DNA of 64,000 bases from Acidobacteriota bacterium (GTDB lineage Bacteria; Acidobacteriota; Terriglobia; Versatilivoradales; Versatilivoraceae): the NCBI GenBank assembly GCA_028875575.1, contig JAPPDF010000088.1:1-64000 (forward strand), given 5' to 3'. Position 1 is the stretch's first letter. The number at the start of each line of letters is the position of its first letter. The notes below the pieces were generated by a model. It did no database searches. It saw nothing but the letters and a program-made list of their open reading frames with translations, and was not told the DNA's origin. Both the position numbers and the translations under genes were made by a program. Shown piece by piece: positions 1 to 64,000 of this stretch.

Positions 1-904
1 GGCTCGGTCGCCCTTTCGTCTCTCCCGAGGAGGGTCTCCTGGCATTTTCCATGGCGATAAGCTTGGCCTTGATCCTGTCAAACTCGGTGGTGTTGATCAC
101 GTACTGCTCCCGTTCCGGAAGAATCTCCTCAATATTCGCCTGAGTCTTCTCGATGCGCTTGTGGGTAGGCGGATGAGTCGAGAACGCCGTGGCCAGCTTG
201 CCCTTCTTTTTCTTCTTCTTGGACTGCAGTTTCTCAAAGAAGGAAACGAACCCGGTGGGGTCGTACCCGGTCTTGTACATGTACTGAAGCCCCAGGTAGT
301 CGGCCTCGGTTTCCGCCTTGCGGCTGAACCGCAGGAACTGCATCGGAATCAGGAAGCTGGATGCATTGTAGATCGCCGACGCAATCCCTCCGCTGAGAAA
401 AATCAGAGGGATCATGGCATAGTTGGCGATGGTGGCCTTGGTTTGCTGCTCGGTGGCGTGCCGGGCGGTCACATGGGCAATCTCGTGGGCCATCACGCCG
501 GCAATCTCGGATTCGCTGTCGGCGGCGGTGATCAGTCCGCTGTTGACGTAGAGGAATCCCCCAGGTAGAGCCATGGCATTGATCTCTTCCGAGTCGATCA
601 CCTTGATGGTGAAGGGCACCTTGGCGTCGGAATTGCGCACCAGGTTCTGGGCGACCCGGTTTATGTACTCGGTGACTTCAGGATCCTCGACAAGCTTGAC
701 TTGACGTTCGATCTGCTGGGAGAGCTGACGGCCCAGAGCGATCTCCTTCTCGATCGAGATGATGTTCAAGTTCCCCTTGTTGACGTTTCGATTCCCGATC
801 TCGTCCAGATCGGAGTTCTTGCGGGCCTTGGCATACGACGGCACACCGCCGGCAAGGCTCAATGTCAAGCAGGGAATGAGCACAAATTTCTTGAGAAACT
901 GCAT
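1..904 (-). CDS. M48 family zinc metalloprotease (BepA/LoiP-like), C-terminus beyond window edge
   Basis: Reads as about 300 residues before running off the window, so the C-terminus is missing. It begins MQFLKKFVLIPCLTLSLAGG, a signal peptide, so the enzyme is exported. The catalytic zinc motif HEIAH is at residues 140-144 inside VMAHEIAHVTARH, and the third zinc ligand is in AETEAD (about residue 198). A hydrophobic stretch follows (about 160-190) and a lysine-rich loop (KKKKKKGK, about 229-236). M48 enzymes of this type degrade misfolded envelope proteins. The ATG at 904 lies 78 bp from a tandem operator (982-1018) that is repeated beside the chaperone and response-regulator genes 1.5 kb away, so it probably belongs to the same envelope-stress regulon. 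The family call is firm; the BepA/LoiP subtype is inferred. Confidence 0.93.
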   Translation of the reverse strand, partial: MQFLKKFVLIPCLTLSLAGGVPSYAKARKNSDLDEIGNRNVNKGNLNIISIEKEIALGRQLSQQIERQVKLVEDPEVTEYINRVAQNLVRNSDAKVPFTIKVIDSEEINAMALPGGFLYVNSGLITAADSESEIAGVMAHEIAHVTARHATEQQTKATIANYAMIPLIFLSGGIASAIYNASSFLIPMQFLRFSRKAETEADYLGLQYMYKTGYDPTGFVSFFEKLQSKKKKKKGKLATAFSTHPPTHKRIEKTQANIEEILPEREQYVINTTEFDRIKAKLIAMENARRPSSGETKGRPS

Positions 905-981
905 GACGCCCTCCTTCTCGGGTTTCATATCCCGTAGATTTGTGGTCCACAGGATCAGATGCCGATCGAGGCGCTAGCGAG

Positions 982-1018
982 GTAAAGAGTCGGTCAACGT
1001 TTCGTAAAGATTCGTCAA
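982..1018. promoter_or_regulatory. CpxR-box-like tandem operator, copy 1
   Basis: Four pentamers lie in one orientation: GTAAA (982), GTCAA (993), GTAAA (1004), GTCAA (1014), spaced 11, 11 and 10 bp. The linkers also resemble those of copy 2 (2499-2535). E. coli CpxR binds GTAAA-N5/6-GTAAA, so about one half-site per helical turn fits an OmpR-family dimer pair. It lies upstream of the M48 protease, whose transcription runs leftward. Confidence 0.75.
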
Positions 1019-1100
1019 GACCGGACCCACTCTTCCAATGGCCTTGCGGAAAGACCATTGGGAGAGGCCCCTAGTATCGGGCTTTCCGATCGCCGGCGGT

Positions 1101-1691
1101 TCAGCGAGCCGCTTGCTGCACGTAGACCAACCTCTGAGTTCGCTCCCGCGGTCCGCCCGTGGTGGTTCTGACCACGGTCATGGTCCTGCCGTCATCGGAG
1201 AGGCTGCGAACTTCCTTTGACTGCATTAGCCCCATGGGGGTTTCCATGCTGGATTCGGTCACCAGCCGATTCCCTTCCCAATAGGTCTTGGACGGTGTGG
1301 ACATGCCGCCGAACCCCGGGTTGGTCGACTCTTTTCCGTCCGTGGCGAACCTGGATGTCCGGACCCGTTCTTCGCCCCCAAAATTCAGGGTTTGTCGGAT
1401 GACGAGCATCCCCTCCTTGTGATCGATGGTCAAGGGACCCCTCAGGCCTCCCCGGCCCATGCGACCCATGCCGCGCCTGCCGGGACCGCCGCCCCTCTGC
1501 CGGCCGCCTTCACGGGATCTGCCGGCCCCGAAACGGCCTGTGCCGGAACCGCGTCCTCCCCTGCCCATCTCACTCCTCTCGGGGTCCAGGATCCAGGTGC
1601 CGGAGAAATTGGGTTTTTCACCCGCCAGCAGCTCCACGGACAGCCCCAAAACCAGGATCGCCGAGAACACCACGGCTCTATTGGTTCCCAT
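1101..1691 (-). CDS. Secreted Gly/Arg-rich protein of unknown function
   Basis: A 196-residue protein with a signal peptide (cleavage near LLAGEKPNF) followed by NFSGTWILDPERSEM, a motif I associate with small secreted acidobacterial proteins. Residues about 43-85 are a Gly/Arg/Met low-complexity stretch, then a C-terminal beta-rich part (LTIDHKEGMLVIRQTLNFGG onward) ending VYVQQAAR. No enzyme motif is visible. It lies between the M48 protease and the Spy-like chaperone, on the same strand. No tandem operator is present directly upstream; a hairpin at 1780-1803 separates it from the chaperone gene, so it may be expressed by partial read-through. An envelope role is inferred from position only. 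RBS: AGGAAGAG lies just upstream of the ATG. Confidence 0.75.
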   Translation of the reverse strand: MGTNRAVVFSAILVLGLSVELLAGEKPNFSGTWILDPERSEMGRGGRGSGTGRFGAGRSREGGRQRGGGPGRRGMGRMGRGGLRGPLTIDHKEGMLVIRQTLNFGGEERVRTSRFATDGKESTNPGFGGMSTPSKTYWEGNRLVTESSMETPMGLMQSKEVRSLSDDGRTMTVVRTTTGGPRERTQRLVYVQQAAR

Positions 1692-1779
1692 CTCTTCCTC
1701 CCTTTTTCAATTTCATTTCTGGTTGACCGCCGATCATTGCGTTCGATCCTCTCCAGTCCGAGCCCACACCAACAAGATT

Positions 1780-1803
1780 GGGCCCGACCGGAGAGTCGGG
1801 CCC
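1780..1803 (-). terminator. Hairpin after the Spy-like gene (probable terminator)
   Basis: A perfect 9-bp stem, GGGCCCGAC / GTCGGGCCC, with a 6-nt loop. On the minus strand it is followed by AATCTTGTT, only moderately T-rich. It starts 50 bp after the Spy-like stop codon, so it would terminate or attenuate transcription into the next gene. Confidence 0.6.
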
Positions 1804-1852
1804 AAACCAACGTTTCCAGAATGGCAAACCCCGTGGGGGCGATGTCCAGCGA

Positions 1853-2398
1853 TTACTCTCCGCCGGGGCCGCCGCCGCGACGCTGGTGTCTGCGTTCCCT
1901 GCGCTCTTCCCAACGGGCCTTAAGCTTCTCTTGAAACGAAGTCCACTTCTGCTGCTGCTCCGGCGTCAGGACATTCTTGACATCCAACCGCGTGTTGGCG
2001 CCGATTGCCACCAACTGTCCCTGGAGCTTTCCCTGCTTGGTGGCCAGAGTGTCGATCTTGGTCGTGTCCCCTGCCTTGACGGCTTCTCCCAGAGCCTTGC
2101 GGTTGGTCCGCAGTTGCTTGCGAATCGGTTTGGATTGATCCCGGGCGGCCTTTCGGATTTTCTTGATGTCGGCCTGTTGGGCTTCGGTCAAACCCAGGAA
2201 CTCGACCATCATCGCACCCCGCATCCCGATCCTGCCCTTGCCGCCGGGACCCTCCCCCCGACCACCTCCACCCCTGAAGCCCGCGAACTGGCCAAACGCG
2301 GATTCCACCAGGAGAATCGACGCCAGAGCGAAGACCGAGACCACCACGCCTCTTGCCAGGATCCTTCCGGTTTGAGTTTTGCTTGAAGTTTGAAACAT
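1853..2398 (-). CDS. Spy/CpxP-like periplasmic chaperone
   Basis: The chosen ATG (2398) has an excellent ribosome site, AAGGAGG 8 nt upstream; an in-frame ATG at 2443 would add 15 residues without one. The 181-residue product starts MFQTSSKTQTG, has a signal peptide ending near ESAFGQ, a Gly-rich segment, then a charged helical region with two LTxxQ-type motifs, LTEAQQADI and LTPEQQQKW, the signature of the Spy/CpxP/CnrX fold. Such proteins are ATP-independent periplasmic chaperones and, as CpxP, repress the Cpx sensor. The gene is divergent from a CpxR/CpxA-like pair and shares the operator at 2499-2535. Whether it inhibits the neighbouring sensor is inference. Confidence 0.9.
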   Translation of the reverse strand: MFQTSSKTQTGRILARGVVVSVFALASILLVESAFGQFAGFRGGGGRGEGPGGKGRIGMRGAMMVEFLGLTEAQQADIKKIRKAARDQSKPIRKQLRTNRKALGEAVKAGDTTKIDTLATKQGKLQGQLVAIGANTRLDVKNVLTPEQQQKWTSFQEKLKARWEERRERRHQRRGGGPGGE

Positions 2399-2498
2399 TG
2401 GAATTTCCTCCTTTTCTGGAATTTTCAAGAGCCTTGACAGCAACCTCGCTCCTCGCCTGACTCTTACCCATATATACGTCGCTCCCGGGGAAGGGGGT

Positions 2499-2535
2499 GT
2501 AAAGAGTGCGTCAGCGTTCTGTAGAGTTTTGTCAA
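2499..2535. promoter_or_regulatory. CpxR-box-like tandem operator, copy 2 (divergent promoter region)
   Basis: GTAAA (2499), GTCAG (2510), GTAGA (2521), GTCAA (2531): spacings of 11, 11 and 10 bp, identical to copy 1 at 982-1018, with matching linker bases (GAGT, CGTT). It lies 101 bp upstream of the chaperone ATG and 97 bp upstream of the regulator ATG. On the minus strand TATATA (2471-2476) is a possible -10 for the chaperone; on the plus strand TTATAC (2585-2590) could serve the regulator. Neither has a good -35, as expected for activated promoters. Confidence 0.78.
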
Positions 2536-2631
2536 TCCGTTTTCTTGACAGTTGAGGTGCACCGATCCAAAACAGTACCCTTAGTTATACGGAGGCATAC
2601 CGGACCGCGCCCACCACCTGTCGGGGTCACC

Positions 2632-3336
2632 ATGGATCGTTTGCTGGTCGTCGATGACGATACCGAATTGTGTTCGCTGGTCACCAGATATCTGGAAGCG
2701 GAAGGGTTTCAGGTGGACTCCGTCAACCACGGGCAGGAGGGCATCGAACGAGCCCTCTCGGGCGATTACTCGCTGGTAGTGCTGGACGTGATGCTGCCCG
2801 GCGTCAACGGTTTCGACGTCTTGCGCCGCATCCGAGCTGAATCGCGCATCCCGGTGCTCATGCTGTCGGCCAGAGCCGAGGACGTGGAGAGAATCGTGGG
2901 ACTTGAGATCGGCGCCGACGATTACCTGGGAAAGCCCTTCAATCCACACGAACTGGTTGCGCGCATCCGGGCCGTTTCCCGCCGCTCCCGTCCCAACAGA
3001 GAGCTCGAGCCCGACACCGATCGTCATCCGCTCCTGAGAGTGGGAGACATCGAGCTGGACAGGAATGCCTGGAAAGTAATGCGAAACGGCCAACCGGTGG
3101 TGCTGACCACGCTGGAGTTCAACCTCCTTGATATGCTGCTCAGGTCGGCCGGACAGGTGTTGCCCCGTGAGGAGTTGGTTCAGACCCTGCTGGAACGCGA
3201 GTTCGACCCCTTCGACCGCAGCATCGACATGCACGTCAGCAACCTGAGGAAGAAACTGGGCCGTCACGTCAATGGAGTCGAACGAATCAAATCGGTCCGC
3301 GGAGTCGGCTACGTCTATCCCAATCCCGGACCTTAG
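2632..3336 (+). CDS. OmpR-family response regulator (CpxR-like)
   Basis: A 234-residue two-domain regulator. The receiver domain has the acidic pocket DDD (8-10), phosphoacceptor D52 in LDVMLPG, S79 and K101 (KPF). The C-terminal winged helix shows LTTLEFNLLDMLL, DRSIDMHVSNLRKKLG and IKSVRGVGYVY, diagnostic of the OmpR/PhoB DNA-binding domain. The ATG at 2632 is chosen because the receiver starts at once (MDRLLVVDDD); GGGG lies 6 nt upstream. The sensor kinase follows 26 bp downstream, and the operator 97 bp upstream suggests autoregulation. The CpxR assignment rests on domain type, the paired kinase, the divergent Spy-like gene and the GTAAA-type operator. Confidence 0.95.
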   Translation: MDRLLVVDDDTELCSLVTRYLEAEGFQVDSVNHGQEGIERALSGDYSLVVLDVMLPGVNGFDVLRRIRAESRIPVLMLSARAEDVERIVGLEIGADDYLGKPFNPHELVARIRAVSRRSRPNRELEPDTDRHPLLRVGDIELDRNAWKVMRNGQPVVLTTLEFNLLDMLLRSAGQVLPREELVQTLLEREFDPFDRSIDMHVSNLRKKLGRHVNGVERIKSVRGVGYVYPNPGP

Positions 3337-3362
3337 GAACAGGGAACAGACTAATTGGAATC

Positions 3363-4814
3363 ATGCGTAGTCTCGTACTGAAAATCTTCATCTGGTTCTG
3401 GGCAGCCATGGCCCTGGTGGGCATGGCCCTCTATTTCACTACCCGAGCCACCATCTCGGAGCAGGTCGAGCGCCGGGAGCGCCAATGGATCGGGATGACC
3501 ATGCCCCTGGTTGCGCAACGGGCGGCCGACATTCTGGAAAGGGACGGCCCCTCGGGCCTGAGGCGAAACATCAATCGACTCAATCGCCGGCGTCGTTTCA
3601 ATGTCTCCTTCCTCAACGAAGCGGGAGAGCTCCTGGCCGGGCCGGTTCCATCAAGTCGGGTCAGGAACCTGGCGGCCAGGGCCGCGCGAAGCAACGATCG
3701 CCTGGTGGAGATCGTACAGGGAGAACGCCTGGTGGCCCAGAGCGTGGTCTCGCCCGCCGGCCGCCGGTTCGTCCTGGCGGGAGACATCCGGGCCCGACTT
3801 CCGGGAAACCCACCCGGACGCCCCCGGCGGCCGCTACCCATCCTCAGAGCCCTGGGCATTCTGGACGCCGACATCCAGACCCAGGTGCTTCGCATCCTGG
3901 CCGTGTTTCTGACGGCCGGACTGGTCTGCTATGGCCTGGCCTGTTATCTGACCGCTCCCCTGAAGAAGCTTCGGACAGCGACCCGGAAACTGGCGGACGG
4001 GGACCTGGCCGCCAGGGTCGGAAAAGCGCCGGGCGGCCGCCAAGACGAACTGACCGAACTCGGCCACGATTTCGACCAAATGGCCGAACGCATCCAGATC
4101 ATGGTGGGAGCTCAGCGTCGCCTGTTGAGTGACATCTCCCACGAGCTACGCTCGCCCCTGGCTCGCCTCAATGTGGCCTTGGCGCTGATTCGCCAACGCA
4201 TGAAGGGTCGATCCGACGATGAACTGGACCGTATTGAGCTGGAAGCGGGACGCCTCAACGAGCTTATAGGCCACCTGCTGACTCTCAGCCGCATCGAGAG
4301 CGGCACGATGGCGCCGGCCCGCAACGACATTGCCCTGGACCAACTGGTGGCGGAGGTGGTGGCCGATGCCGAATACGAAGCCCGCGGTTCGGGAAAGGCC
4401 GTACGCATCCTCTGCAGCCAGGCCTGCGTGGCCCTGGGCAATCGAGAGTTGTTGAGAAGCGCCGTTGAGAACGTGGTCCGAAACGCCGTCTACTACACCG
4501 CGGACGAAACCGCGGTCGAGGTTGAACTGAAACTGGCTGGAGCGAACCGGGACATGGCCGTGATTACGGTTCGCGACAGGGGAGACGGAGTGCGCGAGTC
4601 GGAACTCGGCGAGATCTTTCGACCCTTCTACCGGGTGGCCGCGGCCCGGGAACGACAGAGCGGCGGCACCGGACTGGGGCTGACCATCACCCGGCAGGCC
4701 GTGCAGTTGCACAACGGCTCCGTGGCCGCTTCCAACGCCTCCGGAGGAGGGCTGCGAATTGAAATACGACTGCCCGCCCGTCCGGGAAGCACGGGCTCGG
4801 CCGAGCCACTGTAG
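3363..4814 (+). CDS. CpxA-like sensor histidine kinase
   Basis: A 483-residue membrane kinase: TM1 at about 7-25, a periplasmic sensor (about 30-174) rich in Arg, TM2 at about 177-197, a HAMP linker (about 198-250), a HisKA domain with the phosphorylated H260 in SDISHELRSPL, then a HATPase domain with the N box (ENVVRNAVYYT), VRDRGDGV and GGTGLGL boxes. It should autophosphorylate and phosphorylate the upstream regulator. The layout is that of CpxA. It is cotranscribed with the regulator (26-bp gap). No terminator is evident; an intergenic repeat follows. Confidence 0.95.
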   Translation: MRSLVLKIFIWFWAAMALVGMALYFTTRATISEQVERRERQWIGMTMPLVAQRAADILERDGPSGLRRNINRLNRRRRFNVSFLNEAGELLAGPVPSSRVRNLAARAARSNDRLVEIVQGERLVAQSVVSPAGRRFVLAGDIRARLPGNPPGRPRRPLPILRALGILDADIQTQVLRILAVFLTAGLVCYGLACYLTAPLKKLRTATRKLADGDLAARVGKAPGGRQDELTELGHDFDQMAERIQIMVGAQRRLLSDISHELRSPLARLNVALALIRQRMKGRSDDELDRIELEAGRLNELIGHLLTLSRIESGTMAPARNDIALDQLVAEVVADAEYEARGSGKAVRILCSQACVALGNRELLRSAVENVVRNAVYYTADETAVEVELKLAGANRDMAVITVRDRGDGVRESELGEIFRPFYRVAAARERQSGGTGLGLTITRQAVQLHNGSVAASNASGGGLRIEIRLPARPGSTGSAEPL

Positions 4815-4879
4815 CCGGGGAAAATGTTTCGCTGAGCAGGCTCGCCGTCCGTGGCGCTTCCTTGACAGATCCGTCGCTG

Positions 4880-4990
4880 AAAGGATATCTGTGAGGGCTT
4901 CAGCGGCTTCCATGGGCTGGCGCCCACGGCTATGTGCTGCGGCCGCCCTGGCGGCTTACCGAAACCCCTGGGATTGCACCCAGGGGAATT
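4880..4990. repeat. REP-like intergenic element with three hairpins
   Basis: Between the kinase and the crotonase operon lie three consecutive inverted repeats: about 4910-4928 (CCATGGGC / GCCCACGG, one mismatch), a GC-rich arm near 4939-4958 (GCGGCCGCC / GGCGGC), and a perfect 8-bp stem at 4965-4986 (CCCCTGGG / CCCAGGGG). There is no T-run, so it is not a typical terminator. A promoter-like TTGACA (4862-4867) followed 17 nt later by ATATCT precedes it and could serve the downstream operon. Confidence 0.5.
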
Positions 4991-5059
4991 GTCCTGGTAT
5001 GACCCTATCCGCAATCGATTCGAAATTGGCTGGTTCCTGCCACCGATTTCAGGGCTGAC

Positions 5060-5848
5060 TTGAATCCAATGGACGACATTCTCCTGACCCGGCGGGAAAA
5101 AGACATCGCAACGGTTATTCTCAACCGCCCGCACAAGCTGAACGCGCTCAGCCGGGAGTTGTGGCTGCGGGTGGGAAAGGCGATGCAAGAGCTTTCCTCG
5201 GATGAGGCGCTGCGCTGCATTGTCCTGCGCGGAGCCGGCGAAAAGGCCTTCTCGCCGGGTGCCGATATCTCCGAATTCTCGGCGCACCGCTCTAATCGCC
5301 AGCAGGCACGGGCTTACGGCGCCCTGATCCAGGAAGCCATGCAATCCATCAGGGACTGCCAACATCCGGTTATCGCCATGATCCAGGGTGTATGCGTCGG
5401 CGGGGGTCTGGAGTTGGCGTCCATGTGCGACCTCCGGATCTGCGGGGAATCCAGCCGATTCGGAGTGCCTGTCAATCGGATCGCCATCACCATGGCCTAC
5501 CCTGAAATCCGGGCTCTAATCGACCTGGTGGGCCGGGCAACGGCCCTGGAGATTCTTCTGGAGGGGCGGGTCTTCGGATCCCAAGAGGCCAAGGCCAAGG
5601 GCCTGGTCACCCGCGTGGTTGCCGACGGCGAGGTCGAAAAGGAAACCTACGCCACCGCTCGCCGCATCGCGGACGGGGCCCCCTTGGCCAACCGCCTGCA
5701 CAAGAGATTTGCCTACCGCCTCCTGGATCCCAAGCCGCTGACCGAGGCTGAAGTGGACCAGGGTTTCGAGATTGTCGGCACCGAGGACCACCGGGAAGGA
5801 TACCGGGCCTTCCTCACCAAGACCAAGCCGCGATTCAAGGCCGGTTGA
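5060..5848 (+). CDS. Enoyl-CoA hydratase/isomerase (crotonase) family protein
   Basis: A 262-residue crotonase fold. The oxyanion-hole segments are GADISEF (67-73) and GVCVGGGLELASMCD (110-124). The first catalytic Glu is present (E118 in GGGLELA), but the second is replaced by Val (V138 in FGVPVNR, where hydratases have PE), so it may be a racemase, isomerase or other crotonase rather than a classical hydratase. The start is TTG at 5060 with AGGG 5 nt upstream; ATG at 5069 is the alternative. It is followed directly by a CaiB-type CoA-transferase, which suggests metabolism of a CoA-activated acid. Confidence 0.9.
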   Translation: MNPMDDILLTRREKDIATVILNRPHKLNALSRELWLRVGKAMQELSSDEALRCIVLRGAGEKAFSPGADISEFSAHRSNRQQARAYGALIQEAMQSIRDCQHPVIAMIQGVCVGGGLELASMCDLRICGESSRFGVPVNRIAITMAYPEIRALIDLVGRATALEILLEGRVFGSQEAKAKGLVTRVVADGEVEKETYATARRIADGAPLANRLHKRFAYRLLDPKPLTEAEVDQGFEIVGTEDHREGYRAFLTKTKPRFKAG

Positions 5849-5850
5849 CC

Positions 5851-7095
5851 ATGAACCCGCAGCCAACCTCCGATCGCACCGGTCCCCTGCTCGGCATGAA
5901 AGTCCTGGAAGCCAGCCACGTCATGGCCGGTCCCACCTGTGGATTGATGCTGGCCGATCTGGGAGCGGACGTCGTCAAAGTGGAGCGCCTCCCCGGAGGC
6001 GACGACACCCGGCGCGCCGTTCCACCCGAGATCCAGGGAGAGTCGGCTGCATTCTTGATGATGAACCGCAACAAGCGCGGCATCGGACTCAATCTGAAGT
6101 CCGAGAAAGGGCGGGAGGTCTTCCGCCGCCTGGCCGGAAACAGCGACGTCGTCATCGAAAACTTTCGCAAGGGCATGATGGAGGCGCTGGGTCTGGGCTA
6201 TGACCGGTTGAAATCGGATCATCCCGGACTCATCTACTGCTCCCTGTCGGGCTTCGGACAGACGGGGCCCTATGCCGACCGGGGAGGATTCGATCTCATT
6301 GCCCAGGGAATGAGCGGATTGATGAGCATTACCGGTGAAGGGCCCGGGAGGGCTCCGGTAAAGGTTGGGGCCCCAATGACGGATATCACCGCAGGCATCC
6401 TGGCGGCCCTTGGAATCGTTGCGGCCTATGCTCACCGGCAGCGGACCGGAGAGGGGCAACTGGTGGACACGTCCCTGCTGGAAGCCGGAATCGTTCACAC
6501 CTACTGGCAGTCGGCAATCTATCTGGCGACGGGTATCTCCCCAACCGCGATGGGGTCGGCCCATCCCCTGATGGCTCCCTACCAATCGTTTGAAACCCGG
6601 GATGGCTGGGTCAACGTTGGGGCCGCCAACCAGGCCAACTGGGAGCGGCTGCTGGAGGCTCTCGGAGCATCGGAACTGGGACGCGATCCGCGATTCGCCG
6701 ACAATGCCGGGCGTATGAATCACCTGGCCGCGCTGGTCGAGCAGTTGACTCCCTACTTTCGATCTCGAACCACCGCTTCATGGCTGGAAAAGTTCCAAGC
6801 CGCGGGGATCCCGGCAGGACCGGTGCTCTCCATCGCGGCCATGCATGCCGACCCGCAAGTGAAGGCGCGCCGCATGGTGACCGACGTCCCGCACAGTCGG
6901 TTGGGTCAGGTAGCAACCTTGGGGACGCCGGTCAAGTTTTCGGCGACGCCGACCTCGTTGACCCGAGGAGCGCCGCTGCTGGGAGAGCACACTCGGGATG
7001 TGATGCGCGAAGTCGGTTACAGCGATAGAGAAACCGAACTACTCGAAGCCCAAGGCGCCATTCTCAGCGACCGGACAAAATGTGACGATCAATAA
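5851..7095 (+). CDS. CaiB/BaiF family (class III) CoA-transferase
   Basis: A 414-residue protein with family hallmarks: LADLGADVVKVERLPGGDDTR near the N-terminus, RNKRGIGLNLKS, and the catalytic Asp in RGGFDLIAQGMSG (D148), which forms the acyl-aspartyl intermediate. C-terminal FXR-type motifs (GDPRF-like, RDPRFADNAGR) are also present. ATG 5851 lies 2 nt after the crotonase stop, and its own stop overlaps the next ATG (TAATG), indicating translational coupling. It probably moves CoA between carboxylic acids for the neighbouring crotonase; the substrate is unknown. An in-frame TTG at 5845 is a less likely start. Confidence 0.93.
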   Translation: MNPQPTSDRTGPLLGMKVLEASHVMAGPTCGLMLADLGADVVKVERLPGGDDTRRAVPPEIQGESAAFLMMNRNKRGIGLNLKSEKGREVFRRLAGNSDVVIENFRKGMMEALGLGYDRLKSDHPGLIYCSLSGFGQTGPYADRGGFDLIAQGMSGLMSITGEGPGRAPVKVGAPMTDITAGILAALGIVAAYAHRQRTGEGQLVDTSLLEAGIVHTYWQSAIYLATGISPTAMGSAHPLMAPYQSFETRDGWVNVGAANQANWERLLEALGASELGRDPRFADNAGRMNHLAALVEQLTPYFRSRTTASWLEKFQAAGIPAGPVLSIAAMHADPQVKARRMVTDVPHSRLGQVATLGTPVKFSATPTSLTRGAPLLGEHTRDVMREVGYSDRETELLEAQGAILSDRTKCDDQ

Positions 7096-7952
7096 TGCCC
7101 ATGACCAAACGAAAATTCGGCTGGACTGGCGTTGAGGTTCCGATTATCGGCCAGGGGACCTGGATGATCGAAGGCAGTCAGGCTCAGGAGCAGCGGGCCG
7201 TGGCGGCCCTGCAACTGGGGCTTGACCTGGGGCTGACTCACATCGATACCGCCGAGATGTACGGTAACGGCCGGGCGGAAGAGTTGACGGCGGAAGCAAT
7301 CGGCGCCAGGAGGAGCGATGTCTTTCTGGTGAGCAAGGTGCTCCCCTACAACGCTTCCTACGACGGAACCCTGAGGGCCTGCGAGCGAAGTCTGAAGCGG
7401 CTTCAAACGGACAGCCTGGACCTGTACCTGCTCCACTGGAGCGGCCGTCACCCCATCCGGGAAACCATGCGAGCCATGGAAACCCTGGTGCAGCGGGGTT
7501 GCGTCCGGTTCATCGGGGTCAGCAACCTGGACTTGGAGGAATTGAAAGAAGCCCAGCAAGCGCTGCGCCATGAACGACTGGCCTGCAACCAGGTGCTCTA
7601 CCACCTTGGGGACCGGGGCATCGAGTACGGGCTTCTCCCCTACTGCGCCGAGCAACAGATCGCCGTGGTGGCTTACAGCCCCTTCGGCCATTCAAGCTTC
7701 CCTTCGCCGGGAAGCAGAGGTGGAGGGGTGTTGGCGGCCATCGCCCGGAAACAGGGACGAACGGCCAGGCAGGTGGTTCTGAACTTCCTGACCCGCCATC
7801 CGGAAGTGTTCACCATTCCCAAGGCGAGCCGGGAGGAACATGTAAGGGAAAACAGCCGGTCCCTGGATTGGGAACTCTCCAGCGAGGACTTCAAGTCCAT
7901 CGATCAAGCCTTTCCCGCTCCCGACCACGAGGTGCCGCTCGGCATGCTCTGA
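7095..7952 (+). CDS. Aldo/keto reductase
   Basis: A 285-residue (beta/alpha)8 NADPH-dependent oxidoreductase. The catalytic tetrad is visible: D51 and Y56 in HIDTAEMYG, K81 in LVSKVLPYN and H114 in YLLHWSG. The C-terminal cofactor region reads IPKASREEHVREN. The length is normal for bacterial YafB/YeaE-type reductases. Its ATG overlaps the CoA-transferase stop by one base, making it the third gene of the operon. The link between an aldehyde/ketone reductase and the CoA genes is not obvious. Confidence 0.95.
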   Translation: MPMTKRKFGWTGVEVPIIGQGTWMIEGSQAQEQRAVAALQLGLDLGLTHIDTAEMYGNGRAEELTAEAIGARRSDVFLVSKVLPYNASYDGTLRACERSLKRLQTDSLDLYLLHWSGRHPIRETMRAMETLVQRGCVRFIGVSNLDLEELKEAQQALRHERLACNQVLYHLGDRGIEYGLLPYCAEQQIAVVAYSPFGHSSFPSPGSRGGGVLAAIARKQGRTARQVVLNFLTRHPEVFTIPKASREEHVRENSRSLDWELSSEDFKSIDQAFPAPDHEVPLGML

Positions 7953-7960
7953 CCCGACCG

Positions 7961-7985
7961 GATGGCAGCCCGCATTTCTCAGCCG
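7961..7985. repeat. Solo end of the CCCGCATTTCTC element at convergent gene ends
   Basis: The plus strand reads CAGCCCGCATTTCTCAGCC. It matches the terminal sequence of the MITE-like elements at 10472, 17501 and 19267. On the minus strand its TGAGAAATGCGGG supplies the TGA stop of the HpcH/HpaI aldolase. Confidence 0.6.
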
Positions 7986-8752
7986 AGCACTCCCCTGAAT
8001 GCGGACAGCGATTCCGACAGCATCCTGCGCTTCAGGTTGACATCCACGCCCACAAAAAAGAGACGGACCCCCAGCGCTCGATACTGCAGCGCCTGTTGGG
8101 GGTGCCCTCCGCCCATCGACAGGATCTTGCCGCTGCGGCGGCCTGCCTCCAGCACCCGTTCGATCTTGGGAGCCAGGGCCCGCTTGGCCTCCGGACCGAA
8201 GAGACCCAGGCTGACCGACCAATCCATTTCTCCGACGGTCAGCATGTCGATCCCTTCCACCTCGAGAATGTCATCCAGGGCCTGGTAGCCTTCGTCGCTT
8301 TCGATCATCACCATCAGTGAGGTCCTGAGGTCGGCCTCGCCGAGCGCACGCCTGGGATCGCTTCCAAGCGTGAAGCCGGTGCCGGCCGAGGAACTCGACA
8401 CGCCTCGCTCGCCCAAGGGGGGAAACTTGCCCAACTGCACCAGCCGGGCGGCCTGAGCGGCGCTCCTGACATCGGGCAAGGTCAGGATTTCCATGCCTCC
8501 ATCCAGAAGCCGCTGCACCTGGGTCCGCGTCAACTCGGGAATGCGGGCCATCGGTACCATTCCCAGATGAGCAATCGTCCGGCCCAACCTGAGCACCTCC
8601 GCCGTCGATTGCGGACCGTGCTCCAGATCCAGAAAGACGACGGAGTAGCCCAGCTGGGCCATCAACTCCAGGTCGGTCATGGTGGTATCGCGGCAGATGA
8701 CCCCGTAGAGAATCTCCTCAGTCTTCAGCAACTCCCTCAAGCGACTGCTCAT
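7979..8752 (-). CDS. HpcH/HpaI aldolase family protein
   Basis: A 257-residue TIM-barrel class II (metal-dependent) pyruvate aldolase. Family motifs are FLDLEHGP (40-47), MARIPELTRTQVQRLLDGG, LPDVRSAAQAARLV, and ERGVSSSSAGTGF. Relatives cleave 4-hydroxy-2-oxo-heptanedioate or 2-keto-3-deoxy sugar acids to pyruvate and an aldehyde. The RBS GGAAGGAA precedes the ATG. Divergent from a hydroxypyruvate isomerase-like gene, it is likely part of a sugar or sugar-acid catabolic cluster. The stop codon falls inside a repeat end, so the last residues may not be ancestral. Confidence 0.92.
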   Translation of the reverse strand: MSSRLRELLKTEEILYGVICRDTTMTDLELMAQLGYSVVFLDLEHGPQSTAEVLRLGRTIAHLGMVPMARIPELTRTQVQRLLDGGMEILTLPDVRSAAQAARLVQLGKFPPLGERGVSSSSAGTGFTLGSDPRRALGEADLRTSLMVMIESDEGYQALDDILEVEGIDMLTVGEMDWSVSLGLFGPEAKRALAPKIERVLEAGRRSGKILSMGGGHPQQALQYRALGVRLFFVGVDVNLKRRMLSESLSAFRGVLG

Positions 8753-8974
8753 CGATTCCTTCCTTTCAGCAACCCTTCAATGGATTGACTTATGAGGCGC
8801 CGGCTGGACACCACAGCCGGAGCTGATCCTTGCAAACACGCCGGGGGTGGCGTAAAGTCCACTGCGCGGTATCCAAGAAAGCGTAGGACCGAGCGGACCG
8901 ACCCGGTCTGCAAGCTGGAGGAATCGGACGCGAGCAGCCGTTCGACCCGTCATCCAGCACCGAAAGGAGCCAGC

Positions 8975-9760
8975 ATGTTCCACCTCTCCGTCTGCGAAGG
9001 CACTGTCTTCCCGAATCTTCCCTTCCGGCAGCGGGTCCGTGAAGTCGCGGCTGCCGGTTTCTCGGTGGAACTCTGGGGCTGGGAAGATGAGGCGCTGGAT
9101 GCCATCGCGGCCGATCCGGACATTCAAATCGCTTCCATGCCGGGGTGGGGTCCAGGCAGCATGGTTCACCCCGACGGAGTAGCGACCTTCCTGGAAGGCG
9201 CCAGGAAAAACCTTTCGGTGGCCCGGAGGATCGGATGCAGGAACCTGGCCGTCGCTTCCGGCGAGCTCGACCGCGAGGGCCGGGTAGTGCACGCCATCGC
9301 CGAGCATCCCGCGGACCTATGGATTACCGCCTACCGGTGCCTGTGCGAACTGGCGGAAATCGCCGAAAAGGAAGATGTATCGTATAACTTCGAAGTGCTC
9401 AATACCAAGGTCGACCACGCCGGTTACCCCTTCCCCCATCTGGAAGACGGGGCTCGATTGATCCGGCAGGTCAACAGCCCGCGCATCCGGCTGCTGGTCG
9501 ATGTCTACCACGCTCAGGTGGAGGAAGGCAACGTCGTCCAGGCAATTCGAGACCATCGGGAAGTCATCGGGCACGTGCATGTGGCGGACGTCCCCGGGCG
9601 CCACGAGCCCGGCACGGGCGAGATTCACTACCCCCGGGTGGCTGCCGCTCTCCGGGAGATCGCCTATCACGGCACGGTGGGATTGGAGGCCTTTCCGGAG
9701 GGGGACAGCCATCTGGCCCTGGAGCGCTTTCGCCAGGTATTTTCAGAGTCCTCCTCCTGA
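8975..9760 (+). CDS. Hydroxypyruvate isomerase-like TIM-barrel protein
   Basis: A 261-residue product of the AP-endonuclease-2/xylose-isomerase-like TIM barrel family. The start is ATG 8975 with AAGGAG 6 nt upstream. Hyi-like motifs include FAAELWGWE-type FSVELWGWEDE, YNFEVLNTKVDHAGYPF, LLVDVYHAQVEEGNVVQAI, VHVADVPGRHEPGTGEIHY and VGLEAFPEGD; E, D, H and E residues at the metal positions are present. It probably interconverts a hydroxypyruvate-like 3-carbon ketose/aldose. The last 18 bp overlap the convergent MBL gene. A perfect 7-bp hairpin (8802-8822, CCGGCTG / CAGCCGG) lies in the leader. Confidence 0.9.
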   Translation: MFHLSVCEGTVFPNLPFRQRVREVAAAGFSVELWGWEDEALDAIAADPDIQIASMPGWGPGSMVHPDGVATFLEGARKNLSVARRIGCRNLAVASGELDREGRVVHAIAEHPADLWITAYRCLCELAEIAEKEDVSYNFEVLNTKVDHAGYPFPHLEDGARLIRQVNSPRIRLLVDVYHAQVEEGNVVQAIRDHREVIGHVHVADVPGRHEPGTGEIHYPRVAAALREIAYHGTVGLEAFPEGDSHLALERFRQVFSESSS

Positions 9761-10465
9761 AAGCCCTGGTCTATAGCCAGAGGGTTCCAGCACCACCAGG
9801 GTAGGCCGATCGGAGGAGAAACGGGGGGGCGGCAGAGGCACGGTGTGGTGTCGCACATGGACCAAGGGATCTCGGGGACGCCTCTTCAGAAAGACTTCCA
9901 CCGGCGTCATGTCCCCGTCAATGGGAGGGAGGTAGTAATGCATCGGAAGGATCCACTTGGGCTGGAGAATCTCGATCATCGGGTCCAATTCGTCCAGAGT
10001 GAGGGTGAGCTTTTCGCCGACGATGGCCAACAGGACATCGCAACGACCGGCAAAGGGAGCCAACTGGTCGGCACTCAACTCATACCCGAGGTCTCCCATG
10101 TGCAGAATCCACAGGTCTCCGGCCCTGAAGGCGTACAAGGCATTGTCATCGGCGCCTTCCGGATGGTCTGGAGCCTCGGCTGCCTTGAGGGTCACAACCG
10201 GCTCTCCGTTCATCTCCGCCCGACCCCGACCCTCAGCCAGGTCCAGGGCGTTAATCACCGGAGGATTCCCTTCAACCACCTGAATGCAGGCGTGACCCCG
10301 GTCGGTGAGGGAACTGACGATCACCTTGTCAGCCTGGAGGAACGGGACATCCGGACCTCCCAGCCCCACGGCGGAAGGAGTATAGGGATCCATTACCAGC
10401 ACAGGCCGATGGTCCTGCCACAACCTGAAACAGGCCAGTCCCACCCACTCGATCGCCAGCGACAT
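9743..10465 (-). CDS. MBL-fold (UlaG-like) protein with degenerate metal site
   Basis: A 240-residue protein beginning MSLAIEWVGLACFRLWQDH, the typical UlaG-like opening. The usual HxHxDH motif is replaced by SSLTDRGHAC, so at most one of its histidines remains, while later parts (LHMGDLGYELS, LPMHYYLPP) are kept. It may bind metal differently or be a non-enzymatic member. An in-frame ATG at 10522 would add 19 residues (TNTFLSNAQRPGEK...) encoded wholly by the repeat element at 10472-10603; AAGAGG lies before it. I prefer 10465 because family members begin there. It is probably the last gene of the operon starting at 14165. Confidence 0.8.
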   Translation of the reverse strand: MSLAIEWVGLACFRLWQDHRPVLVMDPYTPSAVGLGGPDVPFLQADKVIVSSLTDRGHACIQVVEGNPPVINALDLAEGRGRAEMNGEPVVTLKAAEAPDHPEGADDNALYAFRAGDLWILHMGDLGYELSADQLAPFAGRCDVLLAIVGEKLTLTLDELDPMIEILQPKWILPMHYYLPPIDGDMTPVEVFLKRRPRDPLVHVRHHTVPLPPPRFSSDRPTLVVLEPSGYRPGLSGGGL

Positions 10466-10471
10466 CCCAAG

Positions 10472-10603
10472 CCCGCTTTTCTCACCAGGCCGTTGAGCAT
10501 TCGATAAAAAAGTGTTGGTCATTAACCTCTTGCAGTGCTTTGTATGGAGTCTTCAGCCTGCACACACGGTGCTGGGCGCTCCCTGGCGAGAAAGGCGGGC
10601 TAG
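10472..10603. mobile_element. MITE-like element A, copy 1
   Basis: The ends are inverted repeats: GCCCGCTTTTCTCACCAGG on the left and CCTGGCGAGAAAGGCGGGC on the right (two mismatches). It is flanked by CAAG on the left and CTAG on the right. The internal 3' part, CACACGGTGCTGGGCGCTCCC, matches the copies at 17501 and 19267. The right CTAG contains the TAG stop of the TIM-barrel gene; the left part encodes the possible N-terminal extension of the MBL gene. Confidence 0.75.
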
Positions 10604-11607
10604 TCCTCCTTCCACAAGCTGCCGGCATCGCTCATGCCGGCAAGCTCCCACCACTTCGGGCCCGGCTCCTTCTCGAACACGATGGGCTTGAGGAAATCAA
10701 TCGACTTCTTCAGCCCCTCCTCGACATTGAGATATTCACACTCCATCTCGATCGACAGGACGTGGTCGTAGCCCGCAAACTGCAGGGCGGTCACGAATTC
10801 CTTCCAGTCAGACTCTCCGTGACCCCAACCCGGAATGGTGAAGTTCCAGGGCCGTTGCTCGGGGGATTCTACAGAGGACGAGTCATTAAAACCCCTCAGG
10901 CGGAGGTTGTGGGCCTGAATATGGGCATCCTTGGCATGCACGTGCTGTACCAGGTTGCCGAGGTAACGGACCGCTTCGCAAGGGTCGATGCTCTGAAACC
11001 ACATGTGAGAAATATCGAAGTTGCAGGCCACCACCGGTCCGACTTCCTGGTGGAGCCTCTTGAGGGTTACCGGATTGTGAACCAGGTCCCCGCCATGCAT
11101 CTCAAAGCAGAGGGTCACCCCGTGATCGCTGGCTATCTTGCCGTGCTCCCGCCAATAGGGAATCAATCGTTTTTCCCACTGCCACTCCACAGTGTCCCGC
11201 AGAAAGGGGAGATCGGCAAAGGTGACCCAAACCGGGGTTCGATCGCCTTCTGCACCCTCGGGCAGCCCTGACAAAAGGGTCATCCGGCGGATCCCCGCCC
11301 ACTCCATGAGCTGGCAGGTCTGCCGGAACTGGCGGGAGTATTCCTGAGCAATCGCCTTGTCCGGCATCAGCGGAGCCCCATGTCCGATAAGCGCGCTGAT
11401 TTCGAGTTCATTGCGTTCAAAGGCCTCGAGCCAGCGGGGAATTTCGTCGCGGTGGGCCACCAGCCGTTCTCGATCGCAGTACTTCCGGTTGCTGGCCAGA
11501 CCGCAGGCTCCCACCTCGATGGCCCCCAATCCGAGCTGGCGCGCGTAGCGCAGACCGTCCTCGAACTCATACTGCATCAGATTCGATGAAATGACCCCCA
11601 GCTTCAT
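10600..11607 (-). CDS. Sugar phosphate isomerase/epimerase (TIM barrel)
   Basis: A 335-residue AP-endonuclease-2-type TIM barrel. The metal ligands can be read in order: E in LCFEMHGGD, D and H in CNFDISHMW, H in VHAKDAH and E in LSIEMECEY. A reading of GWGHGESDW supports the IolE/DTE-like epimerase group. It lies 15 bp downstream of the permease gene. Its stop TAG is inside the CTAG flank of repeat copy 1, so the C-terminal WKED may have been cut or remodelled. Substrate unknown. Confidence 0.9.
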   Translation of the reverse strand: MKLGVISSNLMQYEFEDGLRYARQLGLGAIEVGACGLASNRKYCDRERLVAHRDEIPRWLEAFERNELEISALIGHGAPLMPDKAIAQEYSRQFRQTCQLMEWAGIRRMTLLSGLPEGAEGDRTPVWVTFADLPFLRDTVEWQWEKRLIPYWREHGKIASDHGVTLCFEMHGGDLVHNPVTLKRLHQEVGPVVACNFDISHMWFQSIDPCEAVRYLGNLVQHVHAKDAHIQAHNLRLRGFNDSSSVESPEQRPWNFTIPGWGHGESDWKEFVTALQFAGYDHVLSIEMECEYLNVEEGLKKSIDFLKPIVFEKEPGPKWWELAGMSDAGSLWKED

Positions 11608-11622
11608 GGCGTTTTCTCCATC

Positions 11623-13158
11623 TCAGGGATTGGGTTCGCGGATCTCAGGGCTCCCGGCGGTCTCATGGGGAAGCGCCGCACGATCCACAAACCGCAGCAA
11701 TCTGGCCAACAGGAAACAGAGAGCCAGGAACAGAGCCAGCACCAGGTAGCCCCGAAACTGATCGTAATCCCAAAGCGCCTTGAGTCCGAAACTGGAAAGG
11801 GCGATGGCGGAGGCGACGTTGAGAGCCACCAGCCAGCTTCCCATTCGCAAGGGAAGGGGCAGAAAGCGGCGGTCCACCCACAGGTTGGCCAGAGCATAGA
11901 ACCCGCAGGAGAGGACACCGGTGTAGATGCCGGCCGGGGTTACGATATCCAACAGGCGAACCTCGGGATTGAACCGGCTCCACCACAGAACCAGAATGCC
12001 CCCTCCCAGGGCCCAGAGAATCCAGCCGGTTCTCAGACCCCGCAACGGCAGCCTGTTCCGGAAGCGCGGCATGGACTTCAGGTATTCGAATAGAACTCGA
12101 TAGGAAAGTTCCGGCCCTCCGTAAAGGATTCCGAAGAAAGCCAGGAAAACGGCCAGATGGTAGAGCGGCAGCAGCCAGGGATGGAGGGTGGTGAGGAAGG
12201 CTGCCTGGTAGGTCAACATGCGGAGGCCTTCCGGCACCTGCTGGTCCGGCTGCAATATCACCGTTCCCAGAATGGCAAAGCAGGCGCCGATAAAGACCAC
12301 CATGAAAAAGCTGGCGCTGGTGTCGACCAGAGCCGCCCGCAGCCACAACCGTGCCGGGTGATCCTTGCGGGCCGCTATCCCTTCGAGCTGCTCCGGCGTT
12401 GCCGTCTCGAGATGACTCCAGCCCCACTTCTTCTCCCTCAGAAACGAAAGGTATCCCAGGTAGTCGTAGCTCTGCCCTCCGATGGCCGAGGAATAGACCA
12501 CCACCTCCACCCAGACCGAGCGATCCTTCATCTGAGGCATCATTGAGTACAACCAATCGGGATAGCTGAGAGCTTGCGGGAAAAAGCCCTGGAGCACCTG
12601 CAACCACGGCGGCGCCACGTAGAACACGGCCACCACGATGCAGACCACCATCAGTCCCAATATGATCGTCTGGGCCTTCTCCAGAAACTGGTAGCCGCCG
12701 AACGACAGGAGGGCAATGGCCCCCACGACCGCAAGGGTCGCCCAGAGGTACTGGTCCCCGACCCCGGCGATGGCAGTGCAGATCTGGCCCGTCAGTCCGG
12801 TCAGAAACGAGAACCACAGGGGCGTGGCCAGGACGACGATCACGATCAGAAAAAGCGGGAACCAGCCGCTGGGCCCGGGGATCCTGCGCCATCGCTCCAG
12901 GGGATGCCCCCCACTGAGAATCATGTGGCGAATGCTGGTGTAGACGAAGATCCATTTCAGGAATGCCACGAACAGGATGACCCACAGTATGCTGAAACCG
13001 AAAATGGCTCCCCCTCGCGAGGGAAACAGGATTTCTCCGCTGCCGACGGTCACCGACGCCAGAATGGCTCCGGGCCCGAAGAATCGAATCCACTGCAGGG
13101 GGTTGGTTGAAATCAGCGCCCGCGGCGGTGGGGGAAGTTGAGGCTCGGTTGCATTCAT
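11623..13158 (-). CDS. Nramp-like multipass permease lacking the metal-binding motifs
   Basis: A 511-residue protein with 11-12 hydrophobic segments. The first core segment FFGPGAILASVTVGSGEIL aligns with Nramp TM1, but DPGN is replaced by TVGSG; the TM6 MPH motif is also absent (SAIGGQSYDYLGYL). Such divergent Nramp relatives probably do not carry Mn or Fe. ATG 13158 overlaps the upstream stop as ATGA, showing translational coupling to the sialidase-like gene; a 66-nt upstream extension is possible but would lie within that gene. The context (propeller protein, epimerases) suggests an organic or sugar-derived solute. The function is inferred, not shown. Confidence 0.82.
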   Translation of the reverse strand: MNATEPQLPPPPRALISTNPLQWIRFFGPGAILASVTVGSGEILFPSRGGAIFGFSILWVILFVAFLKWIFVYTSIRHMILSGGHPLERWRRIPGPSGWFPLFLIVIVVLATPLWFSFLTGLTGQICTAIAGVGDQYLWATLAVVGAIALLSFGGYQFLEKAQTIILGLMVVCIVVAVFYVAPPWLQVLQGFFPQALSYPDWLYSMMPQMKDRSVWVEVVVYSSAIGGQSYDYLGYLSFLREKKWGWSHLETATPEQLEGIAARKDHPARLWLRAALVDTSASFFMVVFIGACFAILGTVILQPDQQVPEGLRMLTYQAAFLTTLHPWLLPLYHLAVFLAFFGILYGGPELSYRVLFEYLKSMPRFRNRLPLRGLRTGWILWALGGGILVLWWSRFNPEVRLLDIVTPAGIYTGVLSCGFYALANLWVDRRFLPLPLRMGSWLVALNVASAIALSSFGLKALWDYDQFRGYLVLALFLALCFLLARLLRFVDRAALPHETAGSPEIREPNP

Positions 13159-14165
13159 CGGAATCGAACTTTCGCCAGGTAGATGCTGGTCTTGCCTTCG
13201 TGTGAGGAGTAGTAGCTGATCCACAGCAGGTCATCGTGCCACACCATGCCGGGGTAGCTGGTGTCGCTGCCGCTGGGCAGGGTCAACACGGGTTCGAAGC
13301 TCTCCGGGGTCATCCTCGACAGGACCGTCTTGCCATTGAGCCGACTGCCGGCCCACAGGCTTCCGTCCGGAATTCGAATGAAATTGGGTCCACCGATGCT
13401 GTGCTCAATCTTGCGGAACTGCCATTTCTTGTAGGGCGGTCGGCTTCTGCCCAGGTAGTGGGGCCGAATCAGGGCGATCATCTCACCGTCCGGCATGACC
13501 CGCAAAGTTGTCTCGCTGACTCCCTTGAGCTTGAATTCAGTCAACCAATGCCAATTCAGGCCGTCGCGAGTCCAGTAAAGGAAACCGCGGCGGGGATTGG
13601 GCGTTTCGCCCATTTTGGAAAGGCTGTAGGCCTTGCCCTCGTGCCAGGTAGCCCTCCACAACCAATGGTCCTCGGCCAGCAGCCTGCGTGTCGGCGTCCA
13701 CTGGTGGCCGTCCCGGGAAAAGGCGACTCGCGGCGCTCGGGTCACATAGCCCCATTGCTCCTCCTTGAGGGGATCGTCGATACACCCTCCGGCCAGAAGC
13801 ATCAAGCGGCCGTCTTCCATGACCGAAAGCTTGGGATCGCGCAGATCCACTCCTTTTTCACTCAGCAGGGACGCCGATTCCCAGCGCTCCCCGTCCTTGG
13901 AAACGATGACCCGGATCTGACCGGGCCTGCCCGACTTCCCTTCGGGCATCACCTCCCGGGTCGGCCGGCTTCCGTGGTAGTCGCCTTCGCGAAAGGTGCA
14001 CAGCCATTGGTCGCGGAAACGAATCAGGTCGGTGAAGGCGTTGTGGGGCGCCCGATCCCAAATTTTTGTCACCGAGACCAGTTCCGGTTCAGCTCCCGTC
14101 AGAGGCAGGCAGAATCCTGCCAGGAGCCCGGCCACCGACATCAGTCTAATAGCGGATTTCATCAT
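13155..14165 (-). CDS. Secreted sialidase-like (BNR/Asp-box) beta-propeller protein
   Basis: A 336-residue exported protein; signal peptide MMKSAIRLMSVAGLLAGFC with AxA cleavage near GAEPE. At least three Asp-box-type repeats, SKDGERW, SRDGHQW and TRDGLNW, mark a sialidase-type six-bladed propeller. Arg residues in FRDQW/TFREGD (about 51-60) could be part of a catalytic triad, but I cannot confirm a nucleophilic Tyr/Glu pair, so glycosidase activity is uncertain. It is first in a leftward operon with the permease (ATGA overlap), the epimerase and the MBL protein, so it could act on an external glycan. Confidence 0.85.
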   Translation of the reverse strand: MMKSAIRLMSVAGLLAGFCLPLTGAEPELVSVTKIWDRAPHNAFTDLIRFRDQWLCTFREGDYHGSRPTREVMPEGKSGRPGQIRVIVSKDGERWESASLLSEKGVDLRDPKLSVMEDGRLMLLAGGCIDDPLKEEQWGYVTRAPRVAFSRDGHQWTPTRRLLAEDHWLWRATWHEGKAYSLSKMGETPNPRRGFLYWTRDGLNWHWLTEFKLKGVSETTLRVMPDGEMIALIRPHYLGRSRPPYKKWQFRKIEHSIGGPNFIRIPDGSLWAGSRLNGKTVLSRMTPESFEPVLTLPSGSDTSYPGMVWHDDLLWISYYSSHEGKTSIYLAKVRFR

Positions 14166-14217
14166 CTTCCCCCATTGCGTGACTCATCTTGGAGCCGCTT
14201 TCAATAGCGGCTCAGGG

Positions 14218-14775
14218 TTAATCCAGGGCTTCCTGCCAGAGGCAATAATGTGTTCGCTGCAGGGTTTCAAGGTCTCTCTTGACCAGGTTCAAACCGTAGA
14301 CACACTGCTCGAAGCCATCGGCCAGGCGCCGGAACAGCGACGCTTCTCTTCGATATTCGAAGAGGTTGAAAGCGGAAACTATACCGTAGGACTCCTTTCC
14401 GGCCCGGATATAGTCGACAAACACGTCCAGGGACAGCCGCTTGAGTCGAGGCAAGTGCTCCAATCGTTCCGGAAATATGCCTGCAAAAAATAGAGTGTAG
14501 TCCCCTATGTGGCGCCTTACCTCGCGCTCGCGGTCGAACGAGCGCCCGTCCAGCAGGGGATTGGATTCCAATAGCATTTCGGCCACATCTTCCAACCTGC
14601 GTCCTCGAGCATTGCGAATTCTGTAGAGGTTCTCGATATGGGTGAACCGGATCAGGACCTCCGAAACGTAACTGCAGGCCTCGGCATCCCGGACACCGGC
14701 ATCGCGGCAAAATCGTCTCCCGACCAGATGCCGAAACAGTTGACTCAGAGGATGACTTGACGGGATTTGCACCAT
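14218..14775 (-). CDS. Conserved hypothetical protein (acidobacterial type)
   Basis: A 185-residue cytosolic, mostly helical, charged protein without signal peptide or membrane segment. Distinctive stretches are LFRHLVGRRF, SYVSEVLIRFTHIENLYRIR, VAEMLLESNPLLDGRSFDRE and RHIGDYTLFFAGIFPERL. I recall similar proteins in Acidobacteria but no known function or domain. The RBS AAGGAG precedes the ATG. It is 52 bp upstream of the sialidase-like operon on the same strand and may be cotranscribed. Confidence 0.8.
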   Translation of the reverse strand: MVQIPSSHPLSQLFRHLVGRRFCRDAGVRDAEACSYVSEVLIRFTHIENLYRIRNARGRRLEDVAEMLLESNPLLDGRSFDREREVRRHIGDYTLFFAGIFPERLEHLPRLKRLSLDVFVDYIRAGKESYGIVSAFNLFEYRREASLFRRLADGFEQCVYGLNLVKRDLETLQRTHYCLWQEALD

Positions 14776-15028
14776 CGTTTCTCCTTACCGACCCGGGACT
14801 GAGCTCTGACCCTCAGCCCCTGGAGCCCTTCAAGGCCACTCGCGCCCACCCCCGGCAAGTTCCGTCCGCCCGCTCAGGCATTCTATGTCTGCGGACAGCG
14901 TTCTTTCAATAGCCGTCTGAGCGTCGCAGTTGAACCCTCCTCTTGAACCAACCGTCAGGTGTCTTCCGCCGGAGAACTTCGGAAAATCAAGCTGACCCGA
15001 CCGATCTCCTTTCCCTGGCGCCAGGTAT
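14776..15028. other. Intergenic stretch without recognised features
   Basis: I see no gene here. A short minus-strand reading frame over 14830-15075 continues into the downstream repeat unit and has no family resemblance or RBS, so it is not called. Confidence 0.5.
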
Positions 15029-15411
15029 CGCGAAACCGGTTCAAGGGCAAGCATCAGTAGATGGTTTATCAACATGGATGGACAGGATAAACAGGATTAT
15101 TTGGCGAGAGTTTCCACCGTCTTGAGTTCAACGATCGCCCCTGCTTCCAAGAAGGATTCCCAAACCCGGTTCCAAGCTCATGGAGGACTTCAAGCACGAA
15201 CCCGATCATTGAGCGAGTCCGCTTCCTGTGCCTCAGCCACTCGTCCTGACTATCCTGTTTATCCTGTGTATCCATGTTCAATCAAGTAGAGCCTTTGCAA
15301 GATTCGGCAGCGGGACGTTTGCCGGGAATGGCCACAAAGGCACAAAAACACCAATGGTGACTATTGTGCCTTTTGTGGTTAGACAGCATTGTTCACCAGC
15401 TCGCACCCAAC
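15029..15411. repeat. Composite intergenic repeat unit, copy A
   Basis: Three modules in the same order as copy B at 55357-55792: a lead segment (GAAACCGGTTCAA...GATGGTT), a GxxExxY remnant bounded by inverted repeats (AACATGGATGGACAGGAT at 15071; ATCCATGTT near 15270-15280), and a truncated copy (15289-15411) of the inverted-repeat element also found at 21184, 44121 and 55598. In that last module the outer left arm is missing. Confidence 0.75.
15069..15281 (-). pseudogene. Deletion-derived remnant of a GxxExxY (PDDEXK_3) protein gene
   Basis: The minus strand encodes MNMDTQDKQDSQDEW then MIGFVLEVLHELGTGF, resembling the family N-terminus (IGAAxEVHxELGxG). The name-giving GLLESVY is degraded to GFGNPSW. 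A few bases later, in another frame, GAIVELKTVETLAK appears and then stops, matching the family's VELK core strand. The middle half of the gene is therefore deleted with a frame change. The copy near 55397-55583 shows the same junction. Confidence 0.65.
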
Positions 15412-15626
15412 GTCGGAGACGGGGGCACGGCCAACCCGATGGGACTCTCCCCTATTTCGGGTTGAATCCGAGCCTGGAAAATCCGAGGCAAGATCATTAG
15501 GATGTCTTGGAGCCTTTTTTCGCCCAAGGCTGTTGTTCGTTTCCACAGGCGCCGGCCACAGGCGAGGGCGACCCGCTTCGGTCTGGCCGTGGAATGAAGT
15601 CTCGGGCCCGGCACCCAAAAGAAACC

Positions 15627-16355
15627 ATGACCAAGCTCAGCGTCAACCTGAACAAGTTCGCTCTGCTGAGAAACTCTCGAGACAAGGACCTGCCGAACCT
15701 GGTCGCCATGGCTCAGCGCTGCGTCCGGACCGGTGTTCACGGTATCACCGTTCATCCCCGGCCCGACCAGCGCCACACGAGATACCAGGATGTGTTCGAT
15801 CTGGCCGCGGTAGCCGCCGAGCAATCGGTCGAGTTCAATATCGAAGGAAATCCAACGCCCTTTTTTCTGGACATCGTGAAGAAGGTCAAGCCCACCCAGT
15901 GCACGCTGGTCCCCGATGCTCCCCAGCAACTGACCTCCGATCACGGATGGGATCTGCGCCGGGACGGAAACCGACTTCAGCCCATCATCGCGGACCTGAA
16001 GGAAGCCGGAATCCGTGCAAGCCTCTTCCTGGCCCCTGACCTGGCTCAAGTGGACCGGGTACCGCCAACGGGCGCCGATCGCATCGAGCTCTACACCGAG
16101 GCCTATGCGGATGCGTTCGGAGGAGCCTTTCAGGACGAAGTACTGCACAACTACCGGAGCGCTGCGCTCCATGCCCGGCAACTCGGCCTGGGAGTCAATG
16201 CAGGACACGACTTGAACCTCAAGAACCTGAGCCTCTTCCTGACCATCCCCGGAATCCTCGAAGTTTCCATCGGCCATGCCATCGCCGTGGATTCCCTCGA
16301 CTACGGCCTGGAAAATTGCCTCCACAGGTATCTCACAATCGTTCAAGCGACCTGA
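15627..16355 (+). CDS. pdxJ: Pyridoxine 5'-phosphate synthase
   Basis: A 242-residue protein, the usual PdxJ length, starting MTKLSVNLNKFALLRNSR. It condenses 1-deoxyxylulose 5-phosphate with 3-amino-1-hydroxyacetone 1-phosphate to make pyridoxine 5'-phosphate (DXP-dependent vitamin B6 route). Signatures: GVHGITVHPRPDQRHTRYQD, EFNIEGNPTPFFLD, CTLVPDAPQQLTSDHGWD, RIELYTEAYADAF, and the phosphate-binding GVNAGHDLNLKNL with EVSIGHAIAVDSL near the end. The ATG at 15627 gives the family N-terminus; an open frame extends 40 codons upstream without homology. It stands alone between repeats. Confidence 0.97.
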   Translation: MTKLSVNLNKFALLRNSRDKDLPNLVAMAQRCVRTGVHGITVHPRPDQRHTRYQDVFDLAAVAAEQSVEFNIEGNPTPFFLDIVKKVKPTQCTLVPDAPQQLTSDHGWDLRRDGNRLQPIIADLKEAGIRASLFLAPDLAQVDRVPPTGADRIELYTEAYADAFGGAFQDEVLHNYRSAALHARQLGLGVNAGHDLNLKNLSLFLTIPGILEVSIGHAIAVDSLDYGLENCLHRYLTIVQAT

Positions 16356-17071
16356 TCAAGCCTGGCCGTCGTTCCCCGCTCTCTCCCGCCGGCACCCCTT
16401 TCCGGCCACCCATAACGGCACCCTCCCGCGAGACGATCCGTAACATGGAAGACATCTCTTTTTCACGTCCTTCCGGGCGAAAGCCTTGCAGCTATTGGAT
16501 CTACACGGATCGGACCTCCAAAACCCCCTCCCAGTGGGGCATTCCCGTAATCCGATTGTGGAAAACCCAGTTATTGCAGGGGTTCCGACGGAATGTTCTC
16601 CGACAGGAACGCTGATTTTGGCGTGATTTATTAAGATGTTTATATTCAATAACTTACAACAATACACCTATTTGTGTGCAGCTTGGTCTTTTTCATTGCT
16701 AATCAACGAGTTCCAGTCCTCAGACCCTGTTTTTCCACAGGATTTTCCACAAGAACTGTGAATTGAGCTCACAGCCTCCCTGGACCTACGGTTACGGCTG
16801 CATCCGCAGGACGGATTTGCGGCCTTTTTGAGCCCCCGGGCGTGCGCTCGGGGGGGTGTCTCACAAAAATCCTGTCCCTCCCGTATCCGGATAAGCGAGT
16901 ATTGAGTAGTGGCGTGTCGGCAGGCGCTGTCCCTCCCCAACGACGCGGAACAGGTGAGAGCAGAGTGCTGCAGGCGAGTCCGGGAATGGCGCATAGCCCT
17001 ACCCCCGACCTCAGGCATGGAAAACCCCCACGCAAGAGCATACATCTCCATGAAAGGCGCCTCGTAGCCAC
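16356..17071. other. Long intergenic region with AT-rich, DnaA-box-like segment
   Basis: No gene is evident. Contents: three 9-mers TTTTCCACA (16557-16565 on the minus strand; 16731-16739 and 16743-16751 on the plus strand) flanking a strongly AT-rich 16614-16680 stretch; a hairpin with T5 (16797-16829); a GC palindrome (16833-16854); and a TATCCGGATA palindrome near 16886-16895. It could be a replication-origin-like locus or simply the 5' region of the degenerate gene that follows. Confidence 0.4.
16797..16829 (+). terminator. Terminator-like hairpin with T5
   Basis: GCTGCATCCG (16797-16806) pairs with CGGATTTGCGGC (16812-16823) with a 2-nt bulge and one G-T pair, followed by C and TTTTT. 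A second, almost perfect palindrome, CCCCCGGGCG / CGCTCGGGGG, follows at 16833-16854. It is 440 bp past pdxJ, so the transcript that it ends is unclear. Confidence 0.45.
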
Positions 17072-17500
17072 ATGGCGACAGGGAGTATCAGGGTGAGAAT
17101 CAGCGGACATTTCCTGTGTGCGTTGACGGTTTTCCCGGTTTTCCTGGCGGCAATCTTTCCTTGCTCCGGACAATCCCTTCCAACCGTCAAGCTGGGGGCC
17201 GAAACGGTCCAGGCCTTCCAAGGATATATAGGAATCCAGGAAGATCTTTACCAACAAGGGATGAACGGCCGGCGGCCGTTTCTATGGAATGACGATCCGC
17301 CGCGCAACCGATCCATGGTTGAAACGGGTGAGATCGTGATTGAGCAGGACGCCGGGGGGGGAGGTGGCCGTGCCGGGCGGTATCATCCAGAACTGGACCG
17401 GGGCCGTATTCATCCCCGGAGGGTCGCTGCCCAAGACTCTGAAACTGCTTCAGGACTATGACCGCCACCGAGACATCTATCCGGACGTTGTCGACTCTAG

Positions 17501-17743
17501 CCCGCATATCTCACCAGGCCGCTGGAGGCATTACAAGAAGTAGATTCTCTTCGACACCTTGATTGGCTCAATGTCAAGGGCTTGCGCATCACAGACGGCG
17601 CTGGGCATGCCCTGGCTTGTCCTTTTCCCTTCAGCGCGCACAGGCTCCCTCGACCGTAGAAACCGCTACGCTCTTCGGTCGCGAGCACGCGCTGAAGGGA
17701 TAATTCCTGCGCCATGATCATGCCCCCTGGTGAGAAATGCGGG
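17501..17743. mobile_element. MITE-like element A, copy 2, with CTAG target duplication
   Basis: The termini are inverted: CCCGCATATCTCACCAGG and CCTGGTGAGAAATGCGGG. CTAG occurs immediately outside on both sides (17497-17500 and 17744-17747), and the interrupted reading frame is restored exactly when the element plus one CTAG is removed. This copy is larger than the others because about 115 bp of extra sequence lies inside it. It has no transposase gene. CTAG duplication resembles the C(T/A)AG preference known for IS5-group insertion sequences, so an IS5-family enzyme may have moved it in trans (inference). Confidence 0.85.
17611..17729. repeat. Nested hairpin insert inside element A copy 2
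   Basis: Relative to copies 1 and 3, about 115 bp are inserted between CCCTGG and TGAGAA. The insert is bordered by CATGCCCTGG and CATGCCCCCTGG, and contains a perfect 12-bp inverted repeat CCCTTCAGCGCG (17627-17638) / CGCGCTGAAGGG (17688-17699), with CGACCG / CGGTCG inside. It looks like a second small element or structured insert. Confidence 0.55.
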
Positions 17744-18248
17744 CTAGGCTCTTGTCCCGCAACGGCGATCGCTTGACGACCTATCTGCGGCTGGTGAAAA
17801 AAAACGTGCTGACGGTGGTGCTTAACACGGAACACGAAGTTCAAATCCGTGAGGCAGGCGCCGGACGCGCCTACATTCGGTCTCGTAGCACTCGTATCAC
17901 TGAAGTCAGGAATGCCGGCGAACCCGACGAAATCCAACTGCCGTCTGAGGAAGACAGTGGATTCCTCTGGAGACTCAACGCCTATTGGAGGCTGGAGGAG
18001 ACAAACCGGGGGCTCTATGTGGAGTTGTCTACGATCTCACCCTCCCGGGATATTCCCATGGGATTGGCTTGGCTGATGAAACCGTTTATTCGGGAGGTAC
18101 CCCAGGAATCGTTGCGGTCGACGTTGGCAGCCACTCGCCGCGCAATGCTGCAATAGCCCGCATTGCTCGCTTTCCCCAACTGGAAACGAAGATTGTCCAC
18201 GAAGTGAATACGGGGCAGGCAACCGGAACGGGAAGCGCGTGAGGAATT

Positions 18249-18322
18249 TGGCTGGGAGGCAGGGATTCGAACCCCGATAGGCAGATCCAGAGTCTGCTGT
18301 CCTACCGTTAGACGACCTCCCA
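18249..18322 (-). tRNA. tRNA-Gln (anticodon CTG), CCA encoded
   Basis: The minus strand folds as a full cloverleaf: acceptor TGGGAGG / CCTCCCA, D arm GTCTAACGGTAGGAC, anticodon arm GCAGA-CTCTGGA-TCTGC with anticodon CTG (reads CAG, Gln), T arm with GGTTCGAATCC, discriminator G and encoded CCA. 74 nt. It has a strong promoter at 18370-18398. Confidence 0.95.
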
Positions 18323-18369
18323 GAAGACGCGAACCGACAGGAAGAAGATTCGACCAACGCTACCCGGCG

Positions 18370-18398
18370 GTTGTAGCATCTCCACAAATCGTTGTCAA
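18370..18398 (-). promoter_or_regulatory. Sigma-70-type promoter of tRNA-Gln
   Basis: On the minus strand a perfect -35 TTGACA (18398-18393) is followed after exactly 17 nt by TACAAC (18375-18370). The transcript would start about 40 nt before the tRNA. Confidence 0.75.
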
Positions 18399-18634
18399 CG
18401 TTCACAACACACGTCCATGACGCACACGATCCGGGATGTGGGGGCATCCCTTGTGGACACCCGACTTCGGGATGTATGGGGCGGCCGCGAACAGTCGGGC
18501 ACCCACCGGCGTTGCCCCTGCGTTGGTGGATCAGCGCGCGATGGCCCCGGAGGACACCCCATGCGGATTGGAATGCCTTGACCGCTCAGCCATAATAGGT
18601 TCGGCGTCGGTCGCCCACCTGGAGAGCCTTGCCA

Positions 18635-19234
18635 ATGAAATCCGGAGCACATCAAAACGCGCCGGGCAAGTCCATCGAGACCGAAGTCAAAATCGAGTTG
18701 GCCGACCTTCCCAAGGTGCGTGATCGACTCGTTCAACTCGGTTTCCGGATCCGAATGCCTCGAGCCTTCGAGGATAACTGGATTTTCGACTACCCGGACC
18801 GGTCCCTGGCCCGGCGCCGCCAACTCCTGCGGGTACGATCCTTCGGCGACCGCGCCTGGATCACTCTGAAGACTCCATCACGGCACTCCACCCGCTACAA
18901 GATACGTCAGGAACTGGAAACGGAGCTCGGCGATGCCCAGGTTGTCCGGCAGCTATTGCGAAGTCTCGGCTTCGAACCCAGCTTCCGATACCAGAAGTTT
19001 CGCACTGTCCTCGAGTCCGTCAAGACCTCCGGAAAGAAACTGACGGTGACCTTCGACGAAACCCCCATCGGCAACTTTCTCGAAATCGAGGGATCTGCCC
19101 GAGACATTCTGGCGTTGTCGGCCAAACTCGGTTACAAACCAACCGACTTTATCCAGGACAGTTATTGGCAGCTCTTCCGGAAGCGGCGCCCCAGGTCTTC
19201 CGGAACCTCCATGATCTTCCGGAAGCGAGGCTAG
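18635..19234 (+). CDS. CYTH domain protein (class IV adenylate cyclase / CyaB-like)
   Basis: A 199-residue protein. The hallmark ExExK motif is ETEVKIEL near the N-terminus, followed by a beta-barrel pattern of charged strands (DNWIFDYPD, RRRQLLRVRSFGD, WITLKTP, RYKIRQELETEL, VTFDETPIGNFLEIEG) and a DSYWQLF end. CYTH enzymes act on triphosphates (thiamine triphosphatase, inorganic triphosphatase, class IV cyclase); sequence alone does not tell which. ATG 18635 is chosen with GGAG 10 nt upstream; TTG 18629 is the alternative. Confidence 0.88.
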   Translation: MKSGAHQNAPGKSIETEVKIELADLPKVRDRLVQLGFRIRMPRAFEDNWIFDYPDRSLARRRQLLRVRSFGDRAWITLKTPSRHSTRYKIRQELETELGDAQVVRQLLRSLGFEPSFRYQKFRTVLESVKTSGKKLTVTFDETPIGNFLEIEGSARDILALSAKLGYKPTDFIQDSYWQLFRKRRPRSSGTSMIFRKRG

Positions 19235-19266
19235 ACCAGACGCATTTCTCACGGGCCGTGCGCTAG

Positions 19267-19393
19267 CCCGCATTTCTCACCAGGCCGCTCGATTCATAGA
19301 GGAAAGTCCATCTGTTTTCAGCACCTCATCGGTCTGATTGGTACGTCTTGCGGTTACACACGGCGCTGGGCGTGCCCTGGTGAGAAATGTGGG
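19267..19393. mobile_element. MITE-like element A, copy 3 (compact form)
   Basis: 127 bp with termini CCCGCATTTCTCACCAGG and CCTGGTGAGAAATGTGGG, flanked by CTAG (19263-19266) and CAAG (19394-19397). The right half shares CACACGGCGCTGGGCGTGCC with copies 1 and 2; the interior otherwise differs. Another end fragment, CGCATTTCTCACGGGCC, lies just upstream at 19241. About 40 bp past this copy, TGCAGTGCTTTGTGGGGA resembles sequence inside copy 1 (TGCAGTGCTTTGTATGGA), showing reshuffled modules. Confidence 0.78.
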
Positions 19394-19496
19394 CAAGAGG
19401 ATGGGAACCAACTCGTCCCCAATGTCCTGCAGTGCTTTGTGGGGAAACTTCAGGGCACAGGGCGCAGGCACCTCACGGTGAGAATGAGAGCGCCAA

Positions 19497-20165
19497 CTAC
19501 CGTCGCTCGCCCCGATAAAATTGAAGGACCTTGCGGATGTATTCGCGGGTTTCGGCGAAGGGCGGAATCCCCTGATGGTTCCTTACGGTGGAAGGGCCGG
19601 CATTGTATGCGGCCAGAACCATCAGGAGGTTCCGGTTGAACTCACCCATCAGATGCTTCAGATATCTGACCCCTGCTTCGACATTCTCCTCGGCATCGAA
19701 AACGTCCTTGACACGATAGGTTGAAGCGGTTGCCGGCATGAGCTGCATCAGTCCGCTGGCGCCCTTGACGGACACCGCCAGAGGATCGAAATTGGATTCC
19801 GCACGAATGATCGATCGCACCAGTTCTGCGTCCAGGCCGTGCCTGCCGGCAACTTGTCGGATGATCCGATCGAGTTCTCCTTGGGAGAGCGTAGTCTGGG
19901 GAGACGGTCCGACCGGCACTGCCTGTGCCTCGGAGCGCGGCGGCTCCCGGTGGAGCGGGACGACACGTTCGATCCAATCGGCAGGGACCTCCAAGCGACC
20001 TTCGCCAAGGAGAGTCAGCACGGCCGTGTCCGTTCCCATCCGGTGGCCTTGTATGGTCATATTGCGTCCATTCTTGAAGTAGACCATCTCCGTGGCGGAC
20101 AGGCTGGCGGCAGATCCACACAGTATCAGCACCAGGCCGACCCTGGGCAGCCATGACGATCCCAT
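19497..20165 (-). CDS. Lytic transglycosylase (SLT domain)
   Basis: A 222-residue exported protein: signal peptide to about residue 24, a small beta segment (MVYFKNGRNMTIQGHRMGTD) typical of acidobacterial SLT proteins, then the lysozyme-like SLT domain. Catalytic Glu is E123 in IIRAESNFDPLAVS, with GLMQLMPATA and the AAYNAGPSTV motif downstream. It cleaves the MurNAc-GlcNAc bond of peptidoglycan with 1,6-anhydro formation. GGAG precedes the ATG. It ends close to repeat sequences. Confidence 0.95.
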   Translation of the reverse strand: MGSSWLPRVGLVLILCGSAASLSATEMVYFKNGRNMTIQGHRMGTDTAVLTLLGEGRLEVPADWIERVVPLHREPPRSEAQAVPVGPSPQTTLSQGELDRIIRQVAGRHGLDAELVRSIIRAESNFDPLAVSVKGASGLMQLMPATASTYRVKDVFDAEENVEAGVRYLKHLMGEFNRNLLMVLAAYNAGPSTVRNHQGIPPFAETREYIRKVLQFYRGERR

Positions 20166-20218
20166 GAAAGGCTCCTGTAATAGAATAGGGAGAACAAAAC
20201 CTCCCAGTCAGGGGCCGG

Positions 20219-21106
20219 TCAGCCGCCGGAAGGCCTCGGTGGCGCTGAGCCGCTCCCGCACCCCACTGTTTTCTGGAAAACAAACCGACCAATCGCCCGG
20301 GCGACACCCAAATCGTTATTGGATGCTGTCTCGTAAAACCCGCGATTCTTGAGCACCGCCACGCCGTTAGCCATCACCACACCCACCCCGGCATATTCCA
20401 GCATCTCCAGATCGCTGTGATTGTCTCCAATGGCCATGATTTCGGTTGACCGAACGCCATGAGACCTCGCCAAAAAGTCCAGGGCGGAACGCTTGGAGCA
20501 ATCCTTGTTCAATACATCGATAATTCCCAGGTCCTTTTCCCGGTAATAGGTCTTTGCGACTCTCACATGCTGCTCGAATCCGGATTCCTTGAGCCGCCCT
20601 TCTACGGCTTCCATCACTCTGAGCGGACCGCTGAACATGATCTCGATCAAATCGCCGTCAATCTCGCTCTGGAGTGACTCCACTTGAACCGTCACCCCTG
20701 GAGCCTTGTTCAGATAGTGGTGCAACTGTCCGTTCGTCCGGGGTCGGGAACACACCACCATCTGTCCAGCGGCAGGCCTGTCCTTGTGCAAGACCGTGCA
20801 GTGGGTGTAGTCGGAGGTGGCGGACAGTATGGCGGTCGCGATCTCGGGCGCCAGAAACCACCGGGCCAGCCGCCGCGACCGAGTCGGACACACGATCATG
20901 GCTCCATTGTTGACGATGAGCGGAGAGGACAACCCCAGAGCCTCGGCAACCCAGACGGCGGCGCCATAGCGACGGCCGGTCACCAGAACCACCTCGACTC
21001 CACGGTCCCGAGCCTGGCGAATCGCCGTCACGTTTCCCGAAGGCAGTCGGCTGGAACTATCCAGGATGGTGCCATCGATGTCTGCAGCGATCCACTTGAG
21101 AGCCAT
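20219..21106 (-). CDS. HAD-superfamily Cof-type hydrolase
   Basis: A 295-residue Cof/YbiV-type phosphatase. Motif I is DIDGTILD (D9 nucleophile, D11), motif II VLVTGRRYG, motif III lysine in KRSALDFLA, and motif IV GDNHSDLEML with the C2 cap in between. The family dephosphorylates sugar phosphates, FMN or similar metabolites; the substrate here is not predictable. Start ATG 21106 with GGAG 6 nt upstream; an upstream in-frame extension lacks homology. Confidence 0.93.
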   Translation of the reverse strand: MALKWIAADIDGTILDSSSRLPSGNVTAIRQARDRGVEVVLVTGRRYGAAVWVAEALGLSSPLIVNNGAMIVCPTRSRRLARWFLAPEIATAILSATSDYTHCTVLHKDRPAAGQMVVCSRPRTNGQLHHYLNKAPGVTVQVESLQSEIDGDLIEIMFSGPLRVMEAVEGRLKESGFEQHVRVAKTYYREKDLGIIDVLNKDCSKRSALDFLARSHGVRSTEIMAIGDNHSDLEMLEYAGVGVVMANGVAVLKNRGFYETASNNDLGVARAIGRFVFQKTVGCGSGSAPPRPSGG

Positions 21107-21577
21107 TGAGTCTCCGCGCCAGCCGACAAACCCGGAATCATACCATGAGGGACCCGCGGGGAATGCCGGCCCGGTTGATTGTAAAGCCTTTTGCAAAATT
21201 CGCAGCGGGGCGGGTCATCCTGCCGGCAAACCTGAGGTTCTGCCTTTTTCAAATTTGGTTGCGACTTGGTGAAAAAAAACTGTCAAACCACAAAAAGCAC
21301 AAAAGGCACACAATTTGTGTTTTTGTGCCTTTTGTGGCCATTCCCGGTAAACGTCCCGTTGCCGAATGTCGCAAAAGGCTCGGTAGATTGTGGATTTTGG
21401 ACTTGGGGCGAAATCTGTGGCCGAGACTCCCCGATCAGGCATCAGAATTCCGGAATCGACGATCCCCGGCGTTTGATCCTGGCCTTGAGCGGGGCAGATG
21501 GATTGATATGGACGGACAGGATGGATTGTCGCGACCCGGCTCCCCCCAAAAAGGGCTTTGACGGACAGAAACGCGGG
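21107..21577. other. Repeat-bearing intergenic region
   Basis: No gene seen. It holds an inverted-repeat element (21184-21381), a segment GTAGATTGTGGATTTTGGA at about 21385 that resembles one at 43938, a GGACGGACAGGATGG fragment near 21508 like the GxxExxY-remnant ends, and a solo element-A end (GCGGGCTAG) at the anti-sigma stop. Confidence 0.6.
21184..21381. repeat. Inverted-repeat element B, complete copy
   Basis: The left end AGCCTTTTGCAAAATTCGCA and the right end TGCCGAATGTCGCAAAAGGC form an imperfect terminal inverted repeat of about 27 bp. An inner inverted pair also occurs: CCACAAAAAGCACAAAAGG and GTGCCTTTTGTGG. Relatives at 15289, 44121 and 55598. No open frame of note. Confidence 0.72.
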
Positions 21578-22273
21578 CTAGCCTCGGACGTCGATCCTGT
21601 CTTGGGTGGTGGGGTAGAAACTCAAGGTCATCACGAAGGTGCCGACGGTGGGACGACCTAGAAACGTGGCGGGGTCCATGTTTACGCCGAAATAGAGGAA
21701 TCGATCCAGGAATTCCAGACTCTGTTCATCTTGAGGCCCGCTCAGGACCGTATAGTCGATCACCCGGCCATCCTCGCCGACCAGAGTCCTCACGGTGACC
21801 GGCTGGGTTACAAACGGCAAATCGGCGCCAAACACGACAGGCATCATTGTCAGAGACCTGGCGCGAGGCTCGGTGAACAGTCCCAGGGCCGAGTCGGAGT
21901 CGCCGGAGCCCAGGCTGGCGCCGCTGAACAGGGTGCTCAAAAGGACGACAAAGGTCAGGCAGGTCAGGAAAACGCCGCTGAAGGCCGGAACGGCCAGGGG
22001 ATTCATCAGATCGCCCAGCTTGTTGACCAGTTGCTTCAGAGAAATTCTCTCTCCGTGGATCGAGGCAGCCACCCTTATCCTTATCTCGAGCTCCGGCGGA
22101 GGAGGCTGGCGATCCAACTTTCGCATCACCTGCTGCAGTGACCGAAACTCGTCCAATGTCCGCCGGCAGGATGCACAATCCTCCAGGTGACGGTCCATCT
22201 CAAACCTCCGTCGCCCAAACAAATCGTTATCCAGATAGCTCTGAATCGCTCTGAGGGCCATTCTGCAGGTCAT
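21578..22273 (-). CDS. Anti-sigma factor with zf-HC2 domain and TonB-like C-terminus
   Basis: A 231-residue membrane protein. The N-terminus MTCRMALRAIQSYLDNDLF carries a zinc-finger anti-sigma motif, MDRHLEDCASCRR (HxxxCxxC). One TM segment (about 115-138, VFLTCLTFVVLLSTLF) is followed by an extracytoplasmic part, PVTVRTLVGEDGRVIDYTVL...TVGTFVMTLSF, that reads like a TonB C-terminal fold. It should bind the ECF sigma encoded 62 bp upstream. GGGAG precedes ATG 22273. The TAG stop lies within a repeat end (CTAGCCCGCG). Confidence 0.85.
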   Translation of the reverse strand: MTCRMALRAIQSYLDNDLFGRRRFEMDRHLEDCASCRRTLDEFRSLQQVMRKLDRQPPPPELEIRIRVAASIHGERISLKQLVNKLGDLMNPLAVPAFSGVFLTCLTFVVLLSTLFSGASLGSGDSDSALGLFTEPRARSLTMMPVVFGADLPFVTQPVTVRTLVGEDGRVIDYTVLSGPQDEQSLEFLDRFLYFGVNMDPATFLGRPTVGTFVMTLSFYPTTQDRIDVRG

Positions 22274-22335
22274 TTGCTGTCTCCCTCGAGTTTGACACCT
22301 CGGAGGTCTCGGTTTCCCCAAGACACTCCGGACCC

Positions 22336-22947
22336 TTATTCGATCAGGCCGCGCAACCTCTGCCTGAGCTGGGACCGGGCACGCCACAAACGTGATTTCA
22401 CTGTCCCCATGGAGATAGCCAAGGTTTCTGCAATCTCCTCGTAGGTAAGCCCCTCGACATCCCTCAAGACGATGACTGTACGATACTCGGCAGGCAAGGC
22501 GTCCAGCGCTCGCTGGACTGCCTGCTCGATCTCCCGCCTGGCGCAGACGGCTTCCGGGCTTTGTCCTCGATCGGGGACTTCCAGCAACCTGGGGCTTTCG
22601 CCGTACGAGGGTAGCGGGTTATCCAGCGATACCGGAACGTGGTCCTTCCAGCGCTTCCACCAACGACGGCGGTTCAGGCTGGCTGAAACCGCAATCTTGT
22701 AGATCCAGGTCTTGAGACCGCATTCTCCGCGGAAACGACCGATACCCTTGTAAATCCTGACAAAGGCCTCCTGGGTCGCTTCCGAGGCTTCCGCCGAATC
22801 TCCCAGAATCCGGTAGGCAAGGTTGTAGATGGGAGCCTGGTAGAGACGAACCAGTGTCTCGAACGCCTCCTGGGACCCAACCTGCAATCCATCGACCAGG
22901 GCCGGTTCATTTTCCAGGAAATCCAACCCTATCTCGCAATTGAGCAA
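22336..22947 (-). CDS. ECF RNA polymerase sigma factor (RpoE-like)
   Basis: A 203-residue sigma-70 ECF factor. Region 2 reads YNLAYRILGDSAEASEATQEAFVRIY...WIYKIAVSASLNRRRWWKR; region 4 reads ALPAEYRTVIVLRDVEGLTYEEIAETLAISMGTVKSRLWRARSQL. I choose TTG 22947 with GGAGAGAGG just upstream; a TTG at 23019 would extend it by 24 codons but lies only about 5 nt from the expected transcript start. The anti-sigma gene follows, and an ECF-type promoter at 23031-23059 suggests positive autoregulation. Confidence 0.93.
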   Translation of the reverse strand: MLNCEIGLDFLENEPALVDGLQVGSQEAFETLVRLYQAPIYNLAYRILGDSAEASEATQEAFVRIYKGIGRFRGECGLKTWIYKIAVSASLNRRRWWKRWKDHVPVSLDNPLPSYGESPRLLEVPDRGQSPEAVCARREIEQAVQRALDALPAEYRTVIVLRDVEGLTYEEIAETLAISMGTVKSRLWRARSQLRQRLRGLIE

Positions 22948-23030
22948 GAGCCTCTCTCCCAGCCTGCCTTGTCTTCGGGTGTTTCGTCCAAGATACCAAG
23001 CATTCGGATTGAAAGACAAGACTCGACCCT

Positions 23031-23059
23031 ATAGACCGCGCCGGTAGCCAAAATGTTCC
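23031..23059 (-). promoter_or_regulatory. ECF-type promoter (autoregulation candidate)
   Basis: On the minus strand GGAACAT (23059-23053) is followed after 15 nt by GGTCTAT (23037-23031), close to the sigma-E pattern GGAACTT-N15/16-GTCTAA. It sits directly upstream of the ECF sigma gene. Confidence 0.6.
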
Positions 23060-23122
23060 CGCTGAATAGAGCTTGCTCCGAAAAATTGAAAACACTAAGA
23101 TAGCCAACCGCTCGAATCCACC

Positions 23123-24313
23123 GTGGAAGCCCAACCGTTGTCTGATCTCCATCGGAAATACCCGGCGCTCCTCCTCCTGTTGGCCGCCGTCCTTTCAGGC
23201 CCATCGCTCTCCGTTCGGTCAGTGGCCGGCCCCCGAGACAGCCCCTCGCCATTGGCCAAGATCGACGGCGTCGTACACCGGGCCATCGACAATGGCCGGA
23301 TACCCGGCGCGGTGGTGCTAGTGGGACAAGGCCGCCACATTCTCTTTGAAAAGGCCTATGGCCACCGCTGCCTGGAACCCCGGCCCGAGCCGATGACCCT
23401 GGCAACCCGATTCGACCTGGCCTCCCTGACCAAGGTGGTGGCCACCGCGCCGGGCGTCCTGATCCTGGTTCAGGACGGAAAAGTAAGGTTGGGCGACCCG
23501 GTGTCCAAGTATCTCCCGGGCTTCGGCAGGAGCGGGAAAGAGACCATCACCCTCCGGCAGGTGCTGACCCACTACTCCGGATTGGCGCCCTATTTCCGTC
23601 TCCGCGCAAAAGGGCCCGAAGCTGCCTCAGCGGTCATTGACAAGATCTACCACTCCGACCTGTCAGCCACGCCGGGAAGCCGTTTCATCTACAGCGACCT
23701 CGGATTCATCCTGCTGAGCAAGTTGATAGAGGTTGTGAGCGGAGAACCCCTGGACCGGTTCGTTCACTCCCGAGTCTTCTCCCCGCTCAAAATGGTTGAG
23801 ACAGGATTCAGCCCTCCCCCAGGCGAACACCACCGTATCGCTCCCACCGAAAAAGGGGATGACGGGAGTTTCCTGCGAGGTCAGGCCCATGATCCCCTGG
23901 CATCCACAATGGGCGGGGTTGCCGGTCATGCCGGCCTCTTCTCCAACGCCCGCGACCTTTCCCGCTACTGCCGGATGCTGCTGAACGAGGGATGGCTGGA
24001 GGACTCCAGGGTGCTTGAACCCCGGTTGGTCCGGCAAATGGTCTCCCCGCAATCTCCGCCGGGCAAATCGGACATTCGAGGATTGGGATGGGACATTCAG
24101 TCCCGCTATTCTTCGCCAAAGGGTGCACATTTCTCGCCACACTCTTACGGACACACGGGCTTTACCGGAACTTCCCTGTGGCTGGACCCTGAAATCCAGT
24201 CCTACCTCATCGTTCTGACCAGCCGTCTCCACCCCGACGGCAAGGGCGACGTCCGAGCCCTGCGCAAAGAGATCGCAACCATCGTCGGCGAGGCGCTTTC
24301 CCGTGCAAGGTAA
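23123..24313 (+). CDS. Secreted beta-lactamase-family serine hydrolase (class C type)
   Basis: A 396-residue protein with an N-terminal hydrophobic segment (about 13-30; exported or anchored). Penicillin-binding motifs: SLTK with nucleophile S101, YSD in FIYSDLGF, and HTG in GHTGFTG near the C-terminus. This family (beta-lactamase/EstB/D-aminopeptidase-like) includes many non-beta-lactamases such as esterases and cell-wall amidases. The start is GTG 23123 without a clear RBS. Divergent from the ECF sigma gene; its stop overlaps the next gene by 11 bp, so the two are coupled. Confidence 0.92.
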   Translation: MEAQPLSDLHRKYPALLLLLAAVLSGPSLSVRSVAGPRDSPSPLAKIDGVVHRAIDNGRIPGAVVLVGQGRHILFEKAYGHRCLEPRPEPMTLATRFDLASLTKVVATAPGVLILVQDGKVRLGDPVSKYLPGFGRSGKETITLRQVLTHYSGLAPYFRLRAKGPEAASAVIDKIYHSDLSATPGSRFIYSDLGFILLSKLIEVVSGEPLDRFVHSRVFSPLKMVETGFSPPPGEHHRIAPTEKGDDGSFLRGQAHDPLASTMGGVAGHAGLFSNARDLSRYCRMLLNEGWLEDSRVLEPRLVRQMVSPQSPPGKSDIRGLGWDIQSRYSSPKGAHFSPHSYGHTGFTGTSLWLDPEIQSYLIVLTSRLHPDGKGDVRALRKEIATIVGEALSRAR

Positions 24314-25703
24314 GACTTCTACAGGCAAGCTCCTTCCAACAACGGTTCTGGGCCTGCTTCTTCTGGCCTGGGCTCCGGCCTTATCCGGACAATCCAAGCC
24401 CATCTTGATTCAACCCCAGATCCGGTTTCAGCGGATCGACGGGTTTGGCGTCAGCGGTTCCAACGGCAGCGCCCAGGAAATCCACAACCTCCCCTCGGCG
24501 GAACGCCTCAGGCTCTTCGACCTGCTCTTCAGCCCCAGGGAAGCGGGCCTGAACATCCTGAGAAACGAAATCGGGTGGACCGGACAACGAATCCCCATTA
24601 CCGCCCGCTTGAGACTGACCGGCCTGACCTTTTCGTTCGGAGGCGACGAAAGAGAGAATGCGCAGTTCTCGCTGCTTCGACAGGCCAGGAAGCGTCAGGA
24701 TGTGCTGTTAAGCAGTTGTCTCTGGACTCCCCCGCCCGCCTGGAAGAGCAATCAGGCGCTGGATGGCTCGGGGTCCCTCCTGGCTCAACACTACCGTGAC
24801 CTGGCGGAATACCTGGTGGGTTACGTCGAGTACTATGAGAAGCTGCGAGGCCAACCCGTCCACGTGGTGAGCTTGCAGAACCGGCCCGACAGAGAGGACT
24901 TGCCCGTGGGTTGCCAGTATGGGGCAAACCAACTGAGGGACCTGGTCAAGAGGGTCGGCGAGAGGTTCCGGGAGAAAAGAATCCGGACCCGACTCATGGT
25001 TCCGGAGGCAGACTGGAGAGAGACGCTACCCTTCCTGAAAACGATGATGGATGATCGAGAGGTTCGGCCTTTGCTCTCCCATGTGGGAGTCCAGTCTTCA
25101 GTGGAGCCGAACCCCGGGGCCGATGCTGTCGACCAACTGGTACGACGCCATAACTTCAACCTGTGGCAGACTCAATTCACATCTCCGGCGGGCAACAGCG
25201 ATGAAATGGATGACGCGCTCGACCTGGCCCAAACCCTGATTGGCGACCTGTTGCGGGGGTGTCGGGCCTGGCTCTACGGCCCCATATTGGCCACCGACAC
25301 TCAGCCGGGACGCCTGGGCTTGCTCGAAGGCACCGGCACCGGATTCCGCGCTCCCAAGCGTTTCCGCGCCCTTGTCCAGTTCAGCCGGTTCATCCCCAGA
25401 GGCGCCGCTCGGGTTTTCTCAACCGGAGGCAGCACACCAGCAGCGGCTTTCCGAAACCCAACCGAGCGTCAACTGGTTGTGGTCCTGGTCAATGCAAAGG
25501 AAGAAGCGGTCGACGAAGTAATCGAGCTCCGCGGATACAGGCTGGAAGACATCGAGGTCTTCAGAACTTCCGCGGAAGAAGACATTCGGGCTGTCGAACT
25601 CACTCCGGAAGCCGGGTCCAAATTGAATCTCGCCCTCGCTCCCAGGAGTATCCATACCTTGCGGGCATCGATACGACGGGTGTCATCCAACCAACCCCGG
25701 TAA
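24303..25703 (+). CDS. GH30-like secreted protein with both catalytic glutamates replaced
   Basis: A 466-residue exported protein (signal peptide to about residue 30). It follows the glycoside hydrolase family 30 plan: QRIDGFGVSGSNGSA, FDLLFSPREAGLNILRNEIG, LLSSCLWTPPPAWKSN, HVVSLQNRPD, LWQTQFTS, then a C-terminal beta domain (RQLVVVLVNAKEEAVDEVIEL). GH30 enzymes use NEP and TE; here these are NRP (R194) and TQ (Q291). It is therefore probably a non-catalytic carbohydrate-binding or regulatory homologue. The GTG start overlaps the serine-hydrolase stop, suggesting a joint role. The family call is by eye. Confidence 0.8.
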   Translation: MQGKTSTGKLLPTTVLGLLLLAWAPALSGQSKPILIQPQIRFQRIDGFGVSGSNGSAQEIHNLPSAERLRLFDLLFSPREAGLNILRNEIGWTGQRIPITARLRLTGLTFSFGGDERENAQFSLLRQARKRQDVLLSSCLWTPPPAWKSNQALDGSGSLLAQHYRDLAEYLVGYVEYYEKLRGQPVHVVSLQNRPDREDLPVGCQYGANQLRDLVKRVGERFREKRIRTRLMVPEADWRETLPFLKTMMDDREVRPLLSHVGVQSSVEPNPGADAVDQLVRRHNFNLWQTQFTSPAGNSDEMDDALDLAQTLIGDLLRGCRAWLYGPILATDTQPGRLGLLEGTGTGFRAPKRFRALVQFSRFIPRGAARVFSTGGSTPAAAFRNPTERQLVVVLVNAKEEAVDEVIELRGYRLEDIEVFRTSAEEDIRAVELTPEAGSKLNLALAPRSIHTLRASIRRVSSNQPR

Positions 25704-25754
25704 CGGCTCCGTGCCCGAAAGCCTCAGCCCGGCAGGCGGGGATGTTTACCGGCT

Positions 25755-27470
25755 CTATGCGACTGTCGGACAGCCGTCGGCCAAAAGCAGGCTTCGTGCA
25801 TGGGAGCCCAGCTTGACCAGATCGACTTCCGTAATCTTTCCGGTAGCTCGTTCCACCCACTCCACCTTTCCCATGGCCAGCTTGCGGCTCCCGAAATTGA
25901 TCCGGTAGGGAATCCCTACCAGGTCGGCATCCTTGAACTTGACCCCCGGACGCTCCTTCCGGTCGTCCAGCAGAACCTCGACTCCCAGTTCCTGTAAATC
26001 GCGGTAGGCCTTCTCCGCTTCCTCGACCACGGCGCCGTCCTTGGCATTGACCACACAAATCAGGCAGTCGAAGGGGGCGATGGCACGTGGCCAGATGATT
26101 CCGTCGTCATCGTGACCGCTTTCGATGGCGGCTGCAAGAATCCTTTCCACTCCGATCCCATAGCTCCCCATGACCACGGGAACTTCCCTGCCCTGCGAGT
26201 TGAGAACGGTGGCTCCCATGCTCTCCGAGTACTTGGTTCCGAGCTTGAAAATGTGACCGACCTCCAGGGCCTTGTGGATACTCAGCGGCGAGCGGCATCG
26301 GGCGCACGCCTCTCCGGCCTGAACCACACGCAAGTCGAAATACTCGGCCTGGTAGTCCCGCCCGGGGGTCACACCGGAGAGGTGAAAGTCATTCCGGTTG
26401 GCTCCACAGGTTAGATTCCGTCTTCCATGCAGGGCGTGGTCGGAAAGGATACGCAGGCCCGCCACCTCCACCGGACCCAGGGAACCGGCGTCGGCGCCAG
26501 CCACCGCCGGAATTTCCTCCGGCAGGGCCGGATGGGCCTCGCCCCCCAACACCGCATGCAGCTTGGCTTCATTGAGCTGATGGTCTCCTCGAACCAGAAC
26601 CAGCAAGGGTTGATTGCCAAACCGATAGATTAGGGACTTGATCTGACGGGAAGCAGGAATTCCCAGAAATCGGGAAATGTCGTCAATGGTCTTCTGGCCG
26701 GGAGTGGGAACCGGTTGGGGGGAATCGGGTCCTGCTTCATCCTGTAGCGGTTCCAGCTCCGCGGTCGCCTTCTCCAGATTGGCGGCGTAACCGCAGGCGC
26801 AGTGGACGACCATGTCCTCGCCGGCATCGGTCAGCACCATGAATTCATGGGACTGGCTTCCGCCCATCATGCCGCTGCTGGCCTCGACCACTCGATACCG
26901 GAGCCCGCAGCGGTCGTAAATGCGGCAATAGAGGTCGTAGTGCTTTCGATAGCTCCGATCCAAGCCCTCCCAGTCGACGTCGAACGAGTAGGAGTCCTTC
27001 ATGGTGAACTGCCGCACACGCAGCAAGCCCGACTTGGGCCGAGGCTCATCCCGGAACTTGGTCTGTATCTGATACCAGATCTGGGGCAGTTGGCGATAAG
27101 AGCGCAGCTCGTTGCGAGCGATGGATGCAAAGACCTCTTCATGCGTCATACCGAGGCACATGTCCCGGTCGGAGCGATCCTTGAGACGAAACATGTTCGG
27201 TCCCATGCCTTCCCACCGGCCGCTCTCCTGCCAGATTTCAGCCGGGTGCAGGGCGGGCAATGCAAATTCCTGGGCGCCCATGCGATCGAGCTCGTCCCTG
27301 ATGATCCGGGTGATCTTGAGCACCACCCGCTGGGCCAGAGGCAGGTAGGAATAAATCCCCGAAGCCAGCTGCCGAACGTATCCCCCTCGCAGGAGCAGAA
27401 TATGGCTCGGCACCTCGGCCTCGGCAGGAGCCTCTCTCAGGGTAGGGATGAAAATTTGACTCCAGCGCAT
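25755..27470 (-). CDS. proS: Prolyl-tRNA synthetase (bacterial type with editing domain)
   Basis: A 571-residue class II aminoacyl-tRNA synthetase. Class II motif 1 and 2 regions are seen in [21 protein letters not shown] and [25 protein letters not shown]. The insertion domain (about 225-390; [30 protein letters not shown]) edits Ala-tRNA-Pro. Motif 3 is [16 protein letters not shown], and the anticodon-binding domain follows ([25 protein letters not shown]). The length is normal for the long bacterial form. Convergent with the GH30-like gene. Confidence 0.98.
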
Positions 27471-27730
27471 TCCGACTCCTCAGCAGGAAAGTCCATCCAA
27501 TCGGACCGTCGGCACCCGGAAGCCCTCGAGCGTGGATGGCGTCTCAAGGCTCTCCCGCCGGGAACCACTCACCGCCCCGGTTCGGCCTTGGTACGTTCAT
27601 CCGACAGCCAGGTAAATGAAGGCCGGGCTAGAAGATAACATATTTGACGGCAAAAGATTCGGAGCCGGCCCGAATTCCCGAAAGCCCCCGCCAGAAGCGG
27701 AAAGAGAGCCAATCCCCTCCGATTATTGGT
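27471..27730. other. Intergenic region between proS and glyA
   Basis: Divergent spacer. I looked for a T-box leader upstream of proS on the minus strand and did not find the conserved antiterminator sequence. Apart from a degenerate GCCGGGCTAGAAG piece near 27623, resembling a repeat end, nothing is recognised. Confidence 0.4.
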
Positions 27731-27759
27731 TTGTCAGCATTGGGTTTGTTGGTTAACAT
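27731..27759 (+). promoter_or_regulatory. Promoter of glyA
   Basis: TTGTCA (27731-27736), 17-nt spacer, TAACAT (27754-27759). Transcription would begin near 27766, which rules out the upstream TTG at 27760 as start codon and supports GTG 27844. A CAGCATT / AATGCTG inverted repeat brackets the -10 region. Confidence 0.6.
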
Positions 27760-27843
27760 TTGAATGCTGAGAGGCCGGACTTGGTGAGGATACCTCCCCG
27801 GGCTGGCGTCCGGGAATACATTCATTCTCAAGGGGCAGCATCC

Positions 27844-29124
27844 GTGGCCATCAACCCCGAACTTGCCAAGAGCCTTGCGCTGGTCGACCCGCAGGTTGCC
27901 GACGCCATCGACCGGGAAACTCGGCGTCAGGCCAACCAACTGGAGCTTATTGCCTCGGAGAATTTCGTGAGCGAGGCCGTCCTGGAGGCCACCGGCAGCG
28001 TGTTCACCAACAAGTATGCGGAGGGCTATCCCGGACGCCGCTACTACGGGGGCTGCGAGTTTACCGACGTGGTGGAGCAGTTGGCCATCGACAGGGCCAA
28101 GCAACTGTTCGGCGCCGAACATGCCAACGTGCAACCCCATTCCGGAACCCAGGCCAACGTAGCCGTGTACATGACGGTCTTGAAGCCCGGGGAGACGGTA
28201 CTCGGCATGGACCTGTCCCACGGGGGACACCTCACCCATGGCCATCCGCTGAACTTCTCCGGCAGGATGTATCGCATCGTTCCTTATGGGGTCCGGAAGG
28301 ACACGGAAACGATCGACTACGATGCCCTGGCTGAACTGGCCCTGCGAAACCGACCCAAGCTCATCGTGGCCGGAGCCAGCGCCTACCCCCGCGAAATCGA
28401 CTTCAAGCGAATGGGTGAGATCGCTCGCGAAAGCGGCGCCCTGCTGATGGCGGACATGGCCCACACTGCAGGCCTGGTCGCCGTCGGCGAGCACCCCAGT
28501 CCGGTTCCCCACTGCGACTTCGTCACCACCACAACCCACAAGACGTTGCGGGGACCGCGCGGAGGAATGATCTTGTGCCGACAGGCCCATGCCAGGAACC
28601 TGAACCGCCTGCTGTTCCCCGGGACTCAAGGCGGCCCCCTCGTTCATGTCGTCGCTGCCAAGGCCGTCTGCCTTCAGGAAGCCTTGCAACCCGAATTCAG
28701 ACGCTACATCCGGCAGGTCAAGCGAAATGCGGAGGCGTTGGCCTCCAGCATCCTGGAGAGCGGGTACCGCCTGGTGTCCGGGGGAACCGACACTCACCTG
28801 ATTCTGGTCGATGTGTTTTCCAAGGGAATCACCGGCAAGCAGGCGGAACTCGCCCTGGACCGGGCCGGAATCACCATCAACAAAAACGCCATCCCTTTCG
28901 ATCCCCATCCCCCGCTGGTGACCAGCGGGATACGATTGGGCACTCCCGCGCTCACTTCGCGAGGAATGGGCGAGTCCGAAATGCAACTCATCGGCCGGTG
29001 GATCGGAGAGGTGCTGGACCATATTGAAATTGTGGAGGTTCAGAAGAAAATTCGGGATCAAGTCAGAGATCTATCGGAGCAATTTCCCCTCTACTCATCC
29101 AGACTGGCTCCCGCCGCAGTCTGA
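27844..29124 (+). CDS. glyA: Serine hydroxymethyltransferase
   Basis: A 426-residue PLP enzyme that converts serine and tetrahydrofolate to glycine and 5,10-methylene-THF. The PLP lysine is K233 in [15 protein letters not shown]; other signatures are [60 protein letters not shown] and [15 protein letters not shown]. Start GTG 27844 (AAGGGG 8 nt upstream) gives the usual length; a TTG at 27760 precedes the mapped promoter start. The MBL hydrolase follows 13 bp later. Confidence 0.97.
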
Positions 29125-29137
29125 AGGCAGGTCGCAA

Positions 29138-29767
29138 GTGATTTTTGAACAGGTGGCCGTGGGGCCCTTGCAGTGCAACTGCTACATCCTGGGGTGTGAG
29201 GAAACCCGAGAGGCCCTGGTGATCGACCCCGGGGATGAGGTGGAGCTGATTCTTCCTCTCATCCAGAAGCATGGCTTGAGCGTCAGGTATCTGCTCAGCA
29301 CCCATGCCCACATCGATCACGTGGGAGATCTGGAGGCCTTGAAGGAAAAGACAGGCGCCGAGGCCCTACTGCATGAAAGGGATCTGGCCTTGTACCGAAA
29401 CCTGCCGATGCAAGCCTCCTGGATGGGAGTGTCGACACCGCCCACCACCGAGATCGACAATTTTGTCCACCAGGGCGATCGGATCTCATTCGGACGACAA
29501 TCCGGGGAGGTGCTCTTTACCCCGGGCCACACCCCGGGCAGCCTCTGCCTGCATCTGGCAGAGCAAACCGGCCGACTGTTCGCCGGAGACACACTGTTTC
29601 AAATGGGTATCGGAAGAACCGATCTCTGGGGAGGTTCCTACAGAGACATCATCGAATCCATTCGGAACCGCCTCCTGAAACTGGACGACCGTACCCTGGT
29701 CTACCCCGGCCACGGTCCACCCACGACCATAGGAGAGGAGAAACACCACAACCCGTTTCTGAAGTAG
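29138..29767 (+). CDS. Glyoxalase II-like MBL-fold hydrolase (YcbL type)
   Basis: A 209-residue hydrolase with a complete metallo-beta-lactamase site: THAHIDHVGD, TPGHTPGSLC, FAGDTLF and VYPGHGPPTTI. Size and the short C-terminus match single-domain YcbL-type glyoxalase II relatives that hydrolyse S-lactoylglutathione or other thioesters. Start GTG 29138 with AAGG upstream; a longer frame starting inside glyA lacks homology. Likely cotranscribed with glyA. Confidence 0.93.
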   Translation: MIFEQVAVGPLQCNCYILGCEETREALVIDPGDEVELILPLIQKHGLSVRYLLSTHAHIDHVGDLEALKEKTGAEALLHERDLALYRNLPMQASWMGVSTPPTTEIDNFVHQGDRISFGRQSGEVLFTPGHTPGSLCLHLAEQTGRLFAGDTLFQMGIGRTDLWGGSYRDIIESIRNRLLKLDDRTLVYPGHGPPTTIGEEKHHNPFLK

Positions 29768-29922
29768 ACTCGATCGAGATCGACCCCGCCGTACCGCCCC
29801 AAGACAGGCATCCGGCTCCCACTGCTCACTGTCGGCTGAAATTTCGGCTGTTGTTCAAGCGCTCTTCGGAAGGTTTGCGGAGACAGGCGGCCGGTTGCGC
29901 TCCGCAAGGATCGGAGGATCGT

Positions 29923-30837
29923 TCAAAGAACGGATCGGATTGCTTTTTCCAAGGTTGGCTCATCCTGATAGTTGACGAAGTGGTGGCGAATCAACCCGTT
30001 CTCGTCTACCAGAAACAAGCTGGGGAACAGCTGGATCCCTCCATACGCCTCCTGAACCTCCGCGGTCAGATGACCCACCGGGAAATTGATCTTGTGCTTG
30101 TCCAGATAGGCAGCGCGTTCCGAGTCGGGGTATCCCAAGTCCAAGACCCGGTCGGCATTCAGACCGATGACGGTAAAGTTCCGCGATCCGAACTGTTCCT
30201 GCAGGGAAACCAGGTGGGGAGTGATCTTGACGCAGGGGGGACAGTGGGTAAACCAGAAGTAGACCAGGCGGATTCCTTGCCTGGAATCGAGGCTGAGCTC
30301 GTCCCCGTCCAGAAGCCGGACGTTGAATTGAGGCGCCTCCTTCCCTTCCCAACCGGCGATGGAACGCTCGACGATCTTGTTGAAGCGGGGGTCGGCTTTG
30401 ATTCGTTCCAAGTCCACCGAGGCGATCTCACCGCTTTCCGGGTCCCTCTTGAAGAATTGGGGCACCCTCCGATCGTACTCTACGATCCGGAGAATCACGT
30501 CGACCTCACCCTGGATACGCAAATTGAATTGCTCGGCGATTTCGCGAAGCAGGGGCGGCCTTTTGTGGACGGCATAGTATTGGGCCACGAAGTGAGGCAC
30601 CTTGAAGAAGATGTTGTAGAGTCGACTGAGAACCCTGCGCTCCTCCGGTTCGGTGAAACGCTGGTGGAGCTCCGTAATCAGTACGGCCCTGCCCGGCTCG
30701 AGATGGGTCTTCAGAAAGCCGATAATCCTTTCCTCGGCGGCTCGTTCCCTGTCTTGAACGTCGTCGGACACCAGGGTTCCAACCACGAATAACAGGCACA
30801 GGACCAACGTCAACATCTGCTTCGATATCCCGATCAT
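29923..30837 (-). CDS. Exported thioredoxin-fold (TlpA/redoxin) protein with unknown N-terminal domain
   Basis: A 304-residue protein. Residues 1-22 form a signal peptide or anchor. Residues about 27-165 are a helical region of no family I recognise (EERIIGFLKTHLEPGRAVLIT...), which could be winged-helix-like. The C-terminal redoxin domain has C199 and C202 in FTHCPPCVK, then NADRVLDLGYPDSERAAY and LFPSLFLVDENGLI. Relatives reduce disulfides or peroxides in the envelope. RBS AGAGG 6 nt before ATG 30837. Confidence 0.87.
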   Translation of the reverse strand: MIGISKQMLTLVLCLLFVVGTLVSDDVQDRERAAEERIIGFLKTHLEPGRAVLITELHQRFTEPEERRVLSRLYNIFFKVPHFVAQYYAVHKRPPLLREIAEQFNLRIQGEVDVILRIVEYDRRVPQFFKRDPESGEIASVDLERIKADPRFNKIVERSIAGWEGKEAPQFNVRLLDGDELSLDSRQGIRLVYFWFTHCPPCVKITPHLVSLQEQFGSRNFTVIGLNADRVLDLGYPDSERAAYLDKHKINFPVGHLTAEVQEAYGGIQLFPSLFLVDENGLIRHHFVNYQDEPTLEKAIRSVL

Positions 30838-30925
30838 TTCAACCTCTTCTTCATCACCCTTGCGAAACTCTCCATGATTATGCAACAAAGGCAGGCGCGC
30901 TGCCAGAGGGAGGAGGATTTCTCCA

Positions 30926-31309
30926 GTGGACTCGGAAAACAAGCCTCATCCAGCCGACTTCTATCGGGGACTGGAACTGTTCAACCGCCGTTTCTACTAC
31001 GAATGCCACGACCATTGGGAGGAGGTCTGGGCGGAGGCCAAAGGAAAGGAGAAGCTTTTCTATCAGGCCCTCATCATGTCGGCAGTGTCACTCTATCACT
31101 ATGGGAACGAGAATCTGGAAGGCGCCCTGAGTTGCCACCGCAAGGCAAGGGAGCGGTTCCAGCAACTCCCCAACCGCTTCCTATGCCTCAATGTTTCACA
31201 ATTCCTGGCCGAGATGGAGGCCTTCTACCGTGGCCTTTCGGTCGAGCATACCCGTTGGACCCGGGAACTGCGGGACAGACCGCCTCCTACCATTCGACTT
31301 GAAGGCTGA
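30926..31309 (+). CDS. DUF309 family protein
   Basis: A 127-residue soluble helical protein with the DUF309 signature GLELFNRRFYYECHDHWEEVWAEA and LFYQALIMSAVSLYHY. DUF309 proteins occur widely; function unknown. The start is GTG 30926, preceded by GAGGAGG. It is divergent from the TlpA-like gene, whose upstream region it overlaps slightly. Confidence 0.92.
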   Translation: MDSENKPHPADFYRGLELFNRRFYYECHDHWEEVWAEAKGKEKLFYQALIMSAVSLYHYGNENLEGALSCHRKARERFQQLPNRFLCLNVSQFLAEMEAFYRGLSVEHTRWTRELRDRPPPTIRLEG

Positions 31310-31330
31310 GCTAAGGAAGCGGGGGCTTTA

Positions 31331-31386
31331 GAAGTTTGAAGTGCGAAGTTTGAAGTTTGAAGGGTGAAGTTTGAAGGGTGAAGGGT
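31331..31386. repeat. Perfect heptameric tandem repeat, 8 units
   Basis: 56 bp made of eight 7-bp units of form GAAGNNN: GAAGTTT, GAAGTGC, GAAGTTT, GAAGTTT, GAAGGGT, GAAGTTT, GAAGGGT, GAAGGGT. Period exactly 7 and no coding context. Confidence 0.9.
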
Positions 31387-31542
31387 GGTCGGAGGTGGGA
31401 TTCTGGAACAGGCAAGTGCCCGATGACCTGGTTACCCTTCTTGAAGGACTGCGGCACGACCGGCAAGATGCGTCACGTGGGGTTCGAATAACTATCCACA
31501 ATTCACTTTTCACTTTGCCGCGACGGCGTCACGGAATGAAGT

Positions 31543-31751
31543 CCCCCGGGAGCGCGGGCGTCCCGCCCGCACAAATCCGGCACAGCCTCGCCCATCTCCT
31601 CGACCCGGCTCGACCGGCAACGGCGTCAAGATCCCGCTTCGGCCCAGCCCATGCCGTTCCCGCCAGCTGGGTGCCCGGGTGCCCCATCGCGGGGAAACTG
31701 AGCGGCACGCAACGGCATAGCATGCGGGCGAGACGCCCGCGCTCCCGGGTG
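31543..31751. repeat. Inverted-repeat element with SAGVPPA-type ends
   Basis: 28-bp terminal arms: GGGAGCGCGGGCGTCCCGCC at 31548-31567 and its near-complement GCGGGCGAGACGCCCGCGCT at 31724-31743 (26 of 28 positions match over the whole arm). The arms translate to the SAGVPPA / RASRPH peptides often seen as spurious ORFs in Planctomycetes, Verrucomicrobia and Acidobacteria. Confidence 0.75.
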
Positions 31752-31901
31752 GGCGCCTCCCCCCATCTCTCTTGCTCCTGGAGGCGGCGCGCGCCGGCTT
31801 GCCGGGCTGCTGCCCTGCCCATGCAGCAGAGCCGTCTTGCTTCGTGGCCCTTCGTGGATATCTTTTTGGGGATGTTTCAGGCGAGGCTTCAGCACTACCG
31901 G

Positions 31902-32987
31902 TCAGGCGGCGGCGACGCGGTTGACCGGCCGGTAGAGAGTGTCCCGTTCAACCGGTTCCCGGCCGGCTTCGCGGATGAGATGCTCGATTTCCGTGCGGGT
32001 CAGGCCAAGGGGAGTCTGGGCTCCGGCCATGTGAACGATCTTTTCCTCCACCACCGTTCCATCCAGGTCGTCGGCCCCATAGTGGAGTCCGATCTGGGCT
32101 GTCTTGGCGCCGATCATGATCCAATAGGCCTTGATGTGGGGGAAATTGTCCAGTAGGAGACGACTGACCGCGATGGTTCGAAGGTCCAGCATGGCGGTTG
32201 GCGAGGGCAGGTGATCCAGTTGCGTATTTGCCGGGTGGAAGGCCAGCGGAATGAAACACTGAAAGCCCTGGGTCTCGTCCTGCAACTCCCTCAACCGGAT
32301 CAGGTGGTCGACTCGATCCTCCACGCTCTCCACGTGTCCGTAGAGCATGGTGGCGTTCGACTTCAATCCGCAGAGGTGCACCCTTTTGGCGATCTCCAGC
32401 CAGCGGTCGCCCGACACCTTGTGGTCGCAGAGGATGTCGCGGGGACGCTCGGCGAAAATCTCGGCTCCTCCCCCGGGGCAACTGTCCATTCCCGCCTCCC
32501 GAAGTGCCTGAATGGTCTCATCGATGGACAACTTGGCTCGGCGGGAGAAGAAATCGAGCTCAACCATGGTGAAGGCCTTGAGATGAACCTTGGGAAAACG
32601 CTCCTTCAAGCCACGTAGCAGGTCGGTGTAGTAGGAGAAGGGGAGGTAGGGATGCAGGCCGCCCACGATGTGAAACTCGGTCACGGATTCGCTATACCCC
32701 ATGGAGGCGTGATGATAGGCCTCCTCCAGCGACATGGTATAGCCGCCCTTGCCGGGTTTGCGAGCGAAACCGCAGAACTTGCAGTCAACCACGCACACGT
32801 TGGTGGGGTTCAAGTGCCGGTTGACGTTGAAGTACCCGGCGTTCCCGTTCCATTTTTCCCGGACCCGGTTGGCCAGAGCCCCCACGGAATGCAGGTCCGA
32901 AGTCCGATAGAGAGTGACTCCCTCCTCGAAAGACAATCTCTCCCCTGAAAAAACCTTGTCGCTGATCCGTGTAAGCTCGGAACCCAT
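31902..32987 (-). CDS. mqnE: Aminofutalosine synthase (futalosine menaquinone pathway)
   Basis: A 361-residue radical SAM enzyme that joins a chorismate-derived enolpyruvate to adenosine to form aminodeoxyfutalosine. The [4Fe-4S] cluster motif is CVVDCKFC (C65, C69, C72). Others: FHIVGGLHPYLPFSYYTDLL, SCPGGGAEIF, SNATMLYGH and HYGADDLDGTVVEEKIVHMAGAQTP, which distinguish MqnE from CofH and MqnC. ATG 32987 is preferred; an in-frame ATG at 33062 would add 25 unconserved residues. No RBS is clear for either. No other menaquinone genes are nearby. Confidence 0.92.
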   Translation of the reverse strand: MGSELTRISDKVFSGERLSFEEGVTLYRTSDLHSVGALANRVREKWNGNAGYFNVNRHLNPTNVCVVDCKFCGFARKPGKGGYTMSLEEAYHHASMGYSESVTEFHIVGGLHPYLPFSYYTDLLRGLKERFPKVHLKAFTMVELDFFSRRAKLSIDETIQALREAGMDSCPGGGAEIFAERPRDILCDHKVSGDRWLEIAKRVHLCGLKSNATMLYGHVESVEDRVDHLIRLRELQDETQGFQCFIPLAFHPANTQLDHLPSPTAMLDLRTIAVSRLLLDNFPHIKAYWIMIGAKTAQIGLHYGADDLDGTVVEEKIVHMAGAQTPLGLTRTEIEHLIREAGREPVERDTLYRPVNRVAAA

Positions 32988-33173
32988 CCGGCGAGTACTC
33001 AATTGGGGACCCTCCCTTCCCGAGCGGGCATCCTTCCGTCCCGGCCAGTCGAAAGCGATCATATCCGACGCTTGCGAGTGCTGTCAAACAGCCTGGGGAG
33101 ATGCGGGTTAGTGGTGGAAAACCGGCGTCTGCCATCCTATAATTACGGCTGATTCCAACTCCAGAGGAGCGTC

Positions 33174-35783
33174 ATGCGAGGCTGTATTCCGGTGCGAGCC
33201 CTTCAATGTCTTGCAGTTCTGGCTCTACTGGGAATTCCTTGCCTGGTCACGGCCGCCGATTCCACCGCCCAGGCGGCTCATGCCATTCTGCAGAAGCACT
33301 GCCTCTCCTGCCACGGAGCCGGCCAGATGTCGGGCCTGGACCTGAGGCAAAGAGAGGCCCTGCTGAAAGGAGGCGGCCGCGGGCCGGCCGTCGTTGTCGG
33401 CGATGCCGCCCGGAGCCTGCTCTACCGTTCCGCCGCCCATCTCGGCGAACCCAAGATGCCGCCCGGAAGCCGCCGGCCGTTGCCCCAGGGAGACCTGGCC
33501 ATCCTGAAGGAATGGATCGAAGCGGGGGCGCCTTACCCCGAAGCGGGCGCTGCCGCCGGAGAACCCTCCTGGTGGTCATTGAAGAAACCGCGCCGTCCCG
33601 CTGTACCGGAACTGGACGAGGCCCCCTCCAATCCCATTGACGCCTTCATCCTGGCCAAGCTGCGGGAGAAGGGACTCGAACCGGCTCCTGCGACAGACAA
33701 GGCCACTCTGCTGCGCCGGGCCTACTTCGATCTGCTGGGTCTGCCGCCGACTCCGGCCCAGGTGGATCGGTACCTTGAGAATACCTCCCCCGACGCGTTC
33801 GAAGAGCTCATCGACGAGCTTCTGGATTCCTCCCACTATGGCGAACGCTGGGGGCGCCACTGGCTGGATGTCGTCCGCTACGCCGACAGCGCGGGGTTCG
33901 AAGGCGATGTCTTCTATCCCAACGCCTGGCGCTACCGGGACTATGTGATCAAGTCCTTTAACGAAGACAAGCCCTACGACCGCTTTGTCCAGGAACAGAT
34001 CGCGGGAGACGAGCTGTTTCCCAACAACATGGAGATGGAGGGCTTCTACGACATCGCCCCGGAAAAGCTGGAGCACATGGAAGCCAGGATCGGAACCACT
34101 CTCTATACCTTCGGACCGGAAATCCAGGAATCCCACCTGGACTCGGAACGATTGCGCTACGAACGGCTCACCGACGCGATCGACACCACCTCGGCGGCGT
34201 TCATGGGCCTGACCCTGGAGTGCTCGCGCTGCCACGACCACAAATTCGATCCCTTCACCCAAAAGGATTACTTTCAGTTGCAGGCCGTCTTCGCCGCCAG
34301 TTCCCGCAAGACCATCCCCGTGGTCAGCAGCCTGTCCACGGGTCATCGCCGCGAAGACTACCACCGCATGATCGCCCTGGCAGAAGCCAGAGCTTCCTAC
34401 CAGAGGTTCGAAACGCAGGTCAAGGACCGGGTCATCGAAATCAAGAAGAAGGAATACCCACCCGAGGTGGTGCGCGCCTACGAGGTGCCCATGAAGGAGC
34501 GTACCGCCCGGGAGCTGGAGTTGGCCGCACCCCTGGCCCAGTTCTACACGGAGATGAACATCGAGGATCATCTCACCGATGGGGAGAAGACCCGCCATCA
34601 AAACACCATGCAAAAGCTGGCCAGGGCCGTGCTCGACATCCCTCTTGAGGATGCTTCGCACAAGGTGAAATACGACGGATTCTTCGACGTGCCCTCGGCC
34701 ACGGTTCTGGGACACCTCAAGCCCGAGCTGGTTCCCGACACCTACCTCTTGAACCGCGGCGAGCTGTCTCTGAAAAGAGAGATCGTCGAGCCGGGGTTGC
34801 CGGCGGCGCTGCGCGATGACAGTGTTCCCGACCGGCTGTCCATGGGACCTCACGGACCCCGCTACCGCAAACACTTCGCGCTCTGGCTGACCCGTCCCAC
34901 CCATCCCCTCACGGCGCGGGTCATGGTCAACCGCATCTGGCAGGGCCATTTCGGACAAGGCCTGGTCCGCACCTCCAACGACTTCGGACGCCAGGGCGAC
35001 CGGCCCTCCCACCCCGAATTGCTGGACTGGCTGGCCACCGAGTTCGTCGATCGGGGATGGAGCGTCAAGTCGATGCACCGCCTGATCATGCTCTCTGACG
35101 CCTACCGGCGCGACAGCCGCTTCACCACCGGTGCTCACCGGCAGCAGGACCCCGACAATCGCCTCCTGTGGCGCATGAACCGCCGCCGCCTGGAAGGGGA
35201 GGCGGTGTGGGATTCGCTGCATGCGGTGGCCGGCAATCTGAACCCGACCATGGGGGGACGGCCTGCGATTCCCCCGCTTTCCAAGGTCGAAATGAGTTCC
35301 CTGCGCATCAAGCCCTGGTGGGCCGTTTCGGAAGACCCCGCAGCAGGCAGGCGGCGTGGCGTCTACATCCTGGCCCGGCGCAACTTCACCTTCCCCATGT
35401 TCGACAAGTTCGACGTGCCCAACTCCTCGGTGAGCTGCGCCGGAAGGGAAGTGACGACGGTCGCCCCCCAGGCGCTCTGGTCCCTGAACAACGACGCCTC
35501 CTTCAGGCAGGCCCGGGTGCTGGCCGACCGGCTGATTCGCGAAGCCGGCGCCAGTCCCGCCGACCAGGTGGACCTGGCCTGGCGGCTGGTGCTGGCCCGG
35601 TTGCCGTCGGCTGAAGAAAGGCAGGAGGCGATGACGCTCTTGTCAAGACTGGCTTCAAGCAACGGAAGTCAGGCACCCCATCCCGCCGGCGAAGGCGACG
35701 AAACGAAGACCCGGCACAGTGACGCCTTGACCCAGCTTTGCTTGACCATGTTCAACTTGAGCGAGTTCTTCTACATCGATTGA
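33174..35783 (+). CDS. PSCyt1/DUF1549/DUF1553 secreted c-type cytochrome protein
   Basis: An 869-residue exported protein. After the signal peptide, residues about 32-125 form a planctomycete-type cytochrome c domain with HCLSCHGAGQMSGLDLR (CxxCH haem site). The DUF1549 domain follows (PIDAFILAKLREKGLEPAP, RWGRHWLDVVRYADS), with a further CSRCH in LECSRCHDHKFDPF, and then DUF1553 near the C-terminus (LTARVMVNRIWQGHFGQGLV, DWLATEFVDRGWSVKSMHRLI). These proteins are usually paired with DUF1501 proteins, as here; biochemical role unknown, probably envelope redox or polymer degradation. RBS GGAG. Confidence 0.93.
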   Translation: MRGCIPVRALQCLAVLALLGIPCLVTAADSTAQAAHAILQKHCLSCHGAGQMSGLDLRQREALLKGGGRGPAVVVGDAARSLLYRSAAHLGEPKMPPGSRRPLPQGDLAILKEWIEAGAPYPEAGAAAGEPSWWSLKKPRRPAVPELDEAPSNPIDAFILAKLREKGLEPAPATDKATLLRRAYFDLLGLPPTPAQVDRYLENTSPDAFEELIDELLDSSHYGERWGRHWLDVVRYADSAGFEGDVFYPNAWRYRDYVIKSFNEDKPYDRFVQEQIAGDELFPNNMEMEGFYDIAPEKLEHMEARIGTTLYTFGPEIQESHLDSERLRYERLTDAIDTTSAAFMGLTLECSRCHDHKFDPFTQKDYFQLQAVFAASSRKTIPVVSSLSTGHRREDYHRMIALAEARASYQRFETQVKDRVIEIKKKEYPPEVVRAYEVPMKERTARELELAAPLAQFYTEMNIEDHLTDGEKTRHQNTMQKLARAVLDIPLEDASHKVKYDGFFDVPSATVLGHLKPELVPDTYLLNRGELSLKREIVEPGLPAALRDDSVPDRLSMGPHGPRYRKHFALWLTRPTHPLTARVMVNRIWQGHFGQGLVRTSNDFGRQGDRPSHPELLDWLATEFVDRGWSVKSMHRLIMLSDAYRRDSRFTTGAHRQQDPDNRLLWRMNRRRLEGEAVWDSLHAVAGNLNPTMGGRPAIPPLSKVEMSSLRIKPWWAVSEDPAAGRRRGVYILARRNFTFPMFDKFDVPNSSVSCAGREVTTVAPQALWSLNNDASFRQARVLADRLIREAGASPADQVDLAWRLVLARLPSAEERQEAMTLLSRLASSNGSQAPHPAGEGDETKTRHSDALTQLCLTMFNLSEFFYID

Positions 35784-35836
35784 CACCGGGGCCGAACCGA
35801 AACGCGACCCGGATCCCCTCAGTTCGGGAGGCAAAC

Positions 35837-37291
35837 ATGAATCCCTATTCCTGCAACCGCCGCGCCCCCGCCAGTTCGCGGCGTGAATTCCTGACCCGTT
35901 CCGGGCTGGGATTCGGAGGACTGGCCCTCAACTGCATGCTGCAGGCGGAATCGGCAGGCGCCGATGCGCCGGCCGCCGCGGCCTACAATCCCCTGGGCGT
36001 CAAGCCGCCCCACTTCTCGGCCAAGGCCAAGAGCGTCATCTTCATCTTTCTGCAAGGTGGCCCCAGCCAGCTTGAAACCTTCGATCCCAAGCCCGAGCTG
36101 CAGAAATATGACGGCCAGTACCTTCCTCCCAGCTACTTGAAAAAGGGCATCGGCCTGGCCCAGATCAAGGCGGATGAATCCAAGCTGATGGGGACGCGGC
36201 GTGTCTTCAGAAAGCACGGCCAGTCCGGCCTGGAAATCTCCGACCTGTTCCCGAAACTCTCGGAATTCGCCGACGACCTTGCGATCATCCGCTCCTGCCA
36301 CCACGAGTCCTTCATCCACGGTCCCGCCATCACCATCATCCACACGGGGTCCCTGCTGATGGGACAACCCAGCATGGGGGCCTGGGTTCTCTATGGCCTG
36401 GGGAGCGAAACCGACAACCTGCCAGCCTACATGGTGATGGCCGACGACTACATGCGCAACAGCAAGTCGGTGATCGGATCGGGTTTCCTGCCGGCCGTCT
36501 ACCAGGGAACCGTGCTTTCCACGCAAGGCGCCCCGCTGGAAAATTTGCAGCGCCCGACTACGGTGAGCCGGGATGACCAGCAGGCCATTCTGAATCAACT
36601 GAAGCAATGGAACCGGCGCCACCTGGCCGACCGCCCGGACGACAGCAGCCTGGCGGCCCGGATCAAGAATTACGAATTGGCGTTCCGCATGCAGATGGCC
36701 GGTCCCGAATTGATCGACCTGAGCGGGGAGCCCGAGCACATCAACAAGTTGTACGGCCTGGACACCAAGGAGACCGCCAACTTCGGACGGATGTGCCTGC
36801 TGTCACGCAGGATGGTCGAGCGCGGGGTTCGCTTTGTCCACCTCTACAACAGCGACTGGGACGGGCACGGAGAGTGCGACAAGAACCACCGTGAGAATGC
36901 CGTGAAGACGGATGGCCCGGTGGCCGGTCTTCTGGCAGACCTGAAACAACGGGGCATGCTGGACAGCACCTTGGTGGTTCTTTCCGGAGAGTTCGGCCGC
37001 ACCCCCATCATGCAGGGCAAGGAGGGACGGGACCACAGCCCCTACGGCTTCTCGGTCGTCATGGCCGGAGGAGGCATCAAGGGCGGCAAGGCCATCGGGG
37101 CCACCGATGAGCTGGGCTTCTACGCCGCCGAAGACAAGGTCCATGTCCACGACATGCACGCCACCATGCTCGAACTGCTGGGACTGGACCACCGCAAGCT
37201 GAACGTCGAGGTTTCCGGACTGGAGAAGCGCCTGACCGGAGTCGGAGAGGACGGGAACCACAGCGTGGCCAAACGGCTGCTGGCCGGCTAG
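35837..37291 (+). CDS. DUF1501 family protein (Tat-exported, sulfatase-like fold)
   Basis: A 484-residue protein. The N-terminus SRREFLTRSGLGFGG is a twin-arginine signal. Typical DUF1501 motifs: KSVIFIFLQGGPSQLETFDPKPE, CHHESFIHGPAITIIHTG, FVHLYNSDWDGHGECDKNH, VVLSGEFGRTPIMQGKEGRDH and HDMHATMLELLGLDH; the alkaline-phosphatase-like metal residues (D, H) are present. Start ATG 35837 (GGGAGG upstream), 53 bp after the DUF1553 gene, so an operon with it. Function unproven. Confidence 0.93.
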   Translation: MNPYSCNRRAPASSRREFLTRSGLGFGGLALNCMLQAESAGADAPAAAAYNPLGVKPPHFSAKAKSVIFIFLQGGPSQLETFDPKPELQKYDGQYLPPSYLKKGIGLAQIKADESKLMGTRRVFRKHGQSGLEISDLFPKLSEFADDLAIIRSCHHESFIHGPAITIIHTGSLLMGQPSMGAWVLYGLGSETDNLPAYMVMADDYMRNSKSVIGSGFLPAVYQGTVLSTQGAPLENLQRPTTVSRDDQQAILNQLKQWNRRHLADRPDDSSLAARIKNYELAFRMQMAGPELIDLSGEPEHINKLYGLDTKETANFGRMCLLSRRMVERGVRFVHLYNSDWDGHGECDKNHRENAVKTDGPVAGLLADLKQRGMLDSTLVVLSGEFGRTPIMQGKEGRDHSPYGFSVVMAGGGIKGGKAIGATDELGFYAAEDKVHVHDMHATMLELLGLDHRKLNVEVSGLEKRLTGVGEDGNHSVAKRLLAG

Positions 37292-37339
37292 CCGGCTCGG
37301 GACAGCAGGCCGGCAGCGGCTTGCACGAAGGCGACTTCA

Positions 37340-37846
37340 ATGCGTTTCCCCCCCATTTTTTCGCTCCTGCTCTTCCCGGCCCTGCTTTTGGCGACCGACG
37401 AGGAGGCCCCTTTCTACCAGGGGCGGATGCGGGTCCCCGCGGCCCTTGCCACAGCCGAGGGAATCCGGCTGCCGGCTGCCCACTATCACCTGGAAGTCAA
37501 GGGGGAGGCTCCGGACCGCTGGCTGATTTTCTCCTTGAACGGGACGGTGAAGGCCACGGTCAGGGAGTCGGTCGGACAAGACCCGGCCCTGGATTCCGCC
37601 GAGGTGCCGTTGGTGGGAACACACCTGCTACGTTCCACGGCGGTCAAGCTGGCTCCCGCCAAGGAGCGTCAGCACAGCCAGACGGGTCTGGCCCGCTATC
37701 AGGAGGAAAAGCATCTCTGGGACGGAACCATGAGGGTGTACCTGTCCCCGAAAGACGGCGTTGTGTACTTCGTTTTCAAGGAGCGGCGAAAAATGCGGCA
37801 CTGGAGCCGCTCCAACTTCAGGTTGCAGCGGACATCCTCCCCCTGA
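37340..37846 (+). CDS. Small secreted hypothetical protein
   Basis: A 168-residue protein with a signal peptide (FSLLLFPALLLATDEE) and no recognised domain. The mature part is mixed charged and beta-like (YQGRMRVPAALATAEGIRLP, HYHLEVKGEAPDRWLIF). Situated 48 bp after the DUF1501 gene and 43 bp before the second DUF1549 gene, it belongs to this cluster. RBS AAGG. Confidence 0.75.
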   Translation: MRFPPIFSLLLFPALLLATDEEAPFYQGRMRVPAALATAEGIRLPAAHYHLEVKGEAPDRWLIFSLNGTVKATVRESVGQDPALDSAEVPLVGTHLLRSTAVKLAPAKERQHSQTGLARYQEEKHLWDGTMRVYLSPKDGVVYFVFKERRKMRHWSRSNFRLQRTSSP

Positions 37847-37889
37847 ATTCGACCTGAAATTCCCTTTCCGAACATCGGGAGCACCCGGG

Positions 37890-40238
37890 ATGCGGCACGG
37901 CACCTACCGGCAGGCAGTTGTGGCCGTGGCGACGATGACCCTGGCCGCCCTGCTTTCACCAAACTGGGCGGAATCCTCCAACCTCTCTGTGGCCGCCCGT
38001 CCCGATGCCCGCGAGGCTTCCTGGTGGTCCTTCCAGAAGCTCCGGCGGCCGCAGGTTCCCCGGCTAAAGCAAGGCAGCCAACCCTCCAACCCCATCGATG
38101 CGTTTGTGCTGGCGAAGCTCCGGAAGAAGCGACTGAAGCCCGGTCCCGCCGCCACCAGGTCCGTACTGTTGCGCCGCGCCACCTTCGATCTGTGGGGCTT
38201 GCCTCCGACTCCCGCCCAAGCCGAGCGCTTCCTGCGGGATGAATCAGCGGACGCTTATGAAAGACTCATCGAGGAACTGCTCGAATCGCCCCGATACGGG
38301 GAACGCTGGGGGCACCACTGGCTGAACGTGGTCGGGTACGCCGACAGCAGATCGGACACCGACGACTACCATCCCAACGCCTGGCGCTATCGGGACTACG
38401 TGATCAAGTCCTTCAACGAAGACAAGCCCTACGACCGTTTTGTTCAGGAGCAGATTGCCGGAGACGAGCTCTTTCCGAACAATCTCGAACTGGAAGGCTT
38501 CTACGACCTCTCTCCCGAGAAGCTGGAGCACCTGGAAGCCTGGATCGGAACCACCATCTTCGCCCTTGGGACCGGAGGCCGCGAGGTGGAACTGAACGCC
38601 GAAGTCGCCAGGTACCGCTGGCTGACAGAGGTCGTCGACAAGACAACCTCCTCATTCCTCGGGTTGACCCTGGAATGCGCCCGTTGCCACGACCACCGGT
38701 CCGACCCTTTCTCCCAGGAAGACTACTTCAGGCTGCAGGCGATCTTTGCCGCAAGCCGGCCCTCAAGCGTTCCGGTAGTGGCGTCGACCACCATGGGCCA
38801 CCGTGACGAGGCCTATCATCTGTCGATTGCACTGGCGGAGGCCAGAGACGCTTACCTGAGGTTTGCAGGGCAAGTAAGGGATCGAGTCGTCGAAACCAGG
38901 AAAAAGGACTATTCCTCGGAAGTGGTGCAGGCCTACGAAACTCCCGCGAAAGAACGATCTGCCCGCGAAACGGAGTTGGCGACTCCGTTGGTCCAACTGC
39001 ACCGAGAGTTGAATATTGAAGAGCACCTTTCCCCTGAAGAGGCCGAACGCCACCGGGAGCTGACCGGGAAACTGGCCAAGGCGGCTGTGCTTATTCCTGC
39101 CAAGGGGTTGGCGCACCTGGTTGACTACGACGGGTTTTACGATGTTCCGTCAGCCACGGTGCTGGCTGGGGTGAAGACGGAGTTGATTCCTGAGACCCAC
39201 CTTCTGAGCCGAGGCGAGCTGGCAGGCAAGCAACACCTCGTACACCCGGGATTGCCCCGGGTCCTCAGGTCTGACTCGGTCTCGGCCAGGTTGTCCCGGG
39301 GACTCAACGGTCTCCAGTACCGCAAGCAATTGGCCCTCTGGCTAACGGAGCCAACCCACCCGCTGACCGCCCGCGTTATGGTCAACCGCATCTGGCAGGG
39401 TCACTTCGGACAAGGCCTGGTGCGCACTGCCGGCGACTTCGGTCATCAAGGAGACTCCCCCGTACATCGGGAACTGCTCGATTGGCTCGCCTGCCGGTTC
39501 GTGGATCAGGGTTGGAGCGTGAAATCGATGCACCGGCTGATCATGCTGTCCAACGCCTATCGAAGGGCCAGTCGGTTTACTACGGGCCGGCATCAGCGAC
39601 GAGATCCCTCGAATCGCTACTGGTGGCGCATGAATCCACGCAGGTTGGAGAGGACGGCTGTTTGGGATGCCATCCACCAGGTGTCGGGGACCCTGAATCT
39701 GAAGACTGGAGGTCGCCCGGCAATTCCACCCCTGGCGGAAGTGGAAGGGGCTACCTCTCGAATGAAAACTCGCTGGCCCGCCTCTGACGACCCCGCCGAG
39801 GGTCGGCGCCGCGCGGTCTACCTCTTGACTCGCCGGGCTGCTTCACGGTTCCACCATACAACCGCCGACCCGGCTTCCAACGGCTGCCCTGTCAAAAAGG
39901 CCGGCAACGAAGGCCTTCAATCGTTCTGGAAACTGAACCGTGAGGGTCTTTACCGCCAGGCCCGCAATCTGGCTTCCCGCCTGGTGCGTGAGGCGGGGAA
40001 GGATGCTTCCCGGCAGATTGATCTGGCCTGGCAATTGACCCTGGCGCGGATGCCTACGGAACGGGAAAAGCGGAAGGCCATGGGACTTCTGGAGCCGGCA
40101 GTCTCAAGAAATGGCCCGGCAACCGAGACCTCCCCTCCTCAGAAGGATTTGGAGAGCTTGGAACTCCCAATAGCTGGTGCCCTGATTCGATTCTGCGGGA
40201 ACCTCTTCAATAAGGATGAATTCCTCCGGATCGATTAG
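37890..40238 (+). CDS. DUF1549/DUF1553 protein lacking the N-terminal cytochrome domain
   Basis: A 782-residue paralogue of the gene at 33174: long stretches are the same, e.g. WRYRDYVIKSFNEDKPYDRF and QEQIAGDELFPNN. It keeps the internal CARCH haem-like motif (LECARCHDHRSDPF) and the C-terminal DUF1553, but after the signal peptide goes straight to SWWSFQKLRRPQVP, so the CxxCH cytochrome domain is absent. No second DUF1501 gene follows. Start ATG 37890 (GGGAG upstream). Evidently a tandem duplicate that has diverged. Confidence 0.9.
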   Translation: MRHGTYRQAVVAVATMTLAALLSPNWAESSNLSVAARPDAREASWWSFQKLRRPQVPRLKQGSQPSNPIDAFVLAKLRKKRLKPGPAATRSVLLRRATFDLWGLPPTPAQAERFLRDESADAYERLIEELLESPRYGERWGHHWLNVVGYADSRSDTDDYHPNAWRYRDYVIKSFNEDKPYDRFVQEQIAGDELFPNNLELEGFYDLSPEKLEHLEAWIGTTIFALGTGGREVELNAEVARYRWLTEVVDKTTSSFLGLTLECARCHDHRSDPFSQEDYFRLQAIFAASRPSSVPVVASTTMGHRDEAYHLSIALAEARDAYLRFAGQVRDRVVETRKKDYSSEVVQAYETPAKERSARETELATPLVQLHRELNIEEHLSPEEAERHRELTGKLAKAAVLIPAKGLAHLVDYDGFYDVPSATVLAGVKTELIPETHLLSRGELAGKQHLVHPGLPRVLRSDSVSARLSRGLNGLQYRKQLALWLTEPTHPLTARVMVNRIWQGHFGQGLVRTAGDFGHQGDSPVHRELLDWLACRFVDQGWSVKSMHRLIMLSNAYRRASRFTTGRHQRRDPSNRYWWRMNPRRLERTAVWDAIHQVSGTLNLKTGGRPAIPPLAEVEGATSRMKTRWPASDDPAEGRRRAVYLLTRRAASRFHHTTADPASNGCPVKKAGNEGLQSFWKLNREGLYRQARNLASRLVREAGKDASRQIDLAWQLTLARMPTEREKRKAMGLLEPAVSRNGPATETSPPQKDLESLELPIAGALIRFCGNLFNKDEFLRID

Positions 40239-40243
40239 GGCGC

Positions 40244-41290
40244 TCAATCCTTGAAGACAATTACCGTCTTCAACGCCTGGCTCTCTCCCCTGGCCAACGA
40301 AGTCATGACCCGAGGTGTCTCGCTCAGCCGACAGCGGCCTTCGATGAATGTCGACAACTCGGACCTCATGTTGGGCAGAATGCTTACGGCCGCCGCAAAG
40401 TCGCTCCGATCGAAACCGTAGGTCCCGACCAGACACACCTCGTTGCTGACTGCATCCTGCAACGGCAACGAGACTTCCCTGGCCAGATTCCCGATCAGAA
40501 GCAGAGTCCCTCCAGCCTCCACCAAAGCCAGGCATAGGGAAAACGACTCCCGCGTGCCGACAGCATCGATGACAACCTCCGGTTTCCCTGCCAGACTGGA
40601 TTCGACTTCTCCCGCTTCCCTGCCCGGGTCTCCGGAGGCCACATGAACGGCACCAACCCCGAACTCGGCTGCGCGATCGGCCTTCTCGGCCACCGTATCC
40701 AGTACCACCGTACGGGAGAGACCCCTGGCGCGCGCCATCAGGACCGCCGCCAGCCCAATGGTCCCGGCGCCGACGATGGCCAGCCGCGAGGTACGGACCC
40801 CAAGCGTCTCCAACCGCCGCCACCCCCGGGTCACCACGGCCAGGGGTTCGGCCAGGAGTCCAATCTCGGGAGGAATCCCCGGCGGAAGCGGAATCGCATT
40901 CTCCGCCGGAACCGCCAGGAACTCCGCCATGCCTCCGCGCTTGGCCAGGTTGACGCCAATCATCTTCTTGTTGAGGAAGGAGGGGTCGCCCTCATCGGGG
41001 TCAGGGGCCGAATGGGCGATGATATTGTAGATGGTCACGGGGTCTCCGATTTCGGGAGAACGGACTCCGTCACCCAGGGCGACCACTTCGCCGGCGGCCT
41101 CGTGCCCCATGACCATGCCGGGAGCCCGGCGGCCACTCTCTCCGGTGAAGCCATGGACGTCGCTGCCGCAGATGCCGACCGCCTTCATCTTGACCAGGAC
41201 CTCTCCCGGCGCCGGTTCGGGCTTCGGCAGTCTCTCCAGCTTCATTTCCCAAGGAGCATGAAACACAACGGCTTGCATGGTTTCCGGCAT
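40244..41290 (-). CDS. Zinc-type alcohol dehydrogenase family protein (MDR)
   Basis: A 348-residue medium-chain dehydrogenase. Catalytic zinc residues: C in AVGICGSDVHGF and HE in MGHEAAGEVV. The Rossmann motif is VGAGTIGLAAVLM. The four-cysteine structural zinc loop is replaced by NIIAHSAPDPDEGDPSF, so the structural zinc is probably absent. ATG 41290 is preferred (GGGGG 5 nt upstream); a further ATG at 41278 is in frame. Resembles sorbitol or threonine dehydrogenase subgroups. Substrate unknown. It converges with the DUF1553 gene, 5 bp apart. Confidence 0.9.
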   Translation of the reverse strand: MPETMQAVVFHAPWEMKLERLPKPEPAPGEVLVKMKAVGICGSDVHGFTGESGRRAPGMVMGHEAAGEVVALGDGVRSPEIGDPVTIYNIIAHSAPDPDEGDPSFLNKKMIGVNLAKRGGMAEFLAVPAENAIPLPPGIPPEIGLLAEPLAVVTRGWRRLETLGVRTSRLAIVGAGTIGLAAVLMARARGLSRTVVLDTVAEKADRAAEFGVGAVHVASGDPGREAGEVESSLAGKPEVVIDAVGTRESFSLCLALVEAGGTLLLIGNLAREVSLPLQDAVSNEVCLVGTYGFDRSDFAAAVSILPNMRSELSTFIEGRCRLSETPRVMTSLARGESQALKTVIVFKD

Positions 41291-41507
41291 CGGCACCCCC
41301 AACAGCTCAACGGTTTGGAACCAATAGTTTAAACCATTACGACTTGACTCGCTTCCAGGATCAAAGTAGCCTGAATCAAAACAGGTGGCGGAGTTGCCGC
41401 AAGACTTCACGCCCAGACAGACCCCTTTAAAAGCCGCGTGGACAGTCGCTAGACCTGCCGGAATAGATCGACTCTCCCAAATCCAAAGCCTCGCAGGTGA
41501 TCAAGGA

Positions 41508-42380
41508 ATGAGAAACGGAACGCCTAGGACAGTGAAGCGGATGGCCGGTGTGCTCGCGGTGACGGTGATCGCACTGGTCGGAACACTGCAGGCCCAGTTC
41601 GACTATCGAGCCAAAGTGGTCAAGATCGAAGACTTGACGCATGACGTGCGCCGGGTCGGACTGGAGTTGGAAGAGTCCGAGGGGTTCACCTTCACGCCCG
41701 GGCAGTACGTCTTTGTCAACATTCCGAAATACTATATCAAGCAATGGAACCAGAAGTACGGTACCGATTACGAACAGGTCTTGCGTCCCTATTCCTTCGC
41801 CTCCAGCTCCAGCAAGCTGCCCCGGTTCGATGTGATCATCAAGTGGGCCCGGCCCCCTCGCGACAAGGACGTTCCCCCGGGGATCGCATCCAGCTTCGTG
41901 CACCAGCACTTGAGAGTGGGCGATGTGCTCGAAATCACCGAGCCCACGGGAAATCTTTACCTGCGCGCCGACACGGGCGAGCCGATCGTCATCGTGGCCG
42001 GCGGCTCGGGGGCGGCGCCCTTCGTGTCCCTGCTGGAATATTTTTTCGAAAGGGGATTCGACAAGAACAACGAGATCTACTTTTTCTTCGGCGTTCGAGC
42101 CAAACGCGATCTCTTTCTTCACGACCGCTTCCTCGCCTGGGACAAGAGCAAGCCCCGTTTTCACTACATCCCCGCCCTGTCCCATCCAAGACCGGAAGAT
42201 AACTGGGAGGGAGAAACCGGTTACGTCCAAATACCCCTGGGCAAGCGCATCAAGGGGCCTACGGGAGCTCACGCCTACCTGGCTGGCCCACCGATCATGA
42301 TCAAGTTTGTTGAAGAGGTGCTCCGGTCCAAGGGGATTACCAAGGACCGAACACACTACGACGAAATCGAAGCCCGCTAG
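41508..42380 (+). CDS. Exported or anchored FAD/NAD(P)-binding oxidoreductase (NqrF/FNR-like)
   Basis: A 290-residue protein. A hydrophobic segment (about 12-28, AGVLAVTVIALVGTLQAQ) looks like a signal peptide. Then follows a ferredoxin-reductase unit: LRPYSFASSS (flavin binding, RxYS), DVLEITEPTGNLYL, GGSGAAPFVSLLEYF and HAYLAGPPIMIKFVEEVL. It resembles the C-terminal half of NqrF, but the 2Fe-2S domain of NqrF is missing and the leader is joined directly. Export of such a flavoprotein is unusual. The start is uncertain: ATG 41508, or ATG 41541 (MAGVLAV). Confidence 0.82.
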   Translation: MRNGTPRTVKRMAGVLAVTVIALVGTLQAQFDYRAKVVKIEDLTHDVRRVGLELEESEGFTFTPGQYVFVNIPKYYIKQWNQKYGTDYEQVLRPYSFASSSSKLPRFDVIIKWARPPRDKDVPPGIASSFVHQHLRVGDVLEITEPTGNLYLRADTGEPIVIVAGGSGAAPFVSLLEYFFERGFDKNNEIYFFFGVRAKRDLFLHDRFLAWDKSKPRFHYIPALSHPRPEDNWEGETGYVQIPLGKRIKGPTGAHAYLAGPPIMIKFVEEVLRSKGITKDRTHYDEIEAR

Positions 42381-42470
42381 CTCGAGAGAGCGAGAGCACC
42401 CGAAGCGGCTATTCTCGTTAGTCCCTCCACTCAACCCGGTTCCGGGCAGCTCGTATTCCCCTCCACTCCT

Positions 42471-43940
42471 TTGGCGCCCGTGGCCTCTCCGCCCTACACC
42501 ATCGAACCCCTTCCTCTCTCATGGGACCCTCTGCAACTGGTCCGGGCGGCCGGCACCAATGGCGCCCTGCTCGATAGCGGACCCGGTTACGGCTCCTTCG
42601 GCAGATTCTCGTTCTTTGGCTGCGAGCCCTTCCTGACTGTGTCGGCACGGGGTGCGTCGGTTCGAATCGTTGGAGAACACCGACGGCAGCTCATGAACGG
42701 CAACCCGATTGAGATCCTCTCCCGATTGATCCGGCAACAGACCCTTCCGGTGGAGGAGCCGGCGAGCCACGCTTCCCACCTGCCCTTCCGGACCGGAGCC
42801 GCCATCGGGTTTCTTTCTTACGAGTTGGGTCGCTTCGTGGAACCCTTTGCGCGCCGCTCCAAAGAGGAGCCGGACCTGCCCGACCTGCAATTCTTCTTCT
42901 TTGACGCGCTGCTGGCCCACGACCACAGCATGAACCAGACTTGGGCCATCGTCCGCAACCAACCCCGAGCCGGAAAGCGGTTGCAATCCACTCTGGACAG
43001 AATCCGTCGGGTCGGACTTGCAGGCTCAAGGTTGCGCAGTGCGCAGCAATCGAGCCCGGAAACCTGGACGAGCAGCCTGACCTATGAAGACTACTCGGCA
43101 GCGGTGAGAAAGGCCCAGCGCTACATTGCCGATGGAGAGATCTACCAGGTCAACCTGTCGCAGCAACTATGGTGCCGCTCCTCCATGACGGCGCCGCAAC
43201 TCTATCAAGAACTGCGCCAGACGGGAGCTTCGCCCTTCGGAGCCTACCTCCAGGGCAGGCATTGGGCAGTGCTCAGTCTCTCCCCGGAGCGGTTTCTGCG
43301 CTACTGGCCCAGGCAACGCCGGATTCAGACTCGACCCATTAAAGGGACCCGCCCGCGCGGGGCTTCGTCCGAAGAGGACCAGGCGCTTCGGCAAGCTCTG
43401 TTGCAGAGTCCCAAGGACGCCGCCGAGCATGTCATGATCGTGGACTTGGAACGCAACGACCTGGGACGGTTGGCCAGTTACGGAACGGTACGGGTTTCCG
43501 ATTTCCGTCGCCTGGAGACCTTTCCAACAGTCCACCACCTCACCTCCACCGTCGAAGCCAAGCTGAGACCGAACTGCAGGTTGGAAGAGCTTGTTCAGGC
43601 CACCTTCCCCGGCGGGTCCATCACCGGGACTCCCAAAGTAAGCGCCATGCAGGTCATCGACGAACTGGAGCCCCAGCCACGGAGCGTCTACACGGGAAGC
43701 ATCGGTTACCTGGCGTTCGATGGAAACCTCGACCTCAACATCGCCATTCGAACGCTCATCCTCAGGGATGGCTGGGCCCGTTATTCGACTGGTGGGGCCA
43801 TCGTGGCCGATTCCCGGGCGGATGACGAATACATGGAAACTCTCCACAAGGCGCGCCCCTTTCTGAGGGCCCTGAATCTGGGCGAACCCTCGCGCCACGG
43901 CCTGAAAGCCCCTGTCGGCGACCGCCAACGCGGATTGTAG
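42471..43940 (+). CDS. pabB: Aminodeoxychorismate synthase component I
   Basis: A 489-residue chorismate-binding enzyme. Motifs include FGAYLQGRHWAVLSLSPERF, IVDLERNDLGRLA, GGSITGTPKVSAMQVIDEL and SIGYLAFDGNLDLNIAIRTL. The TRPIKGTRPRG motif has Lys where anthranilate synthases have Ala, identifying PabB, which makes 4-amino-4-deoxychorismate for folate. The glutamine amidotransferase partner is not in the window. The start is TTG 42471 or GTG 42480. Confidence 0.93.
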   Translation: MAPVASPPYTIEPLPLSWDPLQLVRAAGTNGALLDSGPGYGSFGRFSFFGCEPFLTVSARGASVRIVGEHRRQLMNGNPIEILSRLIRQQTLPVEEPASHASHLPFRTGAAIGFLSYELGRFVEPFARRSKEEPDLPDLQFFFFDALLAHDHSMNQTWAIVRNQPRAGKRLQSTLDRIRRVGLAGSRLRSAQQSSPETWTSSLTYEDYSAAVRKAQRYIADGEIYQVNLSQQLWCRSSMTAPQLYQELRQTGASPFGAYLQGRHWAVLSLSPERFLRYWPRQRRIQTRPIKGTRPRGASSEEDQALRQALLQSPKDAAEHVMIVDLERNDLGRLASYGTVRVSDFRRLETFPTVHHLTSTVEAKLRPNCRLEELVQATFPGGSITGTPKVSAMQVIDELEPQPRSVYTGSIGYLAFDGNLDLNIAIRTLILRDGWARYSTGGAIVADSRADDEYMETLHKARPFLRALNLGEPSRHGLKAPVGDRQRGL

Positions 43941-44504
43941 ACTTGTGGATTGTTGATTTTGGATTCGAGACAGAATCAGCGGTCAAGGCTCGACAATCAA
44001 CAAGCGAACGAGCTTCGCCCGTAGCAGCTAATCATCCTGACTATCCTGTCAATCCACGTTCCTTGTGCAGCAAACCGGTTTAGCAGGGCATGGTGCTACG
44101 CGGATGTCTCTTTGTCCGTTGAGTTTTTTGCAGAATTCGCAGCGGGTCAGGTCAAATTGCCGGCGATCGTGACGTCTTGCCCTTTTCGACAACGGGTGCG
44201 ACGTGCGAGCAATGCGGGCTCACCACCAAAAGCACAAAAGCCACAAAACGAATATCTGAACAGGTCGGAGGCCGTCTGCCGAATCTGATCCCACAAGGCC
44301 CGCATGCCCTGGTCGTTTCTCATGTTTCTGCTCTTTTTGTGCCTTGTGTGGCCATTCCCGGCAACGATCCGGCTGCCGCATTTTTCAAACGCTTCCGTTG
44401 TGTATTGAAAGCCAACATTGCCTGACATTGGCGGGAAATGTGGGCCGTCTGAACCGCGGTCCGCGCCGGTTGCTAGCCGCCAGCCTTTCCCTTAAACTAG
44501 GGCC
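43941..44504. other. Repeat-bearing intergenic region
   Basis: No gene seen. Contents in order: a GTGGATTGTTGATTTTGGA segment like that at 21387, a right end of the GxxExxY-remnant type (TGACTATCCTGTCAATCCA, about 44039), an AAACCGGTTT segment, and element B (44121-44396). A degenerate element-A end (GCGGGAAATGTGGGCC) is near 44431. Confidence 0.6.
44121..44396. repeat. Inverted-repeat element B, enlarged copy
   Basis: Left end TTTTTTGCAGAATTCGCAGC, right end GGCTGCCGCATTTTTCAAAC; inner arms CAAAAGCACAAAAGCCAC and TTTTTGTGCCTTGTGTGG. About 75 bp longer than the 21184 copy because of an internal extra segment around 44250-44325. Confidence 0.65.
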
Positions 44505-46658
44505 ATGATCCGCTTTGACGAGGTGTTGGCCAAAGTCGAGAGATCCCATCCTTCCGACGACCTGGAGGTGCTGAGGAAGGCCTATCGCTTTTCGTCCAAA
44601 AAGCACGATGGGCAGTCCCGTGAATCGGGTGAGCCTTACTTCAACCATCCCCTGGCGGTGGCCGATATCCTGGCCGACATGAAGCTTGACGCCAGTTGCG
44701 TCAGTGTCGGACTGCTGCACGACGTCGTGGAGGACACGGTCGTTCCACTGGAGGAGATCGAAGAGAATTTCGGCAAAGACATTGCCAACATCGTCAACGG
44801 GCTCACCAAGATCAGCCAGTTCCACTTTTACTCCAAGGAAGCCCGGCAGGCGGAGAATTTTCGCAAGATGTTCCTGGCCATGGTGGACGACATCCGAGTC
44901 GTCCTGGTCAAGCTGGCCGACAGGCTCCACAATATGAGGACGTTGGAGTTCCTTCCGATGGAGAGACGGCAGCGGATTGCCCAGGAAACCATGGAGATCT
45001 ACGCCCCCATTGCTCACCGCCTGGGCATGGGCAAGATCAGGGGTGAGCTCGAGGATCTTGCCTTCGCCACCCTGGATCCAGAGGCCCATCGCCAGATCAA
45101 AGAGGAAATTGAGCAGAAAAGACGAGTTCGGCAAAACCTGCTGGAGGAGATCAAGTACAGGTTGACCCATCAGCTCCAGGAACAGGAAATCCCCTGCACT
45201 CTGGAATCCCGTATCAAGCGAATCTACAGCACCCATCAGAAAATCAAGCGACAGCGAATTCCCATTGAGCAGGTCTACGACCTGCTTGCCTTGCGCATCA
45301 TTACCGGCTCGGTAAAGGACTGCTACGCGGCTCTGGGCATCATTCACAACCTCTGGCAACCAGTGCCGGGAAGAATCAAGGACTTCATTGCCATTCCACG
45401 ACCCAACATGTACCAGTCAATCCACACCTCGGTCATTGGCCCCCAGGGGCAACCCTTCGAGGTACAGATCCGCACCGTCGAGATGCACCGGGTTGCCGAG
45501 GAGGGTATTGCCGCCCACTGGAAGTACAAAATGGGCCGGGGAATGGACGAAAAGGACGACCAGCGCTTTCTCTGGCTGCGGCACCTGGTGGAATGGCAGC
45601 AGGAGATGCAGGATCCCAGCGACTTCCTGAGCACACTCAAGATCGACCTCTACCCCGAAGAGGTTTACGCCTTCACTCCCAAGGGCAAGGTGATCATTCT
45701 TCCCCGTGACGCCACCCCGGTCGACTTCGCCTATGCCATCCACAGCGAAGTCGGGGCCTGTTGCGTCGGCGCCAAGGTGAATGGCCGCATCGTTCCCCTC
45801 AGATCTCGACTCAAGAACGGGGACATCGTTGAAATCCAGACGCAAACCGGCCACGTGCCCAGCCGGGACTGGTTGTCCTTCGTCAAGACCTCGCGGGCAC
45901 GCAACAAAATCAGACACTTTCTGAACGTCAGTCGCCGAGAACGCGCCATGGAGCTGGGCAAGCGCATTCTGGAGAAGGAGGCCAAGCGACTCAAGATCAA
46001 CCTGAAGAAGCACATGGAAGACGGGTCGCTATTGGAGGCCGCCCGGCCTTACCGGTGCGACAAGATAGAGAAAATCTACTCCGCATTGGGCTTCGGCAAG
46101 ATCTCGGGGCGGATGCTCCTGAGCAAGTTGGTGCCGCCGGGCGAATTGACCCGGGCGCAAAAGGACAAGCCCGGCAAGTTCACCTCGGCCGTGAAGAAGG
46201 TCCTCGGGCTCTCTTCGGACGGGTCTCTCAAGGTCAAGGACATCGATGGGATTCTGGTCTATCGGGCCAAGTGCTGCAACCCGATTCGCGGCGAGCCGAT
46301 TGTCGGCTACATCACCCGGGGCAAGGGAGTCGCCGTCCATGCCAAGCGCTGCGCCAACGTGGGCAACCTCCTCTATGAAGCCGAACGCAAGATCGATGTT
46401 TCGTGGACCGGAACGGTCGGGGGAATCTATGCCGTCAAGCTTTCCATCTCGGTAGACGACAGGCAGGGGATGCTGGCGGAGATTACTTCCCGCATCTCCG
46501 ATATCAAGACCAACATCAAGAATATCGAAGCTCAGGCCTTCGAAGACCGTCACGGACTCATTCACGTCACCATCGAAATCAGCGACCTCAAGCACCTGGA
46601 AAGGGCCGTCCATTCGATCAAGAAGATCAAGGGCGTCAACGAAATCGTCTGGCAATAG
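44505..46658 (+). CDS. rel: Bifunctional (p)ppGpp synthetase/hydrolase (Rel/SpoT)
   Basis: A 717-residue long RSH protein. The hydrolase domain is intact: H48 in YFNHPLAVA, H72-D73 in LLHDVVEDT. The synthetase domain follows (ESRIKRIYSTHQKIKRQ, YDLLALRIIT, KDFIAIPRPNMYQSIHTSV, EVQIRTVEMHRVAEEGIAAHWKYK), then TGS (EEVYAFTPKGKVIILPRDATPVDFAYAIH) and a C-terminal ACT domain (VDDRQGMLAEITSRISDIKTNIKNI). It governs the stringent response. The ATG at 44505 lacks a strong RBS. ridA follows at 20 bp. Confidence 0.97.
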   Translation: MIRFDEVLAKVERSHPSDDLEVLRKAYRFSSKKHDGQSRESGEPYFNHPLAVADILADMKLDASCVSVGLLHDVVEDTVVPLEEIEENFGKDIANIVNGLTKISQFHFYSKEARQAENFRKMFLAMVDDIRVVLVKLADRLHNMRTLEFLPMERRQRIAQETMEIYAPIAHRLGMGKIRGELEDLAFATLDPEAHRQIKEEIEQKRRVRQNLLEEIKYRLTHQLQEQEIPCTLESRIKRIYSTHQKIKRQRIPIEQVYDLLALRIITGSVKDCYAALGIIHNLWQPVPGRIKDFIAIPRPNMYQSIHTSVIGPQGQPFEVQIRTVEMHRVAEEGIAAHWKYKMGRGMDEKDDQRFLWLRHLVEWQQEMQDPSDFLSTLKIDLYPEEVYAFTPKGKVIILPRDATPVDFAYAIHSEVGACCVGAKVNGRIVPLRSRLKNGDIVEIQTQTGHVPSRDWLSFVKTSRARNKIRHFLNVSRRERAMELGKRILEKEAKRLKINLKKHMEDGSLLEAARPYRCDKIEKIYSALGFGKISGRMLLSKLVPPGELTRAQKDKPGKFTSAVKKVLGLSSDGSLKVKDIDGILVYRAKCCNPIRGEPIVGYITRGKGVAVHAKRCANVGNLLYEAERKIDVSWTGTVGGIYAVKLSISVDDRQGMLAEITSRISDIKTNIKNIEAQAFEDRHGLIHVTIEISDLKHLERAVHSIKKIKGVNEIVWQ

Positions 46659-46678
46659 TCCCGGCTTGAGAGGGAACC

Positions 46679-47065
46679 ATGAAATTCATCATACAAACCG
46701 GCGGCGCACCCGCCGCCATCGGCCCCTATTCGCAAGGGGTCAGAGCCAGGGCATCCGAATTCCTCTTTCTTTCCGGACAGATCGGGCTGGATCCCCAAAC
46801 CGGCGAATTGGTTCCGGGAGATATCGAGGCCCAGACCGAGCGGGTCCTGAGGAATCTGGAGGGAGTCCTGAGGGCCGCGGGCAGTTCACTCGATCATGTA
46901 GTCAAAACCACCATTTACCTGACCGACATGGACGAGTTCCCGCGGGTAAACAAGGTCTACGAGAAATTCTTCGGTGAAAGCCTTCCCGCCCGGGCCACGG
47001 TTGGCGTTTCCTCGCTGCCCAAGGGAGCTCTGGTGGAGGTCGAAGCCCTGGCGGTGGTGGGGTGA
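46679..47065 (+). CDS. ridA: RidA family enamine/imine deaminase
   Basis: A 128-residue protein of normal RidA size. It has GGAPAAIGPYSQGVRA, LFLSGQIGLDPQTGELV and the catalytic arginine R105 in LPARATVGVSSLP. It hydrolyses reactive 2-aminoacrylate and related enamines. GAGAGGG precedes the ATG; 20 bp after rel, likely cotranscribed. Confidence 0.96.
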   Translation: MKFIIQTGGAPAAIGPYSQGVRARASEFLFLSGQIGLDPQTGELVPGDIEAQTERVLRNLEGVLRAAGSSLDHVVKTTIYLTDMDEFPRVNKVYEKFFGESLPARATVGVSSLPKGALVEVEALAVVG

Positions 47066-47096
47066 TTCCCCCTGGCACGGGGGGAGGAATAGCAGC

Positions 47097-47288
47097 TTAA
47101 TGAGACTTCACGATACGCCCGGACCGAATGCAGGAAGCACACACTCGGGCTCGCCTGCGCCGCCCGTCAACTACGATTCGCACTCGATGCAGGTTGAGGT
47201 TCCATCTTCTTCTGGTTGCATTGTTGGCGTGGCTGACATTATTCCCAAACATCGGAGCCTTTCTACAGAATTCACAACGGGCAGCCAT
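47097..47288 (-). CDS. rpmB: 50S ribosomal protein L28
   Basis: A 63-residue basic protein: MAARCEFCRKAPMFGNNVSH, then ATRRRWNLNLHRVR and RVCASCIRSGRIVK. Two CxxC pairs (C5/C8 and C50/C53) make it the zinc-binding form of L28. GGAGG 5 nt before the ATG. A good promoter lies at 47324-47352. It is convergent with ridA; GC-rich inverted bases between them (47065-47095) may form a shared terminator. Confidence 0.96.
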   Translation of the reverse strand: MAARCEFCRKAPMFGNNVSHANNATRRRWNLNLHRVRIVVDGRRRRARVCASCIRSGRIVKSH

Positions 47289-47323
47289 GACTAGCCTCCA
47301 TCAAACAAGGTCACGAGTCCGGG

Positions 47324-47352
47324 AGGATAGCAAAAGCCCTCCCCGAGGTCAA
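47324..47352 (-). promoter_or_regulatory. Sigma-70-type promoter of rpmB
   Basis: On the minus strand TTGACC (47352-47347), 17-nt spacer, TATCCT (47329-47324). The predicted start near 47317 gives a leader of about 29 nt with the GGAGG ribosome site. Confidence 0.7.
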
Positions 47353-47434
47353 ATGTCGTCAAGCCGAAACTGTGCCCCCGGAGCGTACAGATTCTCAGAC
47401 CACCGATGAGGCCATCCCAGCCCGTTCGATCCCC

Positions 47435-48526
47435 ATGTTGACCCTTGGTATTGAATCTTCCTGTGATGAAACGGCAGCCTCCGTCCTGGAAAACGGAAGG
47501 CGAATCCTCGCCAATATCGTGGCATCGCAAGAGGATGTCCACAAGCGATATGGAGGAGTGGTCCCCGAGTTGGCTTCACGAAGGCACCTTGAGAACATTT
47601 CCCCAGTCGTCAGGGCCGCTCTGGCGGATGCCGGAATCGGACCTCGAGATTTGGATGGTGTAGCGGTAACTCAGGGCCCGGGACTGGTCGGATCGCTCCT
47701 GGTGGGGATCAACTACGCCAAGGCACTCTGTTTCAGCCTCAATCTTCCTCTGGTAGCCGTGCATCACCTGGAAGGACATATTTTTTCCGTTCCGCTGACC
47801 CTCTGGCAGGAACCACGGCAAGCAGAGGCGGCAGACCTGAAGGGACTCCTTCCCGCCTTGGCGCTGGTTGTCTCGGGAGGACACACCAGCCTGTTTTGGA
47901 TAGATGGCCTGGGCCTTGGGGTTCAGGAAGAGGCCAGCTACAGGCTAATCGGACGGACCCGAGACGACGCGGCCGGAGAAGCCTTTGACAAGGTCGCCAA
48001 GCTCCTTGGTCTCGGCTATCCCGGAGGAGCCGTAATCGAGCGGCTGGCGCGGCGCGGAGACCCCCTTGCAGTCAAGCTGCCCATCCCTCGTATTGACAAC
48101 GGAAAGCTGGATTTCAGCTTTTCCGGAATCAAGACCGCGGTACTGCGCTACACCCAAAAATACCTCAGCAGGGAACTGTCCGCCAGAAACTGGCAGAGCG
48201 AAGATGCCGTGCCCCGGTCCGTTCTCGATTTGGCGGCCAGTTTCCAGCACACCGCCATCAAGATCCTTGGCAAGACGCTGCTCGACGCCAGTCGTGACTA
48301 CCCGCCCCGTTCCATCATGGTCTCCGGAGGTGTCGCCTGCAACCGAGCCCTTCGCCAACACTTGCAGGAACTCTTTGCAGAGCGTCGCTTGCCGGTATAC
48401 TTTCCGACCCCCATCCTTTCAACCGACAACGCCGCCATGATTGCGGCGGCGGGTCATCCCAAGCTCGTGAAGCGGCAGTTCGCCAATCTGAGCATCAACG
48501 CCGACGCCCGCTTGAAGCTAGCCTGA
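47435..48526 (+). CDS. tsaD: tRNA N6-threonylcarbamoyladenosine transferase
   Basis: A 363-residue Kae1/TsaD protein (t6A37 modification). ASKHA-type signature MLTLGIESSCDETAASV; metal motif HHLEGHIFS; VSGGHTSLFWIDG; RDDAAGEAFDKVAKLLGLGYPGG; and VSGGVACNRALRQHL. Start ATG 47435 gives the canonical N-terminus; an in-frame upstream extension has no homology. thrC follows in the same direction. Confidence 0.97.
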   Translation: MLTLGIESSCDETAASVLENGRRILANIVASQEDVHKRYGGVVPELASRRHLENISPVVRAALADAGIGPRDLDGVAVTQGPGLVGSLLVGINYAKALCFSLNLPLVAVHHLEGHIFSVPLTLWQEPRQAEAADLKGLLPALALVVSGGHTSLFWIDGLGLGVQEEASYRLIGRTRDDAAGEAFDKVAKLLGLGYPGGAVIERLARRGDPLAVKLPIPRIDNGKLDFSFSGIKTAVLRYTQKYLSRELSARNWQSEDAVPRSVLDLAASFQHTAIKILGKTLLDASRDYPPRSIMVSGGVACNRALRQHLQELFAERRLPVYFPTPILSTDNAAMIAAAGHPKLVKRQFANLSINADARLKLA

Positions 48527-48567
48527 ATGCGATTGAGTTTTGGTTTCGATTTCAGTAGATTCGGGTC

Positions 48568-49896
48568 ATGGCCGCCTTTCTGAAGTGCATCGAGGAAAAC
48601 TGCCGCAACGTCGTCTCCGCCATGTCCAAGGCATACGTCTGTTCGGCTTGCGGAGGCCTGCTGGACGTGGCCTACGACTTTCAATTCGACGACCCGGAGA
48701 AGATCAAGCATCTCTTCCTGCAGCGGCGCCTTTCCAACCATCTCCTCGACCTCAGTGGCGTCTGGAGATACCGGGAACTGCTTCCATTCTGCACGGACCT
48801 TTCCAAGGTGGTGTCCATGCAGGAGGGAAACACTCCCATCTACGAGGCCCCGCGCTGCGCGGAATATGTGGGGCTGAAGAAACTGCACCTCAAACACCAG
48901 GGGCTGAATCCCACCGGATCATTCAAAGACAACGGCATGACTGCCGGAGTCACCCAGGCTAATCTCCTGAACTCCAGAATGGTGGCCTGCGCCAGCACGG
49001 GAAACACCTCGGCCTCCATGGCGGCCTATGCGTCCCGCGCCGGCATGAAGGCCGTGATCTTCATCCCCGACCAACAGATCGCTTTCGGAAAGCTGGCCCA
49101 GAGCCTGGACTATGGTGCTCTGACGCTGCAGTTGGAGGGAGATTTCGACGAATCGATGAAGCTGGTGAAGGAAATCACCCAGGAGACCGACGTCTACCTG
49201 CTGAATTCGATCAATCCCTTTCGGTTGGAAGGACAAAAGGCGATCATCATCGAGATGCTGTGCCAGCGCGACTGGCAAGTGCCCGACAGGGTCGTGGTCC
49301 CCGGGGGAAACCTCGGGAACAGCGCCTCCTTCGGTAAAGCCATCAAGGAGTTGCACGACTTGGGCTTTATCCCGAAGATGCCCATGGTCACCATCATCCA
49401 GGCCCAGAGGGCCAATCCTCTCTACCAGACATTGATCTACCATTCCCCCAGGCTGGTCCGTGTCGAGGCCCACACCCTGGCCACCGCCATCAAGATCGGC
49501 AATCCGGTCTCATGGAAGAAAGCGGTCCGTGCCATGGACTGGACGCAGGGATGGTGCGATTTTGTCAGCGAGCAGGATATTGCCGATGCCAAGGCCATGA
49601 TCGGCAGGGACGGCATCGGTTGCGAACCCGCCTCCGCCACCACAGTTGCCGGAATCAGGAAATTGATCGGGACGCGGGAAATCGATCCCGAGGAAGACGT
49701 GGTGGCGGTCCTGACCGGCAATCTGCTGAAGGACCCCGATTATGCCACCAACTACCATCAGGATTCCCTTTATGAAGAGGCAACCTACAGGAACGAGCTG
49801 CTGGAGAAAAAAGACAAGGTGCGCTCCACCTTTGCCAATGCCCCCATCAAAGTAAGGGCCGACAAGGAAGAGATCCTGAAGATCCTGAATCTGTAG
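48568..49896 (+). CDS. thrC: Threonine synthase
   Basis: A 442-residue PLP enzyme converting O-phosphohomoserine to threonine. PLP lysine K120 in NPTGSFKDNGMT; the phosphate loop is in PGGNLGNSASFGKA. The N-terminus has four cysteines (C7, C12, C25, C28) in CIEENC and CSACGG, a zinc-ribbon-like cap seen in plant-type threonine synthases. Its last base is shared with a possible GTG start of the next gene. Confidence 0.95.
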   Translation: MAAFLKCIEENCRNVVSAMSKAYVCSACGGLLDVAYDFQFDDPEKIKHLFLQRRLSNHLLDLSGVWRYRELLPFCTDLSKVVSMQEGNTPIYEAPRCAEYVGLKKLHLKHQGLNPTGSFKDNGMTAGVTQANLLNSRMVACASTGNTSASMAAYASRAGMKAVIFIPDQQIAFGKLAQSLDYGALTLQLEGDFDESMKLVKEITQETDVYLLNSINPFRLEGQKAIIIEMLCQRDWQVPDRVVVPGGNLGNSASFGKAIKELHDLGFIPKMPMVTIIQAQRANPLYQTLIYHSPRLVRVEAHTLATAIKIGNPVSWKKAVRAMDWTQGWCDFVSEQDIADAKAMIGRDGIGCEPASATTVAGIRKLIGTREIDPEEDVVAVLTGNLLKDPDYATNYHQDSLYEEATYRNELLEKKDKVRSTFANAPIKVRADKEEILKILNL

Positions 49897-49916
49897 TGTC
49901 AAGCCAGAGAGGACAC

Positions 49917-50954
49917 ATGCTGACCCTAACAACCCAAACCGTTCTCCTATCCCTCACCCTCATGTTGGGCCTCGCTCCCGGAACGCCTGTCCCTGGACAG
50001 CCCGAAGGCGAGTCCGCCGCTGCCGCCGACAAGGCCATTGTCACCATTGGAGACGAGACGCTTACCCGGGCACAGGTGGCCGACATGCTCCGACTGCTGC
50101 CTCCGCAACAGCGCTCCCTGTTCTCGAAACCGGCGGGTAAGCAGGCCTTTGCCGACTACATCGTCCGTTCCAAGCTGTACAGTCGGGAAGCAAGGAAACG
50201 TGGCTTGGACGCTCGGCCGGAAGTCGAGCAGACCATTCGCCAATTCCAGGCCATGCTGGAAAAAAACCGGGTGGGGAGACTGCCGATCAAGGATGACGAA
50301 GACCGGAAGCAAGTCCTGGCACTCTTCAAGGAGAGTCTGCTCATGAAGGCGGCGGAAAACGAGTTGAAGAAGGAACTGGCGGTCTCGGCCATGGAGGTCG
50401 GGAGCTATTACCAGGAAAATGGCGCCGTCTTCGACATGGTGAGAGGCCGCCGGCTGGTCATCCGCTCGGAGGCTTCCAACGTTTTCTTTGGCGACAACAG
50501 ACCCAAGGATCAGATCTTGTCCGACGAGGAAGCCAGGACCAAGGCGGAGAAGCTGCGCCGGGAAATTCAGGAAGGAGCCGACTTCGAGGTCATGGCCGCC
50601 AGGCATTCCGAGGATCCGCTGACCTCCGGCGTCGGCGGAGACACCGGTATCGTGCGCCGCGGACTACCCAACAAGACCCTGGTGACTCCGCCCGAGGTTG
50701 ACCTGCTGTTCAGTTTGGAGCCGGGGGACCTCAGCCCGATTGTGCAAACGCCCATGGGATTTGCGCTGTTGAAGCTGGACGAAAAGAGGAAGATGAGCCT
50801 GGCCGAAGCCCACCCTGAGATCCAGGCGCGCATCCGGAATCAAAAGCTGGAGGACTGGTATCAACAAATGCGGCTTAAGCACGGCATCGTTATCGACCCC
50901 TCCTTTTTCGAAACCCGGGTCGAATTTAGCGCCCCCGCTAAAGCAGCGGAGTGA
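49917..50954 (+). CDS. Secreted parvulin-type peptidyl-prolyl isomerase (SurA/PrsA-like)
   Basis: A 345-residue exported chaperone: signal peptide (LTTQTVLLSLTLMLGLAPG), an N-terminal SurA-like helical domain (QVADMLRLLPPQQRSLF...), and a parvulin domain with FEVMAARHSEDPLTSGVGGDTGIVRRGLPNK and LSPIVQTPMGFALLKLDEK. Assists folding of envelope proteins. ATG 49917 with GAGG upstream; a GTG at 49896 is less likely. It converges with the TlpA-like gene, overlapping by 17 bp. Confidence 0.92.
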   Translation: MLTLTTQTVLLSLTLMLGLAPGTPVPGQPEGESAAAADKAIVTIGDETLTRAQVADMLRLLPPQQRSLFSKPAGKQAFADYIVRSKLYSREARKRGLDARPEVEQTIRQFQAMLEKNRVGRLPIKDDEDRKQVLALFKESLLMKAAENELKKELAVSAMEVGSYYQENGAVFDMVRGRRLVIRSEASNVFFGDNRPKDQILSDEEARTKAEKLRREIQEGADFEVMAARHSEDPLTSGVGGDTGIVRRGLPNKTLVTPPEVDLLFSLEPGDLSPIVQTPMGFALLKLDEKRKMSLAEAHPEIQARIRNQKLEDWYQQMRLKHGIVIDPSFFETRVEFSAPAKAAE

Positions 50955-51477
50955 TGCGCTCTTCCAGTTTCTTCAGGTCGTGGGTCTCCTCGTTCCTGCC
51001 CTCCACGAATCGACCCACGATGTTCCCCTTTCGATCCACCAGCACCAGGTAGGGAATGCTGAAGTTGGGGCGCTGTGGGGACACCTTGACGTAATTCATG
51101 GCGATGGAAAAGTCGCCCAGGAGGATGGGATAGGTCAACCCGTACTTCTTGATGTAGGGCTCGACATCTTTGGCTTTTCCCCGATCATGGGAGATCCCCA
51201 GGACCACAAACCCCCGATCCTTGTACTTCCGATACAGTTTTTCCAGGAGCGGGTTGGTGCGCTGACAATCCGGACACCAGGTCTGAAAGAAGGCCATCAA
51301 CACGACCTGCCCTTTCAGGCTCGTTGACTTGATGACCTGGCCATCCCAGGTGGGCAAAATAAAGTAAGGGGCGGGCTCCGTCTCCACCTTCTTCTGCAGC
51401 GACACGGCCCAGGAGCCCCCTGCGGCGTATAGGGCAATCGCCAGCCCAATCGCAAAAAACCATCGATTCCGCAACAC
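50938..51477 (-). CDS. TlpA-like membrane-anchored thioredoxin protein
   Basis: A 179-residue protein with an N-terminal anchor (FAIGLAIALYAAGGSWAV) and a redoxin domain with FFQTWCPDCQRTNP (CxxC), the cis-Pro SIPYLVLVDRKGNIVG, and TlpA-like LPTWDGQVIKSTSLKGQVV. It reduces disulfides on the outer face of the membrane, e.g. for cytochrome c maturation. GTG 51477 is chosen with GGAGG 5 nt upstream; GTG 51483 overlaps that site. Confidence 0.92.
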   Translation of the reverse strand: MLRNRWFFAIGLAIALYAAGGSWAVSLQKKVETEPAPYFILPTWDGQVIKSTSLKGQVVLMAFFQTWCPDCQRTNPLLEKLYRKYKDRGFVVLGISHDRGKAKDVEPYIKKYGLTYPILLGDFSIAMNYVKVSPQRPNFSIPYLVLVDRKGNIVGRFVEGRNEETHDLKKLEERITPLL

Positions 51478-51838
51478 TTCCACCTCCGATCAACCGTCGG
51501 ACCGGCCCCGCTTGGGGGTTTGTCGGGGAGGAGGAGACATCGTCATTGGCAAGAGTGGGGACCGACGCAACCGCTCCCAGCCAAAACAGGTGCCAATCCG
51601 AACCGTACGGACTCTCATAGCATAGCCCATCCCCTAGCCCCGGGCAACGCCGGCCGCTGGTGTTCTGTCCCATACTACTGTTCCAAAGCGTCAGCCGTCC
51701 CCGTGCCATCCCCCTGGCGCCGGGCATGCCGCCGGAGTCTCATGGTATACTCCCGGCGATGTACCCACCCCGGCCACGATGTGGATACTTCCTTGTCCAT
51801 TCCATCCCTTTGTGGATTGAGAGCGGCCACTTCCTGTC
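51478..51838. other. Divergent spacer upstream of TlpA-like and hydrolase genes
   Basis: No gene. TATACT (51748-51753) is a good -10 candidate for the rightward hydrolase gene but has no convincing -35. Confidence 0.4.
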
Positions 51839-52684
51839 TTGATCGAATCCGACTTCACCCTTAGCCACTTCAACCAGTTGAAGGTGCGATGCACCCTCCG
51901 CATTCGGGAGGGCAAGGGGATCGTCACTCCGGTCGTTGTGGCGCACGGGTTTCTGGGCTTCAAGGACTGGGGATTCTTCCCTTACCTGGGGCGGCGTCTG
52001 AGCGAAGCCGGATTCGCCGCCATCACCTTCAACCACGCGCTTTCGGGAATCCAGGACAATCCCTGGAAGATTGACGATCCGGAGGGATTCTCCAGGAACT
52101 CAACCACTCAGGAACTGCGGGATTGGGATCTGGTGGTGGATGCCTTGTTGCTGGGGAAGGTGCCTCTGGCCGACCGAATGCGCCTGAATGCCTTCGGAGT
52201 GATCGGACACAGTCGAGGTGGAAGCTACGCCATTCTGCTATCGCGCCAGGTGCGGCAGATAGCATCGATCGTCACCTGGGGAGCCATTGGCACCTTTGAT
52301 CGGTTCGATACCGAAACACGCCGGCGCTGGCGAAAGCAGGGATTTCTGGAGGTCCCCAGGGAGGAGCACCTAGCGCCTCTGAGAATGAGGGTGGCTGCCT
52401 TGGAGGCGCTGGAGCGCAACGATCGCCGTTTGGAGGTCCTGAACGCTGTGAGAGAATCCACCATTCCCATTATGTTTCTGCACGGCCGCCAGGACCGCCG
52501 GGTGCCGTTGTCGGAAGGTGAACGCCTGTGGCAATGTGCCGATCCCCGACTCTGCCGTTTCCATATCGTCGAAAATGCCGGCCACACCTTTCAGACCCGT
52601 CATCCTCTGACTACTCCTTCCCCGCCCCTCCTTGAAGCCGTTTCCAAGACCATCGACCGGTTCAGGAATACCCTGCCGAAGTAG
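51839..52684 (+). CDS. Alpha/beta hydrolase (dienelactone-hydrolase-like)
   Basis: A 281-residue cytosolic serine hydrolase. Nucleophile elbow GHSRGGSYA, acid Asp in LHGRQDRRVP and His in ENAGHTFQ. The opening TPVVVAHGFLGFKDWGFFPYLGRRL contains the oxyanion-hole HGF. The start is TTG 51839 with no clear alternative. The TAG stop sits next to an element-A end (GTCCGCATTTCTCACCC). Substrate unknown. Confidence 0.88.
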   Translation: MIESDFTLSHFNQLKVRCTLRIREGKGIVTPVVVAHGFLGFKDWGFFPYLGRRLSEAGFAAITFNHALSGIQDNPWKIDDPEGFSRNSTTQELRDWDLVVDALLLGKVPLADRMRLNAFGVIGHSRGGSYAILLSRQVRQIASIVTWGAIGTFDRFDTETRRRWRKQGFLEVPREEHLAPLRMRVAALEALERNDRRLEVLNAVRESTIPIMFLHGRQDRRVPLSEGERLWQCADPRLCRFHIVENAGHTFQTRHPLTTPSPPLLEAVSKTIDRFRNTLPK

Positions 52685-52703
52685 TCCGCATTTCTCACCC
52701 GGT
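52684..52703. repeat. Solo element-A end between convergent stops
   Basis: GTCCGCATTTCTCACCCGGT lies between the hydrolase stop (TAG, 52682-52684) and the Lon stop; on the minus strand it supplies the TGA of lon (CCGGGTGAGAAATGC). Confidence 0.6.
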
Positions 52704-55154
52704 CAGTGCCCATCGGCAGACGTCGTCGAAGTGGTCGGCGAAATTCACGGACAGACCCTTCCTCAAATAGTCCGGAAGTTCCTCGTAGTCCTTGCGATTG
52801 CCTTCAGGAAAAATCAAATGGCCCAGACCGGCCCGCCGCGCTGCGATCACCTTCTCTCTTACTCCACCAATCGGCAGCACTCGCCCGGTCAGCGTCAACT
52901 CGCCCGTCATGGCCATGCCCTGGCTGGCCGGTTTTTTCCGGACCAGCGAAGCCAGAGCCGTGGCCATGGTGATCCCTGCGGAGGGACCGTCTTTGGGAAT
53001 GGCACCGGCTGGAACGTGCAAGTGAACGAAGTGCCGGTCAAAAAATTCGACATCGTCCGACAGATCCGCAACTCGTGACATGATGTAGGAGTAGGCTATT
53101 TCGGAACTCTCAACCATCACTTCTCCCAGTTGTCCCGTCTGCTTGAATCCCTTGCGCCGGCTGGCCACGGCTGTTGCCTCCACCTGCAAGGTCACACCAC
53201 CCAAACTGGTCCAGGCCAAGCCTGTCACTACCCCGGGGGCGTGCGGTGCAAGTTCGTCCGCCTTGTGGATGGGTTTTCCCAGGTAGGCTTCGATATTCCT
53301 TGGCGTGACGACAATCTTTCTGTCTGAGTCCCGAGACAACTCAAGCGCAGCCTTGCGGGCAATCTTCCTGATCAGGTTTTCCAGGCTGCGCACTCCGGCC
53401 TCGCGCGCATAGCCGTCGATCATGGAGCGCAGTGCTGCCTTTCGAATACCGATTTGGGTCCGCGTCAAACCGTGGTTGCGAATCGACTTGGGAATGAGGA
53501 AGCGCCTCGCAATCTCCAGTTTCTCTTCCAGGATGTACCCTGAGAGCCGGATCACTTCCATACGATCCAAGAGCGGCGATGGAATCGTATCGGTTCGGTT
53601 TGCGGTCACCACAAACAGGACGTTGGACAGATCGAAGGGAACATCCAGATAGTGGTCGCGGAAGCTGGCGTTCTGCTCCGGATCCAGGACTTCCAGCAGG
53701 GCCGAGGCAGGGTCGCCCCGGAATGAAGCACCGATCTTGTCGACTTCGTCCAGCATGATGACCGGATTGGAGGTGCCGGCGGTCTTCAGCGCTTGAATGA
53801 ATTTCCCGGGCATCGCTCCGATATAGGTGCGGCGGTGCCCTTTGATTTCCGCCTCGTCTCTCATGCCTCCCAAGGAAAATCGGTAGAAGCGGCGCCCCAG
53901 TGCCTCGGCAATGCTCTTCCCTACGGACGTCTTGCCCACCCCAGGAGGTCCTGCCAGGCATATGATCGACCCGGAGATATCTCCCTTCATCCTGCCGACG
54001 GCTATGAATTCCAGGACTCGTTCCTTGACGTCCTCCAAACCGTAGTGGTCTCGATCCAGCACCCTTCGCGCACGGCCCAGGTCATAGGAATCGCGACTGT
54101 GCCTCCCCCAGGGAAGCACGGTAAGCCACTCCAGATAGTTCCGACTGACCATATATTCCGGAGAGGTGGTTTCCAGGATTTTCAGTTTGCCCAGTTCCTC
54201 TTCAATCGAAGTCCGGACCTCGCGTGTCAGCTTCAGCGACTGCAAACGTTCCTCGAACTTCTCGATCTCGGCCGTTTTCCCTTCCTTCTCCAGACCCAAC
54301 TCTCTCTTGATCGCCTTGAGTTGCTCCTTGAGAAAAAACTCTCTTTGCTGAGTTGAAATCTTCTCTTCAATTTGCGTGGTGATCTTTTTTTGAAGCCTGG
54401 AGAGATCCACCTCTCTTCGCAGCAGGGTCAGCACCCGATCGATCCGGTGGCGAACATCAAACGTCTCCAGAATCTTCTGCAGTTCCCGACCCTCTGCCGT
54501 TGTCAGATGAGCGGCAAGGTCAGCCAATTTCCCGGGATCCTCCAGGCTGGACCGACTCAAGAACAACTTGATGGCCTCGGATTGCAGCGGGTCCAGCTTG
54601 ACCAGTTCCTTGAGACTGGACACGATGGCCATCGAATAGGCCTTGAGCTCCAGGTTGATCGATAGTTCCGTAGCGTAGTGATAGTCCACCTGGGCAAACA
54701 GGCCCGTTTCTCCCAAATCCATCTGTCGGACAGTGAAGCGTTCCAGACAATTCACCAGCACGTGGGTGACCTCCGGCTCGACCTGGACAGCCTTGACGAT
54801 CCTGGCCGCCACACCGACCCGATGGAGATTCTCCGGCTTTTCCTCGGCTTCCGGATCCTTGAGGAGCACCAACCCCAACGTCTGATCTGAGGATTCCACC
54901 GCTTTCTTCAGCGACGCCAGAGGAACTTCTCCCGTGACCTCCAGAGGGACGGGAAGCCCCGGGAAGAATGGCCGCGGCCTCACCCCCAGGATCGGGATCC
55001 TGGAGGGCAAGAGTTTGGTGGCGAGCACCAGTCCGGAATCCTCTTGCCTGGATGGTTCGGAGTCGGCCTCTTGATCGGGGTCGGGGTACTCTCTTGGGTC
55101 GGCGCCGTTGGCGACAACGTCCTCAGGACCGGATCCTCGCTTGCCATTGCTCAT
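52695..55154 (-). CDS. lon: ATP-dependent protease Lon
   Basis: An 819-residue full-length Lon: N-terminal substrate-binding domain, coiled-coil ([20 protein letters not shown]), AAA+ domain with Walker [13 protein letters not shown] and Walker [12 protein letters not shown], and protease domain with the Ser-Lys dyad S725 (KDGPSAGIT) and K768 ([10 protein letters not shown]), 43 residues apart as in E. coli. Degrades damaged and regulatory proteins. No LonB-type membrane insert. The last codons lie in a repeat end. Confidence 0.98.
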
Positions 55155-55944
55155 CGACTTCCTCCGCGCCTCAGTTCCAGGATTGCCAAGCCCGCTCCGG
55201 AACCGGCGACAATTCTCATCTTAGCAAGAAGTCCCTGGCTTGGTGCCCGTTCGTGGTTCTTCGTACACCTTCTTGGATTTCTTTTTTCCTTCATTGCTTG
55301 TTCGATTGAAGCCCATCCTGGCTAGAATACTGAACTGAAACAGTGCCGCGGTGCCGGGAAACCGGTTCAAAGCCAAGTATGAGTCGATGGTTAACATGGA
55401 TGGACAGGATTATTGGGCGAGAGTTACCACCCTCTTGAGTTCAACGATAGCCCATGCGTCAACAAGCACTCCAAGCCCCCCCTCCAAACTCATGGAACAG
55501 CTCAAACACGAACCCGATCATGGAGCGAGCCCGCTCCCTGTGACGTAGCCTCTAGTCCTGACTATCCTGTGAATCCATGTTCAACAAATTGACATAGGAG
55601 CCTTTAGCAAAATTCGGTAGCGGGACGTTTAATGGGAATGGCCACAAAAGGCACAAAAATATTGGTTGTGACTATTGTGCTTTTTGTGGTTAGACAGCAT
55701 TTTTCTCCGGGTCGCACCCAATATTGAATAAGGTAGAACCTCAGGTTTGCCGGCAAGATGACCTGCCCCACTGCGAATTTTGCAAAAAGCTCATAGAAAA
55801 CCGGATTGAGGGAACATGTTCCTTGTTCCCAATTGGCCGTGAAGGTTTAGTGCTTCACTCTCGAATGAACCGCCCGGCAGGGCGGGCGATTGACTCTTTC
55901 GAGGCAGCAGCAAACGGAGCCGCGATGCAACACAGTTCTCGCTC
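55155..55944. other. Repeat-dominated intergenic region upstream of NhaC-type gene
   Basis: No gene. It contains the composite repeat copy B (55357-55792) and, near 55236-55290, a segment (TTGGTGCCCGTTCGTGGTTC) resembling one at about 31850. The remaining 150 bp before the antiporter show no clear promoter. Confidence 0.6.
55357..55792. repeat. Composite intergenic repeat unit, copy B
   Basis: Same order as 15029-15411: a lead segment (GAAACCGGTTCAAAGCCAAG), a GxxExxY remnant about 55397-55583 (minus strand MIGFVFELFHEFGGG ... GAIVELKRVVTLAQ, stops interrupt it), and a complete element B at 55598-55792 whose ends are GAGCCTTTAGCAAAATTCGG and CGAATTTTGCAAAAAGCTC. Confidence 0.75.
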
Positions 55945-57507
55945 ATGAGCACCGATTCCCCTTTGACCGCAGGGCCGGAATCAATGCTACCGGCAGTGCT
56001 GGCGATCTCGGTAGCTCTTCTCACCCGCAAAATCTTCCTTGGATTGGGAATCGGTGTGGTCGCGGGCGCCCTTGTGGCTCAGGGAGGCGATCCTGGCGGC
56101 TCCTTGGCAGCGATCTACCGCTATCTCTTTTCCGCCGTTTTCGACCAGAGTCATGCCGCCATCGTCATCTTCTCTTTTCTGGTCGCCGCCACGGCCAACA
56201 TCCTCACCGACAGCGGCGCTGTCACGGCATTGATTCTTCGAATGGGAAACCTGAGCGGCCGGCGCCGGAGTCTGATGGGAACAAGCTGGTTGGCCGGATT
56301 GGTCGTTTTTTTCGACGACTACGCCAACTGTCTGATTGTCGGAAAGTCGTTTGCCCCAATTTACGATCGCTGCAGTATTTCTCGTGAGAAACTGGCCTAC
56401 ATTGTCGATTCCACCGCTGCTCCCATCGCCTCGATTGCGGTAATTTCCACCTGGATCGGTTTCGAGCTGGACCTCATCGACAAGGCCTTGAAAGGCTTGC
56501 AGGCGCCGGGCTCCGCATTCTCTGTCTTTCTGCAGTCCATCCCTTTTCGCTTTTACAGCATTTTCACCCTGGCTTTTGTAGCCTGTATTGCCTTTACCGG
56601 CAGAGACTTCGGGCCGATGGCCCGGGTGGAACTCGAGGCTGCCCGACGACCGCAATCCCAAAGGGATCTGCAAGAGCCCACTCCGGATCCAGGGTTGGCC
56701 TGGCTTGCCTTGACCACCATCGGCCTGCTGGTCCTGTTGACTGTCGCCACGCTGGTTCTCAGTGGCTGGTCTCGTACGGTCAGCGCCGGCGGATCGGTCA
56801 CCGTTCTGGAGATCGTCGGAAACTCGGATCCCTTTCAAGCCATCCTGGTAGGCTCGACTGCCGCCTTCGTTTTTGCCACCCTTTCCTCCCTCAAACTGAA
56901 ATTACACTCCTTGCACCGTCTACTCCGGTCCGTCGGGGGCGGATTTCGTTCAATCCTGGGAGCACTGACTGTTCTCTATCTGGCCTGGACGCTGGGCAAT
57001 GCACTTGAGGAAGCCGGAACGGCCACCTATTTTTCCTCACTGCTGCAGGCCACCGTGCCTGCCTGGATACTGCCCAGCCTGTCCTTTCTGCTGGCGACCG
57101 GCACGAGCTTCTCAACAGGATCCTCATTCGGCACCATGGGGATCCTGATCCCCATCATCCTCCCTCTGGGGGTCGCCCTGGGTCCAGGCAACGATGGTAT
57201 CGTCCTCTACGCAGCCACCGGATCCGTCCTTGCCGGTGCCTCCCTGGGAGACCACATGTCGCCTCTGTCCGATACCACGGTTTTGTCAGCCGCGGGCGCC
57301 GGGGTCGGCGTGGTCAGCCACACCCGGACCCAACTACCTTATGCCTGCACCGTGGGGGCGGTGGCTCTGCTCTTGGGTTACCTTCCGGTGGGTTTGGGGG
57401 TATCCCCCTGGGTACTGATTCCATGCGGAGTGGCAGCTTGTCTGCTGGTCATTCGACTCCTGGGCCGGCCCCTCCCGTCTAAACCCGTTCCAGGCCTGCA
57501 TACTTGA
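55945..57507 (+). CDS. NhaC-family Na+/H+ antiporter
   Basis: A 520-residue membrane protein with about 11-12 hydrophobic segments. NhaC-type motifs: FFDDYANCLIVGKSFAPIYDR (conserved charged core), STAAPIASIAVISTWIGFEL, ATGTSFSTGSSFGTMGILIPI and GSVLAGASLGDHMSPLSDTTVLSAAGAG. Would exchange cytoplasmic Na+ for protons or carry a related solute. ATG 55945 has no obvious RBS. The 3' end overlaps the helicase gene by 29 bp. Confidence 0.93.
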   Translation: MSTDSPLTAGPESMLPAVLAISVALLTRKIFLGLGIGVVAGALVAQGGDPGGSLAAIYRYLFSAVFDQSHAAIVIFSFLVAATANILTDSGAVTALILRMGNLSGRRRSLMGTSWLAGLVVFFDDYANCLIVGKSFAPIYDRCSISREKLAYIVDSTAAPIASIAVISTWIGFELDLIDKALKGLQAPGSAFSVFLQSIPFRFYSIFTLAFVACIAFTGRDFGPMARVELEAARRPQSQRDLQEPTPDPGLAWLALTTIGLLVLLTVATLVLSGWSRTVSAGGSVTVLEIVGNSDPFQAILVGSTAAFVFATLSSLKLKLHSLHRLLRSVGGGFRSILGALTVLYLAWTLGNALEEAGTATYFSSLLQATVPAWILPSLSFLLATGTSFSTGSSFGTMGILIPIILPLGVALGPGNDGIVLYAATGSVLAGASLGDHMSPLSDTTVLSAAGAGVGVVSHTRTQLPYACTVGAVALLLGYLPVGLGVSPWVLIPCGVAACLLVIRLLGRPLPSKPVPGLHT

Positions 57508-59689
57508 CCAGGAGCTTCTTTAAGCCGTGGCGGGGAAAGAGCACGGTAAGCTTGCAGTCATCTCCCTCGCCCTGGCAACGGATCACATTGCCGATGCCAT
57601 ACTTTCGGTGGCGAACCGTCTGGCCCTGCTTGAAGCGGCCGACTTCAATCGCCGTTTTCCGTGGAGCCAGGTCGATGCGCTTACCTCGCTGCTTGTAGAA
57701 TTGCCGAATGCTCTCGGCGTCGTTGTAGGTAGGTCCGTCATAGCTCTTCCTGACAGACCTGGGCGCTCCCCAGGCCTTCTGCAGGAGATCGGCGGGGATT
57801 TCGGAGATGAAACAGGATGGCTCCGTCGGGTTGAAACTCTCGCCTCCCAGGAAACGCCGATTCTTGGCCCGGGTCAACAGAAGCTTCCGTCGAGCCCGGG
57901 TCAGAGCGACGTAACAGAGCCGGCGTTCTTCCTCAAGCCCATCCTGACTCAACAGCGAGCGGCTATGAGGGAAGAGGTCTTCCTCCAGTCCAGCCAGGCA
58001 AACCAGCGGGAACTCCAATCCCTTGGCGCTATGAATGGTCATCAACGTCACCCTGGCCTGCTCATCGAAGTCGTCGGTATCTGAGAACAGGGCGGCATGG
58101 TCCAGGAATTCCCGCAGGTTTTCGCCTCTATTCTGGCTGTCCCGCGCTGCAATCACCAGTTCCTGCAGGTTGTCCAAACGGGAACGGGCCTCCTCGGTGT
58201 CTTCATCCTGAAGCCACTGGCGATAACCGGAGCGATCCAGAATGGTCTGGATCAACTCGGAATGGGCCTCGGTCACCAACTCGCTTCGGAATTGCTGCAC
58301 TTGCTTGCAAAAAGGAGTCAACGCCCTCAGGGCCCTGGCAGGCCAGTTTTTCTTTTCCACCGCCTGCTCCACCACCTCCCAGAGAGAGAGATTGGAATCC
58401 CGGGACTCCTTTTCCAAGGCGTCTACGGTTACCCTGCCGATGCCGCGCGGTGGAGTATTGATCACCCGCATCAGGCTGACGCGGTCGTGCGGATTCAGGG
58501 TCAGATTGAGGTAGGCCAACAGATCCTTGATTTCCGCTCTCTCATAAAAACTGAATCCTCCCACCATCGAATACTTGACACCGAAACGCCGGCAGGCCTC
58601 TTCAAAATAGCGCGACTGGAAGTTGGTCCGGTAGAGTACAGCCATCGGCTCATTGCGTTCGGACCGCTGGTGAGCAAGGATCTGCTGAACGACAAACAGC
58701 GCCTCGGCCTCCGGATCCTCCGCTTCGTAATACCCGATCAAGTCTCCGGCAACCTGATCTGTCCAGAGGTTCTTTCCCTTGCGAGTCCGATTGTGAGCAA
58801 CCAGGGAGCTGGCGGCGGCCAGGATAGTCTTGGTGGAACGGTAGTTTTGCTCCAGCTTGATCACCTGGGTCGCAGGATAGTCCTTCTCGAAGCTCAAGAT
58901 GTTCTGGATGTCGGCTCCGCGCCAGCTATAGATGGACTGATCCTCATCTCCCACCACACAGATATTCTGACGGGATTGGGTCAACAGTCGGATCAGCTCA
59001 TATTGGGGTCGATTGGTGTCCTGGTACTCATCCACCATCAGGTAGGCAAAGCGTTCATTGAGACCCAGCCTGACGGCCTCCTGGCTCCGAAGCAACTCCA
59101 CCGTTTTCAACAGCAGGTCATCGAAGTCCAGCGCGTTGGCTTTCCGCAACTTGTTCTGGTAGAGATCGAAGACCAGCGACAACCGCTCGCCCTTGGGGTC
59201 GTAGGCCTGGGAGTACAGTTCCTCGGGACTCCGGCCGCGGTTCTTGGACTCGGAGATTCGGGAAAGGGCCCATCGAGGAGAAAGAGACTGGTCGGTCAAC
59301 TGCAATTCCTTGAGGCAATCCTTGACCAAAGTCAACTGGTCTGACTGATCGTAAATCGAAAAGTCGCTCCCGTAGCCCAAGGAGGCGATGTTCGGACGCA
59401 GGACCCGTACACAGAAGGAGTGAAAGGTGGAGATGTGGGGGTTGGCCCCACGCCCGCGACGCAACAGCCCTCGTACGCGGACCCTCATTTGCTCCGCGGC
59501 CTTGTTGGTGAAGGTCACCGCCAGAATTTGATCGGCACGGACCTTCTTGTTTTCAATCAGATGCGCAATTCGGTAGGTGATGACGCGTGTCTTGCCGCTT
59601 CCGGCTCCCGCCAGGATCAGCAGGGGGCCTTCGATCGTTTCGACGGCCCGCAATTGCTCAGGGTTGAGCTGTTTTTCCAGTCGCAGCAT
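57479..59689 (-). CDS. pcrA: ATP-dependent DNA helicase PcrA/UvrD
   Basis: A 736-residue SF1A 3'-5' helicase. Walker A LAGAGSGKTRVITYR (27-41), motif II VDEYQDTNRPQYEL, motif III GDEDQSIYSWRGAD, motif V/VI LMTIHSAKGLEFPLVCLAG and EERRLCYVALTRARRKL. The C-terminal small beta domain (VRHRKYGIGNVIRCQGEG) is of the PcrA type that contacts RNA polymerase. Functions in nucleotide excision and replication-fork repair. Confidence 0.97.
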   Translation of the reverse strand: MLRLEKQLNPEQLRAVETIEGPLLILAGAGSGKTRVITYRIAHLIENKKVRADQILAVTFTNKAAEQMRVRVRGLLRRGRGANPHISTFHSFCVRVLRPNIASLGYGSDFSIYDQSDQLTLVKDCLKELQLTDQSLSPRWALSRISESKNRGRSPEELYSQAYDPKGERLSLVFDLYQNKLRKANALDFDDLLLKTVELLRSQEAVRLGLNERFAYLMVDEYQDTNRPQYELIRLLTQSRQNICVVGDEDQSIYSWRGADIQNILSFEKDYPATQVIKLEQNYRSTKTILAAASSLVAHNRTRKGKNLWTDQVAGDLIGYYEAEDPEAEALFVVQQILAHQRSERNEPMAVLYRTNFQSRYFEEACRRFGVKYSMVGGFSFYERAEIKDLLAYLNLTLNPHDRVSLMRVINTPPRGIGRVTVDALEKESRDSNLSLWEVVEQAVEKKNWPARALRALTPFCKQVQQFRSELVTEAHSELIQTILDRSGYRQWLQDEDTEEARSRLDNLQELVIAARDSQNRGENLREFLDHAALFSDTDDFDEQARVTLMTIHSAKGLEFPLVCLAGLEEDLFPHSRSLLSQDGLEEERRLCYVALTRARRKLLLTRAKNRRFLGGESFNPTEPSCFISEIPADLLQKAWGAPRSVRKSYDGPTYNDAESIRQFYKQRGKRIDLAPRKTAIEVGRFKQGQTVRHRKYGIGNVIRCQGEGDDCKLTVLFPRHGLKKLLVKYAGLERV

Positions 59690-59845
59690 GGAACAATGGG
59701 ATGGGAACTCTCAAACACCGGGTAAAGGAGGGAGCGGCTCGACCAGCGGAAGGACGGTGCCGCCGAAGACCCAACCTCATTGTAGAAACCGGCCGATCAA
59801 AAATCAATTTCGCTTTCTCAGTCCGGCTCGGTCGTCCGACGGAGA

Positions 59846-61303
59846 CTACTTTTGCCAGAAGGCAGGGGTGAAGATGACGAGCACCGTGTAGAACTCCAGG
59901 CGCCCGGCCAGCATGCAGAAACTCAGAACCCACTTGGCGAACGCCGGCAGCCCCCCATAACCCTCGACCGGCCCCACGTTCCCCAACCCGGGACCGATGT
60001 TGAACATGGCTGCGGCCACGGCGGCGATGCTGGTAAATACATCCACGCCGGAAGCCGCCAGCAGGATGCAACCCAGAAAGTTGACCAGAAAGGACAGATA
60101 GACCAGATTCAGAAGGCTGCGGACAGCCGATTCCGGAATAACCCCTTTGCCCACACGGACCGCAAACACGCCACGGCGCTCGACCATGCGTTCGAATTCG
60201 CGAACCACCACCTTGTAGAGCAAAACCATCCGAGAAGTCTTCAGTCCTCCTGAAGTCGATCCGGTACATCCACCCATAAACATGAGCGCCAGCAGGATCA
60301 GCTGCGGCAGAGGCAGCCATTGGGCAAAATCGTCCGTGGTAAAGCCAGTGGTAGTGGTGATGGCTGTCACCTGGAAAAGGGCTCTCCTGAGGGCCATTGC
60401 CGGAGCATAACCACTCTTCAAAGCCAGGATGGCAGCGATCACGAGGCTGGACGCGATCACTATGAATAGCAACGTCCTTAGCTCGAAATCGGAAATAAAT
60501 CGCTTGGGACGATGTTCCACCCAAAGACGGTAGTGCAGAGTAAAGTTGATGCTTCCCAACAACATGAAGACGACGATAATGCATTCAATCAGGGGACTGT
60601 CGAACGCCCCGACGCTGGCGGTTCGGGTCGAAAATCCTCCCGTGGCCACCGTGGAGAAGGAATGGCACAAGGCATCGAAAGAACCCATCCCCGCCCAGCG
60701 GAGCGCCACGTACTCTGCCAGGGTCAAGAAAACATAGATCTTCCAAAGCGCCTGTGCCGTATGAGCAATCCGAGGCTTGAGCTTTTCCGATCTTGCCCCG
60801 GAGAACTCGGCTCGGTACAACGCCATTCCACCCATGCCGAGCAGGGGCAGAATGGCAATCCCGAGCAGGACAATGCCCATGCCTCCCAGCCAGTGGGAGA
60901 AGCACCTCCAGAATTGCAGGTCCCTGGGGAGGCTCTCAATATCGCTGAGAATGGTTGCGCCACTCGCCGTAAACCCGGAGGTGGCTTCAAAGAAAGCGTC
61001 GGTGAAACTGGAGAAATAGGCAGGAGAGAAATAGAAGGGCAGAGCGCCGAAAACGCTCACCGCTAGCCATATGGAAAAAACCAGCAGCAACCCTTCCCGT
61101 CGGTTCAAGTCCGTGGAGGGGCGAGGAAGACTGAAAAAGAGGGCGCTGCCGATTCCGATGGTGATCGCGGCGGCATAGGCCAGCGGAGCCGGACCGCCAT
61201 GACTCCAAAGGCTGAAAGCCAGTGGAACCAGCAGGGTGGCGCCGAGAGCCAGCAGGAACTGGCCCAGGATATAACCGAGGGCAGCGGGCCGTATCACACC
61301 CAT
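59846..61303 (-). CDS. trkH: Trk-type potassium transporter membrane subunit
   Basis: A 485-residue multipass channel. K+ selectivity-filter-like P loops: SGFTASGATILSD, TVATGGFSTR, TTTTGFTTDDFAQW and GGCTGSTSGGLKTSR. Works with cytosolic TrkA. Its start overlaps the end of trkA by 10 bp, so the two are coupled in one operon. Confidence 0.96.
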   Translation of the reverse strand: MGVIRPAALGYILGQFLLALGATLLVPLAFSLWSHGGPAPLAYAAAITIGIGSALFFSLPRPSTDLNRREGLLLVFSIWLAVSVFGALPFYFSPAYFSSFTDAFFEATSGFTASGATILSDIESLPRDLQFWRCFSHWLGGMGIVLLGIAILPLLGMGGMALYRAEFSGARSEKLKPRIAHTAQALWKIYVFLTLAEYVALRWAGMGSFDALCHSFSTVATGGFSTRTASVGAFDSPLIECIIVVFMLLGSINFTLHYRLWVEHRPKRFISDFELRTLLFIVIASSLVIAAILALKSGYAPAMALRRALFQVTAITTTTGFTTDDFAQWLPLPQLILLALMFMGGCTGSTSGGLKTSRMVLLYKVVVREFERMVERRGVFAVRVGKGVIPESAVRSLLNLVYLSFLVNFLGCILLAASGVDVFTSIAAVAAAMFNIGPGLGNVGPVEGYGGLPAFAKWVLSFCMLAGRLEFYTVLVIFTPAFWQK

Positions 61304-62670
61304 TCCCTTCGGGCATCTGCCAGAAAGGCAGACTCAAGCAGCGGAACGGTACTCTCCAGGGTACAGAAAATGACGCGGTCTCCCGCCTGGATAGTGGCTT
61401 CGCCCCTAGGGACCACCACCTCGCCATTGGGCCGAGCGATGGCGCCAACAATGGCCCCGCGGGGAAAGCGAACCTCCCTCAAGCTTCGGCCGACGTATTT
61501 GGAGCCTTCGGCTGCAATCAGCTCGATCGCCTCGGCCTCCTCCTCGCGAAACGTGGTCACCGAAAGCACTCTCCCCTTGCGCACAAACTGGAGAATTCGG
61601 TCAACCGCCGCCAGGCGGGGGCTGACAGTCGTATTGATGCCGAGACGCTGTGCCATGGGGAGGTAGTTCAGCCGATTGATGAGAGCGACTACTTTCTTGG
61701 CACCCAGCTTTCGAGCCAGCAGGGAAGCAATGAGGTTATCCTCGTCGTCGTTGGTCATGGCCAGAAACGCTCCCGCGCCCTTGATGTTCTCCTCCGCCAG
61801 GATCGATTCGTCCGTGCCGTCCGCGTGGAGGACAACCGTCTTGCGAAGAATCTGGGCAATCCTCTCGCATCGGGCGATGTCCCGCTCAAACAGCTTTACC
61901 GACACACCCTGGGGCTCCAACAACTCGGCTACCCGAATCCCGACTTGCTTGCCCCCCAGAATGTAGACCCGATCGAGCGACTCCTGTGTCTGAAGCCCCA
62001 TGAATTGACACACGCGCTCCAGGTCGTCGGCAGTGGTGACGATGTAGACATGGTCTCCAGGATTCAACACTTCAGCCCCATGAGGGACAATCACCTGTTG
62101 CCCCCGAAAGATCAGGGCGATCAGAGAATTCTTGGGCGGCCCGGCGCGATCCAAGTCCTCGACCGTCTTGTAAGCAACCCAGCTCTTCTCGTCGATATTC
62201 ATTCCAAAGAGCTTTACCCGACCCTCGGCAAAGTCGATCACGTCGGAGACGCCGGGCAGGCGAACCACTCGCAGGATGCGGTCGGCGATCTCTGTCTCCG
62301 GGTGGATGATCAGGTCGATGTGTAGTCCGGCTCGCTGCAGAATCCTCCTCCAGTAGTTGACTTCGTGCGTGCGGAGCCGCGCCACCTTGAACTTCACGTC
62401 CGACTCCACCGAAGCAATCAGGCACGCCAAGACGTTGATTTGATCCTCGCTGGTCAGCGCAATCAGCATGTCGGCGTTGCGAATATCCGCCTCGTGCAGG
62501 ACGCGTATGCTGGCAGCATTGCCCTGGATCACCTTGGCGTCCAGCGTTTCCTCCAATTGATGGCAGCGATCAGGGTTCTGCTCTACCACCACCACCTCGT
62601 TTCCCTCGCGAATCAAGCGCGTGGCAACGAGCGAAGCGGCCTGTCCGCCCCCGGCAATCAGGATCCTCAT
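61294..62670 (-). CDS. trkA: Trk system potassium regulatory subunit
   Basis: A 458-residue peripheral protein with two tandem RCK units: first Rossmann MRILIAGGGQAASLVATRL (NAD-binding), a TrkA-C part (VKLFGMNIDEKSWVAYK), then a second Rossmann (YILGGKQVGIRVAELLE) and TrkA-C (GRSLREVRFPRGAIVGAI). It gates TrkH. On the minus strand TTGACA (62805-62800) and an AT-rich TATATATT (62779-62772) form an imperfectly spaced promoter upstream. Confidence 0.95.
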   Translation of the reverse strand: MRILIAGGGQAASLVATRLIREGNEVVVVEQNPDRCHQLEETLDAKVIQGNAASIRVLHEADIRNADMLIALTSEDQINVLACLIASVESDVKFKVARLRTHEVNYWRRILQRAGLHIDLIIHPETEIADRILRVVRLPGVSDVIDFAEGRVKLFGMNIDEKSWVAYKTVEDLDRAGPPKNSLIALIFRGQQVIVPHGAEVLNPGDHVYIVTTADDLERVCQFMGLQTQESLDRVYILGGKQVGIRVAELLEPQGVSVKLFERDIARCERIAQILRKTVVLHADGTDESILAEENIKGAGAFLAMTNDDEDNLIASLLARKLGAKKVVALINRLNYLPMAQRLGINTTVSPRLAAVDRILQFVRKGRVLSVTTFREEEAEAIELIAAEGSKYVGRSLREVRFPRGAIVGAIARPNGEVVVPRGEATIQAGDRVIFCTLESTVPLLESAFLADARREWV

Positions 62671-62833
62671 GGCCTCGAGAAATGTCTTGGGAAGACAACC
62701 AGCAACAAGAAGTCTGTCTGGTTGGAGTCGAGCACGGCTTTCCAGTATTGGAAGGTGATCTTGCTACCTGAATATATATTGAGGAATGCCGGCAAGCAAT
62801 GTCAAGGACTGTCGGGTGAGGCCAATCTGCAAG

Positions 62834-63874
62834 TTAAAGGCGGATGTTGTAGAAATAGGTGAACTGGAGGGTGAGGCGGTCCTTCGTGAAAGCGTCGGGG
62901 AAATTGGGCATGGGCTCCGACAGCTTCAGGGAGGAAATCGCTGCCCGATCGTAGGGGGAAAAACTGGAGCTGCGAACAATTTCCAAATCTTCCAGACTGC
63001 CGTTTCTGCGAACGTCAAACACAATCACCACGACCCCTTTGAGACCGCTGCGGTACACCTGGGGAATCACCGAATACCAGTTGTTGCGAACCCTGAAATA
63101 GACCGCCGTCAACCAGGGTCCGAAGTTGACCCCTTGGGTATCCGAAAGGATGGTGGGACGCTCGACCGAGAAGTCCGGTTGGCGCCGGCCGAAGTCGGCC
63201 CCAGTGCGACCTTGGCCCGACCCTACTCTACTCTGCCGACCACTTATACCCCGCCCTACCTCGGAACCCGGCGCCGTCCCTCCCGGGAGCCGCAATCCAG
63301 CATAGAGATCCTTCAGGTTTGACTTGAGCCCCTTCTCTTTGGGGGTGGCTGCCAAGGGGCCGGTCGACTCGACACTGCCGGATTCCCTTGGGCTCCGCCC
63401 CCCGGCCTGCCCATTGGGTTTTGTACTCTGCGATGGTCGGGAGTCGGGCAACGCAGGTGTCGGAGGTCGGGGCGCTGAGGAACCGGGCTTGGGTTCCGGA
63501 GGTTCGGATTGTTTGACGGTCGCCGGTTTTTCAGCCTGCCTCAGGCCGGGGTCGGGTTCAGGAACCCGGAGAGCCTTGGAGGGCGGAGGCCGAAGTATCC
63601 GTTCCTTCTCAGGAACCATCGGCCTGACCGCAGGAGGCTCCTTAAGGACTTCTTCATACTCCCTGGGGAGAGCCAGAAACCCCAGCTGCCTGGCTTTGTC
63701 CCGATCGGCTGTTTCGGGGGGGGCGGGTTGTGGCAGGATGTCGGGACCCAATGCCACCCAGAGCGCCACCAGCAGGTGAGCCACCAGCGACATCAGAAAG
63801 GCTTCACGCGTTCTCTGACCGGAATTCTCCTCGGAACCCGGCGAGAACAACCCACGCAGTTCGTCCTTCTTCAT
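62834..63874 (-). CDS. TonB-family energy transducer protein
   Basis: A 346-residue protein: N-terminal anchor (LMSLVAHLLVALWVAL), a long Pro/Arg/Glu/Ser-rich periplasmic linker (about 45-225; many PEPxP, KPG segments), and a C-terminal TonB domain (AVYFRVRNNWYSVIPQVYRSG, GVVVIVFDVRRNGSLEDLEIV, FTYFYNIRL). It links the proton motive force to outer-membrane receptors or is a TolA/TonB-like helper. Start ATG 63874, since this ATG overlaps the upstream stop (ATGA); a GTG at 63898 is possible. ExbB/ExbD genes are not in the window. Confidence 0.9.
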   Translation of the reverse strand: MKKDELRGLFSPGSEENSGQRTREAFLMSLVAHLLVALWVALGPDILPQPAPPETADRDKARQLGFLALPREYEEVLKEPPAVRPMVPEKERILRPPPSKALRVPEPDPGLRQAEKPATVKQSEPPEPKPGSSAPRPPTPALPDSRPSQSTKPNGQAGGRSPRESGSVESTGPLAATPKEKGLKSNLKDLYAGLRLPGGTAPGSEVGRGISGRQSRVGSGQGRTGADFGRRQPDFSVERPTILSDTQGVNFGPWLTAVYFRVRNNWYSVIPQVYRSGLKGVVVIVFDVRRNGSLEDLEIVRSSSFSPYDRAAISSLKLSEPMPNFPDAFTKDRLTLQFTYFYNIRL

Positions 63875-64000
63875 GACTCGGAACTTGATTCCGACCACGG
63901 CCGCCGGGGAGACAGCGAGAGCCTGTTGGCGTGCTCCTGAATCTCTAACGTCACCCGATGAGCCAGGGCCAGGGCCTCCCTGCTGCTTTCGGCCGAGACC
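63871..64000 (-). CDS. C-terminal fragment of an unknown protein, start outside window
   Basis: The frame reads VSAESSREALALAHRVTLEIQEHANRL then a short basic tail and TGA, which overlaps the TonB ATG (ATGA). Only the last 42 residues are in the window; the family cannot be named. Translational coupling to the TonB gene is clear. Confidence 0.5.
   Translation of the reverse strand, partial: VSAESSREALALAHRVTLEIQEHANRLSLSPRRPWSESSSES

Follow-up and report, generated by a model that had tools for sequence, protein, structure and literature searches.

A probable Cpx-type envelope-stress regulon with four-half-site operators in an acidobacterial gene cluster

At the start of the window, by which we mean the whole 64-kb stretch of acidobacterial DNA that was analysed, the genes for a protease, a small secreted protein and a Spy-like protein are read from one strand and those for a response regulator and a sensor kinase from the other (Table 1). 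Profile matches to an M48 protease, an LTXXQ/Spy-CpxP protein, an OmpR-family regulator and a HAMP-HisKA kinase closest to CpxA agree with the identities proposed for the main genes by an earlier, sequence-only reading of this DNA. The M48 protease scores 119 bits with Pfam and 175.8 bits with the NCBIfam BepA model, below the cut-off of 570. The Spy-like protein scores 40.7 and 33.8 bits with the NCBIfam Spy and CpxP models, both below the equivalog cut-offs. Profile searches of Pfam and NCBIfam gave no match for the product of the 1101-1691 gene, a glycine/arginine-rich, secreted protein with NFSGTW near its N-terminus, which is apparently encoded in one operon with the Spy-like protein.

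Table 1. Genes, operators and candidate signals at the start of the window
Feature	Position	Strand	Remarks
M48 metalloprotease, BepA/LoiP-like	2..904	-	3' end cut by contig start; Pfam PF01435
Weak candidate -10 box of M48 gene, TCTGAT	954..959	-	22 bp after operator 1; 4/6 to consensus; kept in genus
Operator 1, GTAAAGAGTCGGTCAACGTTTCGTAAAGATTCGTCAA	982..1018	+	Half-sites GTAAA 982, GTCAA 993, GTAAA 1004, GTCAA 1014; M48 protease gene on minus strand
Hairpin, probable terminator	1030..1066	.	Between 1101-1691 gene and operator 1; perfect 12-bp match to inverted-repeat pattern, none expected by chance
Small secreted protein, family not assigned	1101..1691	-	Downstream of Spy-like gene; ORF kept in G001
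Spy/CpxP-like LTXXQ periplasmic protein	1853..2398	-	Pfam PF07813, 52.8 bits
Candidate -10 box of Spy-like gene, TATATA	2471..2476	-	22 bp after operator 2 in gene orientation; kept in genus
Operator 2, GTAAAGAGTGCGTCAGCGTTCTGTAGAGTTTTGTCAA	2499..2535	+	Half-sites GTAAA 2499, GTCAG 2510, GTAGA 2521, GTCAA 2531; between divergent Spy-like and regulator genes
Candidate -35 box of regulator-kinase operon, TTGACA	2545..2550	+	Just after operator 2; in all genus copies
CpxR-clade OmpR-family response regulator	2632..3336	+	234 aa; ATG at 2632 kept in genus
CpxA-like sensor kinase (HAMP, HisKA, HATPase)	3363..4814	+	NCBIfam CpxA models best

Operators 1 and 2 lie where the sequence-only reading had placed them, each with its half-sites spaced 11-11-10 bp. 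To call them identical, as that reading did, is too strong, for 29 of their 37 bases are the same, and the scan pattern proposed with them (GTMAR four times over) misses operator 2 by one base, at GTAGA. When up to three mismatches are allowed, the two operators are the sole matches in the 64-kb window; shuffled versions of the window give a mean of 0.09 matches and never reach two. Each operator also scores better than every one of 2000 dinucleotide shuffles made from the intergenic region in which it lies. A chance origin is excluded by this expectation of 0.09 in the window, taken together with the presence of both arrays in all six genomes of the genus that carry the genes.

A third array lies ~2.1 kb before base 1 of the window, at 1799-1835 of contig C83 (L073) of the same genome, between divergent genes for a BON-domain protein and a PQQ-type propeller, the latter assigned by eye; in this array the fourth half-site is degenerate. 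The end of C83 and the beginning of the window overlap exactly over 55 bases, so that the three operators fall in one cluster of ~10 kb comprising the BON/PQQ-propeller, M48 protease and Spy-like chaperone/CpxR-CpxA genes; both contigs align collinearly to a single contig of the relative G001. When the core GTAAAGANTSSGTCAR is searched for at one mismatch, exactly three sites and no fourth are found in the genome. Since these account for all sites, a second M48 protease gene (G000:C94:18582-19412), whose product is 71% identical to the first and which is kept in the genus, is without an array. Five extra sites appear at two mismatches and are attributed to chance, as a reversed-pattern control gave equally many.

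Within the genus, operators 1 and 2 are kept in six of seven genomes, the seventh being an assembly without the regulator and without the window-type M48 gene. The sequence-only reading had made conservation among relatives with the same genes a check on its proposal, and in the genus both arrays are present in every such genome, with no match to the reversed pattern. A scan for three half-sites finds the third array upstream of the BON-domain gene in all seven. The linker GAGTCG/GC and the half-sites are conserved to about the same extent, and the flanks of the genus copies are also ~84-87% identical.

The strict four-half-site pattern occurs in 7 of 396 genomes of the phylum (control matches, 0), and five of the seven belong to f9, another family of the same class. 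There the array is found in 5/5 genomes with a close orthologue of the regulator (E < 1e-86) against 0/38 others, a co-occurrence of about one chance in a million by direct counting, with the threshold picked after the data were seen and among related genomes whose positives may be one sub-lineage. The array adjoins the regulator-kinase genes in four of these five, where its other side is mostly taken by a divergent Spy-like gene or a gene for a MacA-like efflux adaptor; in G262 it stands before a Spy-like gene alone, away from the regulator gene, and a further array in f9 precedes an RND adaptor. A Spy/CpxP-type gene divergent from the regulator-kinase operon is seen in the window, in E. coli and at L166, L170 and L078. 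In G008, a relative from the same family as the window, an array spaced 11-11-10 and degenerate in its last half-site lies upstream of a TolC-type outer-membrane gene (L199, 4195); the regulator gene of G008 has no array ahead of it. Of 80 named relatives whose upstream regions were scanned, one Acidobacteria record had an array of four half-sites, and boxes of two half-sites were seen in some Proteobacteria and in a Desulfofustis. Most of the distant relatives scanned show neither array nor box, and the operator is therefore not universal. As a separate observation, a genome of another class, G350, has four GTAAA half-sites before the gene for a 160-aa exported protein of no assigned family, far from the regulator gene (L165, 4897).

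The identity of the regulator is best judged from its phylogeny. The NCBIfam OmpR model scores it as well (214 bits) as does the CpxR model (207 bits, below the equivalog cut-off of 341), which leaves the tree as the basis for its placement. In a tree of 40 regulators it groups with E. coli CpxR, with support of 97/98, in a clade that comprises 30 rows, a result that shows membership of the clade rather than branching order inside it; E. coli OmpR, RstA, PhoB, BaeR, CreB and ArcA all lie outside. Over its full length it is 43.5% identical to CpxR, 39% to OmpR and at most 36% to the others of E. coli. Its recognition helix, DRSIDMHVSNLRKKL, nearly matches DRAIDMHISNLRRKL of E. coli CpxR; that of OmpR is ERSIDVQISRLRRMV. 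Among named regulators the nearest come from Acidobacteria, and the regulator of G058, from the same class, is 80% identical to one in an Acidobacteria gp1 genome, which points to Acidobacteriota as the phylum.

For the kinase, the CpxA models are the best matches by more than 100 bits. The Legionella CpxA model matches nearly end to end with 326 bits, below its cut-off of 800, and the E. coli CpxA model 279 bits, below its cut-off of 486; BaeS comes next with 162. As the NCBIfam cut-offs are missed, the pair is described here as a Cpx-type system and not as a curated CpxR/CpxA equivalog. The sensor domain of the kinase is modelled with a pLDDT of 78 and has a PAS-like core; the best PDB matches of the isolated domain are the sensor domains of CitA and AbfS (E ~4e-3), and no CpxA sensor is among the 50 matches listed.

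The position of the arrays relative to candidate promoters suggests how they might work. PhoB-type activators bind operators placed next to the -35 region. At several of the promoters considered here the array, read in the orientation of the gene, ends in CTTTAC and is followed 22-24 bp on by a -10-like box (besides those in Table 1, TATAGA before the BON-domain gene and TTATAA at L015), a distance that puts the operator against the -35 region. We infer that the kinase would sense a periplasmic signal and phosphorylate the regulator, two dimers of which would then sit side by side on each four-half-site operator with one half-site per turn of DNA. With the operator ending ~22 bp before the -10 box, the bound regulator would adjoin or cover the -35 region and could recruit RNA polymerase to the genes for the Spy-like chaperone, the M48 protease and the BON-domain protein. 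Operator 2 probably also serves autoregulation of the regulator-kinase operon, which has the conserved TTGACA just after this operator.

Other accounts of the arrays have to be weighed against this one. Direct-repeat operators of 10-11 bp are common to the OmpR family and the genome encodes some two dozen candidate regulators, any of which might be the one that binds, with the place of the arrays beside the window regulator being incidental. Such a different regulator is nevertheless improbable: in f9 the array tracks the window-type regulator and mostly precedes the gene that encodes it, and GTAAA repeats are known targets of CpxR, whose recognition helix is matched by that of the window regulator. 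It is harder still to credit that the arrays, as part of a promoter or of some other sequence, are kept by close descent alone and have no part in regulation. The genus copies, taken from related genomes with flanks conserved to a like degree, would allow it, but the array is also seen in other families, where the flanks are unrelated, and is common to three different promoters of one genome, and we give this explanation almost no weight.

It could also be held that the circuit arose independently of the proteobacterial Cpx system and converged on GTAAA half-sites, given that the 11-11-10 spacing and the linker bases GAGTCGGTCA differ from those of E. coli (10-10-10) and that the targets are partly different (M48 BepA/LoiP-like, BON and MacAB). 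Set against these differences are a regulator of the orthologous clade, a CpxA-like kinase and, in E. coli, the same divergent Spy/CpxP gene order with a four-half-site operator in the same position and orientation, which together make convergence very unlikely.

The cluster is thus best described, with good though not complete confidence, as a Cpx-type envelope-stress regulon in which the kinase would act through the CpxR-clade regulator on four-half-site operators at the Spy-like, M48 and BON genes. The sequence-only reading had proposed a Cpx-like regulon outside Proteobacteria; synteny, regulator phylogeny, the recognition helix, the conserved operators and the envelope targets support that proposal well, with regulation itself as the putative step. 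Judged from sequence, the regulon looks homologous to proteobacterial Cpx, an extension of a known system and not a new one, and its operator organisation is most simply taken to be the same one inherited, with spacing and linker bases particular to the lineage. A recognisable Cpx circuit with its operator is thereby placed in a phylum for which no description was found in the open PMC library, which suggests that the cpxP-cpxR operator with its four half-sites predates the Proteobacteria or has moved between phyla. The phased four-half-site array in every operator (the fourth being degenerate at BON) also raises the rather speculative idea that loading of two dimers is cooperative and gives a sharp, all-or-none switch for a single 10-kb repair cluster, unlike the broad and mostly two-half-site regulon of E. 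coli. With three operators, the regulon is compact enough for the role of each half-site to be tested.

Tandem operators of this general kind are known elsewhere. The pho boxes of PhoB are tandem 11-bp direct repeats in which the end of the operator lies close to the -10 box and RNA polymerase is recruited. The window operators share this 11-bp tandem layout near a -10 box, but the half-site sequence is different and PhoB belongs to another clade of the regulator tree. Another parallel is found in Pseudomonas aeruginosa, where CpxR selects pairs of GTCAA and GTAAA in vitro and muxA, yceJ and PA3965 of strain PAO1 each have two boxes 11 bp apart (PMC12802237); on our own reading of that material, each such pair of boxes amounts to three half-sites. 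The PAO1 system therefore has the same GTCAA and GTAAA half-sites as the window, and efflux targets as in f9. It differs in that no four-half-site array was seen in the accessible text, and in having 37 predicted transcriptional units as against the three operators here (PMC12802237).

The closest likeness is to CpxRA-CpxP of E. coli K-12 (b3912, b3911 and b4484), in which a CpxP/Spy-type gene is likewise divergent from a regulator-kinase operon. The gap between cpxP and cpxR, read on the cpxR strand, contains GCAAA-N5-GTCAG-N5-GTAAA-N5-GTAAA, whose score was reached by none of 2000 shuffles. These four half-sites have the same position and orientation to both genes as in the window, GTCAG occurs in both, protease and chaperone targets are shared and the recognition helix is near-identical. 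There are also clear differences. The E. coli array is spaced 10-10-10 with a degenerate first half-site, where the window arrays have 11-11-10. Of five E. coli promoters checked, cpxP alone has a full array, and nothing comparable is present at spy, degP, yebE or htpX, whereas three operators share one cluster here. The M48 BepA/LoiP-like and BON targets are unlike those of E. coli, and the regulator has only the 43.5% identity to CpxR given above. The GTCAA half-site and the tandem array thus both have precedents, in the four half-sites at E. coli cpxP-cpxR and in P. aeruginosa CpxR operators, where GTCAA half-sites and triple arrays at 11 bp already occur (PMC12802237). The earlier description of a 'related but independently organised circuit' accordingly finds no support, for the organisation of the acidobacterial operators already has its counterpart in the four half-sites, GTCAG included, that lie in the same orientation between cpxP and cpxR.
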